Below are positions 1 through 64,000 of a DNA stretch of 64,000 nucleotides, one piece after another (positions within the stretch are counted from its first letter, which is position 1; each line of letters begins with the position of its first letter). The DNA lies in contig CADBDE010000006.1 in assembly GCA_902793375.1 (NCBI GenBank), forward strand, positions 1 through 64,000. The letters are read 5' to 3'. The notes under the pieces were generated by a model. That model was not told the origin of the DNA and did not search any database. It was given only the letters and a program-made list of their open reading frames with translations. This stretch comes from an uncultured Erysipelotrichaceae bacterium (lineage in GTDB: Bacteria > Bacillota_I > Bacilli_A > RF39 > UBA660). The position numbers were made by a program, and so were the translations under genes.

Positions 1-1
1 A

Positions 2-208
2 AGTAGCTTATCTTTAGAAGAACAAGCAATATTAAATATTATTAAAAACAATCCATCAATTAAACAAGAAGATATAGCACTTCAAATAAATAAGTCTGTC
101 AGAACTATTAAAAATTATATGTCAGAGATGCAGAAAAAAGGAATTATAGAAAGAAAAAATGGTAAAAGAGATGGCGAATGGATTATTTTAAAATCATCTA
201 ATGATTAA
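2..208 (+). CDS. C-terminal fragment of a winged-HTH protein (5' end outside window)
   Basis: An open frame enters from the left edge and stops at TAA 206-208, leaving 68 codons. The piece reads as a winged helix-turn-helix: helices around EEQAILNIIKNNPSIKQEDIA, the recognition-type segment KSVRTIKNYMSEMQKKGIIER, and a closing beta wing KRDGEWIIL. This tail is typical of the AlbA_2/COG2865 group of ATP-binding putative transcriptional regulators, but the diagnostic N-terminal domain lies outside the window, so the family is an inference. A terminator follows the stop. Confidence 0.6.
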   Translation, partial: SSLSLEEQAILNIIKNNPSIKQEDIALQINKSVRTIKNYMSEMQKKGIIERKNGKRDGEWIILKSSND

Positions 209-226
209 GATATTTCCATACATTAA

Positions 227-251
227 GGTGAGAAATTATCTCATCTTTTTT
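227..251 (+). terminator. Intrinsic terminator after the left-edge gene
   Basis: GGTGAGA and TCTCATC flank the loop AATTA (seven pairs including one wobble), followed by a T run. It sits 18 bases after the stop of the left-edge gene and so closes that transcript before the first array element. Confidence 0.7.
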
Positions 252-271
252 AGTAATGTTGCGATGATTAG

Positions 272-295
272 AGCAATCCTGTTTTTGTTTGCAAT
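272..295 (+). repeat. Array junction element, copy 1 (left arm degenerate)
   Basis: This copy carries the shared core AATCCTGTTTTTGTTTGCAA found nine times between here and 12.35 kb, always on the plus strand. It lacks the CAGGA left arm of the hairpin. No gene in plus orientation starts directly after it; the terminator of the minus-strand regulator follows instead. Confidence 0.85.
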
Positions 296-297
296 AA

Positions 298-324
298 AAA
301 AATGATGAGATTATTTCTCATCAA
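298..324 (-). terminator. Terminator of the HTH-CYTH regulator
   Basis: Read on the minus strand, TGATGAGA and TCTCATCA pair perfectly around AATAA and are followed by TTTTTT. The gene's own TAA stop lies in the loop. Confidence 0.8.
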
Positions 325-1045
325 TTGATTTAATAAAATATTCTGGATAGTGTTTATTACTAATTTGATTTAAGTTTATATTTAACTCATACAATAAAGC
401 TATTAATTCTTGATATTCCTCATCTTTATTTTTTGTATGTTTAACAATTTCAATCTCCATAAATAATCCTAGGTCTTTTACATCATCAAAAGATATTTCA
501 TATTTATCTTGGTATAGATATTTTTCTCTAGTTTTTTCAATACAACAAGTTTCTTCAAAACCATAAATATTTAGTATTTTAGAGAAACTATCAAAATCAT
601 TAATTTCAGTTTCATATTCATCTACATAATTATCATGTTTCTTTTTATAGTTAATTATATATTTATTATTTTCTTTTCTAACACGAAAGAATTCATTATT
701 AGTATCACGATATTTAAATGAATAATAATGAGCAATATGATTTTCAACACCTAAATATGTTGAATGCTTTTTTATTAAGTTTTTAATTCTATTATTTTCT
801 AAATCACTTGTTTTTATTTTAACTTCCATTTCAATATCATTATTATTCTTTTCTTCAATAAAATTATACAAAGAAACATTGAAGATATCACATATTTTTA
901 CGATTAAATCAATAGTTGGTAATGTTCTATTTGTTTCCCAACTTGATATAGTTTTATCTGATACAAATAGTTTGTTACCTAAACCATATTGTGACATATT
1001 ATTTTCTATTCTTAGTTTTTTAATTTTTTCACCAATATTAATCAT
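311..1045 (-). CDS. XRE-type HTH regulator fused to a CYTH (CyaB-like) domain
   Basis: This 244-residue protein has two domains. Residues about 2-58 form an XRE helix-turn-helix (SQYGLGNKLFVSDKTISSWE). From about residue 70 the sequence follows the CYTH fold: the signature ExExK is present as E72-M-E74-V-K76, with later FFRVRKENNKYIINYKKK, KTREKYLY and GLFMEIEIVK segments resembling CyaB-type CYTH proteins. CYTH enzymes bind triphosphorylated substrates with divalent metals in a beta tunnel, so the protein may sense a nucleotide or polyphosphate ligand; that is inference. The ATG at 1045 is chosen because the upstream in-frame GTG lies inside the ribosome binding site GGTGAG. It is the only minus-strand gene in the array. 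Confidence 0.7.
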   Translation of the reverse strand: MINIGEKIKKLRIENNMSQYGLGNKLFVSDKTISSWETNRTLPTIDLIVKICDIFNVSLYNFIEEKNNNDIEMEVKIKTSDLENNRIKNLIKKHSTYLGVENHIAHYYSFKYRDTNNEFFRVRKENNKYIINYKKKHDNYVDEYETEINDFDSFSKILNIYGFEETCCIEKTREKYLYQDKYEISFDDVKDLGLFMEIEIVKHTKNKDEEYQELIALLYELNINLNQISNKHYPEYFIKSIDEK

Positions 1046-1065
1046 TTTTGCTCTCACCAGTTGTT

Positions 1066-1074
1066 ATTATAACA
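1066..1074 (-). promoter_or_regulatory. Extended -10 promoter of the HTH-CYTH gene
   Basis: On the minus strand TGTTATAAT is a perfect extended -10 element, 21 bases before the ATG. No convincing -35 box is visible. Confidence 0.55.
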
Positions 1075-1158
1075 TATATCTTCAAGTTTAAACTCTATTT
1101 TTTGTAGAGAGCAAATAAGTATATTTAATGATAGTATTTAGTTGTGAGGAGGGTTATG

Positions 1159-1575
1159 ATGAATAAAGAAAACATAATTGCAAATGGAACAGAAGTATAT
1201 GTATTCAACAGATATGGTCATGAGACAAAACCACAAACGAAAGGAGTCATAGTTAGAAGTAAAGATTCTGGTGATTTATCAGAACATGGAAGTTCATGGA
1301 GTGTACAAGTATATGAAGTATTAGGTGAAGATGGAATAAAATACTTCGGAGTCTATGGAAATAGCTTCCTATATGATAATTATTTTAGAACAAAAGAGAA
1401 CTACATTAATTATCTAAACAGACTAATAAATCACAATAATGAAGAAATTGAAAAATTAAAAGAAAAGAATAGTGATTTAGAACAAATAATAATAAATGAA
1501 AGTTTAAGCAAAACTGATGAACCAGCTAAGAAATTAGTTAATAGGATTAAATATGAAAAAAAGCAAATTAGATAA
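1159..1575 (+). CDS. Hypothetical protein with C-terminal coiled coil
   Basis: The product is 138 residues. The first 75 look like a small beta-rich domain (GTEVYVFNRYGHETKPQTKG, then alternating strands), and the rest is a charged coiled coil (NHNNEEIEKLKEKNSDLEQI). I do not recognise the family. The in-frame GTG at 1144 lies inside AGGAGG, so one of the two ATGs at 1156 or 1159 is the start; 1159 gives the better spacing. It is the first of four genes sharing one array unit and overlaps the next by 23 bases, which implies translational coupling. Confidence 0.65.
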   Translation: MNKENIIANGTEVYVFNRYGHETKPQTKGVIVRSKDSGDLSEHGSSWSVQVYEVLGEDGIKYFGVYGNSFLYDNYFRTKENYINYLNRLINHNNEEIEKLKEKNSDLEQIIINESLSKTDEPAKKLVNRIKYEKKQIR

Positions 1576-2098
1576 ATATGAAAAAATATTAGAAATATTG
1601 TTAGAATTATCTAATAAAGAAGAACAAAAGTATTTTATAAAGGTTTATCGAACAAGTGAATTACAACGTATAACAACTGATATATTTGATAGAACATTAA
1701 CAAATGAAAATAGCCATATTTGGATTATTGGACTAAAAGAGTCAATAAAAGAAATAGATAAATGGGGAAATATAGATGAAAAAGGTAATCCACCATTAGG
1801 CTATGATCCACTTGAACCACAAGCTTTTCAATATGAATTAACCAAGTTAATAAATAAAGGTTATTCACTAGTAATAATGACGGATTATAGTGATGAATAT
1901 AAAATATTACCGAAAAAATGTGAGATACAAAAAGATATTTCTGAAGTGTGTTTTAAAACACATCCTATGCTTTCTGACATTTATTGTTACACTTATGATG
2001 ATGAACTACAAAAAGCAGTAGAATATTTAAGAAAAATTATAAAGAGAAATGATGAAGATATTAAAGTGTTAAAAAAAATACATAAGTTGAGGAAATAA
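1553..2098 (+). CDS. Hypothetical protein, 181 residues
   Basis: This is an intracellular, charged protein of unknown family. The middle (HIWIIGLKESIKEID, GYDPLEPQAFQYELTKLINK, YSLVIMTDYSDEYKILP) reads as an alternating alpha/beta fold and the C-terminus as a Lys-rich helix. There is no signal peptide or membrane segment. The start lies within the preceding gene behind TAGGA, and the stop is four bases before the next ATG, so it belongs to the same operon. Confidence 0.6.
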   Translation: MKKSKLDKYEKILEILLELSNKEEQKYFIKVYRTSELQRITTDIFDRTLTNENSHIWIIGLKESIKEIDKWGNIDEKGNPPLGYDPLEPQAFQYELTKLINKGYSLVIMTDYSDEYKILPKKCEIQKDISEVCFKTHPMLSDIYCYTYDDELQKAVEYLRKIIKRNDEDIKVLKKIHKLRK

Positions 2099-2102
2099 AA
2101 AT

Positions 2103-2648
2103 ATGAAAAGAAATGAATTAATAGAATTAAGAGAATTAGTAAATAATGAAATAAATAGAAGAAAAAGGATAAAAGAATTATTATCAAATGATTTAATTCA
2201 AGAATATTTAAGAATAACAAATACAAAATTTGAAGAATTAGATGATAGTAACATAAAAGAAATATTAGAACAAATGCTTTCTTCATTTGAAATAACTAAA
2301 ACAAACGGAATTTATGTTTGTACTAGTGCATATTATATTGACTGTGATATATGCTATGAAGAAACAAATTATTATTCTAGAAATGTTAATATTAATTCAG
2401 AATATGCAGAACATAGAGTATATACCGATATAGAATCAGGAAAAACTATTAAGGGACATAAAGAAGATCATTATGGAAGACCATTAATGAGAGATTTTGA
2501 AAATGAAAATATTATTCTAAATCCTTATAATACATCTAATAACAGAAATGGATATGATGAAGTGAAATTTGATTTCTTTGAGACAGCAATAAAAGATGGT
2601 CAAACTAAAGCAAAAAAGTTAGTTTTGTCTAAATATCCAAGGATATAA
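2103..2648 (+). CDS. Hypothetical protein, 181 residues
   Basis: The product has a helical, charged N-terminal half (residues 1-60) and a second half with a Cys-rich patch (CTSAYYIDCDICYEE, four cysteines within 30 residues) and a His-bearing segment (GHKEDHYGRP). The arrangement could bind metal, but I see no recognised motif. The ribosome binding site (GAGGAAA) lies in the end of the upstream gene. It is the third gene of the four-gene unit. Confidence 0.6.
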   Translation: MKRNELIELRELVNNEINRRKRIKELLSNDLIQEYLRITNTKFEELDDSNIKEILEQMLSSFEITKTNGIYVCTSAYYIDCDICYEETNYYSRNVNINSEYAEHRVYTDIESGKTIKGHKEDHYGRPLMRDFENENIILNPYNTSNNRNGYDEVKFDFFETAIKDGQTKAKKLVLSKYPRI

Positions 2649-2663
2649 ATAGGAGGTATTTAA

Positions 2664-3179
2664 ATGAGAGAAATGGAAAAAAAGTTATTAAAATTAAAAA
2701 AACGAATGGAAGAATGTGATCATTTATTTATAAAAGAAGAAGAAGGTTTCTGGGCTCCCGGTTTTCACTCTTCAGATTATGAATACATACCAACTGTAGT
2801 AACATGTCTAAAATGTGGTTTGAATAATAAACATCGAGGTAGAGAATACGATAAACTTATGTTATTCACGGATCCTTTAGGATATTATTGGGATCGAATT
2901 AATGATGAGATATTTAAAAAACAATATCCAAGCAGTAAAAAGGGAGAATCTACTTATAATTTCATATCTGATGAAAAATTTAGAGCAATTAATCCAGCTA
3001 CCTTATATCAAATAGCAATATATATTAATCCAAATGGAACAAATGAAGAAATATTTAATACGATGAAAGAATTAAGAGAAATACAACATAGAGAAGGAAG
3101 ATTAGGAATAGATAATCAAGAATTATTAGATAGTTTAAAAGATAGATTAAGTAATGAAAAAAGATTAATAAAGAAATAA
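2664..3179 (+). CDS. Hypothetical protein with a CDH/CxxC putative zinc site
   Basis: This 171-residue protein has C18-D-H20 and C48-x-x-C51 (VTCLKCGLNNKHRG), a plausible zinc knuckle. Residues about 115-140 contain INPNGTNEEIFNTMKELREI, which matches the spacing of RIKPNGNNVELLKICDELSG in the gene of the next array unit, so the two probably share a C-terminal domain. The start is fixed by AGGAGG eight bases upstream. It ends the operon; an array junction element follows after nine bases. Function unknown. Confidence 0.6.
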   Translation: MREMEKKLLKLKKRMEECDHLFIKEEEGFWAPGFHSSDYEYIPTVVTCLKCGLNNKHRGREYDKLMLFTDPLGYYWDRINDEIFKKQYPSSKKGESTYNFISDEKFRAINPATLYQIAIYINPNGTNEEIFNTMKELREIQHREGRLGIDNQELLDSLKDRLSNEKRLIKK

Positions 3180-3187
3180 AATATTAT

Positions 3188-3211
3188 AGCAATCCTGTTT
3201 TTGTTTGCAAT
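3188..3211 (+). repeat. Array junction element, copy 2 (left arm lost)
   Basis: The core is intact but the CAGGA left arm is absent, so no hairpin can form here. The tail TTGCAA (3205-3210) is followed 18 bases later by AATAAT, a weak -10 for the next gene. Confidence 0.85.
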
Positions 3212-3258
3212 TAATAATGATTTTTGTGAATAATAAGTACTTATACGGAGGTTTTTGT

Positions 3259-3964
3259 ATGAATAGAGAAATACTTGCGGACAATGGTTATTCATTAAGT
3301 GTTAATTCATTTCTTTTTGCTATACTTACTAGTCGATCATATTGCCGATGATATGGTTGAAATAAGTTTTGATGACTTTGAGAACAAAAGAATACAGTTT
3401 TGGAATTGTGGTAAGCAATGCTATTATAGTTTTGCAAAAGATGAATTATGTGATAATTTAGATAATTCTTATAAGCCATATATTAATTCAATTGGTAGAT
3501 TTAAATGGGCTGTCGATATGGCAAAAGTTTTTAGTGGTTATAATAATTTTGTTAATAGTTTAAAAGAAAAAGATTTAAAATTATTTTATTATGATGAATT
3601 TTATATGAAGGTTTATTATTTATTTGATTTGTTTCAAATAGATATAAGAATTTTTGATAGTCCTTATCATAGTGTAACAGGTTTACTTAAATGTCGTTGG
3701 ATGTTTTATGATAGAGAAACATATAGTGATGCATTGAAGCATCAAGAATTTTTGTTCAAGATATCAAAAAGAATAAAGCCTAATGGAAATAATGTTGAAT
3801 TGCTAAAAATATGTGACGAATTATCCGGGATTGAATGTCAAGAACTGAGATGTACAGATATAGATGGTAAAATGTGCAGATTAAATGATGAAGAGGTAGA
3901 AAAGTCTATAGAAGAAAAAATAGACAATTTAAAGTTAAGAGTATTGCGCAAAAAAGAGGATTGA
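3259..3964 (+). pseudogene. Hypothetical gene with a +1 frameshift near its start
   Basis: A strong ribosome binding site (CGGAGG) and ATG at 3259 open a frame (MNREILADNGYSLSVNSFLF) that stops at TGA 3349-3351. From about 3330 the long frame to 3964 takes over, and joining them needs the loss of one base. Without the join, the long frame has only a poorly placed GTG at 3299 with no ribosome binding site. The joined product of about 235 residues is Cys-rich and shares the PNGxN C-terminal motif with the protein ending at 3179. A sequencing error or a true lesion would look the same. Function unknown. Confidence 0.55.
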
Positions 3965-4038
3965 AAAGCTTTTAAATATATTTATATATGGATTGTAGCT
4001 TTAATAATAGTGGAAAGGTTTTAAGTAAAACATTATAA

Positions 4039-4066
4039 CAGGAGTGATCCTGTTTTTGTTTGCAAT
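4039..4066 (+). repeat. Array junction element, copy 3 (GTGA loop)
   Basis: This is a full-length element with stem CAGGA/TCCTG, the loop GTGA and the tail TTTTTGTTTGCAAT. The loop differs from the GCAA of other copies but stays GNRA, consistent with selection on an RNA hairpin. Confidence 0.9.
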
Positions 4067-4093
4067 TTTAATAATTATATTGTATTTAATATA

Positions 4094-4102
4094 TGATATA
4101 AT
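4094..4102 (+). promoter_or_regulatory. Extended -10 promoter for the 4125/4273 gene pair
   Basis: TGATATAAT is a perfect extended -10 element 23 bases before the ATG at 4125. In this unit the -35 supplied by the junction element is too far upstream to be used with it. Confidence 0.6.
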
Positions 4103-4124
4103 TAAATGGTAAGGAGTTTTCAAA

Positions 4125-4298
4125 ATGGAAGATATAGTAACAGTAAAAAGCTATGATGGAAAGTTAGTAAGAGTTCCATTAAGCAAAAAAGAAGAGTATT
4201 TAAATAAACAAAAAGAAATAAAAATATTGCTAGATAGTGGCAAAACAAAAGAAGAAGTATTGAGGATTTTAAATGAAAGAAAAGATAATAGAGTTTAA
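4125..4298 (+). CDS. Small hypothetical protein, 57 residues
   Basis: This is a short frame preceded by AAGGAG, 26 bases overlapping the large gene at 4273. The product has a beta-strand-like start (DIVTVKSYDGKLVRVP) and a charged helical tail. Its placement in front of, and overlapping, a putative metallopeptidase gene resembles an antitoxin or chaperone arrangement, but there is no family evidence. Confidence 0.55.
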   Translation: MEDIVTVKSYDGKLVRVPLSKKEEYLNKQKEIKILLDSGKTKEEVLRILNERKDNRV

Positions 4299-6306
4299 TA
4301 AAAGATTTGGATTAAACACTGAATTTATTACTGACTCTGAAATAGAAGGATACTCTTTAGGAAATACAATATATATAAATGAAAACTCTAGTGATATAGA
4401 AAAAGTAAATAAACATGAACTGTTACATTTTTTTGAAGATGATGAAACATTTAATGAAATAAAAAAAGAAGTATTAAAAATAGATGAAGAAAGATTAAAG
4501 AAAATAAGAAGAGAATATTATTTAAGATATTGTGGATTATATACAGAAGAAGAAATACAAAATGGAATAATAGATACTGAGATAGTAATAGATATATTAA
4601 TAGATAATAGTATTTTTACATTTGATCAAGGATTAAAACTAGGAGATTATGTATTAAAAGAAATAACTAATAATCTAGAAGAAAAAAGATATTTAAATTT
4701 AAGTTTAAACTCTAAAATAAACAATATGAATATTTCAAAATGGGATAAATTATTTATTCTAAATTATTATGATGGAACAGAAAATCATTTATTTCCAGAA
4801 AAAGAAGGAAGACAAGAAAGAATAAAAGAAGATATAAGAAAAGAACTAGAAAGATTATATAATTTAAAAGAAGAAGATTTTATAATAAATCCAAATAGTA
4901 AAGACATAATAAGAGAATATGAAAGTGAAATAAAAGCATTAGAAGCAAGAGGGGAATCTGCAGATTATATTAAAAATAATAAAAAAAGATTTTTAAGCGA
5001 ACTTTCAAATCATTTTAGTAAACAATTATATGAAGAATATAAACATATAATAGATTATATAAAACAAACTAATTATGAAGATTCATTTAAAGTATTAATG
5101 TTAAGAGAAACATTATCAAAGACATATAAATTAGATACAACAAATGGAAAGAAAACAATAGTTAATAAAAGAAATATGCATGAGACAATTGCAAGTCATA
5201 TGACTTTAAACGAAACAGTATTAAATACAATATATAATAATGTAAGTGATTATAATAGCTTTGCAAATTTATATTTTGCAGGATTAGAGATATTTAATCA
5301 AACAATAGCACAAAAGAATAATATTTCACTTGAAAATGTAGAGACATATGAAATGGGACATTGGATTAAATTTGATGGAAAAACAACAGATGAAGAAAAC
5401 TATATAAGAAATTCTCAAGAATTATCTTCTTTAGTGAAAGATACCCCTTGGTGTACAAAGTCTTTAGCATCATCACAATTATCAGAGGGAGATTTTTATG
5501 TATTTGTAGATAATGGTAATAATCCACATATAGCAGTAAAGATGAATGGTGATGAAATAGATGAAGTAAGAGGAACCTTAAATGGAAACTCTCAAGAATT
5601 AGAAGAGGATTATAGAAAAGTAGCCATATCATTTTTAGAAAATAATAAAGAAATAAAAAACGGAAAAAAATGGTTAAGAAAAGAAGAATGGAATAAAAGA
5701 TTAATAAGTTATATAGAAAGTATTGAAAACAAAACATTTACAAAAGAAGATGTACCAAAATTAATAGAAGATTATTTTGGTAAATATGAATACAAAGCAC
5801 ATGGAAGTGAAAATTCAAATAAAGAAAAACTAGAAAAATTATTACCAAGAATAAAAAAGAATATAGCAGAATATTATAATTGTGCTGAAGATGAAATAGT
5901 TTTTGAAGATATAGATTTTTCTTTTTCAGAGTATGAAGATATGCAAATATTTCCTTATAAAGTCATATTTGGGTCAGCCGATTTTAAATATTCTGAAATG
6001 AAATCTTTAGGGAATTTAACAACAATTGTTGGGTCTGCTTATTTTAATTTCTCAGAAGTTCAATCTTTAGGTAATTTAACGACAATTGGTGGAAATGCAG
6101 ATTTTAGTGATTCCCAAGTTGAAGACTTAGGAAATCTAACGATAATTGGTGGTTACGCAGATTTTAGTGATTCAAAAATACAAGATTTTGGTAATTTGGA
6201 AAACATTTTTGGAAAAGTAATTGTGGATTCTGAATTAATGGAATTATATCGTCTTGAATTTGATGAAACAGGACATAGAAAAAAAGAAAATGGAATTAAA
6301 AGATAA
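4273..6306 (+). CDS. Large protein with HELLH motif, PWCT-type central domain and solenoid tail
   Basis: The 677-residue product has no signal peptide. Residues 48-52 are HELLH, a zincin-type motif, with acidic residues following. The centre (about 300-460) carries DTPWCTKSL, GDFYVFVDNG, PHIAVKMNGDEIDEVRGT and Q, a set I have seen in uncharacterised phage and bacterial proteins but cannot name with certainty. The tail (about 560-650) has four near-regular repeats of about 22 residues (SLGNLTTIGGNADFSDSQVE), forming a leucine-rich-like solenoid suited to binding another macromolecule. The start follows GAGG. An effector or intracellular peptidase role is an inference. Confidence 0.6.
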   Translation: MKEKIIEFNKRFGLNTEFITDSEIEGYSLGNTIYINENSSDIEKVNKHELLHFFEDDETFNEIKKEVLKIDEERLKKIRREYYLRYCGLYTEEEIQNGIIDTEIVIDILIDNSIFTFDQGLKLGDYVLKEITNNLEEKRYLNLSLNSKINNMNISKWDKLFILNYYDGTENHLFPEKEGRQERIKEDIRKELERLYNLKEEDFIINPNSKDIIREYESEIKALEARGESADYIKNNKKRFLSELSNHFSKQLYEEYKHIIDYIKQTNYEDSFKVLMLRETLSKTYKLDTTNGKKTIVNKRNMHETIASHMTLNETVLNTIYNNVSDYNSFANLYFAGLEIFNQTIAQKNNISLENVETYEMGHWIKFDGKTTDEENYIRNSQELSSLVKDTPWCTKSLASSQLSEGDFYVFVDNGNNPHIAVKMNGDEIDEVRGTLNGNSQELEEDYRKVAISFLENNKEIKNGKKWLRKEEWNKRLISYIESIENKTFTKEDVPKLIEDYFGKYEYKAHGSENSNKEKLEKLLPRIKKNIAEYYNCAEDEIVFEDIDFSFSEYEDMQIFPYKVIFGSADFKYSEMKSLGNLTTIVGSAYFNFSEVQSLGNLTTIGGNADFSDSQVEDLGNLTIIGGYADFSDSKIQDFGNLENIFGKVIVDSELMELYRLEFDETGHRKKENGIKR

Positions 6307-6329
6307 GCTTTATTTGAAAATTATTATAG

Positions 6330-6357
6330 CAGGAGCAATCCTGTTTTTGTTTGCAAT
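6330..6357 (+). repeat. Array junction element, copy 4 (GCAA loop)
   Basis: The hairpin CAGGA-GCAA-TCCTG is followed by TTTTTGTTTGCAAT. It lies 23 bases after the upstream stop and forms an intrinsic terminator for it. Confidence 0.9.
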
Positions 6358-6379
6358 AATATGGGGTTTAATGTATAAT
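6351..6379 (+). promoter_or_regulatory. Junction-derived promoter for the 6401 gene
   Basis: TTGCAA from the element tail, 17 bases, then TATAAT. The 34 bases from TTTAATG to the GAGG ribosome binding site are nearly identical to those at 8683-8712. Confidence 0.7.
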
Positions 6380-6400
6380 AAATAACTTGTGAGGAATAGT

Positions 6401-7105
6401 ATGGATGATAATGAAAAAAATACGATTATGGACTGGGAAAAACAAATGTATGCTGAAATAGAAAGCAAAATAGATAAAGAAATTGAACTTCATAAAAAAA
6501 ATAATGTGAGTGTAAATAAAAAAACAAATGGCAAAGTAATAATGAATTTAAAAAGACTTTATAGTCCACAATATTATGCTTTATATAAAAAAAGAAGAAT
6601 TGAAGAAGAGGTGTATGTATATAGAATGGCATACACATTAAGTATATTAGAGAAATGTGGCTTGAATTTAGAAAAATTCGAAGCTTCAACTTTATTTAAT
6701 TCAGCAAGAACTGATTTAATGCTTGACCACATTCAAGGTAAAATAGATGGATATGATTTATATCTAACTGGTGAAAAGGTTGATTCTCGTTTTCTGTCTA
6801 ATGTTTTATATGTAAGAAAATCAAATGGTAATCCACTTGATGTAAATAATCTATCTTGTAAATTTAAAGATAATAAATTAATTTTTGAATCAAATGGAGA
6901 AAAATTTGAGTATTCTAAAGATGAACATTGTCTTATATACTTAAATGACAAGGTGATAATTCGAAACGATGGAATTCCAACTCCAAAAGAAATGGCAAGT
7001 TATTTTGAAGCTCTTGACAAACAATCCAAAATTGATTCTGAAATGCGTGCTAATATGGAAAATAAAAAATTAACATATTATAATGACAGAATAATTATGA
7101 GATAA
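6401..7105 (+). CDS. Hypothetical protein, 234 residues
   Basis: The product is a charged intracellular protein with a coiled N-terminal third (EKQMYAEIESKIDKEIELHK), a helical middle (RRIEEEVYVYRMAYTLSILE) and a beta-rich end (NKLIFESNGEKFEYSKDEH). No family is recognised. An upstream in-frame GTG at 6389 is part of the GTGAGGAA ribosome binding site, so ATG 6401 is the start. It is a single-gene unit with its own promoter and terminator. Confidence 0.6.
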   Translation: MDDNEKNTIMDWEKQMYAEIESKIDKEIELHKKNNVSVNKKTNGKVIMNLKRLYSPQYYALYKKRRIEEEVYVYRMAYTLSILEKCGLNLEKFEASTLFNSARTDLMLDHIQGKIDGYDLYLTGEKVDSRFLSNVLYVRKSNGNPLDVNNLSCKFKDNKLIFESNGEKFEYSKDEHCLIYLNDKVIIRNDGIPTPKEMASYFEALDKQSKIDSEMRANMENKKLTYYNDRIIMR

Positions 7106-7115
7106 TGTGAACTAG

Positions 7116-7143
7116 CAGGAGCAATCCTGTTTTTGTTTGCAAT
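7116..7143 (+). repeat. Array junction element, copy 5 (GCAA loop)
   Basis: This is a full element identical in stem, loop and tail to copy 4, ten bases after the preceding stop. Unlike the others, its -35 tail is separated from the next promoter by an inserted second hairpin. Confidence 0.9.
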
Positions 7144-7160
7144 TATTTTTGATGTGAAAA

Positions 7161-7185
7161 GGGAACTCATGAATGAGTTCCTTTA
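7161..7185 (+). terminator. Second hairpin inserted in the junction
   Basis: GGAACTCAT and ATGAGTTCC form nine perfect pairs around a two-base loop, followed by only TTT. It adds about 60 bases between the element and the next promoter and may be a weak terminator or an insertion footprint. Confidence 0.5.
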
Positions 7186-7199
7186 ATTTGTCTATATAC

Positions 7200-7228
7200 T
7201 TGTGTAAACAATAGTTTTAATGTATAAT
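7200..7228 (+). promoter_or_regulatory. Promoter for the C39-like peptidase gene
   Basis: TTGTGT, 17 bases, TATAAT. The -10 context TTTAATGTATAATAAATGAC matches the other array promoters although the -35 is not from the junction element. Confidence 0.55.
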
Positions 7229-7256
7229 AAATGACTTGTTGGGGATATGGATAAAG

Positions 7257-7925
7257 ATGGAAAAATATGATATTGTTATGCCTAATGAATTAGGAAGAAA
7301 AAAAACGATAAGATATAAGCAATATATGTATGGTGAAGTTGATGGAATACAAAAATTTAGATTGGATAGACATGGATGTGGACCAACTACAATGGCAACA
7401 ATTCTTTCTAGTTTAGGATATAATTTGAATCCAGAAGATATTGCTAAAATGTTATTGTTAGATGAATTTGGAAATCAAATAGATTTTTATAATGATTTAG
7501 AAAACGGAAGATTGGGAACACGTGATTTAGGTTTTATTTATCTATTAAATAGAATCATTCGTAAAGGAATTTGTGATATAAGCTATGATTTAATTAAATT
7601 AAGTTATGAACATCCAGAACTAAAAAAAGAATCGGTGTTAGAAATGATAAAAAATGAATATATGGCTATGATTTGTGTTGGACCACATAATGATTATTAT
7701 CCAAAAACATTTTCTAATGGTGGGCATTATATTGCCATAACAAGTGTTAATAATTTTAACAATGAGTTTTATGTAGCTAATCCTAATAATATAGGAGATA
7801 ATCAAATAGATTGTACATTCACTTATGAAACAATTGCATCTAATTTATTTTCTAATTGCTTTGATTTTTTAATGATAAAAAATAATCAAGAGACACCAAA
7901 AGTATTAAGCAAAAAGCAAAAATAG
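7257..7925 (+). CDS. C39-like (papain-fold) cysteine peptidase, cytoplasmic
   Basis: This protein of 222 residues has the hallmarks of the Peptidase_C39_2 group: HGCGPTTMATILSSLG with the nucleophile at C41 preceded by a GCGP turn, GGHYIAITSVN with H157, and the following strand EFYVANPNN. There is no signal peptide, membrane segment or ABC domain, so it would act inside the cell or as a released factor. A TTG at 7236 is possible, but ATG 7257 fits the GGGGAT ribosome binding site better. Its stop codon TAG is the first part of the next junction element. Confidence 0.6.
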   Translation: MEKYDIVMPNELGRKKTIRYKQYMYGEVDGIQKFRLDRHGCGPTTMATILSSLGYNLNPEDIAKMLLLDEFGNQIDFYNDLENGRLGTRDLGFIYLLNRIIRKGICDISYDLIKLSYEHPELKKESVLEMIKNEYMAMICVGPHNDYYPKTFSNGGHYIAITSVNNFNNEFYVANPNNIGDNQIDCTFTYETIASNLFSNCFDFLMIKNNQETPKVLSKKQK

Positions 7926-7946
7926 GAGCAATCCTGTTTTTGTTTG
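7924..7946 (+). repeat. Array junction element, copy 6 (fused to a stop codon)
   Basis: TAGGA-GCAA-TCCTG plus TTTTTGTTTG; the element begins within the TAG stop of the peptidase gene. Its tail changes to TTGATG, followed by 16 bases and TATAAT (7966-7971). Confidence 0.85.
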
Positions 7947-7971
7947 ATGGTTTTTATGTCTATTTTATAAT
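7944..7971 (+). promoter_or_regulatory. Junction-derived promoter for the 7995 gene
   Basis: TTGATG from the diverged element tail, 16 bases, perfect TATAAT. Confidence 0.6.
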
Positions 7972-7994
7972 GTCATGAGATTTGAGGTGATTAG

Positions 7995-8642
7995 ATGATT
8001 GATTATAGCGAAAAAGTTTTTAATATGAATAGGAAGTACGAAATTAATAATTTTAATGGCTTATATAATGGTATAACCAATTTGAAAATTGTATATGGTA
8101 ATTTACCAATTTTATTATCTGCACCACATTCTGTTAAACAAGTTAGAAATAATGAAATGAAGAAATGTGATGGATTAACTGGTGGAATCGTAGAATATTT
8201 AGCTAAATTAAGTGATACCTATGGGATTACGAGAATTTGTAATTTACTTGATGATCCAAATTATTATAGTACAGGGATTAGTTTACAATATAAAGAAAAT
8301 TGTATTAAATTAATTCATGATTATCATATTAATTATTTGTTTGATATACATGGTTGTAAAAATTCTTATCCATTTGATATTGATATTGGAACAACAAATT
8401 ATAATGAAGAATTAGATATTTTATATTGTTATTTAAGTAAATTAGGAAAAGTAGAAGTTAATAAACTATTTAAAGCATCCAATAATAATAATGTAACTTA
8501 TTTTGTTCGCAAACAAACTAATATACCATGTTATCAAATTGAATTAAGCAGTGATATAAGATTCCATAAAACTAATGAATTGATTCAAGAATTTAATGAA
8601 ATAATAAGTGAAATAAAGACCAAAAAATTAATAAGAAAGTAA
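7995..8642 (+). CDS. N-formylglutamate amidohydrolase-like protein
   Basis: The 215-residue product shows the spaced motifs of the N-formylglutamate amidohydrolase family (PF05013): LLSAPHS at 40-46, DIHGC at 117-121, and QIELSSDIRF near 181-190, which correspond to the zinc- and substrate-binding positions. Overall similarity appears low, and the true substrate is unknown; related folds include zinc carboxypeptidases. It has no signal peptide. The start follows GAGGTGATTAG. It is alone in its unit. Confidence 0.5.
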   Translation: MIDYSEKVFNMNRKYEINNFNGLYNGITNLKIVYGNLPILLSAPHSVKQVRNNEMKKCDGLTGGIVEYLAKLSDTYGITRICNLLDDPNYYSTGISLQYKENCIKLIHDYHINYLFDIHGCKNSYPFDIDIGTTNYNEELDILYCYLSKLGKVEVNKLFKASNNNNVTYFVRKQTNIPCYQIELSSDIRFHKTNELIQEFNEIISEIKTKKLIRK

Positions 8643-8649
8643 TTATAAC

Positions 8650-8673
8650 AACAATCCTGTTTTTGTTTGCAAT
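8650..8673 (+). repeat. Array junction element, copy 7 (left arm lost)
   Basis: The core is perfect from CAATCCTG to GCAAT, but the left arm reads TAACAA, so the hairpin cannot form. The promoter half is intact. Confidence 0.85.
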
Positions 8674-8695
8674 TATAAGGGCTTTAATGTATAAT
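8667..8695 (+). promoter_or_regulatory. Junction-derived promoter for the 8719 gene
   Basis: TTGCAA, 17 bases, TATAAT. It is near identical to the 6351-6379 promoter through the ribosome binding site. Confidence 0.7.
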
Positions 8696-8718
8696 AAATA
8701 ACTTGTGAGGGAGGAAAT

Positions 8719-9366
8719 ATGATATTTGGTAAAGACTATGATACTTCATTATGGTTCATAATGAAAGCAGATAAAAAGAAAAGAAAAGAAATTTTAGCAT
8801 TTATAAATGAAATACCAAAAGAATTAATTGAAAATATTAGAGTTTCTTTACAAAAAGTAAAAGATAAAGAATTTAAATTTGATGAAGAGCCTGATACTTT
8901 TTATTATAAAGAAAGTGAAGATGATCCTCGTATTTATTTTGATTTTGAAATTGATGATTATGATAAATGTTTAACAATTTCAAAAAATTATTGTGACGGA
9001 AAAACGACAGATGAGCTATTTGAAATAATGCTTTATCCAATAGGCCGTGAATATATAAAAGAATGTATGGATAATTTTGAAGATGAATGGCTAGGAACAA
9101 TTACTTATGAAATAAAAACGATACATTTATCTGATAAAGTAGGTATTACAGAAGAAAATGAAAGAGAATACAATATATACAAAACACCTTTTGGAAATAT
9201 AGTTTCATATACCAAACAAATAGGAAAAAGTGAAAGAGAAGTAAATATTTTTAAACCTATATTTGGAACAATTCCTGATGATATAGAAATAAAAAATAGT
9301 GATGTTGATTCTAGAAAAGGTAAAAACTTACAAAATAAATTAATGGTTAAAAAAAAGACTAGATAG
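8719..9366 (+). CDS. Hypothetical protein, 215 residues
   Basis: This is an acidic, beta-rich intracellular protein (DPRIYFDFEIDDYDKCLTIS; then paired PFGNIVSYTKQIGKSERE and PIFGTIPDDIEI segments) of no recognised family. The start follows GAGGGAGG. It is a single-gene unit bounded by copies 7 and 8. Confidence 0.6.
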   Translation: MIFGKDYDTSLWFIMKADKKKRKEILAFINEIPKELIENIRVSLQKVKDKEFKFDEEPDTFYYKESEDDPRIYFDFEIDDYDKCLTISKNYCDGKTTDELFEIMLYPIGREYIKECMDNFEDEWLGTITYEIKTIHLSDKVGITEENEREYNIYKTPFGNIVSYTKQIGKSEREVNIFKPIFGTIPDDIEIKNSDVDSRKGKNLQNKLMVKKKTR

Positions 9367-9373
9367 CAAATGG

Positions 9374-9400
9374 TAGGAGCAATCCTGTTTTTATTTGCAT
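9374..9400 (+). repeat. Array junction element, copy 8 (GCAA loop)
   Basis: AGGA-GCAA-TCCT stem, then TTTTTATTTGCAT; two tail substitutions compared with the consensus. Confidence 0.85.
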
Positions 9401-9423
9401 GAACAATGTGATTATTGTATAAT
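9395..9423 (+). promoter_or_regulatory. Junction-derived promoter for the array sigma factor
   Basis: TTGCAT, 17 bases, TATAAT: the third junction with exactly 17-base spacing. Confidence 0.65.
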
Positions 9424-9449
9424 AATAAACCACAAAGGAAGTGATTCAT

Positions 9450-11684
9450 ATGATTGATAATAATACCCATAATATGTCTACAAATGAAATATATGAATCA
9501 TTTTCTAAATCTTTGAAAAAAACATATAATACATTTTTCTTCTTTTTGATTAATGAAAACAAGTATAAAGAATTTGTATTAAGAGAAATAGAAAAAACAT
9601 ATAAAAACTATAATCTTTCAATTAATTATGAAGAATATCTCAATTATAGATTAAAAGAAACTTCAATTAAGAAAGTTAAAGAACTACTTAATAATGATGA
9701 ATATTCAAAAAAAATAATTAATAAATTTATAGATAAAGTATATAAGGATAAAGATGATTATAAAAGTATAAATACTTTTTTAAAAAAGTTAGCTTCTTTT
9801 TTTGATATATATGATTTTATTCCTTCATATGAAATGATTAAAGAATTAATAATTAATAATGATAAATTAAAAAAATCAATTGAAATATCATTTGAACACA
9901 ATAGAAAAGATATTATTAATGGTAGATGCGATGAAATATATAATATGCCTTTTATTATCACTTTAATTGAACTATATGCAGAAATAAATGATATAAAAAT
10001 AAAAGAGGCAGTTGATGATATTGATGCTGAAACATTACAAACAAGTACATATGATTCATATATAAGAGATGTTGTACAAATACCTCTTTTATCAGCACCT
10101 GAAGAAAGAGAAATAGCTTTAATAATTAAAAATAGTAAAAAAGACACTGATGAATATAAAGAAGCAAAAGATAAACTAGCAAATAGTAATTTAAGACTTG
10201 TGATATCTATTGCAAAAAGATATTGTGATAGAGGATTGTCCTTTATGGATTTAATTCAGGAAGGTAATCTAGGACTTTTAAAAGCTGTAGATAGATTTGA
10301 TCCTGATAAAGGATTTAAGTTTAGTACTTATGCAACATGGTGGATTAGACAAAAAATCACTAGAGCTATAATAGATAAAGGCAGAACTATTAGAATTCCT
10401 GTACATTTACACGAAAAACTTAATAGTTATAATAGGAATTTCGATTTATTAAAATCAAAACTTAATAGGGATCCAACTGATGAAGAGATGAGTGAAGCTT
10501 TTGATTATAGCAGAGAAGAAATAATAAAAATAAATAGATTAAAGCATGATACAATAAGTTTAAATGAATTTATTGGTGATGATAAAGAAAGTGAATTAGG
10601 AGATTTTATTCCGACAAAAGGAGAAAGCGTTGAAGATCAAGCAATTAAAGGAGCACAAAAAAAACAAATGGTAGAGCTAATAGACAAATATCTAGATGAA
10701 AAAGTAGCTTATGTTTTAAAACGAAGATTTGGATTTATTGATGGTAAAATAGCAACCCTTGAAGAACTTGGTAAAGAATTTCATGTAACAAGAGAAAGAA
10801 TTAGACAAATAGAGGCAAGCGGAATAAGAAAAATTAGAAATAGTAAAAAACTATCAGAGAAGTTCCAAAGTTTTATGGATAATCCTGATGCATATAAAAC
10901 AACAGATCAAAATATAAAAGGAAGATACCCATCCATTAATGATAGAAGATATAGTAAACCTATAATAGATAATAATAAACAAAAAAAGGAGAATGATAAT
11001 ATGAAATTAGGATCAATATATGATTTATTTAGTTATTATAAAAAAGATGAAATAGATAAAGTAATTACATATTTAAGTGATGAAGAAAAGGAATTAATTA
11101 GAAAAAGATATGGGACTGATTTAAGTAATCCAGTTAAAAGTAATGATTTTGAAAAGAGTGACTATTCAAAATTTTATGGTAGTTTAAAGCCAAAGATGAG
11201 TACTATGCTTGCTAAATTAAGAAGTGGAAAACTAGAAGAATATCTAAATAGAAGAAATGATATAAAGAGTAGAAAAGAAAGACCAAGTGAAAAGAAAGTA
11301 ATTGTTCCTAGTATTGAAAAACAAAATAAAGATGAAGAAGTAATATTAAAGTTTGGTAAAACTCCAGAAGTTATTACTGATAATAATAAAAAAGAAATTA
11401 CTGAGGAAAACAATCCTAAAGAATCTACAAAAAATGCTGTTATCAATGATAGCCCAGTTGTAACAAAATATGAAATACAAATAACAGGTGTAATAGAGTT
11501 GAATGGAATGAGTTTTAAAACAGATACTTCTTCTTGTATCTTACAGGTTAGTCCAGATGATGTAAATAGAATTACTGTTAATGCTTTAAAAATGTATAAA
11601 AATCAATTAATGGAATTATTAGAATTTACAAAATCTAATTCTGAAGAGAAAGGTAAACAATTAGTGTTAAAAAGAAATGAGTAA
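9450..11684 (+). CDS. Sigma-70 family factor with long N- and C-terminal extensions
   Basis: The 744-residue protein contains a full group 1-like sigma core. Region 1.2 lies at about 190-225, region 2 at 243-315 ([38 protein letters not shown]), region 3 at 318-390 and region 4 at 400-465 ([19 protein letters not shown]). The -10 and -35 reading helices resemble those of RpoD, so it should read TTGACA/TATAAT-like promoters. The first 185 residues are an unrecognised helical domain rather than region 1.1. Residues 518-600 resemble a divergent second region-4-like module ([20 protein letters not shown]), followed by a Lys/Glu-rich linker and a small beta-rich tail. ATG 9450 follows AAAGGAAG. 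Whether it is the housekeeping sigma factor cannot be decided here. Confidence 0.8.
10987..11003 (+). promoter_or_regulatory. Internal ribosome binding site and in-frame ATG in the sigma gene
   Basis: AAGGAG lies nine bases before an in-frame ATG at 11001, at the linker between the sigma core and the C-terminal module. Initiation here would give a 227-residue protein beginning [10 protein letters not shown]. It may mark an old gene fusion or a real second product. Confidence 0.45.
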
Positions 11685-12318
11685 TATTATGCCTAATGTT
11701 TTTCAAGATCAAATAATAAATTTTCAACAATATGATATCGATTCCAATGATAATATTTTTAGTCAAATATTAGATATAAGAAAAACAGAATTGGATTCTA
11801 ATAGATTTTTTTTAAAATATATTTCAAAAGAAGATTTATCTAAATATGATTTTAGTAATGAAGAATCTTTAAATGAATTTAGAGATATTTGCAGTACATA
11901 TAATAGTCCTTTGAAGAGAATGGCAGGATGTAATTTAAGACCAGAAAAATTAGAAAAAGGTATAAGATATGCTGGAATAATCATAAGTGATCCTAACAAA
12001 AAAGTATTAGGACAATTTGACATTATAGATGATAGAATAATTTATAGTCCTATATTTCCATTTTTTTATGAGGAAAGGGATCTCATTAAATTTGCAAATG
12101 ATGATTATTTTACTACCATACCTTTTGAAGATTTAGTATTAAATCAAATAAATCATGCAAATAGATTTTTTGTTCATTTAGGAAATCCTAAAACAATTAA
12201 GGATTTTAATAACTATGGTGATTATATAATGAATGAAATAGGTAAAGAACAGATGATTGAATATTTAACTATACCTGAAAAAGGAGAAAAAATACTTAAA
12301 AAGCATTTAACTAGATAG
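11677..12318 (+). CDS. Hypothetical protein, 213 residues
   Basis: This frame overlaps the end of the sigma gene by eight bases (ATGAGTAA), so it is translationally coupled to it. The protein is intracellular and unrecognised; visible segments include [20 protein letters not shown], which looks like a small sensory or binding fold, and [16 protein letters not shown]. The coupling suggests a partner, perhaps an anti-sigma or cofactor, but no motif supports that. An alternative ATG is at 11689. Confidence 0.6.
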
Positions 12319-12319
12319 A

Positions 12320-12346
12320 CAGGAGTAATCCTGTTTTTTTTGTAAT
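12320..12346 (+). repeat. Array junction element, copy 9 (GTAA loop, last copy)
   Basis: CAGGA-GTAA-TCCTG, then TTTTTTTTGTAAT: a good terminator, third GNRA loop variant. The tail has lost TTGCAA, and no plus-strand gene follows; the array ends here. Confidence 0.85.
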
Positions 12347-12384
12347 TAATTATGATAGGAATATTAAGACATTTCGATTATGAT

Positions 12385-12416
12385 AAAACGACTTAGTAAT
12401 TAAACTAGGTCGTTTT
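12385..12416 (-). terminator. Terminator of tetR, possibly bidirectional
   Basis: AAAACGACCTAG and CTAAGTCGTTTT form a near-perfect stem (one wobble) around TTTAATTA. The A/T flanks allow use in either direction; the tetR stop is in the loop. Confidence 0.7.
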
Positions 12417-13011
12417 CAAATAGATTCTTAATATTTTCAATTACAAGATAAGTCATGACATCATAATTCATATCATCATGTTTATGATAAATAATTTCGT
12501 GACATAGATTATCAATTAACCCCATCATTATATGAACTTTTTCATATAAATCTTCATCTTTAAAATTATTATCAATCAATATATTCTTTAATGTATTAGT
12601 CATTTCTAACTCTCTTTTATAATAGTATTCTGCAACTCTTTTATCAGAATGCACCATTGACATTATTTCCTCATGAGCAACATTAGATACTTTATGATTA
12701 CTTATATAATGTTTAATCATTTGTTTAAGTAATTTATCAAAATCAGATTTTTCAAATTTAACATTTTTTGTTTTTAACATAGGAAAGAAGATATCATCAC
12801 CATATTTTTCTAGACCTTCGATTAATATATCATATTTATCCTTAAAATATTGATAAACGATTCCTGTTGATACCCCAGCTGCTTTAGCTATCTCTGCAGT
12901 ATTAGTGTTGTAATATCCATTTTCACATATAAGATTAAATCCAGCTTCAATGATTTTTTCTTTTTTTTCAATAGCTCTTTGTTGTTTAGGTTCTCTTATA
13001 TTATCTATCAC
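12400..13011 (-). CDS. TetR/AcrR-family transcriptional repressor
   Basis: The 203-residue protein has a TetR DNA-binding domain at about 15-62 (IIEAGFNLICENGYYNTNTA, EIAKAAGVSTGIVYQYFKDK) and a helical ligand domain. It starts with GTG behind GAGGTGATTT. It is divergent from an ABC exporter operon, with two palindromes in between, the standard layout of a drug- or lipid-responsive local repressor. The inducer is unknown; I infer it to be the exporter's substrate. Confidence 0.85.
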   Translation of the reverse strand: MIDNIREPKQQRAIEKKEKIIEAGFNLICENGYYNTNTAEIAKAAGVSTGIVYQYFKDKYDILIEGLEKYGDDIFFPMLKTKNVKFEKSDFDKLLKQMIKHYISNHKVSNVAHEEIMSMVHSDKRVAEYYYKRELEMTNTLKNILIDNNFKDEDLYEKVHIMMGLIDNLCHEIIYHKHDDMNYDVMTYLVIENIKNLFENDLV

Positions 13012-13050
13012 ACGAAATCACCTCGTAAGAAGAGTATATCACATTTTAGT

Positions 13051-13076
13051 AAAATATGAAACAATATTCATATTTT
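13051..13076. promoter_or_regulatory. Operator palindrome 1
   Basis: AAAATATGAA and TTCATATTTT are perfect ten-base arms around ACAATA. It ends two bases before the exporter -35 and overlaps the likely -35 of tetR, so binding would repress both directions. Confidence 0.75.
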
Positions 13077-13078
13077 CG

Positions 13079-13107
13079 TTGACTATATTTTTTAAAAAGA
13101 ATATAAT
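13079..13107 (+). promoter_or_regulatory. Exporter operon promoter
   Basis: TTGACT, 17 bases, TATAAT: near-consensus, placed exactly between the two palindromes. Confidence 0.8.
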
Positions 13108-13108
13108 T

Positions 13109-13130
13109 AATATGAAATATGTTTCATATT
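13109..13130. promoter_or_regulatory. Operator palindrome 2
   Basis: AATATGAAA and TTTCATATT are perfect nine-base arms around TATG, immediately after the -10 and over the expected transcription start. It shares the ATATGAA core with operator 1. Confidence 0.75.
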
Positions 13131-13146
13131 TAGAAAGAGGTATATG

Positions 13147-13848
13147 ATGGGTAGTTTTATAGAACTAAAGAATGTTAAAAAAACTTATATAATTGGTGAA
13201 CAAAAATTTAATGCTTTAGATGGAATAGACTTAAGTATTAATCAAGGAGAATTTGTAGTTGTGCTTGGACCATCAGGTGCTGGTAAATCAACTTTATTAA
13301 ATCTTCTTGGAGGAATGGATAAGGCAACATCAGGATCCATTATTATTGGTGAAGATGACATAGCACAGTTTAATGATAAAGAACTTACTAGATATAGAGC
13401 TCATGATGTTGGATTTATTTTTCAATTTTATAATATAATGCCTACTTTAACAGTAGATGAGAATATTAATTTAATAAAAGATGTAACTAATACATCTAAA
13501 GATTCGGCGAGTGTATTAAAAAGTGTTGGATTATCAAAACATGCAGATAAATTTCCACAAGAACTATCAGGAGGAGAGCAACAAAGAGTTTCTATTGCAA
13601 GAGCAATAATGAAAAATCCGAAAGTATTATTATGTGATGAACCAACTGGAGCACTTGATTCTAAGACAGGTGTAGAAATATTAAAACTTCTTAGAAAACA
13701 AAGTGATGAAGATACAACAGTAATCATTGTTACACATAACTCTTTAATTGCTGATATAGCTGATAGAGTTATTAAAATAAAAAATGGTAAAGTTGTATCA
13801 AATGAACTTAATAATCATCCAAAAAATATAGATGAGGTTAAGTGGTAA
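13147..13848 (+). CDS. ABC transporter ATP-binding protein (MacB/LolD type)
   Basis: This 233-residue nucleotide-binding subunit has Walker A GPSGAGKST at about 41-49, Q-loop FIFQFYNIMPTLT, signature LSGGEQQRVSIARAI, Walker B LLCDEPTGALD and a switch histidine in IIVTHN. The length and sequence match the MacB/LolD/FtsE-like group that pairs with FtsX-fold permeases. ATG 13147 gives better spacing to AAAGAGG than ATG 13144. The permease begins two bases after its stop. The operon is probably controlled by the divergent TetR. Confidence 0.9.
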   Translation: MGSFIELKNVKKTYIIGEQKFNALDGIDLSINQGEFVVVLGPSGAGKSTLLNLLGGMDKATSGSIIIGEDDIAQFNDKELTRYRAHDVGFIFQFYNIMPTLTVDENINLIKDVTNTSKDSASVLKSVGLSKHADKFPQELSGGEQQRVSIARAIMKNPKVLLCDEPTGALDSKTGVEILKLLRKQSDEDTTVIIVTHNSLIADIADRVIKIKNGKVVSNELNNHPKNIDEVKW

Positions 13849-13850
13849 TT

Positions 13851-16130
13851 ATGTTAAAAAGAAAAATGTTTAGAGATATTCGTAAGAACTTATCTCAATT
13901 TATAACAATCTTTTTAATGATTATGATTGGAATAATGGCTTATTCTGGAATCAAAGCATATATGGATGGTATGCAAAAAACTGCTGATAAGTTTTATTCT
14001 GAAAACAATCTACAAGATCTAAATGTTATGGGATTATTTAATCACGATGATTTAGATTCTATTAAAAAGATAAAAAACATTAAAGATGCAGAACTTAAAC
14101 TATCTATAACTGCAACAACTGATGATGAGAAAATATTATTATTAAATTGTATTGAATCAAACAATATTTCTAAATTCTATGTTTACGATGGAGAAGAATT
14201 TGATAATAATAGTGGTGTATGGTTAGATTACTTCTATTCTAAAGAAAATGGTATAAAAGTTGGCGATACAATTCTAGTTAAATATGAAAGTATGGAACTT
14301 CATGAAAAAGTAAGAGGACTTATTCAAGTTCCTGATCATTTATATGATACTAGAGATGAATCAGAATTATATCCAGATAGAAAAGAATTTGGATTTGCTT
14401 ATATGTCTATTAATGAAATACCTAAAGAAATGGTTGTCTTTAATAGTATTATGGTAGATGTTAATAATAAAGAAAATGTAAACAGTGTTAAAAATGATAT
14501 AGAAGATAATATTGAAAATGCAAAAGCAATTATTAAGATAGAGGATACATCATCATATGTTGCATATCAAGGAGAAATAGATGAAGGTAAAACCTACGTA
14601 GGGGTTTTCTCTGGAATATTTTTGTTTATTGCTATGCTTTCAGTTATTACTACAATGACAAGAGTAATTAAAAATCAAAGAGTTCAAATAGGAACATTAA
14701 AAGCTTTAGGCTTTAAAAATAATAAAATATTATTACATTATATTGGTTATGGATTCTGGATAAGTATATTTGCTTCTATTGTTGGATTATTATTAGGATA
14801 TTTCTTAATTGGCAATATATTTATTAATCTAGAAATGAAATTTTTTGAAATACCTAATGGTTATCCATCAATGAATAATAGTAGTTATTTAATTTCTCTA
14901 TTAGTTATTATAGTAGTAGCAATTATTATATATATTAATGGAAGAAGTATATTAAAAGAGAATCCTGCTGAAACACTTAGAACTAAGATACCAAGTGTAA
15001 AAGGAAAAACTCTTGGAATAACAAAAAAAGGGTTATTTAAAAAATTAAATTTTTCTAGTAAATGGAATGTTAGAGATATATTAAGAAATAAAATGAGAAC
15101 ATTTATGGGGCTTGCTGGAGTAGTAGGATGTTGTACTTTAATAGTGTGTGCTCTAGGTATGTTAGATTCCATGAATTTCTTTGTTAAATTACAATTTGAA
15201 GATTTATATAATTTTGATTATAAATTAAATCTTAAGGAAAACTTATCAAATAATGAACTACAAGACTTATATAATAAATATGGAAATAATACATCACAAA
15301 GTATAGGAATAGAAATAAAGGATAACGATGGTAAAAGAGAATCAAATAATATCTTAGTAACAGATGCAGGTAATTATTTAAGATTTGTAGATAATAAAAA
15401 CAATATAAAAGAAAAACCATCAGATGATGGAGTATATGTTACCTATAAATTAGCATCTAATAAAGGATATAAACTTGGTGATGAAATTACATGGCATATT
15501 TATGGAGATAACAAATATTACACATCTAAGATAATAGGATTTAATAAAGATCCACAAAATCAAAACGTATCTATGACAAAAAAATATTTAGAAAGTCTTG
15601 GAATAGAATATAAACCAGATTCTTTATATACAAATGTAGATTTAAAAAATATTAAAGAAATTAAAAATGTTGAAACTATTCAAAATATAGATAACTTAAA
15701 AGATGGTATGACTGGAATGCTTTCAATGATGAAAACTATGTTAGTATTAATAATTGGAATAGCTATACTTCTTGGAGGAATAATTATATATAATTTAGGA
15801 ATATTATCATATACAGAAAAAGAATATCAATTTGCTACATTAAAAGTATTAGGATTCAAAGATAAACAAATAGAAAAAATATTTATTAAACAAAATAACT
15901 GGATTGCAATAGTATCAATTATATTTGGTTTACCAATGGGCTTTTATTTAACAGATTGGTTATTTAAAACAGCTATAGAAGAACATTATGATTTTGGTGC
16001 TTTTATTGAAATAAAAACTTATATAATTGCAGCAATAGGAACATTTATAATTTCATATTTAGTATCAAAATTTTTAGCAAGAAAGATAAGGAAAATAGAT
16101 ATGGTAACAAGTTTAAAAGGTAATGAGTAG
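13851..16130 (+). CDS. FtsX-family ABC permease
   Basis: The 759-residue permease has one N-terminal membrane segment (about 15-35), an extracellular domain, three segments at 245-370 (the first FtsX core), another near 415-440, a second extracellular domain, and three segments at 620-755 (the second core). This duplicated layout is typical of long Firmicute permeases such as the YhgE/BceB-unrelated DUF214 group. It partners the preceding ATPase to export or extract peptides or lipids. A GTG at 13842 lies before the ATPase stop; ATG 13851 is preferred. Confidence 0.85.
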   Translation: MLKRKMFRDIRKNLSQFITIFLMIMIGIMAYSGIKAYMDGMQKTADKFYSENNLQDLNVMGLFNHDDLDSIKKIKNIKDAELKLSITATTDDEKILLLNCIESNNISKFYVYDGEEFDNNSGVWLDYFYSKENGIKVGDTILVKYESMELHEKVRGLIQVPDHLYDTRDESELYPDRKEFGFAYMSINEIPKEMVVFNSIMVDVNNKENVNSVKNDIEDNIENAKAIIKIEDTSSYVAYQGEIDEGKTYVGVFSGIFLFIAMLSVITTMTRVIKNQRVQIGTLKALGFKNNKILLHYIGYGFWISIFASIVGLLLGYFLIGNIFINLEMKFFEIPNGYPSMNNSSYLISLLVIIVVAIIIYINGRSILKENPAETLRTKIPSVKGKTLGITKKGLFKKLNFSSKWNVRDILRNKMRTFMGLAGVVGCCTLIVCALGMLDSMNFFVKLQFEDLYNFDYKLNLKENLSNNELQDLYNKYGNNTSQSIGIEIKDNDGKRESNNILVTDAGNYLRFVDNKNNIKEKPSDDGVYVTYKLASNKGYKLGDEITWHIYGDNKYYTSKIIGFNKDPQNQNVSMTKKYLESLGIEYKPDSLYTNVDLKNIKEIKNVETIQNIDNLKDGMTGMLSMMKTMLVLIIGIAILLGGIIIYNLGILSYTEKEYQFATLKVLGFKDKQIEKIFIKQNNWIAIVSIIFGLPMGFYLTDWLFKTAIEEHYDFGAFIEIKTYIIAAIGTFIISYLVSKFLARKIRKIDMVTSLKGNE

Positions 16131-16257
16131 CATAAATAAATTAAAGGAATGTAATATAGGAAATCAATTTAGTATTAAATATCTAGAAGGAACGGAAGAA
16201 AAAAAGAAATCTTCAAAACTTAGGATATATTCTTGCATTTTTAATAAATGCTATTAA
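16123..16257 (+). CDS. Short frame overlapping the permease end, possible gene remnant
   Basis: An ATG within the permease stop region opens 44 codons (MSSINKLKECNIGNQFSIKY). The first 30 residues are weakly reminiscent of small FeoA/SH3-like proteins, but the frame ends early, suggesting truncation. It could equally be chance. Confidence 0.3.
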   Translation: MSSINKLKECNIGNQFSIKYLEGTEEKKKSSKLRIYSCIFNKCY

Positions 16258-16360
16258 TACAAATTATGATGCTTATGGTTAAAATAAATTAGATTCTTTT
16301 GACATTAAAAACGGATGAGAAACCACTTTTATATGTTATAATTTTATGTAGGTGATTAAA

Positions 16361-16547
16361 ATGAAATTAATTAAATTAAAAGATTATGATGAAAAAGCAT
16401 TCTTATATTATCCAATTAAATCCAAAGCAATATAAACAACAATTAAAGTATAAAATGTTAATTGATTTATTAGCTAATAAGTCTATATTTATTGCTTTTT
16501 TTAAACTATTAGTATTGACAAATTTAAAAAAAATGATAGAGTATTGA
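16361..16547 (+). pseudogene. Frameshifted remnant of a small gene
   Basis: A good ribosome binding site (AGGTGATTAAA) and a TGTTATAAT promoter precede ATG 16361 (MKLIKLKDYDEKAF), which soon stops. A shifted frame continues with IIQLNPKQYKQQLKYKMLID to TGA 16545-16547. Together they would encode about 60 residues of an unknown protein. The remainder of 16131-16510 has no other supportable gene. Confidence 0.4.
16515..16542 (+). promoter_or_regulatory. Promoter of the LysRS-like/radical SAM operon
   Basis: Perfect TTGACA, 16 bases, then TGATAGAGT, an extended -10 with a 4/6 hexamer. It is placed 27 bases before the leader peptide start. Confidence 0.6.
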
Positions 16548-16568
16548 TTAATAAATTGAGGTGGGCTT

Positions 16569-16628
16569 ATGTTATTAGCTTGGACTTTTAATAATTTTTT
16601 TAATAAGAATATAAATAGCGAACAATAA
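16569..16628 (+). CDS. Candidate leader peptide, 19 residues
   Basis: GAGGTG and ATG 16569 open a frame encoding MLLAWTFNNFFNKNINSEQ. The stop TAA (16626-16628) lies inside the left arm of the terminator hairpin that follows. A ribosome reaching the end of this frame would cover that arm and block hairpin formation, so the peptide could couple translation to readthrough into the operon. The middle is Asn/Phe-rich (five Asn, three Phe), with one Lys. Translation is not shown; the call rests on the ribosome binding site and the geometry. Confidence 0.5.
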   Translation: MLLAWTFNNFFNKNINSEQ

Positions 16629-16659
16629 ACTTTAATATGTTTTTTGTCGCTTTTTTTTT
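16618..16659 (+). terminator. Terminator/attenuator before the operon
   Basis: GCGAACAATAAAC pairs with GTTTTTTGTCGC (one bulge and one mismatch) around TTTAATAT, followed by nine T. It lies between the promoter and the first structural gene, 18 bases before its ATG, so transcripts must read through it. Confidence 0.75.
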
Positions 16660-16677
16660 ATAAAAAGGAGTGATAAA

Positions 16678-17838
16678 ATGATTTTTAGAATATTAGCAGT
16701 TAGAAGTCATAAAAAAATTGTTTTTTGTGATAGCCTAAATGAAAAATATGAAAAAATACAACTTGCAATTCCAAAAGATTTATTTACCTCTTTTCACTTA
16801 AAAGTAGGAAGTGTAATATCAGCAAAATATGAAATAACTAAGAATAAATATGATAATGATTTATACTATATAAATGAAATAAAAAATGTAAATAACCATG
16901 ATAAAAATTTATCATATAAATCAATTAACTCAATTCCTAATTCAATGTTACAATCAAGCTTTATAAATGCTGTTAATGGAGGAATTAATTTAAAATACTG
17001 GGAAATGAAACAAAAACTTTTAGAAGAAATAAGAAAGTTTTTAATACAAAAATGTTATATAGAAGTGAATACCTCTCTTCTTATGAATAATAGAGGAACT
17101 AGTATTGTAAATCCTATGAAGGTTGATAGTAAATATTCTGGAAATAAATATTTAAAAATAACCCATGAAATTGAATTGAAAAAGCAATGTTATTTAACCC
17201 TAAAATCATTATTTGAAATAGGTTATGTAGCAAGAGATGTATATTCAACAACAAAGTCTGCAAATGAATATCTTACAATGGAATTAGTAGCACCAATTGA
17301 AGATGATTTAAGTGCAGATGAATTATATTTATATGTATATGAAACAGCAATAAAATTAGCAAGAGAATATGGAATTACTTATAATGAATTATTTAAAACA
17401 ATAGAAAAGAAAGATGTATTAGAATTATACTTTAAAGATCATAAGGAATTTGTAAAAGAAGAATTTCAATATTTTTATAAAAGATTATTGGAAGAAGAGA
17501 AAAATATATTATTTTTAAATGCGCCAGTTGATTCACCTCTAGCTAAAAATTCTGATTACGGAATACCATTAGAAACAAAATGGGCTATAGGAAAAAGAGG
17601 AATAGGTCATGGTTACATAGATCAAGATGATATTACGATAATTAGTGAATTATTTAAAGAACAACAAAAACAATTAAAAGAAAAAGAAATAGATGCAGAA
17701 TTAGATAAAGATTATTTAACTACACTGCTTTATGCAGGAATAAGTACTAAAAGTTTAAATATAGGAATTGATAGATTTATGTATAAATTCTTAGGATTAG
17801 AACATGAAGATAAAGCTATTAAAATATTAGGAATATAG
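16678..17838 (+). CDS. Class II lysyl-tRNA synthetase-like protein
   Basis: The 386-residue protein has an N-terminal OB-fold-like part (FRILAVRSHKKIVFCDSLNE, residues 1-75) and a class II aminoacyl-tRNA synthetase catalytic fold related to LysRS. Motif 1-like CYIEVNTSLLMNNRGTSIVN is near 126, motif 2-like FEIGYVARDVYSTTKSANEY near 179, and motif 3-like NIGIDRFMYKFLGL near 360. It is about 110 residues shorter than LysS, and motif 2 departs from the usual RNEG sequence. LysRS paralogues such as EpmA attach lysine-like amino acids to non-tRNA acceptors; a similar activating role fits the context but is inference. It opens the operon behind AAGGAG. Confidence 0.7.
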   Translation: MIFRILAVRSHKKIVFCDSLNEKYEKIQLAIPKDLFTSFHLKVGSVISAKYEITKNKYDNDLYYINEIKNVNNHDKNLSYKSINSIPNSMLQSSFINAVNGGINLKYWEMKQKLLEEIRKFLIQKCYIEVNTSLLMNNRGTSIVNPMKVDSKYSGNKYLKITHEIELKKQCYLTLKSLFEIGYVARDVYSTTKSANEYLTMELVAPIEDDLSADELYLYVYETAIKLAREYGITYNELFKTIEKKDVLELYFKDHKEFVKEEFQYFYKRLLEEEKNILFLNAPVDSPLAKNSDYGIPLETKWAIGKRGIGHGYIDQDDITIISELFKEQQKQLKEKEIDAELDKDYLTTLLYAGISTKSLNIGIDRFMYKFLGLEHEDKAIKILGI

Positions 17839-17846
17839 GAGTTAAT

Positions 17847-19100
17847 ATGGAAAAAGTGTTATTTTTATACCCTCCTACTGTATATGCAAATCACAGTATG
17901 TTTAAGCATTTTACATATTTTGGAGAGACAATTGATGTAATAAGTAGATATTATTCTAATATATCGGTATTAGATTGTGCAGTTGAGCAAATAGAACAAA
18001 AAATAATATTTAATGAATTTAAACAATGTAATTTACTAATAATGGAAATAGAACCATATAATATAGAGGTATCTCTTTCACTTGCAAATTTATATAAATC
18101 ATTTAATACAAAAGGAAAAATAATAATATATGGAACAGCAGTAACTATTATGCCAAATTATTTTAAAAAGGAACTATTATTTGATTATATAATTTCTAAT
18201 GGAAATTTTGCAATTGGAATATTAGGAATAATGTCTTCGTTATTAGGAATTAAATATCCATATAAAGAAAAAGGATTATATTTTGAAAAGAAGAACAATG
18301 AATACATACTTAAAGGAAAAAATATTCAATTACCAGTAAAAGATTGGGGAATTGGTAATAATAAACTGTTACCACTAGAAAAATATAAATTCTATAATAA
18401 TGGAATGTTTGAATTAACAGTTCAAACAGGATGTCCGTTTAATTGTTCATTTTGTTCTGAAAAAGTATTATTTAATAAAGAATGTGGAACAAAATATCGA
18501 GAAGTAGAAGACATAATAAAAATAATAAATAGTATAAAACATGATTTTAATGAAATTTATTTTTCTGCAACTACAATGACTGCGAATAGAAAATGGACAA
18601 TAGATCTATGTAATAGATTAATTGAAGAAAAAAATAAATTACCATGGAGAACTGTAACTAGAATAGATTGTGTTGATGAAGAATTACTATTGTTGATGAA
18701 AAAAGCAGGTCTAAAAAAATTATGTTTTGGAGTTGAAACATTTGATGATGATTTATTAAAGAAGATTAATAAGCATCAAACAGTAAATAAAGTATTAGAA
18801 GTAATAGAATTATGTAATAAATTAGATATAAAAGCAAAAGCATTATTAATGTTAGGAATACCTGGACAAACAGCTGATAATGTTAAATCAACAGTTAAAA
18901 TATTAAAAAAACTAAATGTAGAATATCGCTTTAAAGAGTATTCTCCAATTAGAGAAGCTCATATTTTAGATTCCGAGGGAAAAAATATTTCTGATATGAT
19001 TCCATTATTTAGTAGATATGAATATAGATGTGATAGTATAAAAGGATTATCTAAAGAAGAATATATGGAATTACTTTTTCCAACAGGATATGTGAGGTGA
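17847..19100 (+). CDS. Radical SAM enzyme with B12-binding-like N-terminus
   Basis: This 417-residue protein has the [4Fe-4S] motif C196-x3-C200-x2-C203 (GCPFNCSFC) and later radical SAM core elements (FSATTMTANRKW, LKKLCFGVETFDDDLLKKIN, ALLMLGIPGQT). The first 180 residues have the alternating alpha/beta pattern of a cobalamin-binding domain as in COG1032 proteins, but the DxHxxG cobalamin ligand motif is not visible, so B12 use is doubtful. It starts eight bases after the LysRS-like gene and its TGA overlaps the next gene's leader. Substrate unknown. Confidence 0.75.
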   Translation: MEKVLFLYPPTVYANHSMFKHFTYFGETIDVISRYYSNISVLDCAVEQIEQKIIFNEFKQCNLLIMEIEPYNIEVSLSLANLYKSFNTKGKIIIYGTAVTIMPNYFKKELLFDYIISNGNFAIGILGIMSSLLGIKYPYKEKGLYFEKKNNEYILKGKNIQLPVKDWGIGNNKLLPLEKYKFYNNGMFELTVQTGCPFNCSFCSEKVLFNKECGTKYREVEDIIKIINSIKHDFNEIYFSATTMTANRKWTIDLCNRLIEEKNKLPWRTVTRIDCVDEELLLLMKKAGLKKLCFGVETFDDDLLKKINKHQTVNKVLEVIELCNKLDIKAKALLMLGIPGQTADNVKSTVKILKKLNVEYRFKEYSPIREAHILDSEGKNISDMIPLFSRYEYRCDSIKGLSKEEYMELLFPTGYVR

Positions 19101-19105
19101 TACTC

Positions 19106-20128
19106 ATGATAGAACATTTGAAAAGTGGTATATCAATTTCTACACATCTAGGATGTGGACTAAAATGTTCTTATTGTGTTCTAGCAACTTTAGAAAGATT
19201 TAATGAAGGTGCAATATTACAAATTAAGCCAAAAAAATTAGTTGATGAATTATTAAATAATAAATATTATGAAAAGAATAAAACCCCAATTATGATTAAT
19301 AATAGAACAGATCCGTTTATTAAAGAAGTTATACCATATACATTAGAAATTCTAGATTTATTAATTGAAAAAGATATAAAATCACCAATATTAATTATTT
19401 CTAAATTTGCTCCTCCAGTTGAATTAAAAAAGTATTTTGATTATTTAGATATATGTTTCTTCTATTCATATTCTGGAATAGATAGTGATTTTAATTATAA
19501 AAAAGTATTTGACGATTTAAAAGAGATAAATAAAATAGTTCCAAAAAAATCTAGATATCACTATTTTAGACCAATTATCCCTGGAGTAAATGATAATTTA
19601 GAATTCATGAAGAAAATAATAAATATATTTGTAGAGAATAATTTTGAATCATCTGTAATAGCAGGTTTTAGAGTAACAAATTTAAATAAACATTTAATAA
19701 AAGAAAAAAGTATTGATTTAGAAAAGATAGACTATAGTCATAAATTAGTAAATAACAATATTTATGAAATTAATAAGTGGTTTTTTAAAAGTAATTATTA
19801 TATTTTTAGACATACAAGTTGTGCTCTAGCTTATCATACAAAATCATTTAATAAACTAAATTATTATAAAAAAGAAGGACATTGTTTTTCTTCTTGCCCA
19901 AATAATTCAATATGTTCTAAAAAGAAAATAAACATAAATGAAATCTTTAAAGAATTAAAGAAAAGGTTTAAAGATAAGTATGATTTAGACTATGATAATG
20001 ATTCTATAATAATAAAATCAGAATGTTCACAAGAATTAGTAGCATACATTAAAAATGCATTTGGTTGTAAAGTAAATGCAACAAGTGTTAAGTTATCAAA
20101 ATCAGAAGAGGTGATTTTGGGTGAATAA
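19106..20128 (+). CDS. Second radical SAM enzyme with extra C-terminal cysteines
   Basis: The 340-residue protein carries C17-x3-C21-x2-C24 (GCGLKCSYC) close to its start and a compact barrel (TPIMINNRTDPFIKEV, LIISKFAPP, RPIIPGVND). After the barrel a cysteine set (TSCALAY, GHCFSSCPNNSIC) could hold an auxiliary iron-sulphur cluster, as in several radical SAM subfamilies. The barrel somewhat resembles spore photoproduct lyase-like COG1533 proteins. ATG 19106 follows GAGGTGATACTC; the GTG at 19097 is within the ribosome binding site. It overlaps the next gene by eight bases. Confidence 0.75.
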   Translation: MIEHLKSGISISTHLGCGLKCSYCVLATLERFNEGAILQIKPKKLVDELLNNKYYEKNKTPIMINNRTDPFIKEVIPYTLEILDLLIEKDIKSPILIISKFAPPVELKKYFDYLDICFFYSYSGIDSDFNYKKVFDDLKEINKIVPKKSRYHYFRPIIPGVNDNLEFMKKIINIFVENNFESSVIAGFRVTNLNKHLIKEKSIDLEKIDYSHKLVNNNIYEINKWFFKSNYYIFRHTSCALAYHTKSFNKLNYYKKEGHCFSSCPNNSICSKKKININEIFKELKKRFKDKYDLDYDNDSIIIKSECSQELVAYIKNAFGCKVNATSVKLSKSEEVILGE

Positions 20129-20678
20129 AAATAAAATAATAATTGGATGTGATTTGCATAATACATTATTATTAAGTAATGAAGCATGGATAAAAGCATA
20201 TTTGCATTATAATTGTAATATAGATAAAGATCAATTAGCTAAATCAATTTATAATAAAGAGTCTAGAAAAGAAATATCTAAGAAATATAATATAGATTAT
20301 GAAATGGTTAAAAACAAATATCATGAAAACTGCAAACCAAATATTAAATTAATTATGTTTATTAAAATGTTAAAAGAATTAGATATACCAGTTTTATTAA
20401 TATCATCTTCAAATAAAGAAAAAGTAGATAAAGACTTATTAAAATTAAAAAATTATATTGTATTTGATAAAGTATATACAAAAGAGAATTTTAAAAAAGA
20501 TAACATGAAAGATTGGAATAGAATAATTAAAGAGAATAAAGCAGATTTAATGATTTATATTGGAAATGATTATGATGAAGATATAATAAAAAATGATAAA
20601 GTAGTAAGTATTCTATCAGGACATTTTTTTAAAGAATTAAAAGATGTAGGAATATTAAAAGAAAGGGGAAAAAAGTAA
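20121..20678 (+). CDS. HAD-superfamily protein with altered DxDxT motif
   Basis: The 185-residue protein has a HAD (haloacid dehalogenase) layout: motif I as D11-L-H13-N-T15, motif II in VLLISSSNKEKV, and motif III/IV as IYIGNDYDEDIIKN. The second aspartate of motif I, which serves as acid/base in phosphatases, is replaced by histidine, so the activity may differ from simple phosphate hydrolysis. The helical cap lies at about 20-80. GTG start behind GAGGTGATTTTGG; its stop shares a base with the next ATG. Confidence 0.7.
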   Translation: MNKNKIIIGCDLHNTLLLSNEAWIKAYLHYNCNIDKDQLAKSIYNKESRKEISKKYNIDYEMVKNKYHENCKPNIKLIMFIKMLKELDIPVLLISSSNKEKVDKDLLKLKNYIVFDKVYTKENFKKDNMKDWNRIIKENKADLMIYIGNDYDEDIIKNDKVVSILSGHFFKELKDVGILKERGKK

Positions 20679-21592
20679 TGAATTTATTATTAAATGAAGA
20701 AGATAAAGATGGTTATATAATGAATCAAATAGAAAGTATTAATAAGATGATTGAAAACTTAGATAAAAGATGGATACATTACAAAACTATAAAATCTTTA
20801 TTAGAAGATACATTAAATGAATTAAAAAAAATAAAGTTTAATAATAAAACTATTCAGAGAACGCATGAAAGAAAAATAGAAAAATATATTAATTGGGTTG
20901 AAGTATATAGACTAGCAAATTACCATTTTTCAAGATACTTGAATTCAAAAACATCATATAGTGAAGGGTTGTTTTCAACATTACTTGCATTAAATAATAT
21001 GTATATTCATGATAAAAGTATAAAAAATATTGGCATTATTGGATGTGGACCTGGAAGAAGCGTACTTGATTTTTCACTAGCATATCCGAATGCTAAAATA
21101 CATGGATTAGATTATTCATCAGTAGCACTTACATTAGGGAAGAAAATAGTATCTTCTTGTGATAAAGAAATTGAAATAGTAAGAAGAGAAGATAATATCA
21201 TAATAGATAAGATAAATGGATTTAAAAGAAATAATTGTTTATGGAGTATGTTTGATCTAACAAAATCAAATATAAAAGAAGAATTTGATATTGCAGTATG
21301 TTCTAATGTAATTAATCTAATGCCTAATCATAAAGAAGCAATAAATAAAATATATAATATGATTACTCCTAATGGTTATATAATTTATGCAGATTTAACT
21401 GGATGGAGAATAGATAGAAAAGAAGAACAAGAACTATTAAAAGATAAGGACTCCATAAAAAAATGTTTTGAAGATACCGGTTTTGTAACTATTGAATGTT
21501 TTGATGGTGGTCCTTATGTAGAAAAAGAAAATGATTCTAATTTTATTTTTTATAAACAAACATACTATATAGGAAGGAAGTGTATTAAATGA
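20678..21592 (+). CDS. SAM-dependent methyltransferase (class I)
   Basis: This 304-residue protein has an N-terminal helical region of about 110 residues and a Rossmann-type SAM-binding domain: motif I IGIIGCGPGRSVLDFS (about 119-134), acidic strand AKIHGLDYSS, and post-motif FDIAVCSNVINLMPNHKEAI, NGYIIYADLTGW. Its acceptor is unknown. It is joined to its neighbours by one- and four-base overlaps (TAATG at 20676-20680 and ATGA at 21589-21592), so the operon is translated as a coupled block. Confidence 0.8.
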   Translation: MNLLLNEEDKDGYIMNQIESINKMIENLDKRWIHYKTIKSLLEDTLNELKKIKFNNKTIQRTHERKIEKYINWVEVYRLANYHFSRYLNSKTSYSEGLFSTLLALNNMYIHDKSIKNIGIIGCGPGRSVLDFSLAYPNAKIHGLDYSSVALTLGKKIVSSCDKEIEIVRREDNIIIDKINGFKRNNCLWSMFDLTKSNIKEEFDIAVCSNVINLMPNHKEAINKIYNMITPNGYIIYADLTGWRIDRKEEQELLKDKDSIKKCFEDTGFVTIECFDGGPYVEKENDSNFIFYKQTYYIGRKCIK

Positions 21593-22251
21593 AAAAAGTT
21601 ATATTATTAAGTGGACCAGATAAAACTAAATATTTTAGTAAAAGATTAACACAAATAATAAAGAGTAAATGTAATAATCCACATAATATGGTTGTTATTC
21701 CAGCAGATGCTAATAATATAAAAAAGAATGATAAACAATTTAATGGTAACGAAGAAGTAGTAGGAGTATATAAGAATTTTAAAAAATTATATCCTGAATT
21801 AGAAAATATAATATTATTGGATAGTAGAATTGATTCTAAAAAAGGTAAAGATTACTTAAAAAATGCTGATATTATTTATTTATTAGGAGGAGATCCTTTT
21901 ATTCAGCTAAAATACTTGCGTGATAATGGCTATGATGATATAATATGCAACACAAATGCACTATTGATGGGTGTTAGTGCAGGATCTATGAATTTGTCAA
22001 AAGACTCTTATTATTCAAAAGATGAAGATTATAAAGAAAGTATTATATATAAAGGATTAGGAATTACATCTATAACAATAGATCCACATTTCTATAAAAG
22101 TAATAAAGAACAAGTTGAAGAAATAAAAAAATATTCAAAAGATAGAAGAATAATCGGATTACCTAATCGTTCAATAATAGTAATTGATAAAGATATAAAA
22201 TATATAGGAAGAGTATATATATATGAAAATGGTAATTTAATTAAAATATAG
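21589..22251 (+). CDS. S51-type peptidase / glutamine-amidotransferase-like protein
   Basis: The 220-residue product resembles the peptidase E/cyanophycinase (S51) family: IYLLGGDPFIQLKYL, then GVSAGSMNLS with the presumed nucleophile S130, and DPHFYKSNKEQ with the catalytic-region histidine. Family members cleave dipeptides or isopeptide-like bonds next to acidic residues. In this operon it may trim a product or detoxify it; that is inference. It overlaps the methyltransferase by four bases and has a good GGAAGGAAG ribosome binding site. Confidence 0.65.
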   Translation: MKKVILLSGPDKTKYFSKRLTQIIKSKCNNPHNMVVIPADANNIKKNDKQFNGNEEVVGVYKNFKKLYPELENIILLDSRIDSKKGKDYLKNADIIYLLGGDPFIQLKYLRDNGYDDIICNTNALLMGVSAGSMNLSKDSYYSKDEDYKESIIYKGLGITSITIDPHFYKSNKEQVEEIKKYSKDRRIIGLPNRSIIVIDKDIKYIGRVYIYENGNLIKI

Positions 22252-22274
22252 TAAAAAAATAGGGGGATAGTAAA

Positions 22275-23876
22275 ATGAATTGGGCACTAGAAGAAGCTAA
22301 AAAATTAATTGAAAAATACCCAGATAAAGAAGAATTTACTATTGCATCTGGAGTAAGTCCATCAGGATTTATTCATATTGGAAATTTTAGAGAAATAGTA
22401 ACAACTTTTTTTATAGGGAAAGAATTAGAAAATTTAGGAAAAAAAGTAAGATATATATTATCATTTGATGACTTTGATAGATTAAGAAAAGTTCCAAAAG
22501 GTATACCAAGTGATTACAGTAAATATATAGGTATGCCATATTCAAGTATTCCAAGTCCATTTAGCAAAGATAAGTCTTATGCAAAAGAAATGGAAGATCG
22601 TTTTCTTGATGAATTAAATAGAATGGGAATTAATCCAGAAATTATTTCACAAACAGAGCAATATAAGAGTGGAAGATATAATGAAAAAATACAACTTGCT
22701 TTAGATAATAGAAAAAAAATATTTGATATAGAATCTAAATTTAAAACACAAACATTTACTGAAGAGGATAGAGATAATTATTATCCAATAAGTTTGTATT
22801 GCAATAAATGTAAAAAAGATTCAACAAAGATTTTATCATGTGATTCTAAAGGTAATATAGAATACAAATGTGAATGTGGTAATCATGAAATAGAAAATTT
22901 AAATGATTGTTCTAATATTAAACTTCAATGGAAAGTTGATTGGCCAATGAGATGGCAACAAGAAGGAGTAATATTTGAACCAGGTGGAAGAGATCATTCT
23001 GCTGAAAATGGTAGTTATGCAGTTTCAAAAGTAATAGCTAAAGAAATATTTGGATATGATGCACCATCTTATGTAGCATATGATTTTATAGGAATAAAAG
23101 GAGCTAATGGAAAAATGGCTTCATCATCTGGAAATGTATTAACATTAACAGATTTGTTAAACGTATATGATAAAAATATTATTTTATGGTTTTATGCAAA
23201 AAATAATCCAAGTCATCAATTTAATATAGCCTTAGATGAAGATGTTTTAAGATATTATAGTGAATTTGATAGAATGGTAAAAGCTTATTTTTTAAATAAA
23301 CTAGATAAGAAAAATGCAAGTATTATATCTTTAACAGATGTAACAAAAAGTTATTTAAATAATCCTGATTTTGGAACAATATCTAATTTTTTACCAATGG
23401 TAAATTACAATATAGAAGCACTAGTATCATTATTAAAAAAAGAAAATATTGATTGTAATTCATTACAATTTAAATCAAGATTATTAAAAGCAATTAATTG
23501 GTTAGAAAAATATAATAATAATAAACTTCATATATTAGAAGAATTCAATAATGAATATTATGATTCATTATTAAATGAAGAAAAAATATGGGTTGAGAAG
23601 ACAAATGAAATATTACATAAAGAATATAAAAATACAAAAGAATTGCAAGAAGAATTATATGCTATAGTAAAAACAGAAAATGATAATCCAAAAGAATTAA
23701 AGGAAAAACAAAAACATTATTTTCAAATAATATACAATATGGTTATTGGAGAAGATAAAGGACCTAAATTAGGATTATTACTATTTGCATTAGATAACGA
23801 TAAAAGGGAACAATTATTAAATTCTAAATATAAAAATAATGTTACTTACAAAAAAAATAAGACTAGAGAAATCTAG
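22275..23876 (+). CDS. lysK: Lysyl-tRNA synthetase, class I
   Basis: The 533-residue enzyme has class I LysRS signatures: SGVSPSGFIHIGNFREI with HIGN at 34-37, LSFDDFDRLRKVPKGIPSDY, a Cys-rich insert (CNKCKKDS... YKCECGN, about 176-205), WKVDWPMRWQQEGV, PGGRDHSAENGSY, and the KMSKS loop as KMASSSGN near 280. It ligates lysine to tRNA-Lys. Bacteria usually have a class II LysRS, and a class I enzyme in the same operon as a class II-like protein is unusual. It ends the operon; its TAG is in the terminator. Confidence 0.92.
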   Translation: MNWALEEAKKLIEKYPDKEEFTIASGVSPSGFIHIGNFREIVTTFFIGKELENLGKKVRYILSFDDFDRLRKVPKGIPSDYSKYIGMPYSSIPSPFSKDKSYAKEMEDRFLDELNRMGINPEIISQTEQYKSGRYNEKIQLALDNRKKIFDIESKFKTQTFTEEDRDNYYPISLYCNKCKKDSTKILSCDSKGNIEYKCECGNHEIENLNDCSNIKLQWKVDWPMRWQQEGVIFEPGGRDHSAENGSYAVSKVIAKEIFGYDAPSYVAYDFIGIKGANGKMASSSGNVLTLTDLLNVYDKNIILWFYAKNNPSHQFNIALDEDVLRYYSEFDRMVKAYFLNKLDKKNASIISLTDVTKSYLNNPDFGTISNFLPMVNYNIEALVSLLKKENIDCNSLQFKSRLLKAINWLEKYNNNKLHILEEFNNEYYDSLLNEEKIWVEKTNEILHKEYKNTKELQEELYAIVKTENDNPKELKEKQKHYFQIIYNMVIGEDKGPKLGLLLFALDNDKREQLLNSKYKNNVTYKKNKTREI

Positions 23877-23885
23877 TTTTTTTTA
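23862..23885 (+). terminator. Terminator of the LysRS-like/radical SAM operon
   Basis: ACTAGA-GAAA-TCTAGT, then eight T; perfect stem with a GNRA loop. Confidence 0.9.
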
Positions 23886-24062
23886 TTTTAATTGACATAC
23901 CTTAGAAGATATTACTGAATTATATTTAAATAAAAGTGATAATACTAAAGTAAAAAAAATTAATTGTCGTTAATCTTTAGTACTTAAAAAAATAAATAGT
24001 AAAAATGTAAAGGAAAATAAGTTTTATTTATTTAATTACTATTTAATAATAAATAATGATGA

Positions 24063-24068
24063 TATAAT
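24063..24068 (+). promoter_or_regulatory. Extended -10 promoter
   Basis: TGATATAAT, 26 bases before ATG 24095. The preceding 180 bases hold only a short start-less frame (LEDITELYLNKSDNTKVKK, ends at 23973), probably debris. Confidence 0.55.
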
Positions 24069-24094
24069 AATATTTAATATGTGAGGTGAATATT

Positions 24095-25041
24095 ATGAAA
24101 CAAAAGTTATTATTATTTGGAGCCTTATTACTTGTTTGTTTAGTTGTTTGTATAGTTATAATAAATAATAAAAATCAAAAAGAAGATTTTAATAGTTATG
24201 TTCTTAAAACAATTATGTTAGTAGATGATGGAGGAGGTTATTATACAGGAAGAGCAAAAAAAGAAGAGTTAGATAATAACGCTTGGGAAGGTATGGATAA
24301 CGCTGTTACTTTAGAAAATGGTAAAGTAGAGATTGATATATCAAAAGCTAGACCTTCATTTTGTTCATCAGCTGTATATATGGCTTTCTTAAAATCATTA
24401 TTAGATTGGGATAAAGATGGCAAAATATCATATGAAGCTTAAAAAAAATTTAAAACCATATACTGTAGAAGATAGAGAGTGGCCAATTCAAGCAGATGGT
24501 GTAGGTATTTGGGGTAGAGCAAATGCAAATGGACCTGGATTTGCCGTTCTAATAGAAGAACTAGGAGTAGGAGAAAGTACTTACTTGCCACCTAAGACTT
24601 CTTTTGATAATTTAGATGATTATTATGATATGTGGAAAAAAAATTGAATCAGGAGATTTTATAAAAATATTTTGGAATGAATATATAGGAGCTAATGATG
24701 AGTTATCTGAATCTGGACATATGGTAGTTTTTCTTGATTTTGAAGAAATAACAGATGAAAATTGGCAAAAGGATGGTTTAGTTTACTATTGGTCTTCAAA
24801 TGGATCAGGATATAAAACTGATAAGGGATATGGTGTTGGGAAAGCACCTCTTTCAAATGTTTATAGAGCAATTTCAACACATATCGATAACCCAGCTGCT
24901 TTCAATAATGCAAAAAATATTCAGCCAGATAATGTTAATGCTTGGTTAAGTGCTCTTGATGGAAAATATGTTGCATCTGAAGAAGAGTTAATACAAGCTA
25001 TTAATGGTGAAAAAATATATGGTTTTGACAAAAAGGAATAA
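24095..25041 (+). pseudogene. Secreted/anchored protein gene broken by two +1 shifts
   Basis: Three consecutive frames make one protein of about 315 residues. The first (from ATG 24095) has an N-terminal membrane anchor (LLLFGALLLVCLVVCIVIIN) and ends at TAA 24440 after DWDKDGKISYEA. The second reads to TGA 24645 in tract A8 (24636-24643), and the third runs to 25041. Each join needs one base fewer. Recognisable text (RPSFCSSAVYMAFL; SGHMVVFLDFEE; GVGKAPLSNVYRAISTHIDN) resembles an NlpC/P60- or CHAP-like extracellular hydrolase, with C, H and N/D in order, but this is tentative. Confidence 0.55.
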
Positions 25042-25047
25042 ATATAA

Positions 25048-25884
25048 ATGGAAAAATATAAAGAAATAGAACAAAGTATAATTAAAAAATATAGAAAAGA
25101 TATTTGGAGTAAATTTGTTAAAGGTGTTGTAGATTACGAATTAATACAGGAAAATGATAATATCATGGTTTGTATTAGTGGAGGTAAAGATTCCTTTTTA
25201 CTTGCAAAGTTAATACAAGAATTACAAAGACATGGTAAAGTTAAATTTAATGCTCATTATGTTGTAATGGATCCAGGATATCATGAAACTAATCGACAAT
25301 TAATAGAAGAAAATGCAAAAACACTTAATGTACCTATAGAAATATTTAATAGTGATATATTTGAAGTTGCTAATACTAAATTTGATTTTAAGACTGCATG
25401 TTATATGTGTGCTAGAATGAGAAGGGGATACTTATATAGTAAAGCTCAAGAATTAGGTTGCAATAAAATAGCTTTAGGACATCATTTTGATGATTTTATA
25501 GAGACAACTTTATTATCAATGTTCTATGGATCTGAAGTAAAAACAATGATGCCTAAACTTCATAGTGATAACTTTGAAGGAATAGAACTAATTAGACCAA
25601 TGTTATTAATAAAAGAAGAAGATATAATTTCATGGAAAAAATATAATGAATTGACTTTTCTAAATTGTGCTTGTAGATTTACAGAAAGAACGTCTTTATT
25701 AAATGATGGAACAAGTAAGAGAAAAGAAATGAAAGAGTTAATAAAGAATATGAAAAAAGTTAATCCTCATGTAGACCAAAATATTTTTAAAGCGTTAGAA
25801 AATGTTAATATGAGTTGTATTTTAGGATGGCATAAAGAAGGAAAAAAACACTCATTTTTGGATGAATATGAGAAAAATAAATAA
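25048..25884 (+). CDS. ttcA: TtcA-family tRNA 2-thiocytidine biosynthesis protein
   Basis: The 278-residue protein has the PP-loop SGGKDSFLLAKL (about 45-56), CYMCARMRRGYLY with the CxxC pair, GHHFDDFIETTLLSMFYG, and a further NCACRF. This is the pattern of TtcA/TtuA-type enzymes that thiolate tRNA using ATP and an iron-sulphur cluster; TtcA acts on cytidine 32. The nearby LysRS operon makes tRNA biology a theme here, but this gene lies beyond a terminator and a broken gene, so a functional link is speculative. Confidence 0.75.
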   Translation: MEKYKEIEQSIIKKYRKDIWSKFVKGVVDYELIQENDNIMVCISGGKDSFLLAKLIQELQRHGKVKFNAHYVVMDPGYHETNRQLIEENAKTLNVPIEIFNSDIFEVANTKFDFKTACYMCARMRRGYLYSKAQELGCNKIALGHHFDDFIETTLLSMFYGSEVKTMMPKLHSDNFEGIELIRPMLLIKEEDIISWKKYNELTFLNCACRFTERTSLLNDGTSKRKEMKELIKNMKKVNPHVDQNIFKALENVNMSCILGWHKEGKKHSFLDEYEKNK

Positions 25885-25977
25885 AAATTTCATTAATTAT
25901 CTTTTATAATTTTTATTACTTTTAAAAATAATTAATCTATAAAAAATATGATATATTATTTGCTAGGAAGTGATTGT

Positions 25978-27090
25978 ATGAAAAATAATAGAGAGAAAAC
26001 AGTGATTAAAACAAGTATAATAAGTATTATTTCAAATATACTTTTATCTGGTTTTAAAGCTTTTGTTGGATTAGTTGCTAATTCAATAGCAATTATTTCT
26101 GATGCTGTAAATAATTTAAGTGATGCTTTATCAAGTATAATTACTATAATTGGTACTAAATTAGCTGGAAAAGAACCAGATAAAGAACATCCATATGGTC
26201 ATGGAAGAATTGAATATATAACTTCTTTAATTGTATCAGCAATAGTTTTATATGCAGGTATTACAGCAATGGTAGAGTCTATTAAAAAAATAATTAATCC
26301 GGAAAATGTGGATTATAGTGTAATTACTTTAGTAATATTAATTGCTGGTATTATAGTAAAGTTTGTATTAGGGATATATGTTAAGAAGAAAGGAAAAATT
26401 GTTAATTCTGATTCTTTAATAGCAAGTGGATCTGATGCTTTTAATGATGCAATTCTTTCTATTTCAGTACTTGTATCTGCAATAATTTACATGGTGTTTA
26501 ATATAAATTTAGAGGCTTATGTTGGAGTATTACTTTCAATATTTATAATAAAAGCAGGAATAGAATTAATTAAAGAATCAGTAGATAATATGTTGGGAGT
26601 AAGAATTGAAAGTAGTCTTGCCAAAAACATAAAAAAAGAAATAATCAAAGAACCGGACGTAAAAGGAGCATTTGACTTAATTCTTAATGATTATGGACCA
26701 GATAAGTATTCAGGTTCTGTTCATATTGAAGTCCCTGATACTTTATCGGTTTCTGATATTGATAAAATCTCAAGAAGAATAACAAAAAATATAATGGAAA
26801 AATATGGAGTTGTTCTTCATACAATTGGGGTTTATTCAGTAAATACTAAAGATAAGAAAATATTAAAGGTGCAAAAAGAAATACATGATATTGTTTTTTC
26901 TCATAAAGGTATCCTACAAATGCATGGGTTCTATTTTGATGAAGATAATAAATCTATAAGCTTTGATATAATTATTGATTTTGAAATTAAAAAAAGAGAA
27001 GAAGTTTATAAAAAAATTGTTGATGAAATTCAAGAAAAATATAAAGATTACAAAATAAGTATTGTTTTAGATATAGATGTTAGTGATTAA
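25978..27090 (+). CDS. Cation diffusion facilitator transporter (long type)
   Basis: The 371-residue protein has six predicted membrane segments (to about residue 205) and a long cytoplasmic C-terminal domain. The metal sites are DAVNNLSDALSS in segment 2 and SDAFNDAILS in segment 5, and HPYGHGRIEYI precedes segment 3. The acidic/Asn composition is more like Mn/Fe-type facilitators than the His-containing Zn type. ATG 25978 follows AGGAAG; the frame extends upstream but without a ribosome binding site. It exports divalent cations by proton antiport. Confidence 0.85.
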   Translation: MKNNREKTVIKTSIISIISNILLSGFKAFVGLVANSIAIISDAVNNLSDALSSIITIIGTKLAGKEPDKEHPYGHGRIEYITSLIVSAIVLYAGITAMVESIKKIINPENVDYSVITLVILIAGIIVKFVLGIYVKKKGKIVNSDSLIASGSDAFNDAILSISVLVSAIIYMVFNINLEAYVGVLLSIFIIKAGIELIKESVDNMLGVRIESSLAKNIKKEIIKEPDVKGAFDLILNDYGPDKYSGSVHIEVPDTLSVSDIDKISRRITKNIMEKYGVVLHTIGVYSVNTKDKKILKVQKEIHDIVFSHKGILQMHGFYFDEDNKSISFDIIIDFEIKKREEVYKKIVDEIQEKYKDYKISIVLDIDVSD

Positions 27091-27102
27091 ATTTAAAAGC
27101 AA

Positions 27103-27128
27103 GAACTAGATAAATCTAGTCCTTTTTT
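27103..27128 (+). terminator. Intrinsic terminator
   Basis: ACTAGA-TAAA-TCTAGT with a following T run; same arms as three other terminators in the window. Confidence 0.85.
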
Positions 27129-27153
27129 ATATTTTAAATCAATAAAAAAGTGA

Positions 27154-27159
27154 TATAAT
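27154..27159 (+). promoter_or_regulatory. Extended -10 promoter of the second CDF gene
   Basis: GTGATATAAT, an extended -10 recurrent in this genome, 37 bases before the ATG. Confidence 0.5.
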
Positions 27160-27195
27160 TATCTTTATAAGATGATTAATATATGAGGTGATAAT

Positions 27196-28080
27196 ATGAA
27201 AACAGAAAATAATATATTAATTGCTTTTATATTAAATATTATATTTTCTATATTTGAATTTTTGGGAGGAATTTTTACTAACTCAATATCAATCTTATCT
27301 GATTCTATTCATGATTTAGGAGATGCCTTTTCTATTGGTTTATCATATTTTATGGAAAGAAAAAGTAAGAAACATGCTGATAATAAATATACATATGGAT
27401 ATATTAGATATTCTGTATTAGGAGGAGTAATAACTACTACTATATTGTTTGTTGGTTCTATATTTGTAATAATAGGAGCAATAAAAAGAATAATGAATCC
27501 AGTTGAAGTTAATTATAGTGGTATGATTATTTTAGCAATTATTGGTGTTATATTAAATTTTATTGCTGCTTTTGTAACTAGAGAGGGAGATTCTATTAAT
27601 CAAAAAGCAGTTAATTTACATATGCTTGAAGATGTTATTGGATGGATAGCTGTATTAATTGGAGCTATCGTAATGAATTTTACTGATATTAAAATAATAG
27701 ATTCTATTGTGAGTTTAGGAGTTGCTATTTTTATATTAATAAGTTCATTAAAAAATCTAAAAAAGGTTTTGGATTTATTTCTAGAAAAAACTCCTGATGG
27801 AGTTGATATCGATAAATTAAAAAATCACTTACTTAAGATAAAAGGTGTCGAGGACATTCATCATATTCATGTATGGAGCATAGATGGATATAATAATTAT
27901 GCTACTATGCATATTGTATCCAAATCTAAAGATATTAATAAAATTAAAAAAGAAATACGTGAAGAATTAGAAGAACATAATATATGTCATGCTATACTAG
28001 AAACAGAAAATGAAGCTTGTGATGATATAGAGTGTAATGTACATTTAAATAACATAGAAACACATCACCATCATCATTAA
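27196..28080 (+). CDS. Cation diffusion facilitator, zinc type, with His-rich tail
   Basis: The 294-residue protein has six membrane segments and zinc-type metal residues: SIHDLGDAF in segment 2 and NLHMLEDVIG in segment 5 (HxxxD at both). The cytoplasmic domain contains VEDIHHIHVWSIDGYNNYAT, standard for CzcD/ZitB-like proteins. It ends in THHHHH, a natural poly-His tail likely to bind zinc. It is not paralogous in detail to the preceding facilitator, so the two probably export different metals. Confidence 0.9.
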   Translation: MKTENNILIAFILNIIFSIFEFLGGIFTNSISILSDSIHDLGDAFSIGLSYFMERKSKKHADNKYTYGYIRYSVLGGVITTTILFVGSIFVIIGAIKRIMNPVEVNYSGMIILAIIGVILNFIAAFVTREGDSINQKAVNLHMLEDVIGWIAVLIGAIVMNFTDIKIIDSIVSLGVAIFILISSLKNLKKVLDLFLEKTPDGVDIDKLKNHLLKIKGVEDIHHIHVWSIDGYNNYATMHIVSKSKDINKIKKEIREELEEHNICHAILETENEACDDIECNVHLNNIETHHHHH

Positions 28081-28104
28081 AAATCTAATAGGAGTATATA
28101 TTAA

Positions 28105-28350
28105 ATGAATAAGGAAATATTACAAAAAAATATAGATAAACTTCATATTACAGAAATGGGAAGAGACAGAATAAAAAAAAATCTAAAAATAGATACTGAT
28201 GATGTAGTTGAATACTGTAGAAGAAAAGTGTTAGATAGAAATTGTATTATTTTTAAACAAGGTAAAAACTTGTATTGTGAAATTAACAATATAAAGATTA
28301 CTATTAATTCATATAGTTATACAATTATTACTGCACATATTATCAAATAA
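28105..28350 (+). CDS. DUF3781 family protein
   Basis: The 81-residue protein matches the DUF3781 pattern: IDKLHITEMGRDRIKKNL, DDVVEYCRRKVLDR, KGKNLYCEINNIKITINSYS and a closing YTIITAH. The function of the family is unknown. It lies 24 bases after the CDF gene and is probably cotranscribed with it. Confidence 0.75.
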   Translation: MNKEILQKNIDKLHITEMGRDRIKKNLKIDTDDVVEYCRRKVLDRNCIIFKQGKNLYCEINNIKITINSYSYTIITAHIIK

Positions 28351-28387
28351 AGTATTTATTTAATTATTTGAATGGAGGAAAGAGATT

Positions 28388-28868
28388 ATGCTTGAGCATT
28401 TAGTAGAAGGACATTTAGGTTCCTATTACATTTCATCAAGTGAACCTGAATTTATAGAAGAGTATTGTGAAACATGAGGAGATTCTGATACGATTTTGAC
28501 ATCGTGGGATGACTCAGAAAAAGATGCACGAGTTAACGCTTTATTACGTTACTTTATGATAAAAAAATATAAATTCAAGAGAAGATATAGATAAAAAAGT
28601 TGATGAATATATAAGTTATGATGTAGAAAAAAAAGATATAATCCCATCACTTTTAAATTATATAGATTGTATTAATGAAGAAACATATAATTTTGCAACA
28701 TATTTATTCGAAAGTAAAAATATTAATGAAGATGAATATAAAAGAATTATAAATATATCACGTTTGGAAGATGATAGACAAATTAAAATGGTTAAGTATT
28801 TTTCAAAATCAATGTTTACTAAAGATTCTAATGGAAATGTAAAAGTTCTTAAACTAGCAAAAAAATAG
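28388..28868 (+). pseudogene. Decayed gene with in-frame TGA and a +1 shift
   Basis: A good ribosome binding site (GGAGGAAAG) and ATG 28388 open MLEHLVEGHLGSYYISSSEP...EYCET, then TGA at 28475-28477, and the same frame continues with GDSDTILTSWDDSEKDAR. The family I recall has CETCGDSD here, so a Cys codon (TGC/TGT) probably became TGA. A second lesion follows at the A7 tract 28561-28567, after which another frame (SREDIDKKVDEYISYDVEKK) runs to TAG 28866. The intact protein would be about 160 residues, with a zinc-knuckle-like start. Selenocysteine is possible but unlikely with the second lesion. Confidence 0.55.
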
Positions 28869-28896
28869 TACTATTATATTAATTACTATTATGAAT

Positions 28897-28925
28897 AACA
28901 CTTTTTAAAAAAAAGTGTTTTTTTA
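28897..28925 (+). terminator. Intrinsic terminator
   Basis: AACACTTTTT pairs with AAAAAGTGTT, followed by T run. Confidence 0.7.
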
Positions 28926-28940
28926 TTATTCATTAAGTGA

Positions 28941-28946
28941 TATAAT
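28941..28946 (+). promoter_or_regulatory. Extended -10 promoter of the VanY gene
   Basis: GTGATATAAT, about 50 bases before the ATG. Confidence 0.5.
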
Positions 28947-28992
28947 CTTCTTGGTTACTTCTTATAGAATTACAATAATGAAAGGAGAATTT

Positions 28993-29649
28993 ATGAAAAA
29001 GAAAGTTTTATTTGGATTATTTGTTCTAGTTATGTGTTTTACAATAATAGGATGTGGAAAGGAAGAAGAAAAATCAAAAACAGATTATTTAGTTTTAGTT
29101 AATAAGCAAAGTAAACTTCCAGAAGATTGGGAAGAAAGAATTGAATTAGTTGATTATACTAATGGACTTGGAGAAACTGTTAAAATTGAAAAAAAAGCAG
29201 CAAAAGCTTTTGAAGAATTAAGAGAAGATTTAAAGAAAGAATACTCCGATTTTGTAATAGAAGCAGATAGTACATATCGTTCTGTTGCACGTCAACAAGA
29301 AATTTGGGATGAATTTTTGAATGAAAAAGGAGAAGAATATACTAAAAAATATGTTGCAGTTCCAGGTACATCAGAACATCATACAGGGCTTGCAATAGAT
29401 ATTAAATTAGATAAGAATGGCACTATTGTTTATGATAATGATGAAATGACTGCAGAAAAAGATATTTTCTCAAGAATTCATGCTAAACTTGCTGATTATG
29501 GATTTATTTTAAGATATCCAGAAGGAAAAGAAGATATAACTGGATATGGCCCAGAAGTATGGCATTTTAGATATGTAGATGATAAGGAAATTGCTAAAGA
29601 AATAATGGATAAAGGAATTACTTTAGAAGAGTATTTAAAAAATAAATAG
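28993..29649 (+). CDS. VanY-family D,D-carboxypeptidase lipoprotein
   Basis: The 218-residue precursor has a lipoprotein signal peptide ending FTIIGCGKE (lipid-modified Cys near residue 20). The mature part has the LAS/VanY zinc peptidase motifs: STYRSVARQQEIWDEF, SEHHTGLAIDIKL (SxHxxGxAxD) and EVWHFRYV. It removes the terminal D-Ala from peptidoglycan stems outside the membrane. ATG 28993 follows AAAGGAG; the longer frame lacks a ribosome binding site and would add a non-signal extension. Confidence 0.9.
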   Translation: MKKKVLFGLFVLVMCFTIIGCGKEEEKSKTDYLVLVNKQSKLPEDWEERIELVDYTNGLGETVKIEKKAAKAFEELREDLKKEYSDFVIEADSTYRSVARQQEIWDEFLNEKGEEYTKKYVAVPGTSEHHTGLAIDIKLDKNGTIVYDNDEMTAEKDIFSRIHAKLADYGFILRYPEGKEDITGYGPEVWHFRYVDDKEIAKEIMDKGITLEEYLKNK

Positions 29650-29667
29650 TTATCTTATGTAAGTATT

Positions 29668-29695
29668 AAAAAGGATTCTATATAATCCTTTTTTC
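29668..29695 (+). terminator. Intrinsic terminator
   Basis: AAAAAGGATT and AATCCTTTTT are perfect arms around CTATAT, followed by T. Confidence 0.85.
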
Positions 29696-29826
29696 ATTTA
29701 TTTTTCACAATTTATTCAAATTAAATACATTTTTATTATTTAGAATTAAACATGAAAAGGAGGAATTTTAATTAAAAATAATGTATAATATTTATAGTAA
29801 ATATAATAGTAAGGAGGTAATGTTTA

Positions 29827-30096
29827 GTGAAAGATAAAATATTGTTATTTATTATTGGAGTTTTGGTTGGTGCGGTAATATCTACTGGTATTTTTTATAT
29901 TTATACTTCAACTAACTCAAATGAGTGTAGTAATAATTATGAGATGAATAGAGAAATGCATAATGGACAACCACCTGAAATGGGTGAAGAACCACCAGAA
30001 AAACCAAATGGAAATTTTGGAGAAGATGGACAATTACCAGAAAAGCAAGATGATAATAATTCTCAAAATAATAATAATCAATCTAATAAGAAATAA
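29827..30096 (+). CDS. Small membrane-anchored acidic protein
   Basis: The 89-residue product has an N-terminal membrane segment (ILLFIIGVLVGAVISTGIFY) and an extracellular tail rich in Pro, Glu, Gly and Asn (PPEMGEEPPEKPNG, then NNSQNNNNQSN). It starts with GTG behind AAGGAGG. It is 12 bases upstream of the large beta-helix protein gene and is probably its accessory; similar small anchored proteins often accompany Cthe_2159-type surface proteins, but the role is unknown. Confidence 0.65.
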   Translation: MKDKILLFIIGVLVGAVISTGIFYIYTSTNSNECSNNYEMNREMHNGQPPEMGEEPPEKPNGNFGEDGQLPEKQDDNNSQNNNNQSNKK

Positions 30097-30108
30097 CGGT
30101 GATTTAAT

Positions 30109-33021
30109 ATGAAAAGATTAATAAAAATATTTAGTTTATTATTAATAATATTCTTTTTATCTTCAATAAATGTAAATGCAGATAGTAAAATTTTATATGT
30201 AAAATTAGATAGTCTAGAGTATTCTACTAATAAAAATGATTATAGTAGTATAACTGAGTATAAAACTTTAGAAGATTTTTTGAAAGATTATAATTCAAAT
30301 AACCTTCCTAGTATTTATGTAACTGATTTTTTATTTGATGGAGTTACATCTGTTAAAACACCCGATTTAGATGATTTTATACTAAATGATTCTAATGATA
30401 CTAAAATTAAAACTTTAGAAATAAAAGTAATAAATATTAATACTATTGGGAATATTGAATTTAGTGGTGAGATAACTGGAGCGATGATTGGTGTAGATAC
30501 AAATAATAAAAAAGGTGATATTAATATCATACTAAATAATGTATCAATAGATACTGATTCCAAAAAAGCACCAGCTATATATGTATATAATAAAGATAAA
30601 AACTATACAGATTGTAAAGTTACTATAAAAACTCTTTCTAATACAAAGAATTATATTGAAGGAGGAAAATTAAAAAAAGTTAGTTTACTTGAATCTGAAG
30701 AATTAGAAAAATATAGTAGTTATTATTCAAATGATAGTTTATCTAACTATAACAAATATTCATCATATTATGGTATTTATACAAAAAATGAAATAGATAG
30801 TATTCTATTTGCTACTGTTACTGCTGATTCTGAAGATTTAAAAGATGGAGATCCTTATTATTACTACAAGGCAAGTGGTGCAATTAGTTCTGATATAGAT
30901 TTATACTTTGAAGGTGAAGGATTTTTGAGTGTTACTAGTAAGAATAAAGAAGGAATTGAAACTAAAGGTAATCTAACATTTAGTGGTGGAACTGGAGATT
31001 ATGAAATATATTCACAAGATGATTGTTTAAATACAACTACGGCAAATAGTAGTACTCAAACAGTAAGAAATGATTTAACAATTGATGTTAATTCTTTAAT
31101 TGCACAGGTTGATTCTTTAGCAGATGAAGGTGATGCAATAGACTCTAATGGTCAATTAATTATCAATGGAGGAACTATCTATGCTTTTGCACATCCAACA
31201 AGTCAAGATGCGGGACTAGATTCAGGAAATGGAACATATATAAATGGTGGAACAGTAATATCAACTGGTAATATGACAGATCAAATATCAAATGATTCAA
31301 AACAAAAATATATTTATGCTAGTTTTGATAAAATTGATAAAGATACTTTAGTTGTTATTAAAAATCAAAATGATAAAATAATAACAGCATTTAAAACAAA
31401 TAGAGAGATTAAAAGTATTTTATATAGTAGTGAAGATTTCGATTATGAATCATATAAAATATATATTGGTGGAGTAATAGATGGTGAAGAAACAAATGGA
31501 TTATATACAAAAATAAATAGTTATACTAATGGTGAAGAAATAACATTTAAAGATGTGGGAATTAATATAAAAACATCAAAAAAGACAAATTCAAATAACG
31601 CTATTTTGTTTATATTAATTGTAGAAATAGTATTATTGGTTTTATCATCTATAATATATATAAAAGGTATTAATTCTAGTACTATTAATAACAAAACAAA
31701 TAATTCAAATTTTATATATTATATTATTATTTCAGTTTTAATTGTTGCATTTATTGTCTTATGGCTTTTAATTATAAATAATAGTAAAACTAATACTAAT
31801 AATAGAAAAGAGAATAGTCAACAATTAAATAATAGTAATATAAATTATTCTTCAGTAAAAGAAATAACAAAGGATGAAGACATTACTGAAGGAAGTTTTG
31901 AATCCACAAATAAAGATGAAAATGTTATATCAATAAATGGGAATGTTACTTCAACTATATCTAATGTTTCTATAGATAAAACAGGAGACTCTGATGGGGG
32001 AGACAATACAAGCTTTTACGGAATTAATTCTGCTATAATAGCAAAGAATGGAGCAGTTGTTAATATAAAAAATGTTAATATAACAACTGATGCTACTGGA
32101 GCTAATGGAGTATTTAGTTATGGTGGATCTGCTACAACAAATAATTCAAGTAGTGATGGAACAACAATTAATGTAAGCGACTCTAAAATAACAACTACTA
32201 AGAATAATTCTGGTGGAATAATGACCACTGGTGGTGGAACAATGAACGCAAAAAATCTTATAATTACTACTAGTGGACAATCAAGTGCAGCAATAAGAAG
32301 TGATAGAGGTGGAGGTATTGTTAATGTTGATGGAGGATCATACACAACTAATGGAGTAGGATCTCCTGCAATATATTCTACTGCAAACATAACTGTTAAA
32401 AATGCTACTCTTGTATCTAATGTAAGTGAGGGAGTAATTATTGAAGGAAAGAATTCTATTACTTTAGAAAGTGTAGAACTTACAGATACACATACTAAAA
32501 ATGTAAAATCAAAAACTTATAAGAATGTATTTATATATCAATCAATGAGTGGAGATGCTTCTGTTGGTACTGCAGAATTTACTGCAAAAGATAGTACTAT
32601 TATAACAAATAATGGGGATTCATTTTATGTATCTAATACTAGTGCAATTATTAATTTAACAAACAATATAATAATAAATAATGATTCAAATGGATATTTT
32701 TTAAGAGCACAAAAAGATTCTTGGGGAGAAGAAGGAAAAAATGGTGGAAATGTTACTTTGAATCTAACGAATCAAGAAATTGTAGGAAATATCGGAGTTG
32801 ATGAAATATCTTCACTATCAATTAATATGACTTCATCTAGTTTCAAAGGTATAATAGAAAATGCAGATGGAACTGTTGAATTAAAACTTGATAAATCTAG
32901 TACAATTACATTAACTAGCGATAGTTACATAACTAGTCTAAATAATGAAGATACAAGTAATAGTAATATTAATTTAAATGGATATAAATTATATGTTAAT
33001 GGAATAGAATTAAAAAAATAA
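30109..33021 (+). CDS. Membrane protein with two extracellular beta-helix domains
   Basis: The 970-residue precursor has a signal peptide (LIKIFSLLLIIFFLSSINVNA). Residues 30-480 form a right-handed beta-helix-like domain with Cthe_2159-type text (GAISSDIDLYFEGEGFLSVT, EGIETKGNLTFSGGTGDYEI, DAIDSNGQLIINGGTIYAFA). Two membrane segments at about 500-520 and 535-557 form a hairpin. Residues 590-965 are a second Ser/Thr/Asn-rich beta-helix (GGIMTTGGGTMNAKNLIITT). Cthe_2159 binds polygalacturonate, so glycan binding at the surface is likely. The internal membrane hairpin places both helices outside. Confidence 0.75.
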   Translation: MKRLIKIFSLLLIIFFLSSINVNADSKILYVKLDSLEYSTNKNDYSSITEYKTLEDFLKDYNSNNLPSIYVTDFLFDGVTSVKTPDLDDFILNDSNDTKIKTLEIKVININTIGNIEFSGEITGAMIGVDTNNKKGDINIILNNVSIDTDSKKAPAIYVYNKDKNYTDCKVTIKTLSNTKNYIEGGKLKKVSLLESEELEKYSSYYSNDSLSNYNKYSSYYGIYTKNEIDSILFATVTADSEDLKDGDPYYYYKASGAISSDIDLYFEGEGFLSVTSKNKEGIETKGNLTFSGGTGDYEIYSQDDCLNTTTANSSTQTVRNDLTIDVNSLIAQVDSLADEGDAIDSNGQLIINGGTIYAFAHPTSQDAGLDSGNGTYINGGTVISTGNMTDQISNDSKQKYIYASFDKIDKDTLVVIKNQNDKIITAFKTNREIKSILYSSEDFDYESYKIYIGGVIDGEETNGLYTKINSYTNGEEITFKDVGINIKTSKKTNSNNAILFILIVEIVLLVLSSIIYIKGINSSTINNKTNNSNFIYYIIISVLIVAFIVLWLLIINNSKTNTNNRKENSQQLNNSNINYSSVKEITKDEDITEGSFESTNKDENVISINGNVTSTISNVSIDKTGDSDGGDNTSFYGINSAIIAKNGAVVNIKNVNITTDATGANGVFSYGGSATTNNSSSDGTTINVSDSKITTTKNNSGGIMTTGGGTMNAKNLIITTSGQSSAAIRSDRGGGIVNVDGGSYTTNGVGSPAIYSTANITVKNATLVSNVSEGVIIEGKNSITLESVELTDTHTKNVKSKTYKNVFIYQSMSGDASVGTAEFTAKDSTIITNNGDSFYVSNTSAIINLTNNIIINNDSNGYFLRAQKDSWGEEGKNGGNVTLNLTNQEIVGNIGVDEISSLSINMTSSSFKGIIENADGTVELKLDKSSTITLTSDSYITSLNNEDTSNSNINLNGYKLYVNGIELKK

Positions 33022-33042
33022 CTGAGAGAAATCTCAGTTTTT
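33021..33042 (+). terminator. Intrinsic terminator
   Basis: ACTGAGA-GAAA-TCTCAGT with T run; GNRA loop, directly at the stop codon. Confidence 0.85.
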
Positions 33043-33088
33043 AATATTTTCTTAAACTATATGTTATAATAAATATAGGAGTGATAGT

Positions 33089-33622
33089 ATGAATAAAAAA
33101 ATTATAATAAGTTTATTAGTAATAGTAGCATTATTTACAATTACTGGTTGTGGATCGACAAAAAAAGAAGAAAATAAAGAGGAAGAAATAGTAGATAAAT
33201 CATTATTTACAATTAAAGATAAAGAATTCCATTTAGATACTGACAAAGAATATGAAGGATTAAAATATAAAGTATCTTCAGGATTTAGAGAAATTAATAA
33301 TCTTACTCCATCAAGTACTTATGTTCAATATAATTATCAACCAGAAAATAGTTCAAATTATTTTTATTTTAGAATTTTGTTTTATAGAGGAAAAGATATT
33401 GAATTTGCTAAAAATGATTATGTAGGAAATGAAAAACAATTTGAATTTAAAGATGAAACAATAAATAATATTTCTTTTAAATTAATTGATGAAGAAAGAA
33501 CAGATGGAACGATTCATCACTATTTCATAACTAAAGATGGTAATACTTATATACTTAGTTTTATTTCACAAAATGATATAAGTGATTTCGAAAAAAAAGT
33601 TTTAGATTCAATTGAATTATAA
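33089..33622 (+). CDS. Lipoprotein, unknown function
   Basis: The 177-residue precursor has signal peptide and lipobox ITGCGS. The mature part is beta-rich (EYEGLKYKVSSGFREINNLT, YFYFRILFYRGKDIE, HHYFITKDGNTYILSF), similar in outline to small cell-surface lipoproteins such as PsbP/Mog1-like folds. The family is not certain. It lies nine bases upstream of another lipoprotein gene. Confidence 0.7.
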   Translation: MNKKIIISLLVIVALFTITGCGSTKKEENKEEEIVDKSLFTIKDKEFHLDTDKEYEGLKYKVSSGFREINNLTPSSTYVQYNYQPENSSNYFYFRILFYRGKDIEFAKNDYVGNEKQFEFKDETINNISFKLIDEERTDGTIHHYFITKDGNTYILSFISQNDISDFEKKVLDSIEL

Positions 33623-33631
33623 AGGTGAAAA

Positions 33632-34117
33632 ATGAAGAATAAGATTATATTTGGTTTATTAGTAATTGTATCTATTTTTGCTATTTCTGGATGTAGTTCA
33701 AAGGATACATCAAAAGAAAGAACAATAGAATATTTACTTGATAGATATGTTGATATATATTCAAAAGCTGATATGAGTGCAATTGAAGATATGTTTCCAC
33801 CATTTTATGTAGAGTATTCTAAAGATTATATAACAAAAGAAAAACTTGAAAAAGATAGAAATAAAGCAAAAGAAGTATATGGAGATGACTTTGAAGTTAC
33901 ATATAAAGTTGGAAATAGTGTAAAGATGACTGATGATGAACTTGAAAAATTAAATAATGATATGATTAATAATTATAATGCTAAAGAAAAAGCCACTGAA
34001 TGTTATAAATATGAAGTAAGTATTATATTTAAGGGATCAAAAAAAGAGGATCCCGATGCAATGACTACAATGGGTTATTGTAAATATAATGATACGTGGT
34101 ATTTAGTTAAAGTTTAA
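33632..34117 (+). CDS. Lipoprotein with NTF2-like outline
   Basis: The 161-residue precursor has the lipobox ISGCSS. The mature domain starts with a helix (TIEYLLDRYVDIYSKADMSA) and continues in strands up to GYCKYNDTWYLVKV, like NTF2-fold extracellular proteins. Two cysteines (TECYK and GYCKY) could form a disulphide. It is the second gene of a lipoprotein pair, ended by a terminator. Confidence 0.7.
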   Translation: MKNKIIFGLLVIVSIFAISGCSSKDTSKERTIEYLLDRYVDIYSKADMSAIEDMFPPFYVEYSKDYITKEKLEKDRNKAKEVYGDDFEVTYKVGNSVKMTDDELEKLNNDMINNYNAKEKATECYKYEVSIIFKGSKKEDPDAMTTMGYCKYNDTWYLVKV

Positions 34118-34131
34118 TTATTAAAAAAGTT

Positions 34132-34166
34132 AAAAAACTCTATTTGTTTAATAGAGTTTTTTTTTG
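34132..34166 (+). terminator. Intrinsic terminator
   Basis: AAAACTCTATT and AATAGAGTTTT around TGTTT, then T run. Confidence 0.85.
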
Positions 34167-34200
34167 TTATATGATAAAATGTATCAGGTAGGTGATTTAT

Positions 34201-35943
34201 ATGATTAAAAGATTAGCCAAATGTATAAGAGAATATAAAAAGTATACAATACTAACACCTTTATTAGTATCTTTTGAAGTTATATTAGAAGTATTAATTC
34301 CATTATTTATGGCTAGAATTATAGATGATGGTTTTGAAAAAGGAGATATGACCACTGTTTATGTTATTGGAGGAGTATTAGTAATACTTTCTTTAATATC
34401 TTTAGTATGTGGTGTTACTAGTGGAATATGTGGAAGTAAGGCAGCTACTGGTTTTGCAGCTAATTTAAGACATGATTTATATTATAAAGTTCAAGATTTT
34501 TCTTTTTATAACATAGATAAGTTTTCTACAAGTAGTTTAATTACTAGACTTACAACGGATGTAGGTAATATTCAGTTTGCGTTTCAAATGATTATAAGAA
34601 TAGCTGTTAGGGCACCACTTATGTTAATAATGAGTGTCATTGCAACTTTCTCAATAAGTTCATCTCTTGCTTTAATCTATTTATTAATAATTCCAATATT
34701 AGCAATATCCCTTTTAATTATTGGTACTAAAGCACATCCTACTATGAAAAAAGTTTTTTCAACTTATGATGACTTAAATAATGTTGTTGAAGAAAATGTT
34801 TCTGCAGTAAGAGTAGTTAAATCTTTTACTTTAGAAGATGAAGAAGAAAGAAAATTTAAAAAAGTATCTAGTAAGATTCATAATTTATTTGTTAAAGGAG
34901 AGAAGATTCTTGCTTTAAATAGTCCAGTTATGCAATTTTGTGGATACTTATGTATTATCTTAATTTCTTGGTTTGGCGCTCATATTATAGTAGAATCAAA
35001 TGGAACTAATTTAACAACAGGAAATCTAATGACAATGTTTACTTATACTACTCAAATACTTGGAAGTTTGATGATGCTTTCTATGATATTTATAGTAGTT
35101 ATAATATCTAAAGCTAGTGGAGATAGAATTACTGAAGTATTAAATGAAACACCAGATATTAAAAACCCTGAACATCCAGTTTCAAAAGTATTAGATGGAT
35201 CTATTGATTTTAAAGATGTTTCTTTTAGTTATATAAAAGATGAACAAAAACTAGTTCTTGATAATATAAATATTAAAATCAATTCAGGTGAAACTGTAGG
35301 TATTATTGGAGGAACTGGTAGTGGTAAATCCAGTTTAGTAAATCTAATTCCTAGATTATATGATGTTACTAGTGGTGATTTATTTGTTGGAGGACATAAT
35401 GTTAAAGATTATGATTTAAAAGTATTACGTGATGAAGTTTCTTGTGTTCTTCAAAAAAATGTATTATTTACAGGAACAATAATTGAAAATATAATGTGGG
35501 GAGATGAATCAGCATCTTTTGAAGATGTTGTAAGAGTTTGTAAACTAGCTCAAGCAGATGGTTTTATTAATGAATTCAAAGATGGTTATAACACTAAGAT
35601 AGAAGAAGGTGGAACTAACGTATCTGGAGGTCAAAAACAAAGACTATGTATTGCAAGAGCACTTCTTAAAAAACCAAAAATATTAATACTTGATGATTCT
35701 ACAAGTGCAGTAGATACAAGAACTGATAAATTAATTCAAGAAGCATTTAAAAAAGAAATTCCAAATACAACAAAAATTATAATTGCACAAAGAATATCAA
35801 GTGTTGAAAATGCTGATAAAATAATAGTTTTAGATAATGGAAAAATAGATGCTATTGGAACTCATAGTGAACTTCTTAAGAAGAATAAGATATATAAAGA
35901 AGTATATCAATCTCAAGTAAAAGGAAGTGATAAAGATGAATAA
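34201..35943 (+). CDS. ABC exporter half-transporter with degenerate catalytic site
   Basis: The 580-residue protein has six membrane segments and a nucleotide-binding domain: Walker A GGTGSGKSS, Q-loop CVLQKNVLFTGT, signature VSGGQKQR, Walker B ILILDDSTSAVD and a Q in place of the switch His (IIIAQRISSV). The catalytic Glu after Walker B is Asp (LDDST), which marks the degenerate-site subunit of heterodimeric exporters such as TM287/288 and LmrCD. It overlaps its partner gene by eight bases. ATG 34201 follows AGGTGATTT. Substrates are typically drugs or peptides. Confidence 0.88.
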   Translation: MIKRLAKCIREYKKYTILTPLLVSFEVILEVLIPLFMARIIDDGFEKGDMTTVYVIGGVLVILSLISLVCGVTSGICGSKAATGFAANLRHDLYYKVQDFSFYNIDKFSTSSLITRLTTDVGNIQFAFQMIIRIAVRAPLMLIMSVIATFSISSSLALIYLLIIPILAISLLIIGTKAHPTMKKVFSTYDDLNNVVEENVSAVRVVKSFTLEDEEERKFKKVSSKIHNLFVKGEKILALNSPVMQFCGYLCIILISWFGAHIIVESNGTNLTTGNLMTMFTYTTQILGSLMMLSMIFIVVIISKASGDRITEVLNETPDIKNPEHPVSKVLDGSIDFKDVSFSYIKDEQKLVLDNINIKINSGETVGIIGGTGSGKSSLVNLIPRLYDVTSGDLFVGGHNVKDYDLKVLRDEVSCVLQKNVLFTGTIIENIMWGDESASFEDVVRVCKLAQADGFINEFKDGYNTKIEEGGTNVSGGQKQRLCIARALLKKPKILILDDSTSAVDTRTDKLIQEAFKKEIPNTTKIIIAQRISSVENADKIIVLDNGKIDAIGTHSELLKKNKIYKEVYQSQVKGSDKDE

Positions 35944-37801
35944 TAAACATGGTTTTGAAATAAAGAGAGGAACTTTTAAAAGACTTCTTTCTTATCTAAA
36001 AAAATATAAATTTAGATTAATATTAGTATTCATCTGTATACTAGTTAGTGCTTTAGCAGGTGCTTTAGGATCATTATTCTTACAAGGATTAATAGATGAC
36101 AATATACTTCCTATGATGGAAAATTCATCTACTGATTATGGACCACTTATGAATGCATTAGTGGTAATGGCTGGAGTTTATATATTTGGAATAATATCTA
36201 ATTATGTTTATAACATTTTAATGTGTACTATATCACAGGGTGTATTAAGAGATGTTAGAGATGATATGTTTGTAAAAATGCAACATTTACCAGTTAGATA
36301 TTTTGATACTCATTCTCATGGAGATATTATGAGTAGATATACTAATGATACAGATACATTAAGACAAATGATTTCACAAAGTATGCCTCAAATGGTTTCT
36401 TCATTAATGACTATTATTGCAGTAGTATTTTCAATGTTTTATTTAAACTGGATATTATCTTTATTTGTCATGTTTTTTTCTTGTATTACAGTTATATTGA
36501 CAAGGAAACTTGCTAAAAAGAGTGCAAAATATTTTATTAAAGGACAAAAAAGTTTAGGAAAAGTAAATGGTTATATAGAAGAAATGCTTAATGGACAAAA
36601 AGTTGTTAAAGTGTTTACTCATGAGAGTATTTCTAAAGAAGAATTTGATAAATTAAATGAAGAGTTAAGAAATGTTTCTCATTCAGCTAATAAGTTTGCA
36701 AATATTACAATGCCTATGGCAGGAAATTTAGGTTATTTAGAGTATTTATTAGTCGCAGTTATTGGAGCAGTATTAACAAGCAGTGGTAGTTCAATTATTT
36801 CAATTGGTACAATTATTTCATTCTTACATTTAACAAGAAGTATTCAAATGCCTATTAACCAAGTAACTAACCAAATCAATTCAGTTGTAATGGCTCTTGC
36901 TGGAGCATCACGTATATTTGAAATGATGGATGAAGAAAGGGAAGTAGATAATGGATATGTAACTCTTGTTAAAGTGGTTGAAAAGAATGGAAAATATAAA
37001 GAAGCTAAAGAAGGAATTTGGGCATGGAAACATCCTCACCATGATGGCTCTTTAACTTATACACCTCTAAAGGGAAACATTGAACTTAACGGTGTTGATT
37101 TCTCTTATGTAAAAGGAAAACAAGTGTTACATGATATTAGTATGTGGGCAAAACCAGGACAAAAAATTGCGCTTGTTGGAGCAACTGGAGCAGGAAAAAC
37201 AACAATAACAAATCTTATTAATAGATTTTATGATATTGAAGATGGAAAAATAAGATATGATGGAATAAATATTAATAAGATAAAAAAAGAAGACTTAAGA
37301 AAAAGTCTTGGAGTTGTTTTACAAGATGTATTTTTGTTTACTGGAACAATTGAAGATAATATCAAATATGGTAACTTTAATGCAACTCATGAAGATGTAG
37401 TAAAAGCTTGTAAGTTAGCAAATGCACATGAATTTATTATGAAATTACCAAATGGGTATAATACTATGTTAACAGGTAATGCTCAAGAATTATCTCAAGG
37501 ACAAAGACAGTTATTATCAATTGCAAGAGTTGCAATTAATAATCCTCCTGTAATGATTCTTGACGAGGCTACATCTAGTATTGATACAAGAACAGAAAAA
37601 ATAGTTCAAGACGGTATGGATAAATTAATGAAAGGAAGAACAGTATTTGTAATTGCTCATAGATTATCAACTGTTAGAAATTCAAAGGCAATTATGGTTA
37701 TGGAACATGGTAAGATTATCGAAAGAGGTAACCATGAAGAATTAATAGATCAAAAAGGAGAATATTATAAACTATATACAGGTGCTTTTGAATTAGAATA
37801 A
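35936..37801 (+). CDS. ABC exporter half-transporter, catalytic partner
   Basis: The 621-residue protein has six membrane segments, Walker A GATGAGKTT, signature LSQGQRQL, Walker B MILDEATSSID and switch His in FVIAHRLST. Here the catalytic Glu is present and the signature reads LSQGQ as in LmrD/TM288-type subunits. An insert before the nucleotide-binding domain (about 350-380; KEGIWAWKHPHHDGSL) is longer than in many homologues. It forms a heterodimer with the preceding protein. Confidence 0.9.
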   Translation: MNNKHGFEIKRGTFKRLLSYLKKYKFRLILVFICILVSALAGALGSLFLQGLIDDNILPMMENSSTDYGPLMNALVVMAGVYIFGIISNYVYNILMCTISQGVLRDVRDDMFVKMQHLPVRYFDTHSHGDIMSRYTNDTDTLRQMISQSMPQMVSSLMTIIAVVFSMFYLNWILSLFVMFFSCITVILTRKLAKKSAKYFIKGQKSLGKVNGYIEEMLNGQKVVKVFTHESISKEEFDKLNEELRNVSHSANKFANITMPMAGNLGYLEYLLVAVIGAVLTSSGSSIISIGTIISFLHLTRSIQMPINQVTNQINSVVMALAGASRIFEMMDEEREVDNGYVTLVKVVEKNGKYKEAKEGIWAWKHPHHDGSLTYTPLKGNIELNGVDFSYVKGKQVLHDISMWAKPGQKIALVGATGAGKTTITNLINRFYDIEDGKIRYDGININKIKKEDLRKSLGVVLQDVFLFTGTIEDNIKYGNFNATHEDVVKACKLANAHEFIMKLPNGYNTMLTGNAQELSQGQRQLLSIARVAINNPPVMILDEATSSIDTRTEKIVQDGMDKLMKGRTVFVIAHRLSTVRNSKAIMVMEHGKIIERGNHEELIDQKGEYYKLYTGAFELE

Positions 37802-37847
37802 AAAATTAATATTTTATAAAAAAAATAAATTTTTTAATAATTTTTGA

Positions 37848-37853
37848 TATAAT
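37848..37853 (+). promoter_or_regulatory. Extended -10 promoter
   Basis: TTGATATAAT, 17 bases before ATG 37870. Confidence 0.45.
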
Positions 37854-37869
37854 AATAGTGGTGAGTATA

Positions 37870-38391
37870 ATGGAAAAGAGAAGAACAAAAAAAGAAATAG
37901 TTAAAATGTTATTAAAAAATAATGAGTTGGATGAAAAAGATGAAGAAGAACTTTTGGATTTATTAGTAGATCAACCAATTAGTATTGATGTTGATAAGCA
38001 AGAAGAAGCTAAAATGACTAGAGGAGATAGAATAGCTGATAAGGTAAGTGAAGTAGCTGGATCTTGGGGATTTATTTTAGGTTTTTGTGCATTTTTGTTA
38101 TTTTGGGTTATATTGAATGCTTTTATTCTTCAAGAAAAAAATCAAGCTGATCCATATCCATTTATTTTATTAAATCTATTATTATCTTGTTTAGCTGCTT
38201 TACAAGCTCCTATTATTATGATGAGTCAAAATAGACAAGCTGCAAAAGATAGTTTAAGAAATCAAAATGATTATAGAACTGATTTAAAAAGTGAACTTAT
38301 TTTGGAAGAATTACATAACAAAATGGATGAAATATTAAGAAATCAAAGAAAGATTTTAAAAGAAATTGATAAAGAAGAAGAAACAAAATAA
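37870..38391 (+). CDS. DUF1003 membrane protein
   Basis: The 173-residue protein has the DUF1003 pattern: RGDRIADKVSEVAGSWGFIL, then two membrane segments (FILGFCAFLLFWVILNAFIL; FILLNLLLSCLAALQAPIIM) and MMSQNRQAAKDSLRNQNDYR with a cytoplasmic coiled-coil tail. The N-terminal 50 residues are charged. The family function is not established. ATG 37870 follows GGTGAG. Confidence 0.85.
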   Translation: MEKRRTKKEIVKMLLKNNELDEKDEEELLDLLVDQPISIDVDKQEEAKMTRGDRIADKVSEVAGSWGFILGFCAFLLFWVILNAFILQEKNQADPYPFILLNLLLSCLAALQAPIIMMSQNRQAAKDSLRNQNDYRTDLKSELILEELHNKMDEILRNQRKILKEIDKEEETK

Positions 38392-38406
38392 CTTGTTTCT
38401 TCTTTT
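38377..38406 (+). terminator. Intrinsic terminator overlapping the DUF1003 stop
   Basis: GAAGAAACAA and TTGTTTCTTC around AATAAC, then TTTT. Confidence 0.7.
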
Positions 38407-38442
38407 ATTAATTATTTGTTATAATATGTTTGATGATATAAA

Positions 38443-38459
38443 TGCTACGAAAAGTAGCA
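38443..38459. promoter_or_regulatory. Palindrome upstream of the XRE regulator
   Basis: TGCTAC-GAAAA-GTAGCA, about 25 bases after a TATAAT (38420 region) and 83 before the regulator start. It could be an autoregulatory operator; no T run follows, so it is not a terminator. Confidence 0.35.
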
Positions 38460-38541
38460 AAAAAATAATAAAAATGTAACTTGTATTTGCTTGTTTTAAA
38501 ATAAAAAATAAGTAAAATTTGCATTAAGGAGCGTGAATTAT

Positions 38542-39387
38542 ATGTTATTTAATGAAAAATTAAAAAGAATAAGAAAAGAAAATAATTTAACACAAGAAGA
38601 ATTATCAGAAAAGTTAAATGTTTCTAGACAAGCTATTACTAAATGGGAAAGTGGTGAAGGAATTCCTGACATTGAAAATCTAAAACAAATAAGTAATATG
38701 TTTAATATTTCTATTGATGAATTAGTAAAAGAAGAGAAGGATATTAATATAGATGCAAAAAAACAATACATGAGTGTTAATGAATTAGAAATAGATCATA
38801 ATAAACACTTTGATATTAATATTAGTAAGATATTTGAGTTGAATATCAAACCAATTATTGAAGAAAAAGTAAAAGTAGAAATATCATCTAATGATGAAGA
38901 GAATATCGAAGAATTATTAAAGGTTAAGTTTGATAATTTATATAATAGATTAGATATAGATATAAAAAATAAATCTAAAGCAAATGATATTACTATTAAT
39001 TTATATATTCCTGAAAAATATATTAATGATATTGAATTAAAATCTAAGTTAAAATATTTAAATATTTATGATATTTATATTAATGAACTAGAATTTGATG
39101 GAGTATTAAAGTACTTTAATGTTTATAATTCAAAAGGAAAAATGATTTTAAATGCTACAAAATGTGATATTGAAGCTAAATATGATAATTTTGATGGAAT
39201 TCTTGAAATAAATACAATTAATTCTATTGCAAGAGTATCTATTCCAAAAGAAACTAAGTATAAGACTATTTTAAAAGGAATTAAAAATGAATTTATTAAT
39301 TCTATTAATAGTGAAGAATCAGAAAATATTATTGAATTAAATGGTATTAATAGTAAGATTATTATAAACGAAATGAAAAATCAATAA
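38542..39387 (+). CDS. XRE regulator with beta-solenoid-like C-terminal domain
   Basis: The 281-residue protein has an XRE helix-turn-helix at residues 4-60 (LTQEELSEKLNVSRQAITKW) and a long C-terminal domain of repeating short strands (LKSKLKYLNIYDIYINELEF, DGVLKYFNVYNSKGKMILNA), similar to DUF4097-type adhesin-like domains found in surface proteins and in such regulators. There is no membrane segment. The target and signal are unknown. It has an AAGGAG site and its own promoter region. Confidence 0.75.
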   Translation: MLFNEKLKRIRKENNLTQEELSEKLNVSRQAITKWESGEGIPDIENLKQISNMFNISIDELVKEEKDINIDAKKQYMSVNELEIDHNKHFDINISKIFELNIKPIIEEKVKVEISSNDEENIEELLKVKFDNLYNRLDIDIKNKSKANDITINLYIPEKYINDIELKSKLKYLNIYDIYINELEFDGVLKYFNVYNSKGKMILNATKCDIEAKYDNFDGILEINTINSIARVSIPKETKYKTILKGIKNEFINSINSEESENIIELNGINSKIIINEMKNQ

Positions 39388-39404
39388 TAAAGAAAGAGTT
39401 TAAA

Positions 39405-39433
39405 TTGACTAATTCTTTTTTTAATAATATAAT
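39405..39433 (+). promoter_or_regulatory. Serpin promoter
   Basis: TTGACT, 17 bases, TATAAT, 28 bases before the ATG. Confidence 0.75.
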
Positions 39434-39460
39434 AATTATTAAGAATAGAGGAGTGAAAGT

Positions 39461-41446
39461 ATGGAAGAAAATAAAGAGCAAAATATTAAAGAAAATAACG
39501 AAGAAGCAAAATCTGTTGAACCAATTGTTGAATCACTTGATGATACAGGAACAATTTCCAGTCAACCAATTCAAAAAGAACCAATTGATTTTAACGAAAC
39601 TTCTTCTGAAGTAGTAAGTGAACAACCAACTCAAGATGCAAGTTCTAAACCTGTTGTAGCTGAACCAGTTGTTATAGAGTCTAATGAAGAGCCAGTTGAA
39701 CAAGCAATATCAACTGAAGCAGCAACTCCAGTTGATACACCAACTGAAACAACAAATGAAACAACAAATGAAACTACAACTGAAGCTACTTCTGAACCAG
39801 TTAAAGAAGAAACATCAAAGAAAAAGAAATCACCAATATTAATTATTTTAATACTAGTAATCATTATCGCTATAGCAGTTGCTGCTATTGTATTACTTCA
39901 ACCAAAAGATAAGAAAAATAATAATGGTGAAGCAGATAATAAAAATACAGAAAATACAAATACTATTGAAACAAATGGTGATATAAAATCAGAATATAGA
40001 CTGCTTGGTAATGCATTACAAAAATTTGATTTAGCATTTTTAAAACTTGAAAATAAGGAAGAAAATAAAGTTTACTCACCACTTTCAATAAAGTATGCTT
40101 TAGAGATGCTATCAGAAGGAACAAGTGGAGATACAAAAAAACAATTAGATGCAGTTATTGGAGATTATCAAAATAAAAAATATGTAAATAATGATAATAT
40201 GAGTTTTGCTAATGCAATGTTTATTCGTGATACATTTGCTGATGAAGTAAAAGATGAATACAAAAGTATATTACAAGAAAAATATGGAGCAGAAGTAATA
40301 AATGATACATTTGAAAACCCAAATAATATAAATAAATGGATAAGCGATAAAACATTTGGCCTAATTCCAGATTTAATTAAGGATTCTAATAAAGATTTCT
40401 ACTTAATTAATGCTTTGGCAATTGATATGAAATGGAATAATCAATTGCATTGTGCTACTGGAAGTATTAATAATGTACCATGTGTAGATGATGGATCATA
40501 TTACGTAACATATGAACATGAAAAACTTGAAGGTGAAGATGAGGAATACAGTCGTGTAAGTTATGCTTATTCATCAGAAAGAGATTTTCCAGCATTAAAA
40601 TTTAATGGAAAAGATAATATTAAATCGGCAACAGTTTTGGCAAGCTTTAATAGATACGATGCGGTAAAAACAATTGGAGAAGACAAAATAAGAGAAGAAG
40701 TTGGTAAAGCATATCAAGAATGGTTAAACGCAAAAGATCCTAAACAAGGATATTATTCTGGTATGGAAGTAGAAAAAGATGTTAATAAATATTTAGATGG
40801 TTATATTACTGAATTAGGTAAAAATTATGGTAAATCTAAAAATTCAACGGATTTTTCATTATATGTTGATGATAATGTTAAAGTCTTTTCAAAAGATTTA
40901 CAAACATATAATGGAACAACATTACAATATGTTGGTATTATGCCAAGAACAACTAAATTAACTGAATATGTTAGTAATGTTACAGCAGAAGATATTAATT
41001 CATTAATTAGTAATTTAAAAGAATTAAAAATTGAAAATTTCAAAGAAGGTTATGCAACAATTATAGAAGGACAGATTCCATTCTTTAAATATGAATTTGA
41101 ATTAAATCTTATAGAAGATTTCAAGAAACTTGGTATTGAAGATGTATTTAATACAAGTAAAGCTGATTTTAGCTCTATGCTAAAGAATGCTACTAAAGGC
41201 AGTGAAACTATTGTAGAAGCAAAACATAAAGCAAATATCGAGTTCTCTAATGAAGGAATTAAAGCAGCTGCAGTAACTACTGATGGTGGAGCAGGAAATG
41301 TTGGCGGAGGATTTAACTACTTATATGAAGTTCCAACTGAAAGGATTGATATTACATTTGATAATCCATACTTATACTTGATAAGAGATAAAAATTCTGG
41401 AGAAGTATGGTTTGTTGGAACTGTTTATGAACCAGTTACAAAATAA
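39461..41446 (+). CDS. Membrane-anchored serpin (serine protease inhibitor)
   Basis: The 661-residue protein begins with about 120 acidic, Thr/Pro-rich residues, then one membrane segment (about 124-147, ILIILILVIIIAIAVAAIVL) and a full serpin domain to the end. Serpin landmarks: KVYSPLSIKYALEMLSEGTS, FANAMFIRDTF, INKWISDKTFGLIPDLI, NALAIDMKW, and near the end SNEGIKAAAVTTDGGAG (reactive-loop hinge), then ITFDNPYLYLIRDKNSGEVW. It should trap extracellular serine or cysteine proteases; in gut bacteria such serpins block host or competitor proteases. The acidic stretch would be cytoplasmic if the serpin is outside. Confidence 0.88.
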   Translation: MEENKEQNIKENNEEAKSVEPIVESLDDTGTISSQPIQKEPIDFNETSSEVVSEQPTQDASSKPVVAEPVVIESNEEPVEQAISTEAATPVDTPTETTNETTNETTTEATSEPVKEETSKKKKSPILIILILVIIIAIAVAAIVLLQPKDKKNNNGEADNKNTENTNTIETNGDIKSEYRLLGNALQKFDLAFLKLENKEENKVYSPLSIKYALEMLSEGTSGDTKKQLDAVIGDYQNKKYVNNDNMSFANAMFIRDTFADEVKDEYKSILQEKYGAEVINDTFENPNNINKWISDKTFGLIPDLIKDSNKDFYLINALAIDMKWNNQLHCATGSINNVPCVDDGSYYVTYEHEKLEGEDEEYSRVSYAYSSERDFPALKFNGKDNIKSATVLASFNRYDAVKTIGEDKIREEVGKAYQEWLNAKDPKQGYYSGMEVEKDVNKYLDGYITELGKNYGKSKNSTDFSLYVDDNVKVFSKDLQTYNGTTLQYVGIMPRTTKLTEYVSNVTAEDINSLISNLKELKIENFKEGYATIIEGQIPFFKYEFELNLIEDFKKLGIEDVFNTSKADFSSMLKNATKGSETIVEAKHKANIEFSNEGIKAAAVTTDGGAGNVGGGFNYLYEVPTERIDITFDNPYLYLIRDKNSGEVWFVGTVYEPVTK

Positions 41447-41458
41447 TAATTATTAATT

Positions 41459-41485
41459 AGACTAGATAATTCTAGTCTTTTTCTT
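41459..41485 (+). terminator. Intrinsic terminator
   Basis: AGACTAGA-TAAT-TCTAGTCT plus T run; perfect eight-pair stem with the recurrent ACTAGA arm. Confidence 0.9.
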
Positions 41486-41558
41486 TTTAATGAAGTAAAA
41501 TAGTGTCAATAGTCTTATATATGTGTTGAGTTTTTACATCAGTAAGAGTTTTTAATGA

Positions 41559-41564
41559 TATAAT
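41559..41564 (+). promoter_or_regulatory. Extended -10 promoter of the lysozyme gene
   Basis: ATGATATAAT, 25 bases before ATG 41590. Confidence 0.5.
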
Positions 41565-41589
41565 TAAAATGGAAAAAGAGGTGTTTAAT

Positions 41590-44196
41590 ATGAAGAAATT
41601 ATCTTATTTATTAATATTTGTATTTTCATTACTATTATCAGTTGTATCAGTTAATGCAGCTGTTTTAACCATTGATGTAAATGGTGGAATAGAATTAGAA
41701 AATAATACATTTGAATTTGTTGAAGGTACTAAACTAAGTGATATATTAGTAGATAATAATATAGATAATTCTTTAATTAAACATACAGATAATAAAATAT
41801 TAGATGGATTTATTAATGGACTTGATGGATCTAAATATATTGGTGATGAAGAGTTTACTGAAGATAAAACTATTTATGCAAATTGGGTAAATCCTACAAT
41901 TGATGTTAATAAAAATAGTTCTTCTGTTTTTTTCGTATCTTTTGAATTAAATGGAGGTTCCTGTGAAAATTGTGAAAAACAAAGTATAGAAGAAGGATCG
42001 CTTGCTCAAAAACCTAGTGATCCTGTAAAAGCAGATTATGATTTTGTTGCATGGTGTACAGATCCAGAATTAAATAATGATTTTAGTTTTGATACTGAAA
42101 TAAAAGATAATTATATTTTATATGCTAAATATGAGCCTAAGAAAATAGTTTTATTAGATGTTGATGTTAAAGATGTTGATTTTGGAACAGTTAATATTGG
42201 ATTTAAAAATAACATAGAAAAGTCAATTACGTTAAAAAATAATGGAAATGTTGATTTAACAATTGGTGTGACTAGTCCAACAGATTTAGGACCTTTTGAT
42301 ATCTTGGGATTTGAATCAAATCATGTTATTAAACCAAATGAAGAATATACAATTAAATTAATTGTAAAACCAGATGGAAATAATTCTAATATAGAAGGAA
42401 CTTATGAAGGGAATTACATTTTTACTGGAACTAGTTTAAATGGTGAATCAATTAATGCAATTGTTAAATCAAAGGTAAAAGTAGCTATACCTAATGTTAA
42501 TATTGCTTATACAACTCACGTACAAAATATTGGATGGCAAGGATATGTATATAATGGTATAATGGCAGGAACACAAGGAAAATCTCTTAGATTAGAAGCA
42601 ATAAAAATAAAACTTGAAAATGCTCCATATTCTGGAAATATTGAATATAGAACTCATATTCAAAATATAGGTTGGGAATCAGGTTACAGAATAGATAATC
42701 AAATAAGTGGAACAAGTGGAAGAGCATATAGATTAGAAGGTATAGAAATTAGGTTAACTGGTGAAATGAGCAAACATTATGATGTTTATTATAGAGTACA
42801 TGCACAAAATTTTGGATGGCTAGGATGGGCTAAGAATGGAGAACAATCAGGAACATCTGGATATTCATATAGACTAGAGGGAATAGAAATTAAAATTTAT
42901 AAAAAAGGCGAAAAACCTTCAGGTTACGGAACACAAGCAATGTTTTATGATAAATCAGATGGAGCAATTATTCCTGTAACAGAAGATAAATTGGTTGCTT
43001 ATACAACACATGTTCAAAATGTAGGATGGCAAAACTATGTTACTGATGGTCAAATGGCTGGAACATCAGGTAAATCATTAAGATTAGAAGGAATAAAAAT
43101 TAAATTAGTTAATCAAAAATATCCTGGAGATATAGAATATAGAACACATATACAAAATATTGGATGGGAACCAAGCTTTAAAAAGAACTATGAAATGTCT
43201 GGAACTTCTGGAAAAGCATACAGACTTGAAGCAATTGAAATAAAACTAACTGGAGAAATGTCAGAGTATTATGATGTTTACTACAGAGTACATGCTCAAA
43301 ACTTTGGATGGTTAGGATGGGCTAAGAATGGAGAAAGAGCTGGAACTGCAGGATATGCTTACAGACTAGAAGGAATTGAAATAGAACTAGTTGAAAAAGG
43401 ACAAGAATTTAATAAAGACGGAAATAGAATTATTTTTATTGATAGTAAATCAGGAGCTGAAGTATCAAGAAGAGCAAATGGGCAAGGTTGGGTAACTCTT
43501 GATGGTAAAAGATATTATTATGATGAAAATGGTGTTAAAGCTACATATATTCAAAAAATTGGTGATGTAAGATATGAATTTTCTAAAACAGGTGAACTTC
43601 AACATAGTAATATAAAACTAATAGCGGATTTATCATATCATAATGGAGATGTAGACTTTACTACACTTTGGAATTCTGGAGCAATTGATGGAATTATATT
43701 TAGAGTAGGTTATAGTAGAACAATAGATGCAAAATTTGATGAATATATAAATGAAGCAAAAAGACTAGGTATTCCTTATAGTGTTTATCATTTCTCTTAT
43801 GCTGAAAATGGGGAAGAAGCTCGATTAGAGGCAGAACATCTTGTGGAATGGTATAAAGAATATAATTTAAATCCTACTATGGGAGTATTTTATGATATTG
43901 AAGGTTGGTCTACAAAAAGAAGTAGTTCAGATTATATATCTATAAGTGATTATGATGGTATTATTAGTACATATCAAACAATATTAAATAATAATGGAAT
44001 TAATATGAGTTTGTATACTGGTAAATATTATGCAGAAACTAGATTAAGTGATTTTGGAAGAAGTGTAATTTCTTGGATTGCACATTATGCTAACAATTGC
44101 GGATATATGGGTTCTTATAGGGGATGGCAATATACTTCAACTGGACAACTTCCAGGTATTAATGGAAATGTAGATTTAAGTATTTTCTACTATTAA
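41590..44196 (+). CDS. Secreted GH25 lysozyme with ChW repeats
   Basis: The 868-residue precursor has a signal peptide, an InlB-type B repeat (about 115-185, FVSFELNGGSC...FVAWC), an Ig/ASH-like domain (190-300), six ChW repeats in two blocks of three (about 303-440 and 468-603), a short wall-binding-like stretch (GWVTLDGKRYYYDENGVK) and a C-terminal GH25 domain (about 672-868). GH25 landmarks are IADLSYHNG, IDGIIFRVGYS and MGVFYDIEGWS with the catalytic DxE. It cleaves the glycan strands of peptidoglycan; ChW repeats are expected to hold it on the surface. ATG 41590 gives the proper signal peptide. Confidence 0.92.
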   Translation: MKKLSYLLIFVFSLLLSVVSVNAAVLTIDVNGGIELENNTFEFVEGTKLSDILVDNNIDNSLIKHTDNKILDGFINGLDGSKYIGDEEFTEDKTIYANWVNPTIDVNKNSSSVFFVSFELNGGSCENCEKQSIEEGSLAQKPSDPVKADYDFVAWCTDPELNNDFSFDTEIKDNYILYAKYEPKKIVLLDVDVKDVDFGTVNIGFKNNIEKSITLKNNGNVDLTIGVTSPTDLGPFDILGFESNHVIKPNEEYTIKLIVKPDGNNSNIEGTYEGNYIFTGTSLNGESINAIVKSKVKVAIPNVNIAYTTHVQNIGWQGYVYNGIMAGTQGKSLRLEAIKIKLENAPYSGNIEYRTHIQNIGWESGYRIDNQISGTSGRAYRLEGIEIRLTGEMSKHYDVYYRVHAQNFGWLGWAKNGEQSGTSGYSYRLEGIEIKIYKKGEKPSGYGTQAMFYDKSDGAIIPVTEDKLVAYTTHVQNVGWQNYVTDGQMAGTSGKSLRLEGIKIKLVNQKYPGDIEYRTHIQNIGWEPSFKKNYEMSGTSGKAYRLEAIEIKLTGEMSEYYDVYYRVHAQNFGWLGWAKNGERAGTAGYAYRLEGIEIELVEKGQEFNKDGNRIIFIDSKSGAEVSRRANGQGWVTLDGKRYYYDENGVKATYIQKIGDVRYEFSKTGELQHSNIKLIADLSYHNGDVDFTTLWNSGAIDGIIFRVGYSRTIDAKFDEYINEAKRLGIPYSVYHFSYAENGEEARLEAEHLVEWYKEYNLNPTMGVFYDIEGWSTKRSSSDYISISDYDGIISTYQTILNNNGINMSLYTGKYYAETRLSDFGRSVISWIAHYANNCGYMGSYRGWQYTSTGQLPGINGNVDLSIFYY
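42502..43398 (+). repeat. Tandem duplication of a three-ChW-repeat block
   Basis: Codons for three ChW repeats (opening AYTTHVQNIGWQ, then YRTHIQNIGWE, then YRVHAQNFGWLGWAKNG) at about 42502-42906 recur in the same order at about 42994-43398, separated by a short linker. The third repeat is almost identical in both blocks, pointing to recent duplication or conversion. Confidence 0.85.
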
Positions 44197-44200
44197 GCTA

Positions 44201-44223
44201 AAACTAGATTTATCTAGTTTTTT
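44201..44223 (+). terminator. Intrinsic terminator
   Basis: AAACTAGA-TTTA-TCTAGTTT plus T run. Confidence 0.9.
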
Positions 44224-44293
44224 CTTATTTATAAATTAAGTAAAAAAAACATTTTTTTGCATTAAATATATTTAATAATGACTTATTATTTGA

Positions 44294-44299
44294 TATAAT
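44294..44299 (+). promoter_or_regulatory. Extended -10 promoter of the PfkB kinase gene
   Basis: TTGATATAAT, 18 bases before ATG 44318. Confidence 0.45.
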
Positions 44300-44317
44300 A
44301 TAATTTGGGTGATGTAT

Positions 44318-45217
44318 ATGAAAATAATGTGTTTAGGACAATCAGCTTATGATATAACTTTACCACTTGATCATTATCCAGTTGAGAATAAGAAGGTTAG
44401 AGTAGAAGGAAAAGTTGAGTGTGGAGGAGGAAGTGCTTCAAACTGTGCTTATCTGTTATCTAAATGGGGATATGATACTTATTTTGCTGGAGTAGTAGGA
44501 AATGATTACTATGGTAATCAAATAATTAAAGAATATGAAAAAGTAGGAGTTAATACAAAATATTTAGAAGTTAGTGATGAGTATAATACAACTTCAAGTT
44601 ATATAATTGCTAATACTGATATTGGATCAAGAACAATATTAACTAATCGTGATAAAAATATTAAAATGAAACCAATAGATTTTGAAGATAAATTTGATTA
44701 TATTTTGTTTGATGGATATGAAAAGGAAATTGCTCTTGAATTAATCAAAAAAAATCCTGATGCTATTACTATACTAGATGCTGGGAGCATGAAAGAAGCA
44801 ACTGTTGAACTTGCTCATTTAGTAGATTATGTTGTATGTTCACATGACTTTGCAGAAGAATTATCAAAAGTTAAAATTGATTATAATAACTTTGATACAA
44901 TAGTAGCAGCTTATCAAGAATTAAAAAAAGAGTTAAAAGGAAATGTAATTATTACTCTTGAATCATTCGGATGCTTTACTTGTATAGATGGATTATATAA
45001 AATAATTCCAAGTATAAAAGTTAAAGCAGTTGATTCAACTGGAGCTGGTGATATTTTCCATGGTGCATTTGTTTATTCACTTGCAAGTGGATTTGATTTA
45101 GAAAAAGCATTAATGTTTTCAAATATAACAGGAGCATTATCAGTTTTAAAAATTGGTAGTAGATTATCAATTCCTGAACTTGGTGATGTTGAGAAAAAAT
45201 ATAATGATATTATATAG
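44318..45217 (+). CDS. PfkB-family carbohydrate kinase
   Basis: The 299-residue kinase has the ribokinase-family pattern: GGGSASNCAYLLSKWGYDTY near 31, AGVVGNDYYGNQI, and the anion-hole/catalytic segment DSTGAGDIFHGAFVYSL near 240. It phosphorylates a sugar or nucleoside hydroxyl with ATP; the substrate cannot be told from sequence. The GTG at 44309 is part of the ribosome binding site. An Smr-domain gene overlaps its end. Confidence 0.88.
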   Translation: MKIMCLGQSAYDITLPLDHYPVENKKVRVEGKVECGGGSASNCAYLLSKWGYDTYFAGVVGNDYYGNQIIKEYEKVGVNTKYLEVSDEYNTTSSYIIANTDIGSRTILTNRDKNIKMKPIDFEDKFDYILFDGYEKEIALELIKKNPDAITILDAGSMKEATVELAHLVDYVVCSHDFAEELSKVKIDYNNFDTIVAAYQELKKELKGNVIITLESFGCFTCIDGLYKIIPSIKVKAVDSTGAGDIFHGAFVYSLASGFDLEKALMFSNITGALSVLKIGSRLSIPELGDVEKKYNDII

Positions 45218-45470
45218 AAATAATATGCCTCAAATTGATCTTCATGGAGAAGATAAAATTGGTGCAACAATAAAGGTTAAAGCCTTTTTAGATGATAATT
45301 ATAAATTGGGAAATAATGAAGTTGCAATAATACATGGTTTAGGGAAAGGTATTCTAAAGAAGCAAGTATTTGATTTATTGAAGAGTGATAAAAGAATAGA
45401 CGAATTCAATTTAGATATGTTTAATGAAGGATGTACTCTTGTAAGGTTTTTAAAAAAAGTTGACATTTAA
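45204..45470 (+). CDS. Stand-alone Smr domain protein
   Basis: The product (88 residues from ATG 45204, or 81 from ATG 45225) is an Smr domain as at the end of MutS2: IDLHGEDKIGATIKVKAFLD and VAIIHGLGKGILKKQVFDLL, with the LDxHG-like and HGxGxG motifs. Smr domains are endonuclease or nucleic-acid binding modules. The ribosome binding site is weak and the start overlaps the kinase stop, so translation is probably coupled. Confidence 0.8.
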   Translation: MILYRNNMPQIDLHGEDKIGATIKVKAFLDDNYKLGNNEVAIIHGLGKGILKKQVFDLLKSDKRIDEFNLDMFNEGCTLVRFLKKVDI

Positions 45471-45488
45471 TACTCTTTGTGATATAAT
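45460..45488 (+). promoter_or_regulatory. Consensus promoter of the wall-protein genes
   Basis: TTGACA, 17 bases, TGATATAAT: perfect -35, perfect extended -10. It overlaps the Smr stop codon and drives the two giant surface-protein genes. Confidence 0.9.
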
Positions 45489-45520
45489 ACTGAACATATC
45501 TTTAGGGGGAGTGTGTAAAT

Positions 45521-47911
45521 ATGTATACAGACAATGAAAATAAGGTAGGATTACCACTAAAAACATTTATACTTAGTTTTATACTAATTATTATATTTGT
45601 TTTATTATTAATGTGGCTATTACCAATACCAAAAAATTCAAACAATAATAATAGCAACAATAGTTGTAGCAACGTTGGAAATTGTGCAGAATTTCCAAAT
45701 ATGTCAGGATTGCTAAGTAGGATATTCACTGATAACATAAAAGATATGAGAGATGCAGCAATATCTTATTTTACAACTGATAAGTTACCAAGTAAGGTTG
45801 GGGATAGTGTTAAATTAACATTACAAGATATGTTAGATAAACATTTAATTCTTGATCTAATTGATAAGAATGGTAACAAGTGTGATACGAAAGAATCATA
45901 TGTTATATTAACTAAATTAAATGACTCATATGAGTTAAAAGTTAATTTAAAATGTGGTGATGATGAAGCTTATATATTAGTACCACTAGGATGTTATTCA
46001 TATTGTCCAAATGGAGTATGTGAAAACAAAGATAAACCAACACCAGTAGTACCAATACCAACACCAAAGCCAACACCAAAGCCAACACCAACACCTACAC
46101 CAGATCCAAAAACATCTTCACCAAGTTGTGTATTGTATGTAGATGGAACATTAGGAGATAATGGTTGGTATAGAAGTGATGCAACTGTTAAGTTCAAATC
46201 AAAAACTTCAACAAATGGAGCAACAATTACTGCTTATGGATTAGGTTTAGATGCTAATAAAACATTTAATGGAATTGATAAGTATGTAGTTAATACTGAT
46301 GGAACAGTTACAGTATATGGTCATGTAAAAGATTCAAATGGTTATACTGCTTCATGTAGTATAAATGTTAAGAGAGATACAGTTAAACCAAGTTGTGAGT
46401 TAAGTGTATTATATGGAACTAAAAATGCTAGCGGAATATATGTTACTGATGTTGTAATTGGATTTGCATCTAAAACAGATTTAACATCTGGAATATCTAA
46501 TTATGGTATGTCAAACAATTCAATAGCTGTTTACAATAGAATTACAAAATATAACGTTACTACTGATGGAACTCATAAAATATATGGATACGTTATAGAT
46601 AAAGCTGGTAATGCTTCTTCATGTGATATTACAGTAAAACGTGAAGTACCACCAACACCAGTTATATCTAATCCATCTTGTTCATTAAAAGTATTAAATG
46701 GAACAGTTGGAGGTAATGGATGGTATGTTGGAGATGTTCAAGTAGGATTTGCATCTAAAAAATCAACAAATGGAGCAACAATTACAGCATTTGGTTTAGG
46801 TAAGACTGAAAACTATTCAGGAAATACTATATATACAGTAAATACTGATGGATCTATAACTGTTTATGGATATGTTAAAGATTCTAATGGATATTTAGCA
46901 TCTTGTAGTCTTGTTGTTAAAAGAGATTCAAGTAAACCATCTTGTACATTAAAAGTAATAAGTGGTACATGGAATAAAAAAGGATATTATACATCTGATG
47001 TAGTAATTGGATTTGCATCTAAAACAGATTCAATATCTGGTATTGCATCATTTGGAATAGGTAAAACAACTACATATGGTGGTAATACATCATATACAAT
47101 AAAAGACAAAGGAACACATACAGTATATGGATATGTAAAAGATAGAGCTGGAAATACTGCAGTATGTGATATTAATGTAGTAGTTAAAGATAATCTTGAA
47201 TATCAATATAAAAAGGATATTTCAACTAAATATAGTGAATGGACAGGATGGACAACATTAACATATAGTCCAAGTAATCCTCCTAAATTTGGAAAATATG
47301 CTTTAATTGAAATGGTTGATTTAGGTAAAACTCAAGAAGTTGATTATTACAAAGAATCAACTGGTCAAGCTTTCTACAAGTATAAAACAGTAAAAGTTGG
47401 AACAGCTCAACAACAATATTGTAAAGGTTATGACTACTTCAGAGAAACAAAAACTCAAACAACTTATGCTATCAAAGGAGGAACTGGATGGAGATTCGCT
47501 GGAATGGTTACTACAACTGGATGGCCAACAGATTCATTATCAGTTAAATACGAATTTGTAGGATTTGATTGGAAGTGTACAGGTTGTGAATTAACACCTA
47601 AGAAGATATGGAATAAGTACACAAGAGAAGTTGGAAAAGTTGTAGCAACAGATACTATAATATCTTCAGGAGTTACAGTTAAATGTTCTGAATATGAAAC
47701 TAAGACAATTGAAATATTTGATACAGTTAAAATCTTTGTAGATTATGAAATAATTAAAACACCAGTTTATAAAGATGTATATAAATATAAGAAGAGAACT
47801 CGTACAGTTGAACAAAAAGCATATACAGATTATAAATGGAGCTTCTATGAAGATACAAGTTTATTAAATAATGGATATACATACACAGGAAATACAAGAG
47901 CTGCCGCATAG
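45521..47911 (+). CDS. Membrane-anchored protein with four Ig-like repeats
   Basis: The 796-residue protein has one N-terminal membrane segment ([20 protein letters not shown]), an Asn/Ser spacer, a small Cys-containing domain, a Pro/Thr linker (about 178-198), four Ig-like repeats of about 85-90 residues (each opening PSCxLxV and ending GYVKD.N...CxxxV), and a C-terminal region rich in Lys, Tyr and Trp with two CxxC-like spots ([11 protein letters not shown]). It is probably a stalk-like surface protein. It is cotranscribed with the 1258-residue protein that follows after 16 bases. Confidence 0.75.
46116..47196 (+). repeat. Four Ig-like repeats in ABAB order
   Basis: Repeats 1 and 3 share STNGATITA and GYxASC; repeats 2 and 4 share [12 protein letters not shown] and AGN.xxCDI. 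The alternation indicates duplication of a two-repeat unit. Each repeat keeps a Cys near both ends, a likely disulphide. Confidence 0.75.
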
Positions 47912-47927
47912 AAAGGGGATTTGTTAT

Positions 47928-50900
47928 ATGAATAAAGTGTATATTGTTAGTGAAAAAAATAACGAAAAAAATTCTTATGAAACAAAAAGAATAGTAATCT
48001 TTAGTGATAATAATCAACCAAGAATAATTGATTATTCAGGTGCAGAAGATTTTCTTCCACTTGTAAATTTTGCTGAAAAAAATGGATATGATATTTTAGG
48101 ACAAAAAGGGATTAAACCTGCAATTGAGTCAGGTTTAATCAAAGTCATATCTTCTTCTAATAAAAAAGATATGGATGAATTAAAAGCTATTATTATTCAA
48201 CAAGATTTAGAAAATCGTGATGAAAAGATTGAAATTCAAGAAGAACTTGCTGAAGAAATAAATAAAGAAGTTGATTCTGAAGTTGCAAAAGAAGAAGTTG
48301 TTTCAGTTAATGAAGAAAATGCTGAAAAAATAACTGAAGAAACTACTATGTTTAAACCAGTTTCAGGTAATTATAATCTTCCTATTGAAGAAAGAGAATA
48401 TGCTGAATACTTAAGATTAAATATATTAAGATCAAGAAATAGAATTACTAACAAAGAATTAGATAAAATTAGACAATTAGCAAGTTACAATGAAAAAGTT
48501 GCTTCAATGGAAAAGGCAAGAGATGCTGTAATTGAAGCAAATGAACTTGTAAATCATTCTAGTTCTGAAAATATTGAAGATGCTAAACTTGTTCTTGTTG
48601 AAAAACAAAAAGAATATGATAATTTAGCAGCTTTATATAGAGAAGAATTAGCAAATGCTATTAAAGGAGTAACTAACACTGAAAAAGTTACAACAAATAA
48701 GAAAAAAGAATTTATCATTGATAAAAAAGAAGTTTCTAAAGCAATAGATGAAGTTGTTGCTAATAATAAAAATGTAACTAAAGAAGATGTTGCTAAACTA
48801 ATAAATAATAAAGAAGAAATAATTAATAAAGAGATTATTAATGATAATAATTATTTAAATAATGAAGATTATTCAGGTTATAAAGATAATTCAAATGAAC
48901 AAATTATTGAAAATAATAATTTAAATAAACAAATTATTGAAAATGATAATTCTGTAAAATCTTCAAAACATTCTAGTGGTATTGTTGTAGAGTCTTCAAA
49001 TACTGAAGGAAAACATACTAAGAAAGAAACAATTAAGGTAGAAGAACCAATTGATAAGGAAGAAGATGTAGTTATTATTGATGAACCTTCTGTTAAAGAA
49101 GAAATAAATAATATCATTGAAGAAAATAAAGATGCAGAAAAAGAAGTAGAAAATGATGTTAAAGAAGAAAATACTAATGCAATATTAGTAAGAGATAACA
49201 AAGAAAAAGAAGCAAAAGGAATTCATCCAGATGTTGAAGAAGAACATAAAATCGTTGTTGTTGATGAAGACGGAAAAGAAGAAACTATAACTGCAAAAAC
49301 TACTAGCAAATTTAAGAATTTCATTAAGAAAGTAGGAGCATTCTTATTAGGAGTTGTTGTAGGTATTGGTGGATATCTTGGAATAGATGCATTAATTAAA
49401 AGAAATAAGAATAATAATGCTAAAAAGCAAGTATCTATTGAAAAAAATCAAGCACCTATGTTTGTGCCTTTCAATACTGAAAATCCAACAGCAAAACCAA
49501 CAGTAGAACCAACTGCAGAGTCAACAGCAGAACCAACAGTTGAGCCAACAGCAGAGCCAACAGCAGAACCAACTGCAGCACCTGTTAAAGTTGAATTAAA
49601 TGTTAGTGGAGTATTAACTGATTATATTAGTGAATACAATGTACCTCAAGCTACAGCTAATTTCTTAAAACAAGCTGAAGTTCAAAACTTCTTAAGTAAA
49701 TATTCAAATAAAGAACAATTAAAAGAAGTAATTAGTGCTTTATGTTATGGTTATGAAACTAATATATTAAATACTAAGTCAGGTAACTTTAGATTAGATG
49801 AAGATGGAGAAGCATATTTAACATCATTTACACATGACTTCTTATGTGCAAAAGTTGTAGTTAATAGATACAATGCAAGACAAATGGTTAATGTATTTGG
49901 GCAAACTATACCTTCTTATGATGAGTTAATAAAAGGATTCCAATCTTATACTCATACAGTAAGAACATATTTCATGAATGCAAAAGAACCATTACCATTC
50001 CATTATTTAACTAATAATAATGCTGAAGCAAATAAAGTATTAAATGGATTACAAGAAAAAGTAATAGTTGTAAATAAAAATAGAGATGCTCATACATTAA
50101 CAAGTATACATACTGATGATTTCATTTCTGAAGTATTTGAAACATATGTTGTTAATGATGAATCACTAAATGTAAGTGAAGGATTAAAATCTGTAGGAGC
50201 TGCAATTGTTGATGCATTCACTGCAATGCAAGCACAAGTAGCAAATGGAGAAGCTTTATACTTACATGAAGATAGAGGACTTGCTAGAGCTGGAATTAAT
50301 TTACAAGAAGTAGATGGAGAATTCGCATTCGAATATCCTGATAAAACACATTATGAATTCACATCATTATTTGATGTTATGAACCATGGATATGGAGATG
50401 TAAATGAAACAGCAGCACGTTGTGTATCTCAACAAGAAGAATTAATTGCTTCATTAAATCAAGCACAAACTCTTGATTTAACAAATGTTGAAGAAGCAAG
50501 AAAGAATCTTGAATATGCATTATATCAAGAAGGATTTGATGATTATGCATTAAAAGTACATAATGGAAATATTTCTGATAGATTACTTGATGAAATATTA
50601 TCATTAAACTCTATATTTAATGATGAAGTAAATGCAGTTAAATATGGAAGAGAAAATAAATCAAATGATTATATTGATTTCAAAGAAACATATGAAGGTG
50701 TAGATAGATTACTAGGAATTAGTAATAGAAAATCAAATGATTATGCTACACTAATTAATAATAGAAGAAATCTTGTATATTTATATAATGACTATGATGT
50801 TGTAAATGGAAAGGAATATGCAAAAGGTAGAAGTTATGGTGGAGGAACTAGTGGTGGTCCACAACAACCAAAAGTTCCAGCACCAAAAACAACTACAAAA

Positions 50901-51704
50901 GTTGAACAAGTAGAATATGATGATTTAACACCAGAAGAAAAAGAAGAAGTTAAAGAACAAATTGAAGAATTAGAACAACAAGAAGAGCAACAACATCAAG
51001 AACAATTACAAGAAATTGAAGAAACAAAAGAAGAATTACGTCAAGGCGTAGAAGAAGGAATGACTCAAGAAGAGTTAGAAGAAATTGCAGAAGAACATGG
51101 AATAGATCTTGATCCTCATTATCAAGAAGAAATGAAACAAGCATTAGAAGAACAACAAGCTGGAGAAGAAAAGAAAAAACAAATTGAAGAAGAAGTTGAG
51201 GGTCACAATATTGAAGCTGAAGAAGAATCAAGACGTCAACAAGAAGAAGAAAGAAAGCGTCAAGAAGAGGAAAGACGTAAAGAAGAAGAATTAATACGTC
51301 AAAGTATGGAGGTTGAAGCAGTAGAGCCAGCACCAGAACCAGCACCAGAACCTGCACCAGAACCAGTTCCAGAACCTGCACCAGAACCAGTTCCAGAACC
51401 AGCACCAGAACCAGCACCAGAGCCAGTTCCAGAACCTGCTCCAGAGCCAGCACCAGAGCCAGCTCCAGAGCCAGCACCAGAACCTGCTCCTGAGCCAGCA
51501 CCAGAACCAATTGATCCTGGTACTACTCACGAAGGTCCTGAAGATGTTGATCAAACAGAATCAGAAAGAATTGATGTTGAAGCTGGAGAAGAGCCTTATA
51601 ATCCAACAGCTACTATTAATACATTAAAAGAATTAAGAGCTATGGCTTTAGAAATGAATGTAGATGTTGAAGGATTAAGTCTTGGAAAACGTTTTAATGG
51701 ATAG
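47928..51704 (+). CDS. Giant single-pass protein with cytoplasmic coiled region and wall-spanning tail
   Basis: The 1258-residue protein has a long acidic, helical N-terminal part (1-465; Glu/Lys/Asn-rich), one membrane segment (about 469-489, [20 protein letters not shown]), a Pro/Thr/Glu linker (TAEPTAEP, about 519-550), a helical extracellular domain (about 555-980), a charged coiled coil ([17 protein letters not shown], about 990-1125) and a PEPA repeat (about 1132-1195). It closes with [14 protein letters not shown]-type residues. No known family was recognised. The layout suggests a link between the cytoplasm and the wall or surface. ATG 47928 follows AAAGGGGA. Confidence 0.7.
49485..49582 (+). 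repeat. Codon repeat encoding (TxEP)n linker
   Basis: Imperfect 12-base units (ACAGCAGAGCCA type) encode TAEPTAEP directly after the membrane segment; likely wall linker. Confidence 0.75.
51322..51510 (+). repeat. Codon repeat encoding (PEPA/PEPV)n
   Basis: About fifteen 12-base units (GAACCAGCACCA type) encode alternating PEPA and PEPV. Such extended acidic Pro repeats are common wall-spanning segments. The reverse strand gives an open frame that is an artefact. Confidence 0.85.
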
Positions 51705-51712
51705 TAATTAAT

Positions 51713-51743
51713 AAAGGAATATAATAATATATTCCTTTTTTTT
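51713..51743 (+). terminator. Intrinsic terminator
   Basis: AAAGGAATAT and ATATTCCTTT are perfect arms around AATAAT, then eight T. Confidence 0.9.
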
Positions 51744-51788
51744 GTCTTAAAAAGTATTAATAAGCATATTTTATATAAAGGTGGTAAT

Positions 51789-52583
51789 ATGAGAAAAAAA
51801 ATAATTAGTATAGCAATAACTATTGTGTTTGTTCTTTCTAGTTTTTTTTATACAAATGAAATAATTAATTATTTTAAAGATAATGATCCTATTATGATCG
51901 AATTGAAAAAATATAATGAATCTTTTAATAAAAATATTATTAATTCTAATTATAAAATTGATATTGAAAGTAGTTATAAAAATATGAAAAAAGTAGGGGA
52001 ATTTGATGATACTCTTTTAGTTTTTAAGAATAATGATGATTATAATATATCTTTTGATAAATATATTGTTTCCCTTGATAAATTAAATAATAAAATTAGT
52101 TTATTATTTGACATCAGTGATTATGAACTTATCAGTAATGTTTTAAATATTTTAAATACTAAAAACGTAAATTCAACTTTTTTTGTTCCTAAAGAATTAT
52201 TTGATACATCTATAGAAACAATTAAATCTATTTATCAATATGGAAATGATATTGAATTACTATCTAATAATTATTCGGTTTATGAAGTTAATAAATACAA
52301 TTCAATTTTAAGATTAGCAACAAATGATAAATTGGATTTTTGTATTAATTTAAATAAAAATAATACTTTGCTTAATTCTTGTGTTACTTCAAAACTGTAT
52401 TCTATCATTCCAACTGTAATTGATCTTAATATATACAATAAAGTAAAAAAAGAATTAAGAAATGGGGCAATTATTTTGTTAAAAATTAATAAACAAAATA
52501 TAAAAGAATTATTACCTACAATTAATTATATTAAACAAAAAGGTAAAGAAATTATTTTATTAAAAAAAGAATTATTGCAATAA
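51789..52583 (+). CDS. Degenerate polysaccharide-deacetylase (NodB-fold) protein
   Basis: The 264-residue protein has an N-terminal membrane anchor or signal (ISIAITIVFVLSSFFY) and a divergent NodB fold: ISLLFDISDYELISNVLNIL, VNSTFFVPKELFD, YGNDIELLSNNYSVYE and GAIILLKINKQNIKEL. The usual TFDDG and SHT/NHT metal-binding motifs are replaced (LFDIS; LLSNNY), so catalysis is unlikely. It sits just upstream of spoIIGA-sigE; NodB-fold proteins occur in sporulation, and a structural role is possible but inferred. Confidence 0.6.
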   Translation: MRKKIISIAITIVFVLSSFFYTNEIINYFKDNDPIMIELKKYNESFNKNIINSNYKIDIESSYKNMKKVGEFDDTLLVFKNNDDYNISFDKYIVSLDKLNNKISLLFDISDYELISNVLNILNTKNVNSTFFVPKELFDTSIETIKSIYQYGNDIELLSNNYSVYEVNKYNSILRLATNDKLDFCINLNKNNTLLNSCVTSKLYSIIPTVIDLNIYNKVKKELRNGAIILLKINKQNIKELLPTINYIKQKGKEIILLKKELLQ

Positions 52584-52586
52584 AAA

Positions 52587-52617
52587 TTGACAAAAAACTA
52601 CTATTAAGCGATATAAA
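52587..52617 (+). promoter_or_regulatory. Possible spoIIGA promoter with long spacer
   Basis: Perfect TTGACA, 19 bases, TATAAA, 17 bases before the ATG. The spacer is longer than the usual 17; the B. subtilis spoIIG promoter is known for an abnormally long spacer and Spo0A dependence. Confidence 0.5.
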
Positions 52618-52634
52618 CTATAAATGGTGGTGAA

Positions 52635-53384
52635 ATGTTAATATATTTAGATTTATTATTTATTCTTAATTTATGGATTGATTTTTTACTTTTAATAACA
52701 ACCAATATAATTGTAAAAACTAGAATTAATTATAAAAGAACTTTCTTTTCTTCTCTAGTTGGAGCGTTTTCAACTTTCTTATTTATTTTAGATAATGATA
52801 TTATATTATTTTTGCTAAAAATAATAATTTGTTTTGTTATGCAATTGATAATGAATGGGTATAAAGGAATAAAAACCTTAATAGAAAATGTATTTTATTT
52901 TTATCTTTTAAGTATTGTATTAGCAGGTACACTATACTTATTAAATGCAAATGATTTGAGTATTACAAATCAATACATAATACTTTTATTAATAACACCA
53001 ATGGTATTGTTTATAAGTAAAAAAGAGATTAATAAATTAAATACTTATTATAAAGAAGTATATGAAGTTATAATAATTATTAATAATAAAAAGTACTTAT
53101 TTAATGCATTTTTAGATACAGGAAATAATTTATATGATCAATATAAAAAAAGACCAATATCACTTATATATAATAAAAAAATTAAATTTGATTATAAAAA
53201 TGGAATACTCGTTCCAATAGAAACTGCTAATAGAAAATCAATTCTAAAATGTGTTAAAGTGGATAAATTAATTGTTAATAATAAAGAAATAAAAGATGCT
53301 ATAGTTGGGTTATCTGATAATAAATTTAAAATTCAAGATATTAACATGATATTACATAAAGACATTATAGGAGGATTAAAATGA
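52635..53384 (+). CDS. spoIIGA: Sigma-E processing peptidase SpoIIGA
   Basis: The 249-residue protein has five predicted membrane segments in the first 125 residues and a cytoplasmic aspartic-protease-like domain with FLDTGNNLYDQ (catalytic D161) followed by RPISLI and PIETANRKS. In spore formers it cleaves the pro-sequence from sigma-E in the mother cell after engulfment signalling. It is four-base coupled to the sigE gene (ATGA), exactly as in the conserved spoIIGA-sigE pair. The order and motifs make the call secure although overall similarity is modest. Confidence 0.85.
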   Translation: MLIYLDLLFILNLWIDFLLLITTNIIVKTRINYKRTFFSSLVGAFSTFLFILDNDIILFLLKIIICFVMQLIMNGYKGIKTLIENVFYFYLLSIVLAGTLYLLNANDLSITNQYIILLLITPMVLFISKKEINKLNTYYKEVYEVIIIINNKKYLFNAFLDTGNNLYDQYKKRPISLIYNKKIKFDYKNGILVPIETANRKSILKCVKVDKLIVNNKEIKDAIVGLSDNKFKIQDINMILHKDIIGGLK

Positions 53385-54070
53385 TTTTATTACTATTGCT
53401 TGTAGTAAAGATAATTGAATTAAAAAATGTAGTATTTTATGTTGGAGCAACTGATAAACTACCAGAACCTTTATCTAAAGATGCAGAAGAGTTCTATTTA
53501 GTTATGGCACAAGATGGTGACGTTATGGCTAAAGATAAATTAATAGAGCATAATTTGAGATTGGTAGTTTTTTTAGCAAAGAAATATGAAAATGTAAAAG
53601 TAGATTTAGAAGATTTAGTAAGTATTGGTACAATAGGTTTAATTAAAGCAATTAATACTTATAGTATGGATAAAAATATAAAGCTTGCTACTTATGCATC
53701 ACGCTGTATAGATAATGAAATTCTAATGTATTTAAGAAAAAATAAAAAAACAAATAGTGAAGTAAGTCTTGAAGAATCTTTAAGTTTTGATGCTGAAGGT
53801 AACGAACTTCATCTTGAAGATATAATTGGAACAGATGCAGATATAGTACCCAGAGATATTTTAGAAAAAGATGATAAAAAAATAATGATGGAAGAAATAG
53901 AAAAATTGAATAAAAGAGATAAAGAAATCATGGTTTTAAGATATGGATTATATGGAAAAGAAGAAAAAACTCAAAAGGAAGTAGCTGATATGCTTGGCAT
54001 AAGTCAATCATATATTTCTAGAATTGAAAAGAAAGTAATTAGAAAATTAAGAACAATAATAAAAGTATAA
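53381..54070 (+). CDS. sigE: Sporulation sigma factor, sigma-E
   Basis: The 229-residue protein is highly similar to B. subtilis sigma-E: PEPLSKDAEEFYLVMAQDGD, IEHNLRLVVFLAKKYEN, LVSIGTIGLIKAINTY, KLATYASRCIDNEILMYLRK, LHLEDIIGTDADI, and TQKEVADMLGISQSYISRIE. The N-terminus (MILLLLLVVKIIELKNVVFY) corresponds to the pro-sequence but is shorter and more hydrophobic than in B. subtilis. Sigma-E drives early mother-cell transcription. The adjacent sigG of Bacillus is absent here; murG follows instead. Confidence 0.93.
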   Translation: MILLLLLVVKIIELKNVVFYVGATDKLPEPLSKDAEEFYLVMAQDGDVMAKDKLIEHNLRLVVFLAKKYENVKVDLEDLVSIGTIGLIKAINTYSMDKNIKLATYASRCIDNEILMYLRKNKKTNSEVSLEESLSFDAEGNELHLEDIIGTDADIVPRDILEKDDKKIMMEEIEKLNKRDKEIMVLRYGLYGKEEKTQKEVADMLGISQSYISRIEKKVIRKLRTIIKV

Positions 54071-54144
54071 CTATGAAAACATATTTTTTTCTTTACACAT
54101 TTAGTGTAATAATTTGTAAAAAAGAATTAATAAAATACTAATTA

Positions 54145-54153
54145 TGGTATAAT
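54145..54153 (+). promoter_or_regulatory. Extended -10 promoter of the murG operon
   Basis: TGGTATAAT, 19 bases before GTG 54173. Upstream 54100-54115 TTACAC-ATTTA-GTGTAA is a short palindrome of unknown role. Confidence 0.55.
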
Positions 54154-54172
54154 ATTTATTAGAGGTGATATT

Positions 54173-55270
54173 GTGAGAATCATCGTTTCTGCAGGAGGTA
54201 CTGGAGGACATATTTATCCAGCTCTTGCAATTATTAACAAATTAAAAGAAAGAAATAAAGATTTAGAAGTACTATATATTGGAACTACTGATAGAATGGA
54301 AAAAGATTTAATTCCAAGTTTAGGAATACCTTACAAAGGTATAGAAATGAAAGGTTTAAATAGAAAGAAACTTTTTAAGAATTATCAAGTAATTAAGTCC
54401 TTTAGAAATGCAATTAAAGAAATAAAGATAATAATGAAAGAGTTTAAACCTGATGTTGTTTTGGGAATAGGTGGGTATATTACTGCACCTGTTGTTATAG
54501 CTGCTCATAGTTTAGGTATAAAGACGTTTATTCATGAGCAAAATTCAATTCCAGGTCTTTCAAATAAAATTCTAAAAAGAAAAGCTTCTAAAATAGGTGT
54601 TTCCTTAGAAGACAGTTTAAAATATTTTAAGCATTGTGATGTTGAGTTTACTGGAAATCCAAGGAGTGAAGAAGCATATGAAGCAAAACCTGTTGATAAG
54701 AAAAAATATGGATTTCATAATGATAAAAAACTAGTTGTTTTTGTTATGGGAAGTTTAGGATCATATACAGTAACAAATGTTATAATTGAATCAATACCTA
54801 AAATAGCCAATAAAGACTATGAAGTTTTGCTAATAACTGGAAAAAGATTTTTAGAGAATTATGATGGAATAAAGATACCTAAAAATATTAAAATGGTTCC
54901 ATTAATAGATGATATGTTGAATGTTTTAAAGAAAACTGATTTGATAGTAACTAGAGCTGGTGCCTCAACAATCGCAGAAATAACCGCAGTTGGAGTTCCT
55001 GCAATAATGATTCCATCCCCTCATGTAACACATAATCATCAAGAAAAAAATGCCGAAGTGTTAGAAAACAATGGATGTGCAGTTGTTATAAAAGAAAAAG
55101 AATTAACTAGTGAGAAACTAATGTCTACAATAGATTCTCTAGTTAAAGATGATAAAAAATTAAAAAAAATGAGTGAATTAAGTAAAAAATTAGGAGTAAA
55201 AGATAGTGCTACAAAAATAGCATGTATTATAGAAGATTTAGTAAGTGGTGATAAGAAGTGCAAGAAATAA
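54173..55270 (+). CDS. murG: UDP-GlcNAc:lipid I transferase MurG
   Basis: The 365-residue glycosyltransferase has the MurG signatures: SAGGTGGHIYPALA near 7-20, GIGGYITAPVVIAA, HEQNSIPGLSNKIL, GNPRSEE, VVFVMGSLGSYTVTN and the C-terminal TRAGASTIAEITAVGVPAIM...HNHQEKNAEVL. It makes lipid II at the inner face of the membrane. It starts with GTG behind AGAGGTGA and overlaps murB by 13 bases. Confidence 0.97.
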   Translation: MRIIVSAGGTGGHIYPALAIINKLKERNKDLEVLYIGTTDRMEKDLIPSLGIPYKGIEMKGLNRKKLFKNYQVIKSFRNAIKEIKIIMKEFKPDVVLGIGGYITAPVVIAAHSLGIKTFIHEQNSIPGLSNKILKRKASKIGVSLEDSLKYFKHCDVEFTGNPRSEEAYEAKPVDKKKYGFHNDKKLVVFVMGSLGSYTVTNVIIESIPKIANKDYEVLLITGKRFLENYDGIKIPKNIKMVPLIDDMLNVLKKTDLIVTRAGASTIAEITAVGVPAIMIPSPHVTHNHQEKNAEVLENNGCAVVIKEKELTSEKLMSTIDSLVKDDKKLKKMSELSKKLGVKDSATKIACIIEDLVSGDKKCKK

Positions 55271-56163
55271 TTGATTACATTGAAAAAAATAATATAGGGA
55301 AACATTTAGAAAATGAAAAATTATCTAAATATACTACTTATAGAGTAGGAGGAAATGCTAAAATAATTGTTTACCCTAAAAGTAGAGAAAAACTTGTAAT
55401 GTTATTAAAAAAATTAAAAAATAAAAAAATAAAATATAAAATTCTTGGAAATGGATCAAACACTTTATTTAGTGATAAAGAATATGATGGAGTAATAATA
55501 AAACTTGATTCATTTGATAAAATTTCTTATTATAGAAATCTCGTTAAGGCGGAAGCAGGAGTTAATCTTATTAAACTAAGTTATCAAACAGTTAAAAGAG
55601 GACTAGCAGGATTAGAATTTGCATCAGGTATTCCTGGTACAGTAGGTGGAGCAATATTCATGAATGCTGGAGCTTATAAAAGTGATATGGGATATATTAC
55701 AAAAAGTATTGAGGTATTAACACCAAATTTAGAAATAATAACTATGACAAACAAAGAATTAGACTTTCACTATAGAACATCTTTTTTGCAAAAACATAAA
55801 GGATATATTTGTCTTGAAGCAACTTTTCAATTAAGAAAGAATGACAAAGATTTACTTTTAGAAATAGTAGAGGATAGAAAAAAAAGAAGGTTAGAGAGTC
55901 AACCTCTTGAGTATCCTTCAGCTGGTTCAGTATTTAGAAATCCAGAAAATAACTTTGCTGGAAAACTTATTGAAGATTTAGGATTTAAAGGATATACTAT
56001 TGGAGGTGCTAAAGTAAGTGATAAGCATGCTAACTTTATAATAAATCATAATAATGCAAAAGCAGAAGATATAAAAAAAATAATAGATAAATTACAACAA
56101 GAAGTTAAAGAAAAATACAATATTGATTTAAAATGTGAGCAAGAATTTGTTAATTGGGAGTAA
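55258..56163 (+). CDS. murB: UDP-N-acetylenolpyruvoylglucosamine reductase MurB
   Basis: The 301-residue FAD enzyme has YTTYRVGGNAKIIVYPKS, LGNGSNTLFSD, GLEFASGIPGTVGGAIFMNA, the catalytic-region serine in YPSAGSVFRNP and a C-terminal EQEFVNW. It lacks the extra fold of type I enzymes, so it is a type IIb-like MurB as in most Firmicutes. It completes UDP-MurNAc in the cytoplasm. GTG start inside the end of murG; two bases before the next ATG. Confidence 0.96.
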   Translation: MQEIIDYIEKNNIGKHLENEKLSKYTTYRVGGNAKIIVYPKSREKLVMLLKKLKNKKIKYKILGNGSNTLFSDKEYDGVIIKLDSFDKISYYRNLVKAEAGVNLIKLSYQTVKRGLAGLEFASGIPGTVGGAIFMNAGAYKSDMGYITKSIEVLTPNLEIITMTNKELDFHYRTSFLQKHKGYICLEATFQLRKNDKDLLLEIVEDRKKRRLESQPLEYPSAGSVFRNPENNFAGKLIEDLGFKGYTIGGAKVSDKHANFIINHNNAKAEDIKKIIDKLQQEVKEKYNIDLKCEQEFVNWE

Positions 56164-56165
56164 AA

Positions 56166-56849
56166 ATGGGTAAAAAAAAGGTTATTAAAAAAAAGATTAG
56201 AATAATACCAGTACTATTATTAGTCTTAATAGTTTCTTTAATATACCTTCTTTTTAGATTAGTTGCTGGAATTAAAATTCAAAATATTTATATAATGAAT
56301 AATCATTATTTGTCTGATGATTATGTTATAGAACAAGCTGGACTTACTAATTACCCAAGTTACTTTATGAATTTTTCTTTTAGAATTAAAAATAGACTTG
56401 AAAATAACGATTATATTAAAAGCGTTAAAGTAAGTAAATATTTCTTCGGAGTAGTAGAAATAAAGATAGAAGAGAATGATGTATTATTTTATAGAGAATA
56501 TGATAAGAAATACATTTTAGAAGATAAAAAAGAAGTAGAATATATTCCTTATGATTATTCTCCTACAATTTTAGTTAATTATATTCCTGATACTATCTAT
56601 AACAATTTTGTTAATAAATATAGTAAATTAAATGATTCAATTAGAAATAAAATATCTGAGATTAAGTATGATCCTAGTGAATATGATGAATCGAGATTTT
56701 TACTATATATGGTTGATGGAAACTATGTATATATTACTTTAACAAAAATGGATTCTCTTGATTACTACAATGATATTTATCCAACACTTGAAGGTAAAAA
56801 AGGAATTATTTATTTAGATTCAGGAAATCATTTTGTTGAATTAAAATAA
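56166..56849 (+). CDS. ftsQ: Cell-division protein FtsQ/DivIB
   Basis: The 227-residue protein has a Lys-rich cytoplasmic start, one membrane segment (IIPVLLLVLIVSLIYLLFRL) and a POTRA domain (GIKIQNIYIMNNHYLSDDYV, YIKSVKVSKYFFGVVEIKIE) with beta region up to IIYLDSGNHFVEL. FtsQ/DivIB scaffolds the divisome with FtsB and FtsL. Following murG-murB is the classic dcw-cluster order. ATG 56166 is just after the murB stop. Confidence 0.9.
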   Translation: MGKKKVIKKKIRIIPVLLLVLIVSLIYLLFRLVAGIKIQNIYIMNNHYLSDDYVIEQAGLTNYPSYFMNFSFRIKNRLENNDYIKSVKVSKYFFGVVEIKIEENDVLFYREYDKKYILEDKKEVEYIPYDYSPTILVNYIPDTIYNNFVNKYSKLNDSIRNKISEIKYDPSEYDESRFLLYMVDGNYVYITLTKMDSLDYYNDIYPTLEGKKGIIYLDSGNHFVELK

Positions 56850-56855
56850 AACTGT

Positions 56856-56884
56856 AAAATAGATATAAAAATATCTATTTTTTA
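56856..56884 (+). terminator. Intrinsic terminator
   Basis: AAATAGATAT and ATATCTATTT around AAAA, with T run; ends the murG-murB-ftsQ operon. Confidence 0.85.
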
Positions 56885-56929
56885 TATTAATAAAATAATT
56901 TATATGTTAAACTTATAATAGGTGATAGT

Positions 56930-58312
56930 GTGAAGAAGAAAAATGGATTTACATTAATTGAATTATTAGCAGTTATAATAATTTTAGGAATACTTATGAT
57001 TATTGCAATACCAAGTGTAACGAAGTATATAAGTGATTCAAGAAAATCTGCTTATGTAGATACAGCAAAAGAGATAATTGGAGGAGCTAGAAACATTGTA
57101 AATGAAGGAAAACTTGGAATGTACGCAACTGATACAACATATTATATTCCAACTAGTTGTATAAAAACTGAGAATGCAAGTAAAAGCCCATATGGAGATT
57201 TTACTAAAGCATATGTAGGAGTAATATATGATGGAAGAGGATATAAGTATTACTGGATAAGTGTAGATGATGCTGGACAAGGAGTATCTAAAATTACGCC
57301 ACTTGATCAGCTAGATACAGACGATATAGAAAGTGACTTAAAAGACTCTGATATAGAAAGTGTAGTAGAAACAACAGGAATAGGAAATAGAAGCGAAATA
57401 CATATATTAAACTGTAATACAAAAACTTGGGATAGACAAATCCATTTAACTGATACAAGTAATAATGTATCAGAAGAAGGTGGTGGAAGTGGTTCAGGAT
57501 CTGGAGAATCTGGAAATACAATAACATTACCAATTTGTAAAAGAGCAACACAATTACATACCGCAGTATGTAATAGATCTGATTCAGATGGCTGTTCTTC
57601 AGTAATTGGTTCTGGAAATACTGTTTACTACGGGAATTTAGGGACGCAAGGAGCAACATTATCATCAGGTGATGCTTTAGATTGTGATGTAAATAATGAT
57701 GGAATTTATGATTCCACAGCAGAAAGATTTTATTATGTTACAAGTAGTGGAAGTGGAGATAATGAAAAAGCAATTTTAATATATTATGGAAATATTAATA
57801 ATGATGGAACTAATATTACAATAGCATCTAATGGTAAACCATATGATTCAAATAATAATAATTGGCATGGTCCAGTAACTGGTATAGAGGTATTACCCTC
57901 AAACACACAATGGAATAATAATCAAATTATTAAACCAGAGGTAAGAAGCATAAAAAATGAGAATGGTGGATCAACAACAACAGGAGGTACAATTGATTCT
58001 TTTGATTATACAGGAAAAGCTGCTAGATTATTGACATATCAAGAAATTGTTCAAGCATGTGGAACTGGTATCACAACAAATTATGGTTATTTAAATAATT
58101 GTTTATTTCTAATGGAAAATATTGGACTATTTATAAATAATTCAGGAGGTACTTTTGGACATTGGCTAGAAACCCCTGTTTCCTCAACTTCTTATACTGC
58201 ATGGCTTGTTAATTGTAGTACAAACCTTACTAAATATAATACAAATAGTATGTATGCTGTAATTGGTATTCGTCCAGTAATTGAAGTTTTAAAATCCAAT
58301 ATAGCAAGCTAA
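56930..58312 (+). CDS. Type IV prepilin-like protein with large C-terminal domain
   Basis: The 460-residue protein has a class III prepilin signal: MKKKNG, then FTLIELLAVIIILGILMIIA with Glu at position 5 of the mature chain. After an alpha-helical stalk and a Gly/Ser linker (about 184-197), residues 200-460 form a Cys-containing extracellular domain with lectin-like or FGE-like ends (WLVNCSTNLTKYN, YAVIGIRPVIEV). It is far longer than a usual major pilin, so it may be a tip or minor pilin or a pseudopilin adhesin. No pilus assembly genes are next to it. GTG start. Confidence 0.8.
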   Translation: MKKKNGFTLIELLAVIIILGILMIIAIPSVTKYISDSRKSAYVDTAKEIIGGARNIVNEGKLGMYATDTTYYIPTSCIKTENASKSPYGDFTKAYVGVIYDGRGYKYYWISVDDAGQGVSKITPLDQLDTDDIESDLKDSDIESVVETTGIGNRSEIHILNCNTKTWDRQIHLTDTSNNVSEEGGGSGSGSGESGNTITLPICKRATQLHTAVCNRSDSDGCSSVIGSGNTVYYGNLGTQGATLSSGDALDCDVNNDGIYDSTAERFYYVTSSGSGDNEKAILIYYGNINNDGTNITIASNGKPYDSNNNNWHGPVTGIEVLPSNTQWNNNQIIKPEVRSIKNENGGSTTTGGTIDSFDYTGKAARLLTYQEIVQACGTGITTNYGYLNNCLFLMENIGLFINNSGGTFGHWLETPVSSTSYTAWLVNCSTNLTKYNTNSMYAVIGIRPVIEVLKSNIAS

Positions 58313-58338
58313 AAGACAATCATAAGATTGTCTTTTTT
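58311..58338. terminator. Bidirectional terminator
   Basis: AAAAGACAATC and GATTGTCTTTT are perfect arms around ATAA, flanked by A and T runs; serves the converging genes on both sides. Confidence 0.85.
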
Positions 58339-58531
58339 AATATCTATAATAATTACCATAGTATGGATATGGATATGGATAGTAATACATTGGGTAAGGA
58401 TAGTAGGTTGGTCTTCTATTGTTAGTTAGTAAACTCCCTACAACTCCTCCTAATACAAAAGGAAATATATTACCTCCAAAGCCATTATTATGCGGTGGTG
58501 GTCCAGGTGGACCATTAAAACCTCTATTCAT
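58337..58531 (-). CDS. Small Gly/Pro/Tyr-rich protein
   Basis: The 64-residue product is made of a Gly/Pro/Asn start (GFNGPPGPPPHNNGFGGN), a short hydrophobic segment (IFPFVLGGVVGSLL) and a Tyr/Pro-rich tail (PYPMYYYPYPYPYYGNYY). The composition is like spore-coat or membrane-associated YPY proteins. It has a strong GGGAGG ribosome binding site and lies 35 bases after the metallophosphoesterase gene. Function unknown. Confidence 0.7.
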   Translation of the reverse strand: MNRGFNGPPGPPPHNNGFGGNIFPFVLGGVVGSLLTNNRRPTYYPYPMYYYPYPYPYYGNYYRY

Positions 58532-58566
58532 AAAATACCTCCCAAAGTATTGTATGAATATTTTTA

Positions 58567-59460
58567 TTATTTGTTTGTTCTAAGTCTATAAAAATTTATA
58601 CTTGGATGATTAAATAATCTCCATTGATGTCCTGAGTTTCCTATTCCTCCAGATACATATAAATCAGTATTTTTAATTTTATAATGAGATGCATAATACT
58701 TTTTCGCACCTTCTTTTCTAAATATTCCTCCTATTAGAGGTAAAACAATTTGACCATTATGAGAATGTCCAGCAAATATTAAATCAACGTTAAAATCATT
58801 CATTATTCTATCAGTTAAATCAGGTTTATGTGTTATAGCTATTGTGAAACTATCTTCATTATAATCTTTAATATTTTCTTTAGTATAAGTATCATCAAGT
58901 ATTAGTAAATCAATAGATGATTTTTTATAATTTATTTTTTCTATAGTGTTTTCAAGGATAATAAAATTCGAATTATTAAATACTTTATTGAAATTTTCAA
59001 AATCTTCTTCACCTTTAATAGCATATTTACCAATGGAAGCATTAAGTTTATTAAATTCACTCATAATAGTTTCCAAAGTTGAATCATCAACTATGTAATC
59101 GCTATCTATCAAATCACCAGTAAAAATAACTATATCTGGATTAGCTTTATTTATAATATCTACCAATTTTTTTATTGTTTTTATTGAAGATGATCTAGTA
59201 TAATGTAAATCACTAAATTGAATTATTTTTAATCCCTCAAAATCTTTTGGTAAATTATCTTTATAAATTGCATATTCTCTTGTAGTAAGCCCAATATTGC
59301 CTATAACTCTGATTAAAAAATAGGTAATAAGAATTACTATTATAGAAGGAATTGAAATCCATAGAGTAGTTTTTATTATTTTTTTTCTTTGAATATCTTT
59401 TCTTTCTTTTTCTAATTCTTCTGCAATATCAAAATTCTTTTCAGTTCTTGATTCATTCAT
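58567..59460 (-). CDS. Membrane-anchored metallophosphoesterase (YkuE-like) with altered motif
   Basis: The 297-residue protein has an N-terminal membrane segment (about 33-54) and a calcineurin-type fold: IIQFSDLHY, VIFTGDLIDSD, AITHKPDL and FAGHSHNGQI. The third motif, normally GNHD/E, reads KGEEDF, so the Asn and His of the active site are missing. Either another residue substitutes or the activity is changed. YkuE-like enzymes act outside the membrane. It follows the CPBP gene after 11 bases in the same transcript. Confidence 0.82.
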   Translation of the reverse strand: MNESRTEKNFDIAEELEKERKDIQRKKIIKTTLWISIPSIIVILITYFLIRVIGNIGLTTREYAIYKDNLPKDFEGLKIIQFSDLHYTRSSSIKTIKKLVDIINKANPDIVIFTGDLIDSDYIVDDSTLETIMSEFNKLNASIGKYAIKGEEDFENFNKVFNNSNFIILENTIEKINYKKSSIDLLILDDTYTKENIKDYNEDSFTIAITHKPDLTDRIMNDFNVDLIFAGHSHNGQIVLPLIGGIFRKEGAKKYYASHYKIKNTDLYVSGGIGNSGHQWRLFNHPSINFYRLRTNK

Positions 59461-59471
59461 AAAAAATCTCC

Positions 59472-60155
59472 TTATAGAAAAATAAGTAATAATACAAGTA
59501 AAGTGTTATGCAAACAATGAACAAAAATACTTGAAAATATATTGTTAGTTTTATAATAAATATAAGCAAAAGCAATACCTAAAGATGAATATGGTATTAT
59601 ATATAAAAAATCGAATAATGAATTAAATGATCCAATAACATGAAGAGTACCAAAAACTATTCCAGATGTAAGAATAAATAATACTTTATTATTAATACAA
59701 TCCCTAAATGCTTTTCTAAAAATTAGTTCTTCTGCAACAGGAGCAAAAATACAAATAGAAAAGAAAGCAAAGTATGGAATTGTATTTATTATTTCTCTTA
59801 CTCCTTGTTCGTTACTTGCAATTTTAACAGGAGAAAAAGTAATAATTAGATAATTACTTATAACCATTGCAATGAAGCCTAAAATCCAGTATTTTATGGC
59901 TATATCACTATAATCCCCAAATTTTTTTTTAAAATTTTTAAAATCTTTTTTTAATGTTTTTCTATAAAAAATAATTAAAAAAATTGCTTGAGTAATAGTA
60001 GGAGTTATTCTAATTAAGTTATATGTAGTATCACTACATGTTTTTATATCTATATTAAACAAATAAATTGGTATTAGTGCAAATAAACTTGAACAATAGA
60101 ATAATAATAATACTATAGTTAAATTTATAATAGGTTTATAATTATTAGTATCCAT
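59472..60155 (-). CDS. CPBP-family intramembrane metalloprotease
   Basis: The 227-residue protein has six to seven membrane segments and the CPBP (Abi/CAAX) motifs: EELIFRKAFRD (EExxxR), GTLHVIG (FxxxH-type) and FVHCLHNT (HxxxN). Family members cleave prenylated or membrane peptides and can confer bacteriocin immunity. It begins the three-gene minus-strand operon behind AGGAGG. Confidence 0.85.
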   Translation of the reverse strand: MDTNNYKPIINLTIVLLLFYCSSLFALIPIYLFNIDIKTCSDTTYNLIRITPTITQAIFLIIFYRKTLKKDFKNFKKKFGDYSDIAIKYWILGFIAMVISNYLIITFSPVKIASNEQGVREIINTIPYFAFFSICIFAPVAEELIFRKAFRDCINNKVLFILTSGIVFGTLHVIGSFNSLFDFLYIIPYSSLGIAFAYIYYKTNNIFSSIFVHCLHNTLLVLLLIFL

Positions 60156-60178
60156 ACATCCTCCTAGTATATAACTTA

Positions 60179-60207
60179 ATTTTAATGGTTGTTCTTTTTT
60201 GTGTCAA
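60179..60207 (-). promoter_or_regulatory. Promoter of the minus-strand operon
   Basis: On the minus strand TTGACA, 17 bases, TAAAAT; strong, divergent from murC. Confidence 0.75.
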
Positions 60208-60248
60208 CTGATTTTACATTATTGTGTTATTATATATATAAATAATGT

Positions 60249-60254
60249 ATAATA
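60249..60254 (+). promoter_or_regulatory. -10 element of murC
   Basis: TATAAT, 19 bases before the murC ATG; preceding -35 unclear. Confidence 0.4.
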
Positions 60255-60273
60255 TAAAGTAAAGAGGTGTCTT

Positions 60274-61587
60274 ATGAAATATTATTGTTTAGGTATAAAG
60301 GGAGCTGGAATGGCTACTTTAGCTAATATATTATATGATTTAGGTAATGAAGTAGAAGGATATGATGATGTTAAAGATCATAAATTTACTGAAGAAGGAT
60401 TAGATAAACGTGGAATAAAGATTTATTATGACAATAATCATCCATTAGATAAAGAAATGATTCTTACACATTCAGTTGCTTTAAAAGATGATCATCCAGA
60501 GATTATAAGAGCAAAGGAAGCTGGATTACAGGTTAAGAAATATAACGAGATTTTAGGAGATATTACAAATATGTTTGAATCTATTTGTGTATCAGGAACA
60601 CATGGTAAAACAACAACTTCTACAATGATTAGTCAAATACTTGATAATGTATATGGAGTTAATTATTTTATAGGTGATGGTACAGGATTTGCTTCAAAAG
60701 ATAATAAAATATTTGTTATTGAAAGTGATGAATTCAATAGGCACTTTTTAGCATATCATCCATCATATACTGTAATTACAAATATAGAACTTGAACATAC
60801 TGAAATATATAAAGATATAGATGATATTAGAAATACATTTGAGAAGTTTGCAAATAAAACAAAAAATACGATAGTAGCATGTGGAGATAATGAAAATATA
60901 AAAATGTTAAAACTATCTCCAAAGACAATTTATTATGGCTTTAACAGTGATAACGATGTATATGCAAAAAATGTTTTATTGACTGATTCTGGTTCTGAAT
61001 TTGATTTAATAGTTAATAAAGAAAATGTTGGACACTTTAAATTACCATTGTTTGGTAAACATATGGTACTAAATGCTATGGCAGCAATTGCAATATGTCA
61101 TTTAGAGGGAGTTTCGTACAATGAAATTGAAAAATTACTTGCAAATTTTAAAAATGCTAAAAGAAGATTTGCAATAGAAAATATAAAAAATAACGTTGTT
61201 ATTGATGATTACGCTCATCATCCAACAGAAATTAAAGTGACTCTTGAAGCAGCAAGACAAAAGTATCCTGATAAAGAATTGGTTGCAATATTTAAACCAA
61301 ATACGTATTCTAGAACAGAAAAATTTTATAAAGAATTTGCTAATGCTTTAAATATAGCGGATAAAGTTTATCTAACTGAAATAGATTGTAATAGAGAAAA
61401 AAGTGAAGATTATGGAAATGTTACTTCAAAGGTTATATTTGATCTATTAAAAAATGGTGAAATGATTAGTGATGAAAAAATTGATAGCTTATTAACTCAT
61501 GACAATGCAGTAATATGTTTTATGTCATGCGCATCAATTGCACATTTAAAAGAAAACTATATAGAAAAGTATAGTAAAAAAGAATAA
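60274..61587 (+). CDS. murC: UDP-N-acetylmuramate-L-alanine ligase MurC
   Basis: The 437-residue Mur ligase has an N-terminal Rossmann segment (CLGIKGAGMATLANILYDLG), the ATP loop GTHGKTTT near 111, ESDEFNRHFLAYHPSYTVIT, NIELEHTEIYKD, AKRRFAIENIKNNVVIDDYA and HHPTEIKVTLEAAR. It adds L-Ala to UDP-MurNAc in the cytoplasm. The start GIKGAGMA instead of GIGGxGMS is typical of divergent Firmicute MurC. It lies apart from murG-murB with its own promoter. Confidence 0.92.
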   Translation: MKYYCLGIKGAGMATLANILYDLGNEVEGYDDVKDHKFTEEGLDKRGIKIYYDNNHPLDKEMILTHSVALKDDHPEIIRAKEAGLQVKKYNEILGDITNMFESICVSGTHGKTTTSTMISQILDNVYGVNYFIGDGTGFASKDNKIFVIESDEFNRHFLAYHPSYTVITNIELEHTEIYKDIDDIRNTFEKFANKTKNTIVACGDNENIKMLKLSPKTIYYGFNSDNDVYAKNVLLTDSGSEFDLIVNKENVGHFKLPLFGKHMVLNAMAAIAICHLEGVSYNEIEKLLANFKNAKRRFAIENIKNNVVIDDYAHHPTEIKVTLEAARQKYPDKELVAIFKPNTYSRTEKFYKEFANALNIADKVYLTEIDCNREKSEDYGNVTSKVIFDLLKNGEMISDEKIDSLLTHDNAVICFMSCASIAHLKENYIEKYSKKE

Positions 61588-61592
61588 AAAAA

Positions 61593-61601
61593 TGATATAA
61601 T
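61593..61601 (+). promoter_or_regulatory. Extended -10 promoter
   Basis: TGATATAAT, 23 bases before ATG 61625. Confidence 0.5.
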
Positions 61602-61624
61602 AAAAACATAGTAGGTGATTACAA

Positions 61625-61903
61625 ATGTATGATGATTTTGGCATTAAACACACTGTTGATTTATATAAAAGATTATTACCAGCATTGAATTCAAAATTAA
61701 GAGAAATTGATAGAATTAGTTCAATAAGAATTAAATCAGAAGATATATGGAACTATTTTATCAGGTGTAAATGGAAAACAGTTATTGAGTTGGAATTATC
61801 GGATATGGTTGATGATATTTTAAATACAAATAATGATGAATTAATAAATAATATTATAAATATAAAGAATAACATTATTGAACAAAATATCGAATCACTA
61901 TAA
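61625..61903 (+). CDS. ComN-like post-transcriptional regulator
   Basis: The 92-residue protein matches the Post_transc_reg family represented by B. subtilis ComN: LYKRLLPALNSKLREIDRIS, IKSEDIWNYFIRCKWKTVIE, LELSDMVDDILN. ComN acts after transcription on comE and binds DivIVA. It is 13 bases upstream of the RelA/SpoT gene and probably cotranscribed. Confidence 0.7.
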   Translation: MYDDFGIKHTVDLYKRLLPALNSKLREIDRISSIRIKSEDIWNYFIRCKWKTVIELELSDMVDDILNTNNDELINNIINIKNNIIEQNIESL

Positions 61904-61916
61904 GGGAGATGATAAC

Positions 61917-64000
61917 TTGACTAAAGATTTTACAAGTTACACAATCGAGGATTTAATTGAAAAAGTTAAAGTTTATATCCCAAGCGAAACAAGTTTAAAC
62001 ATAATTAGAAAAGCATATAAGTTTGCAGAAGAAAAACATAAAGGACAAATTAGACAGAGTGGAGAAGATTATATATTTCATCCACTTTGCACTGCAATGA
62101 TACTAACTACTGTATCAGCTGATTGTGATACAATTTGTGCAGGACTTTTACACGATGTAATAGAAGATTGTGATGTAACAAAACAAGAATTAGAAGAAGA
62201 ATTTAATGCTGACATAGCTCGACTTGTTGATGGTGTATCTAAAATTAGTAAAATGCACTTTTCAACTGAAAATGAAGCATTAATTGAATATTATAAAAAA
62301 ATAATTGTTGGTATGAGTGAAGATGTTAGAGTAATAATAATTAAATTAGCAGATAGACTTCATAATATGAGAACATTATGGGCACTTCCTCAAGAAAAAC
62401 AAAAACAAAAAGCAAAAGAAGTTTTAGAAATACTTGCTCCAATAGCTCATCATTTAGGAATACATAAAATAAAAAGTGAATTAGAAGATTTATCACTTAG
62501 ATACTTAAAACCCGATGTATTCTACGATATAGCAGAAAAGTTAAATACAACTAAACTTGAACGTGACAATACAGTAGCAGAAATGATAACTGATGTTAGT
62601 GAATTGTTAAAAGAACATGATATTTCTTTTGAGATAAAAGGAAGAAGTAAAAGTATTTATAGTATTTATAAAAAGATGGAAAAAGGAAAAAAATTTAGTG
62701 AGTTATATGACTTATTAGCTCTTAGAATTCTCGTTAACACTGAACAAGAATGCTATTCAGCTTTAGGACTAATACATTCTAAATTTAAACCAATGCCTAA
62801 AAGATTTAAAGACTATATTGCTATGCCTAAAGTAAATGGATATCAATCACTTCATACTACTATATTTGGAGTAGATGGTCAAATATTTGAAATACAAATT
62901 AGAACTCATAAAATGGATGAAATAGCAGAAAATGGAGTAGCAGCACACTGGGCATATAAAGAAAAGAAAAATTTAAATGAAAAAACTCAAAATTCTACAG
63001 AAGCTAAATTACAATTTTTTAAATCAATTATGGAACTTGATGTAGATAAAATGAGTAGTGAAGACTTTGTTAATAGCGTAAAAGATGAAATATTAAATGA
63101 TAATATATATGTATTTACTCCTAAAGGAGATATTTTTGAACTTCCACATGGTTCAACTCCAATTGACTTTGCCTATAAAATTCATACGGCAGTTGGAGAT
63201 ACAATGGTTGGAGCTATAGTAAATAATAGTATTGTTTCTCTTGATTATGAACTTAAGAGTAATGATATAGTAAAAATAATTACTAATAGAAATTCATCTC
63301 CTTCAAAAGAGTGGTTAACAATAGCAAAAACTACTCAAGCAAGAAATAAAATAAAAAATTATTTTGCAAAAACTGAAAAAGAAGTTTATATTGATAGAGG
63401 AAAAGAACTATTAGAAAAAGAATTAAGAAAGAAAAAAGTTACTTTTCAAGATTTCTATACAGATGAAAATATTAATGATATACTTAAAGAAACAAAATGT
63501 GATGATTTAGATGACTTATATCTTAATATTGGTAATAGTAAATTTAGTTCACAATATATAGTTAATTTATTATTAAATCAACCAGAAATACAAGAGATTA
63601 AACAAGTATCACTTCCTAAAGGGAAAGATACAGATATCATTGTAAATGGAATAGAAAAAATAAAAGTAAGTATATCAAATTGCTGTAATCCACTTCCTGG
63701 TGATGATATAATTGGATACATAAGTAAAAACAATGGAATAACTATTCATAGAATTAATTGTCCTAATATTGATAGATTAGAAGATAGAATGATTAATGTT
63801 TCATGGAGTGATGTTCCAACATCTAAGTATTTATCATCAATTCTTGTAACTACTAATAAAAATGACAAAGCTATGCTTGAAATTATGCAAAAAGCTAGTG
63901 TAAGTAATATTTCAATTGATAATATTAAAACACTTAGTAGAACAGATATTGTTATCTATGAAATTGATTTATGGGTTAAAAGTCTTGAAAAATTAAATAA
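61917..64000 (+). CDS. relA: Bifunctional (p)ppGpp synthetase/hydrolase RelA/SpoT (3' end outside window)
   Basis: A TTG start behind AGGGAGATG opens 694 codons that continue past the window edge. Domains in order: HD hydrolase (FHPLCTAMI, LLHDVIEDC, about 45-160), synthetase (KGRSKSIYSIYKKM, LLALRILVN, MPKVNGYQSLHTTIFG, about 240-350), TGS (YVFTPKGDIFELPHGSTPID, about 400-460), a Cys-containing ZFD/RIS region (NCCNPLPGDDIIGYI, HRINCPNI) and the start of ACT. With both HD and synthetase motifs intact it should make and degrade (p)ppGpp. Gene symbol could also be rsh. Confidence 0.94.
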   Translation, partial: MTKDFTSYTIEDLIEKVKVYIPSETSLNIIRKAYKFAEEKHKGQIRQSGEDYIFHPLCTAMILTTVSADCDTICAGLLHDVIEDCDVTKQELEEEFNADIARLVDGVSKISKMHFSTENEALIEYYKKIIVGMSEDVRVIIIKLADRLHNMRTLWALPQEKQKQKAKEVLEILAPIAHHLGIHKIKSELEDLSLRYLKPDVFYDIAEKLNTTKLERDNTVAEMITDVSELLKEHDISFEIKGRSKSIYSIYKKMEKGKKFSELYDLLALRILVNTEQECYSALGLIHSKFKPMPKRFKDYIAMPKVNGYQSLHTTIFGVDGQIFEIQIRTHKMDEIAENGVAAHWAYKEKKNLNEKTQNSTEAKLQFFKSIMELDVDKMSSEDFVNSVKDEILNDNIYVFTPKGDIFELPHGSTPIDFAYKIHTAVGDTMVGAIVNNSIVSLDYELKSNDIVKIITNRNSSPSKEWLTIAKTTQARNKIKNYFAKTEKEVYIDRGKELLEKELRKKKVTFQDFYTDENINDILKETKCDDLDDLYLNIGNSKFSSQYIVNLLLNQPEIQEIKQVSLPKGKDTDIIVNGIEKIKVSISNCCNPLPGDDIIGYISKNNGITIHRINCPNIDRLEDRMINVSWSDVPTSKYLSSILVTTNKNDKAMLEIMQKASVSNISIDNIKTLSRTDIVIYEIDLWVKSLEKLN

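Follow-up and report, generated by a model that had tools for sequence, protein, structure and literature searches.

A seven-gene operon with a degenerate class II and a class I lysyl-tRNA synthetase in an uncultured gut bacterium: a candidate source of a lysyl-conjugate inhibitor

In the ascamycin (acm) cluster, the product-tolerant alanyl-tRNA synthetase (AlaRS) AcmD, which charges tRNA, adjoins AcmF, a truncated AlaRS-like transferase without ATP-binding residues, and a separate enzyme, AcmE, hydrolyzes the product; AcmD and AcmF are the precedent for combining a charging synthetase with a degenerate transferase (PMC12945691). In microcin C-like clusters, the S51 peptidase MccG is a precedent for self-immunity (PMC9239234). 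As for lysyl-tRNA synthetase (LysRS), the class I enzyme (LysRS1) is less sensitive to inhibitors, and a 2006 proposal accounted for the presence of both LysRS classes in some bacteria by resistance through LysRS1 (PMC1475646).

Here, we compare with these systems a locus in the window, that is, the first 64,000 nucleotides of contig CADBDE010000006.1 of an uncultured Erysipelotrichaceae bacterium. Its features are the following:

16515–16542, + strand: candidate promoter TTGACA-16-TAGAGT (consensus match only, not above the shuffle background)
16569–16628, + strand: short peptide MLLAWTFNNFFNKNINSEQ, possibly a leader or a precursor, with the Shine–Dalgarno sequence GAGGTGG, followed by a hairpin-forming U-rich stretch and then P1
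16678–17838, + strand: P1, degenerate class II LysRS with OB and catalytic domains, 386 aa, proposed lysyl transferase (PF00152, E = 1.9e-9)
17847–19100, + strand: P2, radical SAM enzyme, 417 aa (radical SAM, E = 4.6e-23; nearest solved structure AprD4-type, 6fd2)
19106–20128, + strand: P3, divergent radical SAM enzyme, about 340 aa (CxxxCxxC; further C-terminal cysteines)
20121–20678, + strand: P4, HAD-family hydrolase, 185 aa (DxHxT in place of DxDxT as motif I)
20678–21592, + strand: P5, SAM-dependent methyltransferase, 304 aa (family match; C-terminal remnant in locus L026)
21589–22251, + strand: P6, S51 peptidase, proposed immunity hydrolase (Peptidase_S51, E = 9.8e-18; Ser130, His167)
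22275–23876, + strand: P7, class I LysRS, 533 aa, proposed inhibitor-insensitive LysRS (TIGR00467)
23862–23884, + strand: intrinsic terminator (ACTAGA-GAAA-TCTAGT-T8) that overlaps the stop codon of P7

The ORF check of the window confirmed seven co-directional, coupled open reading frames, all on the + strand. The gaps and overlaps from P1 to P7 are, in order, +8, about −4 (+5 if P3 starts at the ATG at 19106), −8, −1, −4 and +23 nt, which bears out the initial annotation of genes that overlap or nearly touch. For P3, the ATG at 19106 is the more likely start because it has the better Shine–Dalgarno sequence. The genes had also been said to share a promoter and a terminator. The terminator was found as a hairpin (23862–23877) followed by T8, which the automatic scan had missed because it demanded three G–C pairs; the promoter is plausible from its consensus match, but promoter-like matches were not commoner in the region (79) than in shuffles (83). 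The RNA-family search found no T-box or other RNA family, the window contains no tRNA gene, and PADLOC matched no known anti-phage defence system, giving only partial matches of the radical SAM and methyltransferase superfamily type.

We give a chance just short of even to the reading that the operon makes a lysyl-conjugate inhibiting class II LysRS (LysRS2) and protects its own host. By analogy, its logic would match that of ascamycin biosynthesis (AcmD/AcmF) joined to that of microcin C immunity (MccG). In the presumed order of steps, P2, P3, P4 and P5, as two radical SAM enzymes, a phosphatase and a methyltransferase, would build an acceptor, perhaps a nucleoside or nucleotide; P7 would charge tRNA-Lys and stay active despite the product; P1 would move lysine, most likely from Lys-tRNA, onto the acceptor as an amide; and P6 would cleave stray product at the lysyl-amide bond. 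We infer the product, its acceptor, the dependence on tRNA, the toxicity and the direction in which self-resistance runs. Neither a product nor a precursor or transporter was identified in the operon, which counts against this reading. The lysine-derived small molecule proposed in the initial annotation is still the best reading, while, of the steps proposed with it, the activation of lysine by P1 is unlikely and the trimming by the peptidase explains that enzyme less well than a resistance role. If true, the operon would be a biosynthetic cluster for a LysRS inhibitor in uncultured gut bacteria and a concrete case of class I LysRS as built-in resistance.

The two model systems differ from the window operon in their parts. 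The acm cluster of Streptomyces uses AlaRS, an alpha/beta hydrolase and a sulfamate pathway, whereas the operon from gut Bacilli has LysRS, an S51 peptidase and radical SAM, HAD and methyltransferase enzymes, and its proposed tolerant synthetase is of the class opposite to the target (class I versus class II). The likeness to microcin C lies in an S51 peptidase proposed to cut an aminoacyl-nucleotide amide for self-immunity. Unlike microcin C clusters, however, the operon contains no ThiF-type MccB nucleotidyltransferase and no confirmed MccA, its S51 peptidase lacks the triad Asp, and its proposed target is LysRS instead of AspRS.

P1 contains both an OB-fold domain and a class II catalytic core. 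To characterize its active site, the residues of four P1-family members were tabulated against seven LysRS2 sequences in LysU numbering. The ATP/Mg residues of a functional class II LysRS, E264, N271, E414, E421 and N424, were replaced in all four P1-family members (in P1 itself by V, A, K, G and H, respectively). Among the comparison sequences, E264 and E421 were kept in 7/7, N271 and E414 differed in two and N424 in one. Meanwhile, the acids that bind the lysine amine, E240 and E278, and the OB-domain anchors Arg, Arg, Phe and Gln were retained in 4/4 family members, which also have Y280V, N424H and E428D in common. In the P1 relative L008, the arginines of motifs 2 and 3 are gone as well. 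Since all five ATP/Mg residues are replaced in every family member, ATP-dependent activation of lysine is unlikely for P1, contrary to what had been proposed for it.

EpmA (PoxA/GenX) is likewise a LysRS2 relative with a non-translational role. It retains ATP-dependent activation but has no OB domain, and in P1 the situation is reversed. P1 and its homologue in L062 are weak matches to the EpmA models (33 and 50 bits; curated cut-off 264–287 bits), and their scores with the LysRS2 models are higher (66 and 62 bits). P1 was therefore rejected as an EpmA on the basis of its 33 bits and its OB domain. A role like that of EpmA on EF-P, in which P1 would lysylate or otherwise act on a protein or tRNA and the other genes would modify the attached lysine, is quite improbable, as it would also leave the S51 peptidase and LysRS1 unexplained.

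P7 scores 410 bits against the LysRS1 model TIGR00467 (cut-off 147.6) and carries the HIGN and KMxSS signatures; by these marks, it is a genuine class I LysRS. Thus, of the two LysRS types initially annotated, the class I enzyme stands and P1 is only a degenerate relative of class II. The housekeeping LysRS2 (654 bits) is encoded on another contig (L002/L071). A synthetase relative without ATP-binding residues appears in the window operon beside a synthetase for the same amino acid, as with AcmF, P7 being the charging partner; the kinase-type loci L062 and L068 have no LysRS1 alongside. In the tree, P7 and the LysRS1 of L026 form a clade separate from the remaining LysRS1 sequences of the family (support 100/100). 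B. cereus LysRS1 (lysK) is similarly an extra class I enzyme, with proposed tolerance of lysine analogues, in a LysRS2-bearing Firmicute, but it is T-box-controlled, whereas P7 stands at the end of a seven-gene operon.

P6 matches PF03575 above the gathering score and has the SAG-Ser nucleophile and the His of S51 peptidases. The Asp of the MccG-type triad is Arg in P6 and Asp in the L026 orthologue, and because of this replacement the activity of P6 is uncertain. In MccG, the D196A substitution lowered resistance but did not abolish it (PMC9239234). By analogy, the role of P6 would be better explained as that of a resistance hydrolase than as the trimming enzyme first suggested, since the peptidase is kept together with LysRS1 in L026, where the methyltransferase is a stump, and MccG offers the precedent (PMC9239234).

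For P3, no family was found above its cut-off, while P3 homologues match the Radical_SAM Pfam model. The AlphaFold model of P3 reached a pLDDT of 57, too low to be usable, and the fold search returned low-confidence QueE-like matches only.

A short ORF with a good Shine–Dalgarno sequence right after the promoter, followed by a U-rich hairpin stretch, is a common layout in operons for RiPPs. PEARL ligases add other amino acids to a peptide from aminoacyl-tRNA. The 19-residue peptide (16569–16628) could accordingly be a precursor to which P1 adds lysine from Lys-tRNA, with the radical SAM enzymes and the methyltransferase modifying it and the S51 peptidase releasing it; PEARL and 3-thiaglutamate offer precedents (PMC12945691; PMC9016710). 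No homologous upstream region was found for the ORF. We regard this pathway as rather unlikely. No comparable ORF was found upstream of L021, L062 or L068; the hairpin region does not exceed shuffles in stability (z-score −1.07); the operon contains no transporter or leader peptidase; and in L026 the S51 peptidase is kept with LysRS1, not with biosynthetic genes.

The full seven-gene set was found only in this genome, once, and is therefore not a conserved seven-gene system. The operon is accessory, being absent from 11 congeners, and the distribution is patchy (2/288 genomes of the order; 1/12 of the genus). Catalytically dead class II synthetases act elsewhere as enzyme subunits, as HisZ does for HisG, and P1 might likewise be the regulatory subunit of a metabolic enzyme in ordinary lysine or cofactor metabolism. 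In spite of this precedent, such a role is very unlikely, given the patchy occurrence, the S51 partner and the spare LysRS1. No match was found for P1 in plasmids or P3 in phages, and viral contigs contained no relative of the P1 family, P2 or the P3 family. The P6 pair was not found in genome contigs with search patterns that were poor.

The genes are not simply scattered, which would have spoken against the initial proposal: P1 co-occurs with P6, and P5, P6 and P7 occur together elsewhere. An S51 peptidase adjoins the P1 homologue in all four P1-family loci (the window operon, L062/L067, L068 and L009). L062 and L068 are P1–S51–kinase–kinase operons with kinases in place of radical SAM enzymes and without an adjacent LysRS1, so P1 need not belong to radical SAM chemistry. 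In L026, from a second genome, which also has a normal LysRS2, a P5 remnant (72% over 39 aa), S51 (64%) and LysRS1 (74%) lie next to a transposase-like gene, with the S51–LysRS1 pair intact and P1 missing. Such a locus would fit a copy of the operon that has decayed but retained its protective end.

These loci also bear on a reading of P1, P6 and P7 as a resistance module against foreign lysyl-adenylate-like antibiotics, in which P1 would be a decoy, S51 would cleave, LysRS1 would bypass, the kinases of related loci would modify, and the radical SAM enzymes and methyltransferase would hitchhike or modify the drug. The kinase operons have no obvious scaffold-making enzyme, one of their kinases is related to aminoglycoside phosphotransferases, and L026 keeps its pair without intact P1–P5. 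Nevertheless, we find the module unlikely: two radical SAM enzymes, a HAD and a methyltransferase, all translationally coupled, go far beyond its needs, L026 retains S51 and LysRS1 without the decoy, and AlaRS-remnant clusters couple the remnant directly to radical SAM/phosphatase.

Returning to the lysyl-conjugate, we propose tentatively, as a possibility, that small-molecule clusters of a general, so far undescribed class occur in gut Bacilli. In them, a degenerate enzyme derived from LysRS, AsnRS or AlaRS would take its amino acid from tRNA and attach it to a nucleotide modified by radical SAM chemistry, and an S51 hydrolase, sometimes with a spare synthetase, would give self-protection. 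No earlier report of such clusters was found in the open-access papers searched, most subscription journals lying outside them. A degenerate synthetase with an S51 peptidase would provide a simple search rule for related clusters. S51 alone was rejected as a marker, since 20 more distant S51 loci had no relative of the query-panel synthetases or radical SAM enzymes within about 1.5 kb. A HIT domain suspected by eye in the HAD protein of L021 was not found by Pfam. The genome of the window operon itself contains a parallel cluster of a HAD, a viperin-like radical SAM enzyme (70 bits, below the curated cut-off of 180), an altered AsnRS, an AsnRS and an S51 peptidase, and two other genera have operons that combine an AlaRS remnant (AlphaFold model unusable at pLDDT 47) with radical SAM/His-phosphatase and S51.

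The seven plus-strand open reading frames at 16678-23876 (P1 to P7, in order) are translationally coupled, which confirmed the operon described in the initial annotation; P3 probably starts at ATG 19106. The complete seven-gene set was found once. P1 is a shortened relative of class II lysyl-tRNA synthetase (LysRS2; PF00152, E=1.9e-9), and LysRS proteins are its best solved relatives. For P2, a radical SAM enzyme, AprD4 is the closest solved relative. P3 is a divergent radical SAM enzyme, P4 belongs to the HAD hydrolases, P5 is a methyltransferase, and P6 is an S51 peptidase. P7 is an intact class I LysRS (LysRS1; TIGR00467, 410 bits) with both HIGN and KMASS present. Predicted structures were too weak to be informative.

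The four members of the P1 family (from the window, L008/L009, L062 (= L067), and L068) were aligned with seven housekeeping-type LysRS2 proteins using the LysU numbering. Residues E264, N271, E414, E421, and N424 are replaced in all four members, which also share Y280V, N424H, and E428D. Meanwhile, E240 and E278 are kept in all four, as are the conserved Arg, Arg, Phe, and Gln of the OB domain. The roles of E264, N271, E414, E421, N424, E240, and E278 are well established for LysU. As the first five are replaced throughout the family, P1 is, judging by its sequence, unlikely to work like a standard LysRS. Such a pattern has been reported for AcmF of the ascamycin cluster, a truncated AlaRS-like protein without most ATP-binding residues; it takes alanine from Ala-tRNA and places it on a nucleoside sulfamate (PMC12945691).

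P1 is rare: within the order, 2 of 288 genomes have it, its own included, and it was found in none of 391 other genomes drawn from the phylum or 11 congeners; the genome collection holds three P1 loci. An S51 gene is adjacent in all four P1-family loci. In the window the two share one operon, in L009 they adjoin each other on opposite strands, and in the remaining two loci S51 is the next gene, with a 4-base overlap, and genes for an APH-like kinase and another kinase-like protein come after it:

L068:10001-13619, plus strand, four-gene operon: degenerate LysRS, S51 peptidase, APH-like kinase, Bud32/ABC1-like kinase
L062:7898-11511, minus strand, four-gene operon of the same composition

Neither a radical SAM enzyme nor LysRS1 was found beside these two operons, indicating that the partner chemistry of P1 varies. 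No relatives from the synthetase/radical SAM panel were found within ~1.5 kb of 20 more distant S51 loci.

Among 385 genomes of the order, six carry LysRS1. In one of them (G236, locus L026), LysRS1 (74%) and S51 (64%) genes adjoin after a 39-residue stump of P5 (72%), with a transposase-like gene next to the set. P1 was not found in this genome, which has its own LysRS2. P7 and its L026 counterpart group together in a clade separate from the other four LysRS1 proteins. The simplest reading is that L026 is a copy of the operon that has decayed while retaining S51 and LysRS1. The position of the triad Asp of MccG, the microcin C immunity peptidase, is Arg in P6 and Asp in the L026 orthologue; MccG without this Asp gives lowered, still not abolished, protection (PMC9239234).

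Two P3 homologues, from other genomes within the same taxonomic family, match Radical_SAM:

L013:5528-6631, minus strand, P3-like radical SAM gene near NUDIX and glycosyltransferase genes
L014:9507-10640, minus strand, P3-like radical SAM gene near a NUDIX gene

NUDIX genes adjoin both, and one carries a weak MazG-like segment as a fusion, which hints at nucleotide chemistry; together with the glycosyltransferases of L013, they suggest nucleotide or nucleotide-sugar substrates.

Parallel clusters involve other synthetases:

L021:7947-13659, minus strand, second cluster in the window's own genome (G000:C2): HAD-type protein, viperin-like radical SAM, altered AsnRS, AsnRS, S51
L064:9055-12946, minus strand, three-gene operon: AlaRS remnant, radical SAM/histidine-phosphatase fusion, S51 peptidase
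L065:4039-7911, plus strand, three-gene operon of the same composition

The best curated model for the L021 radical SAM protein is prokaryotic viperin, at 70 bits, below the cut-off of 180. The altered AsnRS has the metal/side-chain loop GDIIGACEKE in place of GELIGASQRE; the second AsnRS has the normal loop, and a further AsnRS lies on contig C21. The 417-residue HAD frame (L021:12406-13659, minus strand) contains a strong internal Shine-Dalgarno sequence (AAAGGAGGGG) and an ATG near its middle, so that it may encode two products. L064 and L065 belong to two other genera. Their AlaRS remnant has ~330 residues and lacks the motif 3 Glu-Arg; HMM E-values of 5.6e-8 and 4.9e-7, compared with 0.058 or worse for the background, support its kinship to AlaRS.

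The gene content, the residues lost from P1, the gene pairings, and the S51-LysRS1 pair kept in L026 are observed, and we infer all of the chemical steps, the nucleotide character of the acceptor, and the toxicity of the product. Most likely, P2-P5 would build an acceptor, P7 would charge tRNA-Lys, and P1 would carry lysine from Lys-tRNA onto the acceptor. The product would mimic lysyl-adenylate and block class II LysRS, while P7, being class I, would keep charging in its presence; stray product would be hydrolysed by P6. LysRS1 is reportedly less sensitive than LysRS2 to inhibitors and lysine analogues (PMC1475646), and MccG-type S51 enzymes cleave processed microcin C (PMC9239234). We would best class the operon as a new variation on aminoacyl-conjugate antibiotic biosynthesis; it is not proven to belong to any known family. 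The earlier proposal of a lysine-derived small molecule was borne out in part; with its ATP/Mg residues replaced, P1 is unlikely to activate lysine with ATP.

Searches for Rfam families and, across the window, for tRNAs found none. The signals of the operon and the transporter genes upstream are as follows:

13144-13848, ABC transporter ATPase
13842-16130, FtsX/MacB-like permease of the ABC transporter
16515-16542, likely candidate promoter (-35/-10 pair), promoter-like matches being no commoner than in shuffles
16569-16628, plus strand, 19-codon ORF MLLAWTFNNFFNKNINSEQ with its own good Shine-Dalgarno sequence, between the candidate promoter and P1
23862-23884, terminator hairpin with a T8 tail, overlapping the P7 stop codon

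The 19-codon ORF could be a leader peptide or precursor. A U-rich stretch after it could pair with the P1 ribosome-binding site. None of the seven genes was assigned as an exporter. Directly upstream of the operon (12400-16130), a TetR regulator is divergent from the ABC transporter, which could be a candidate exporter.
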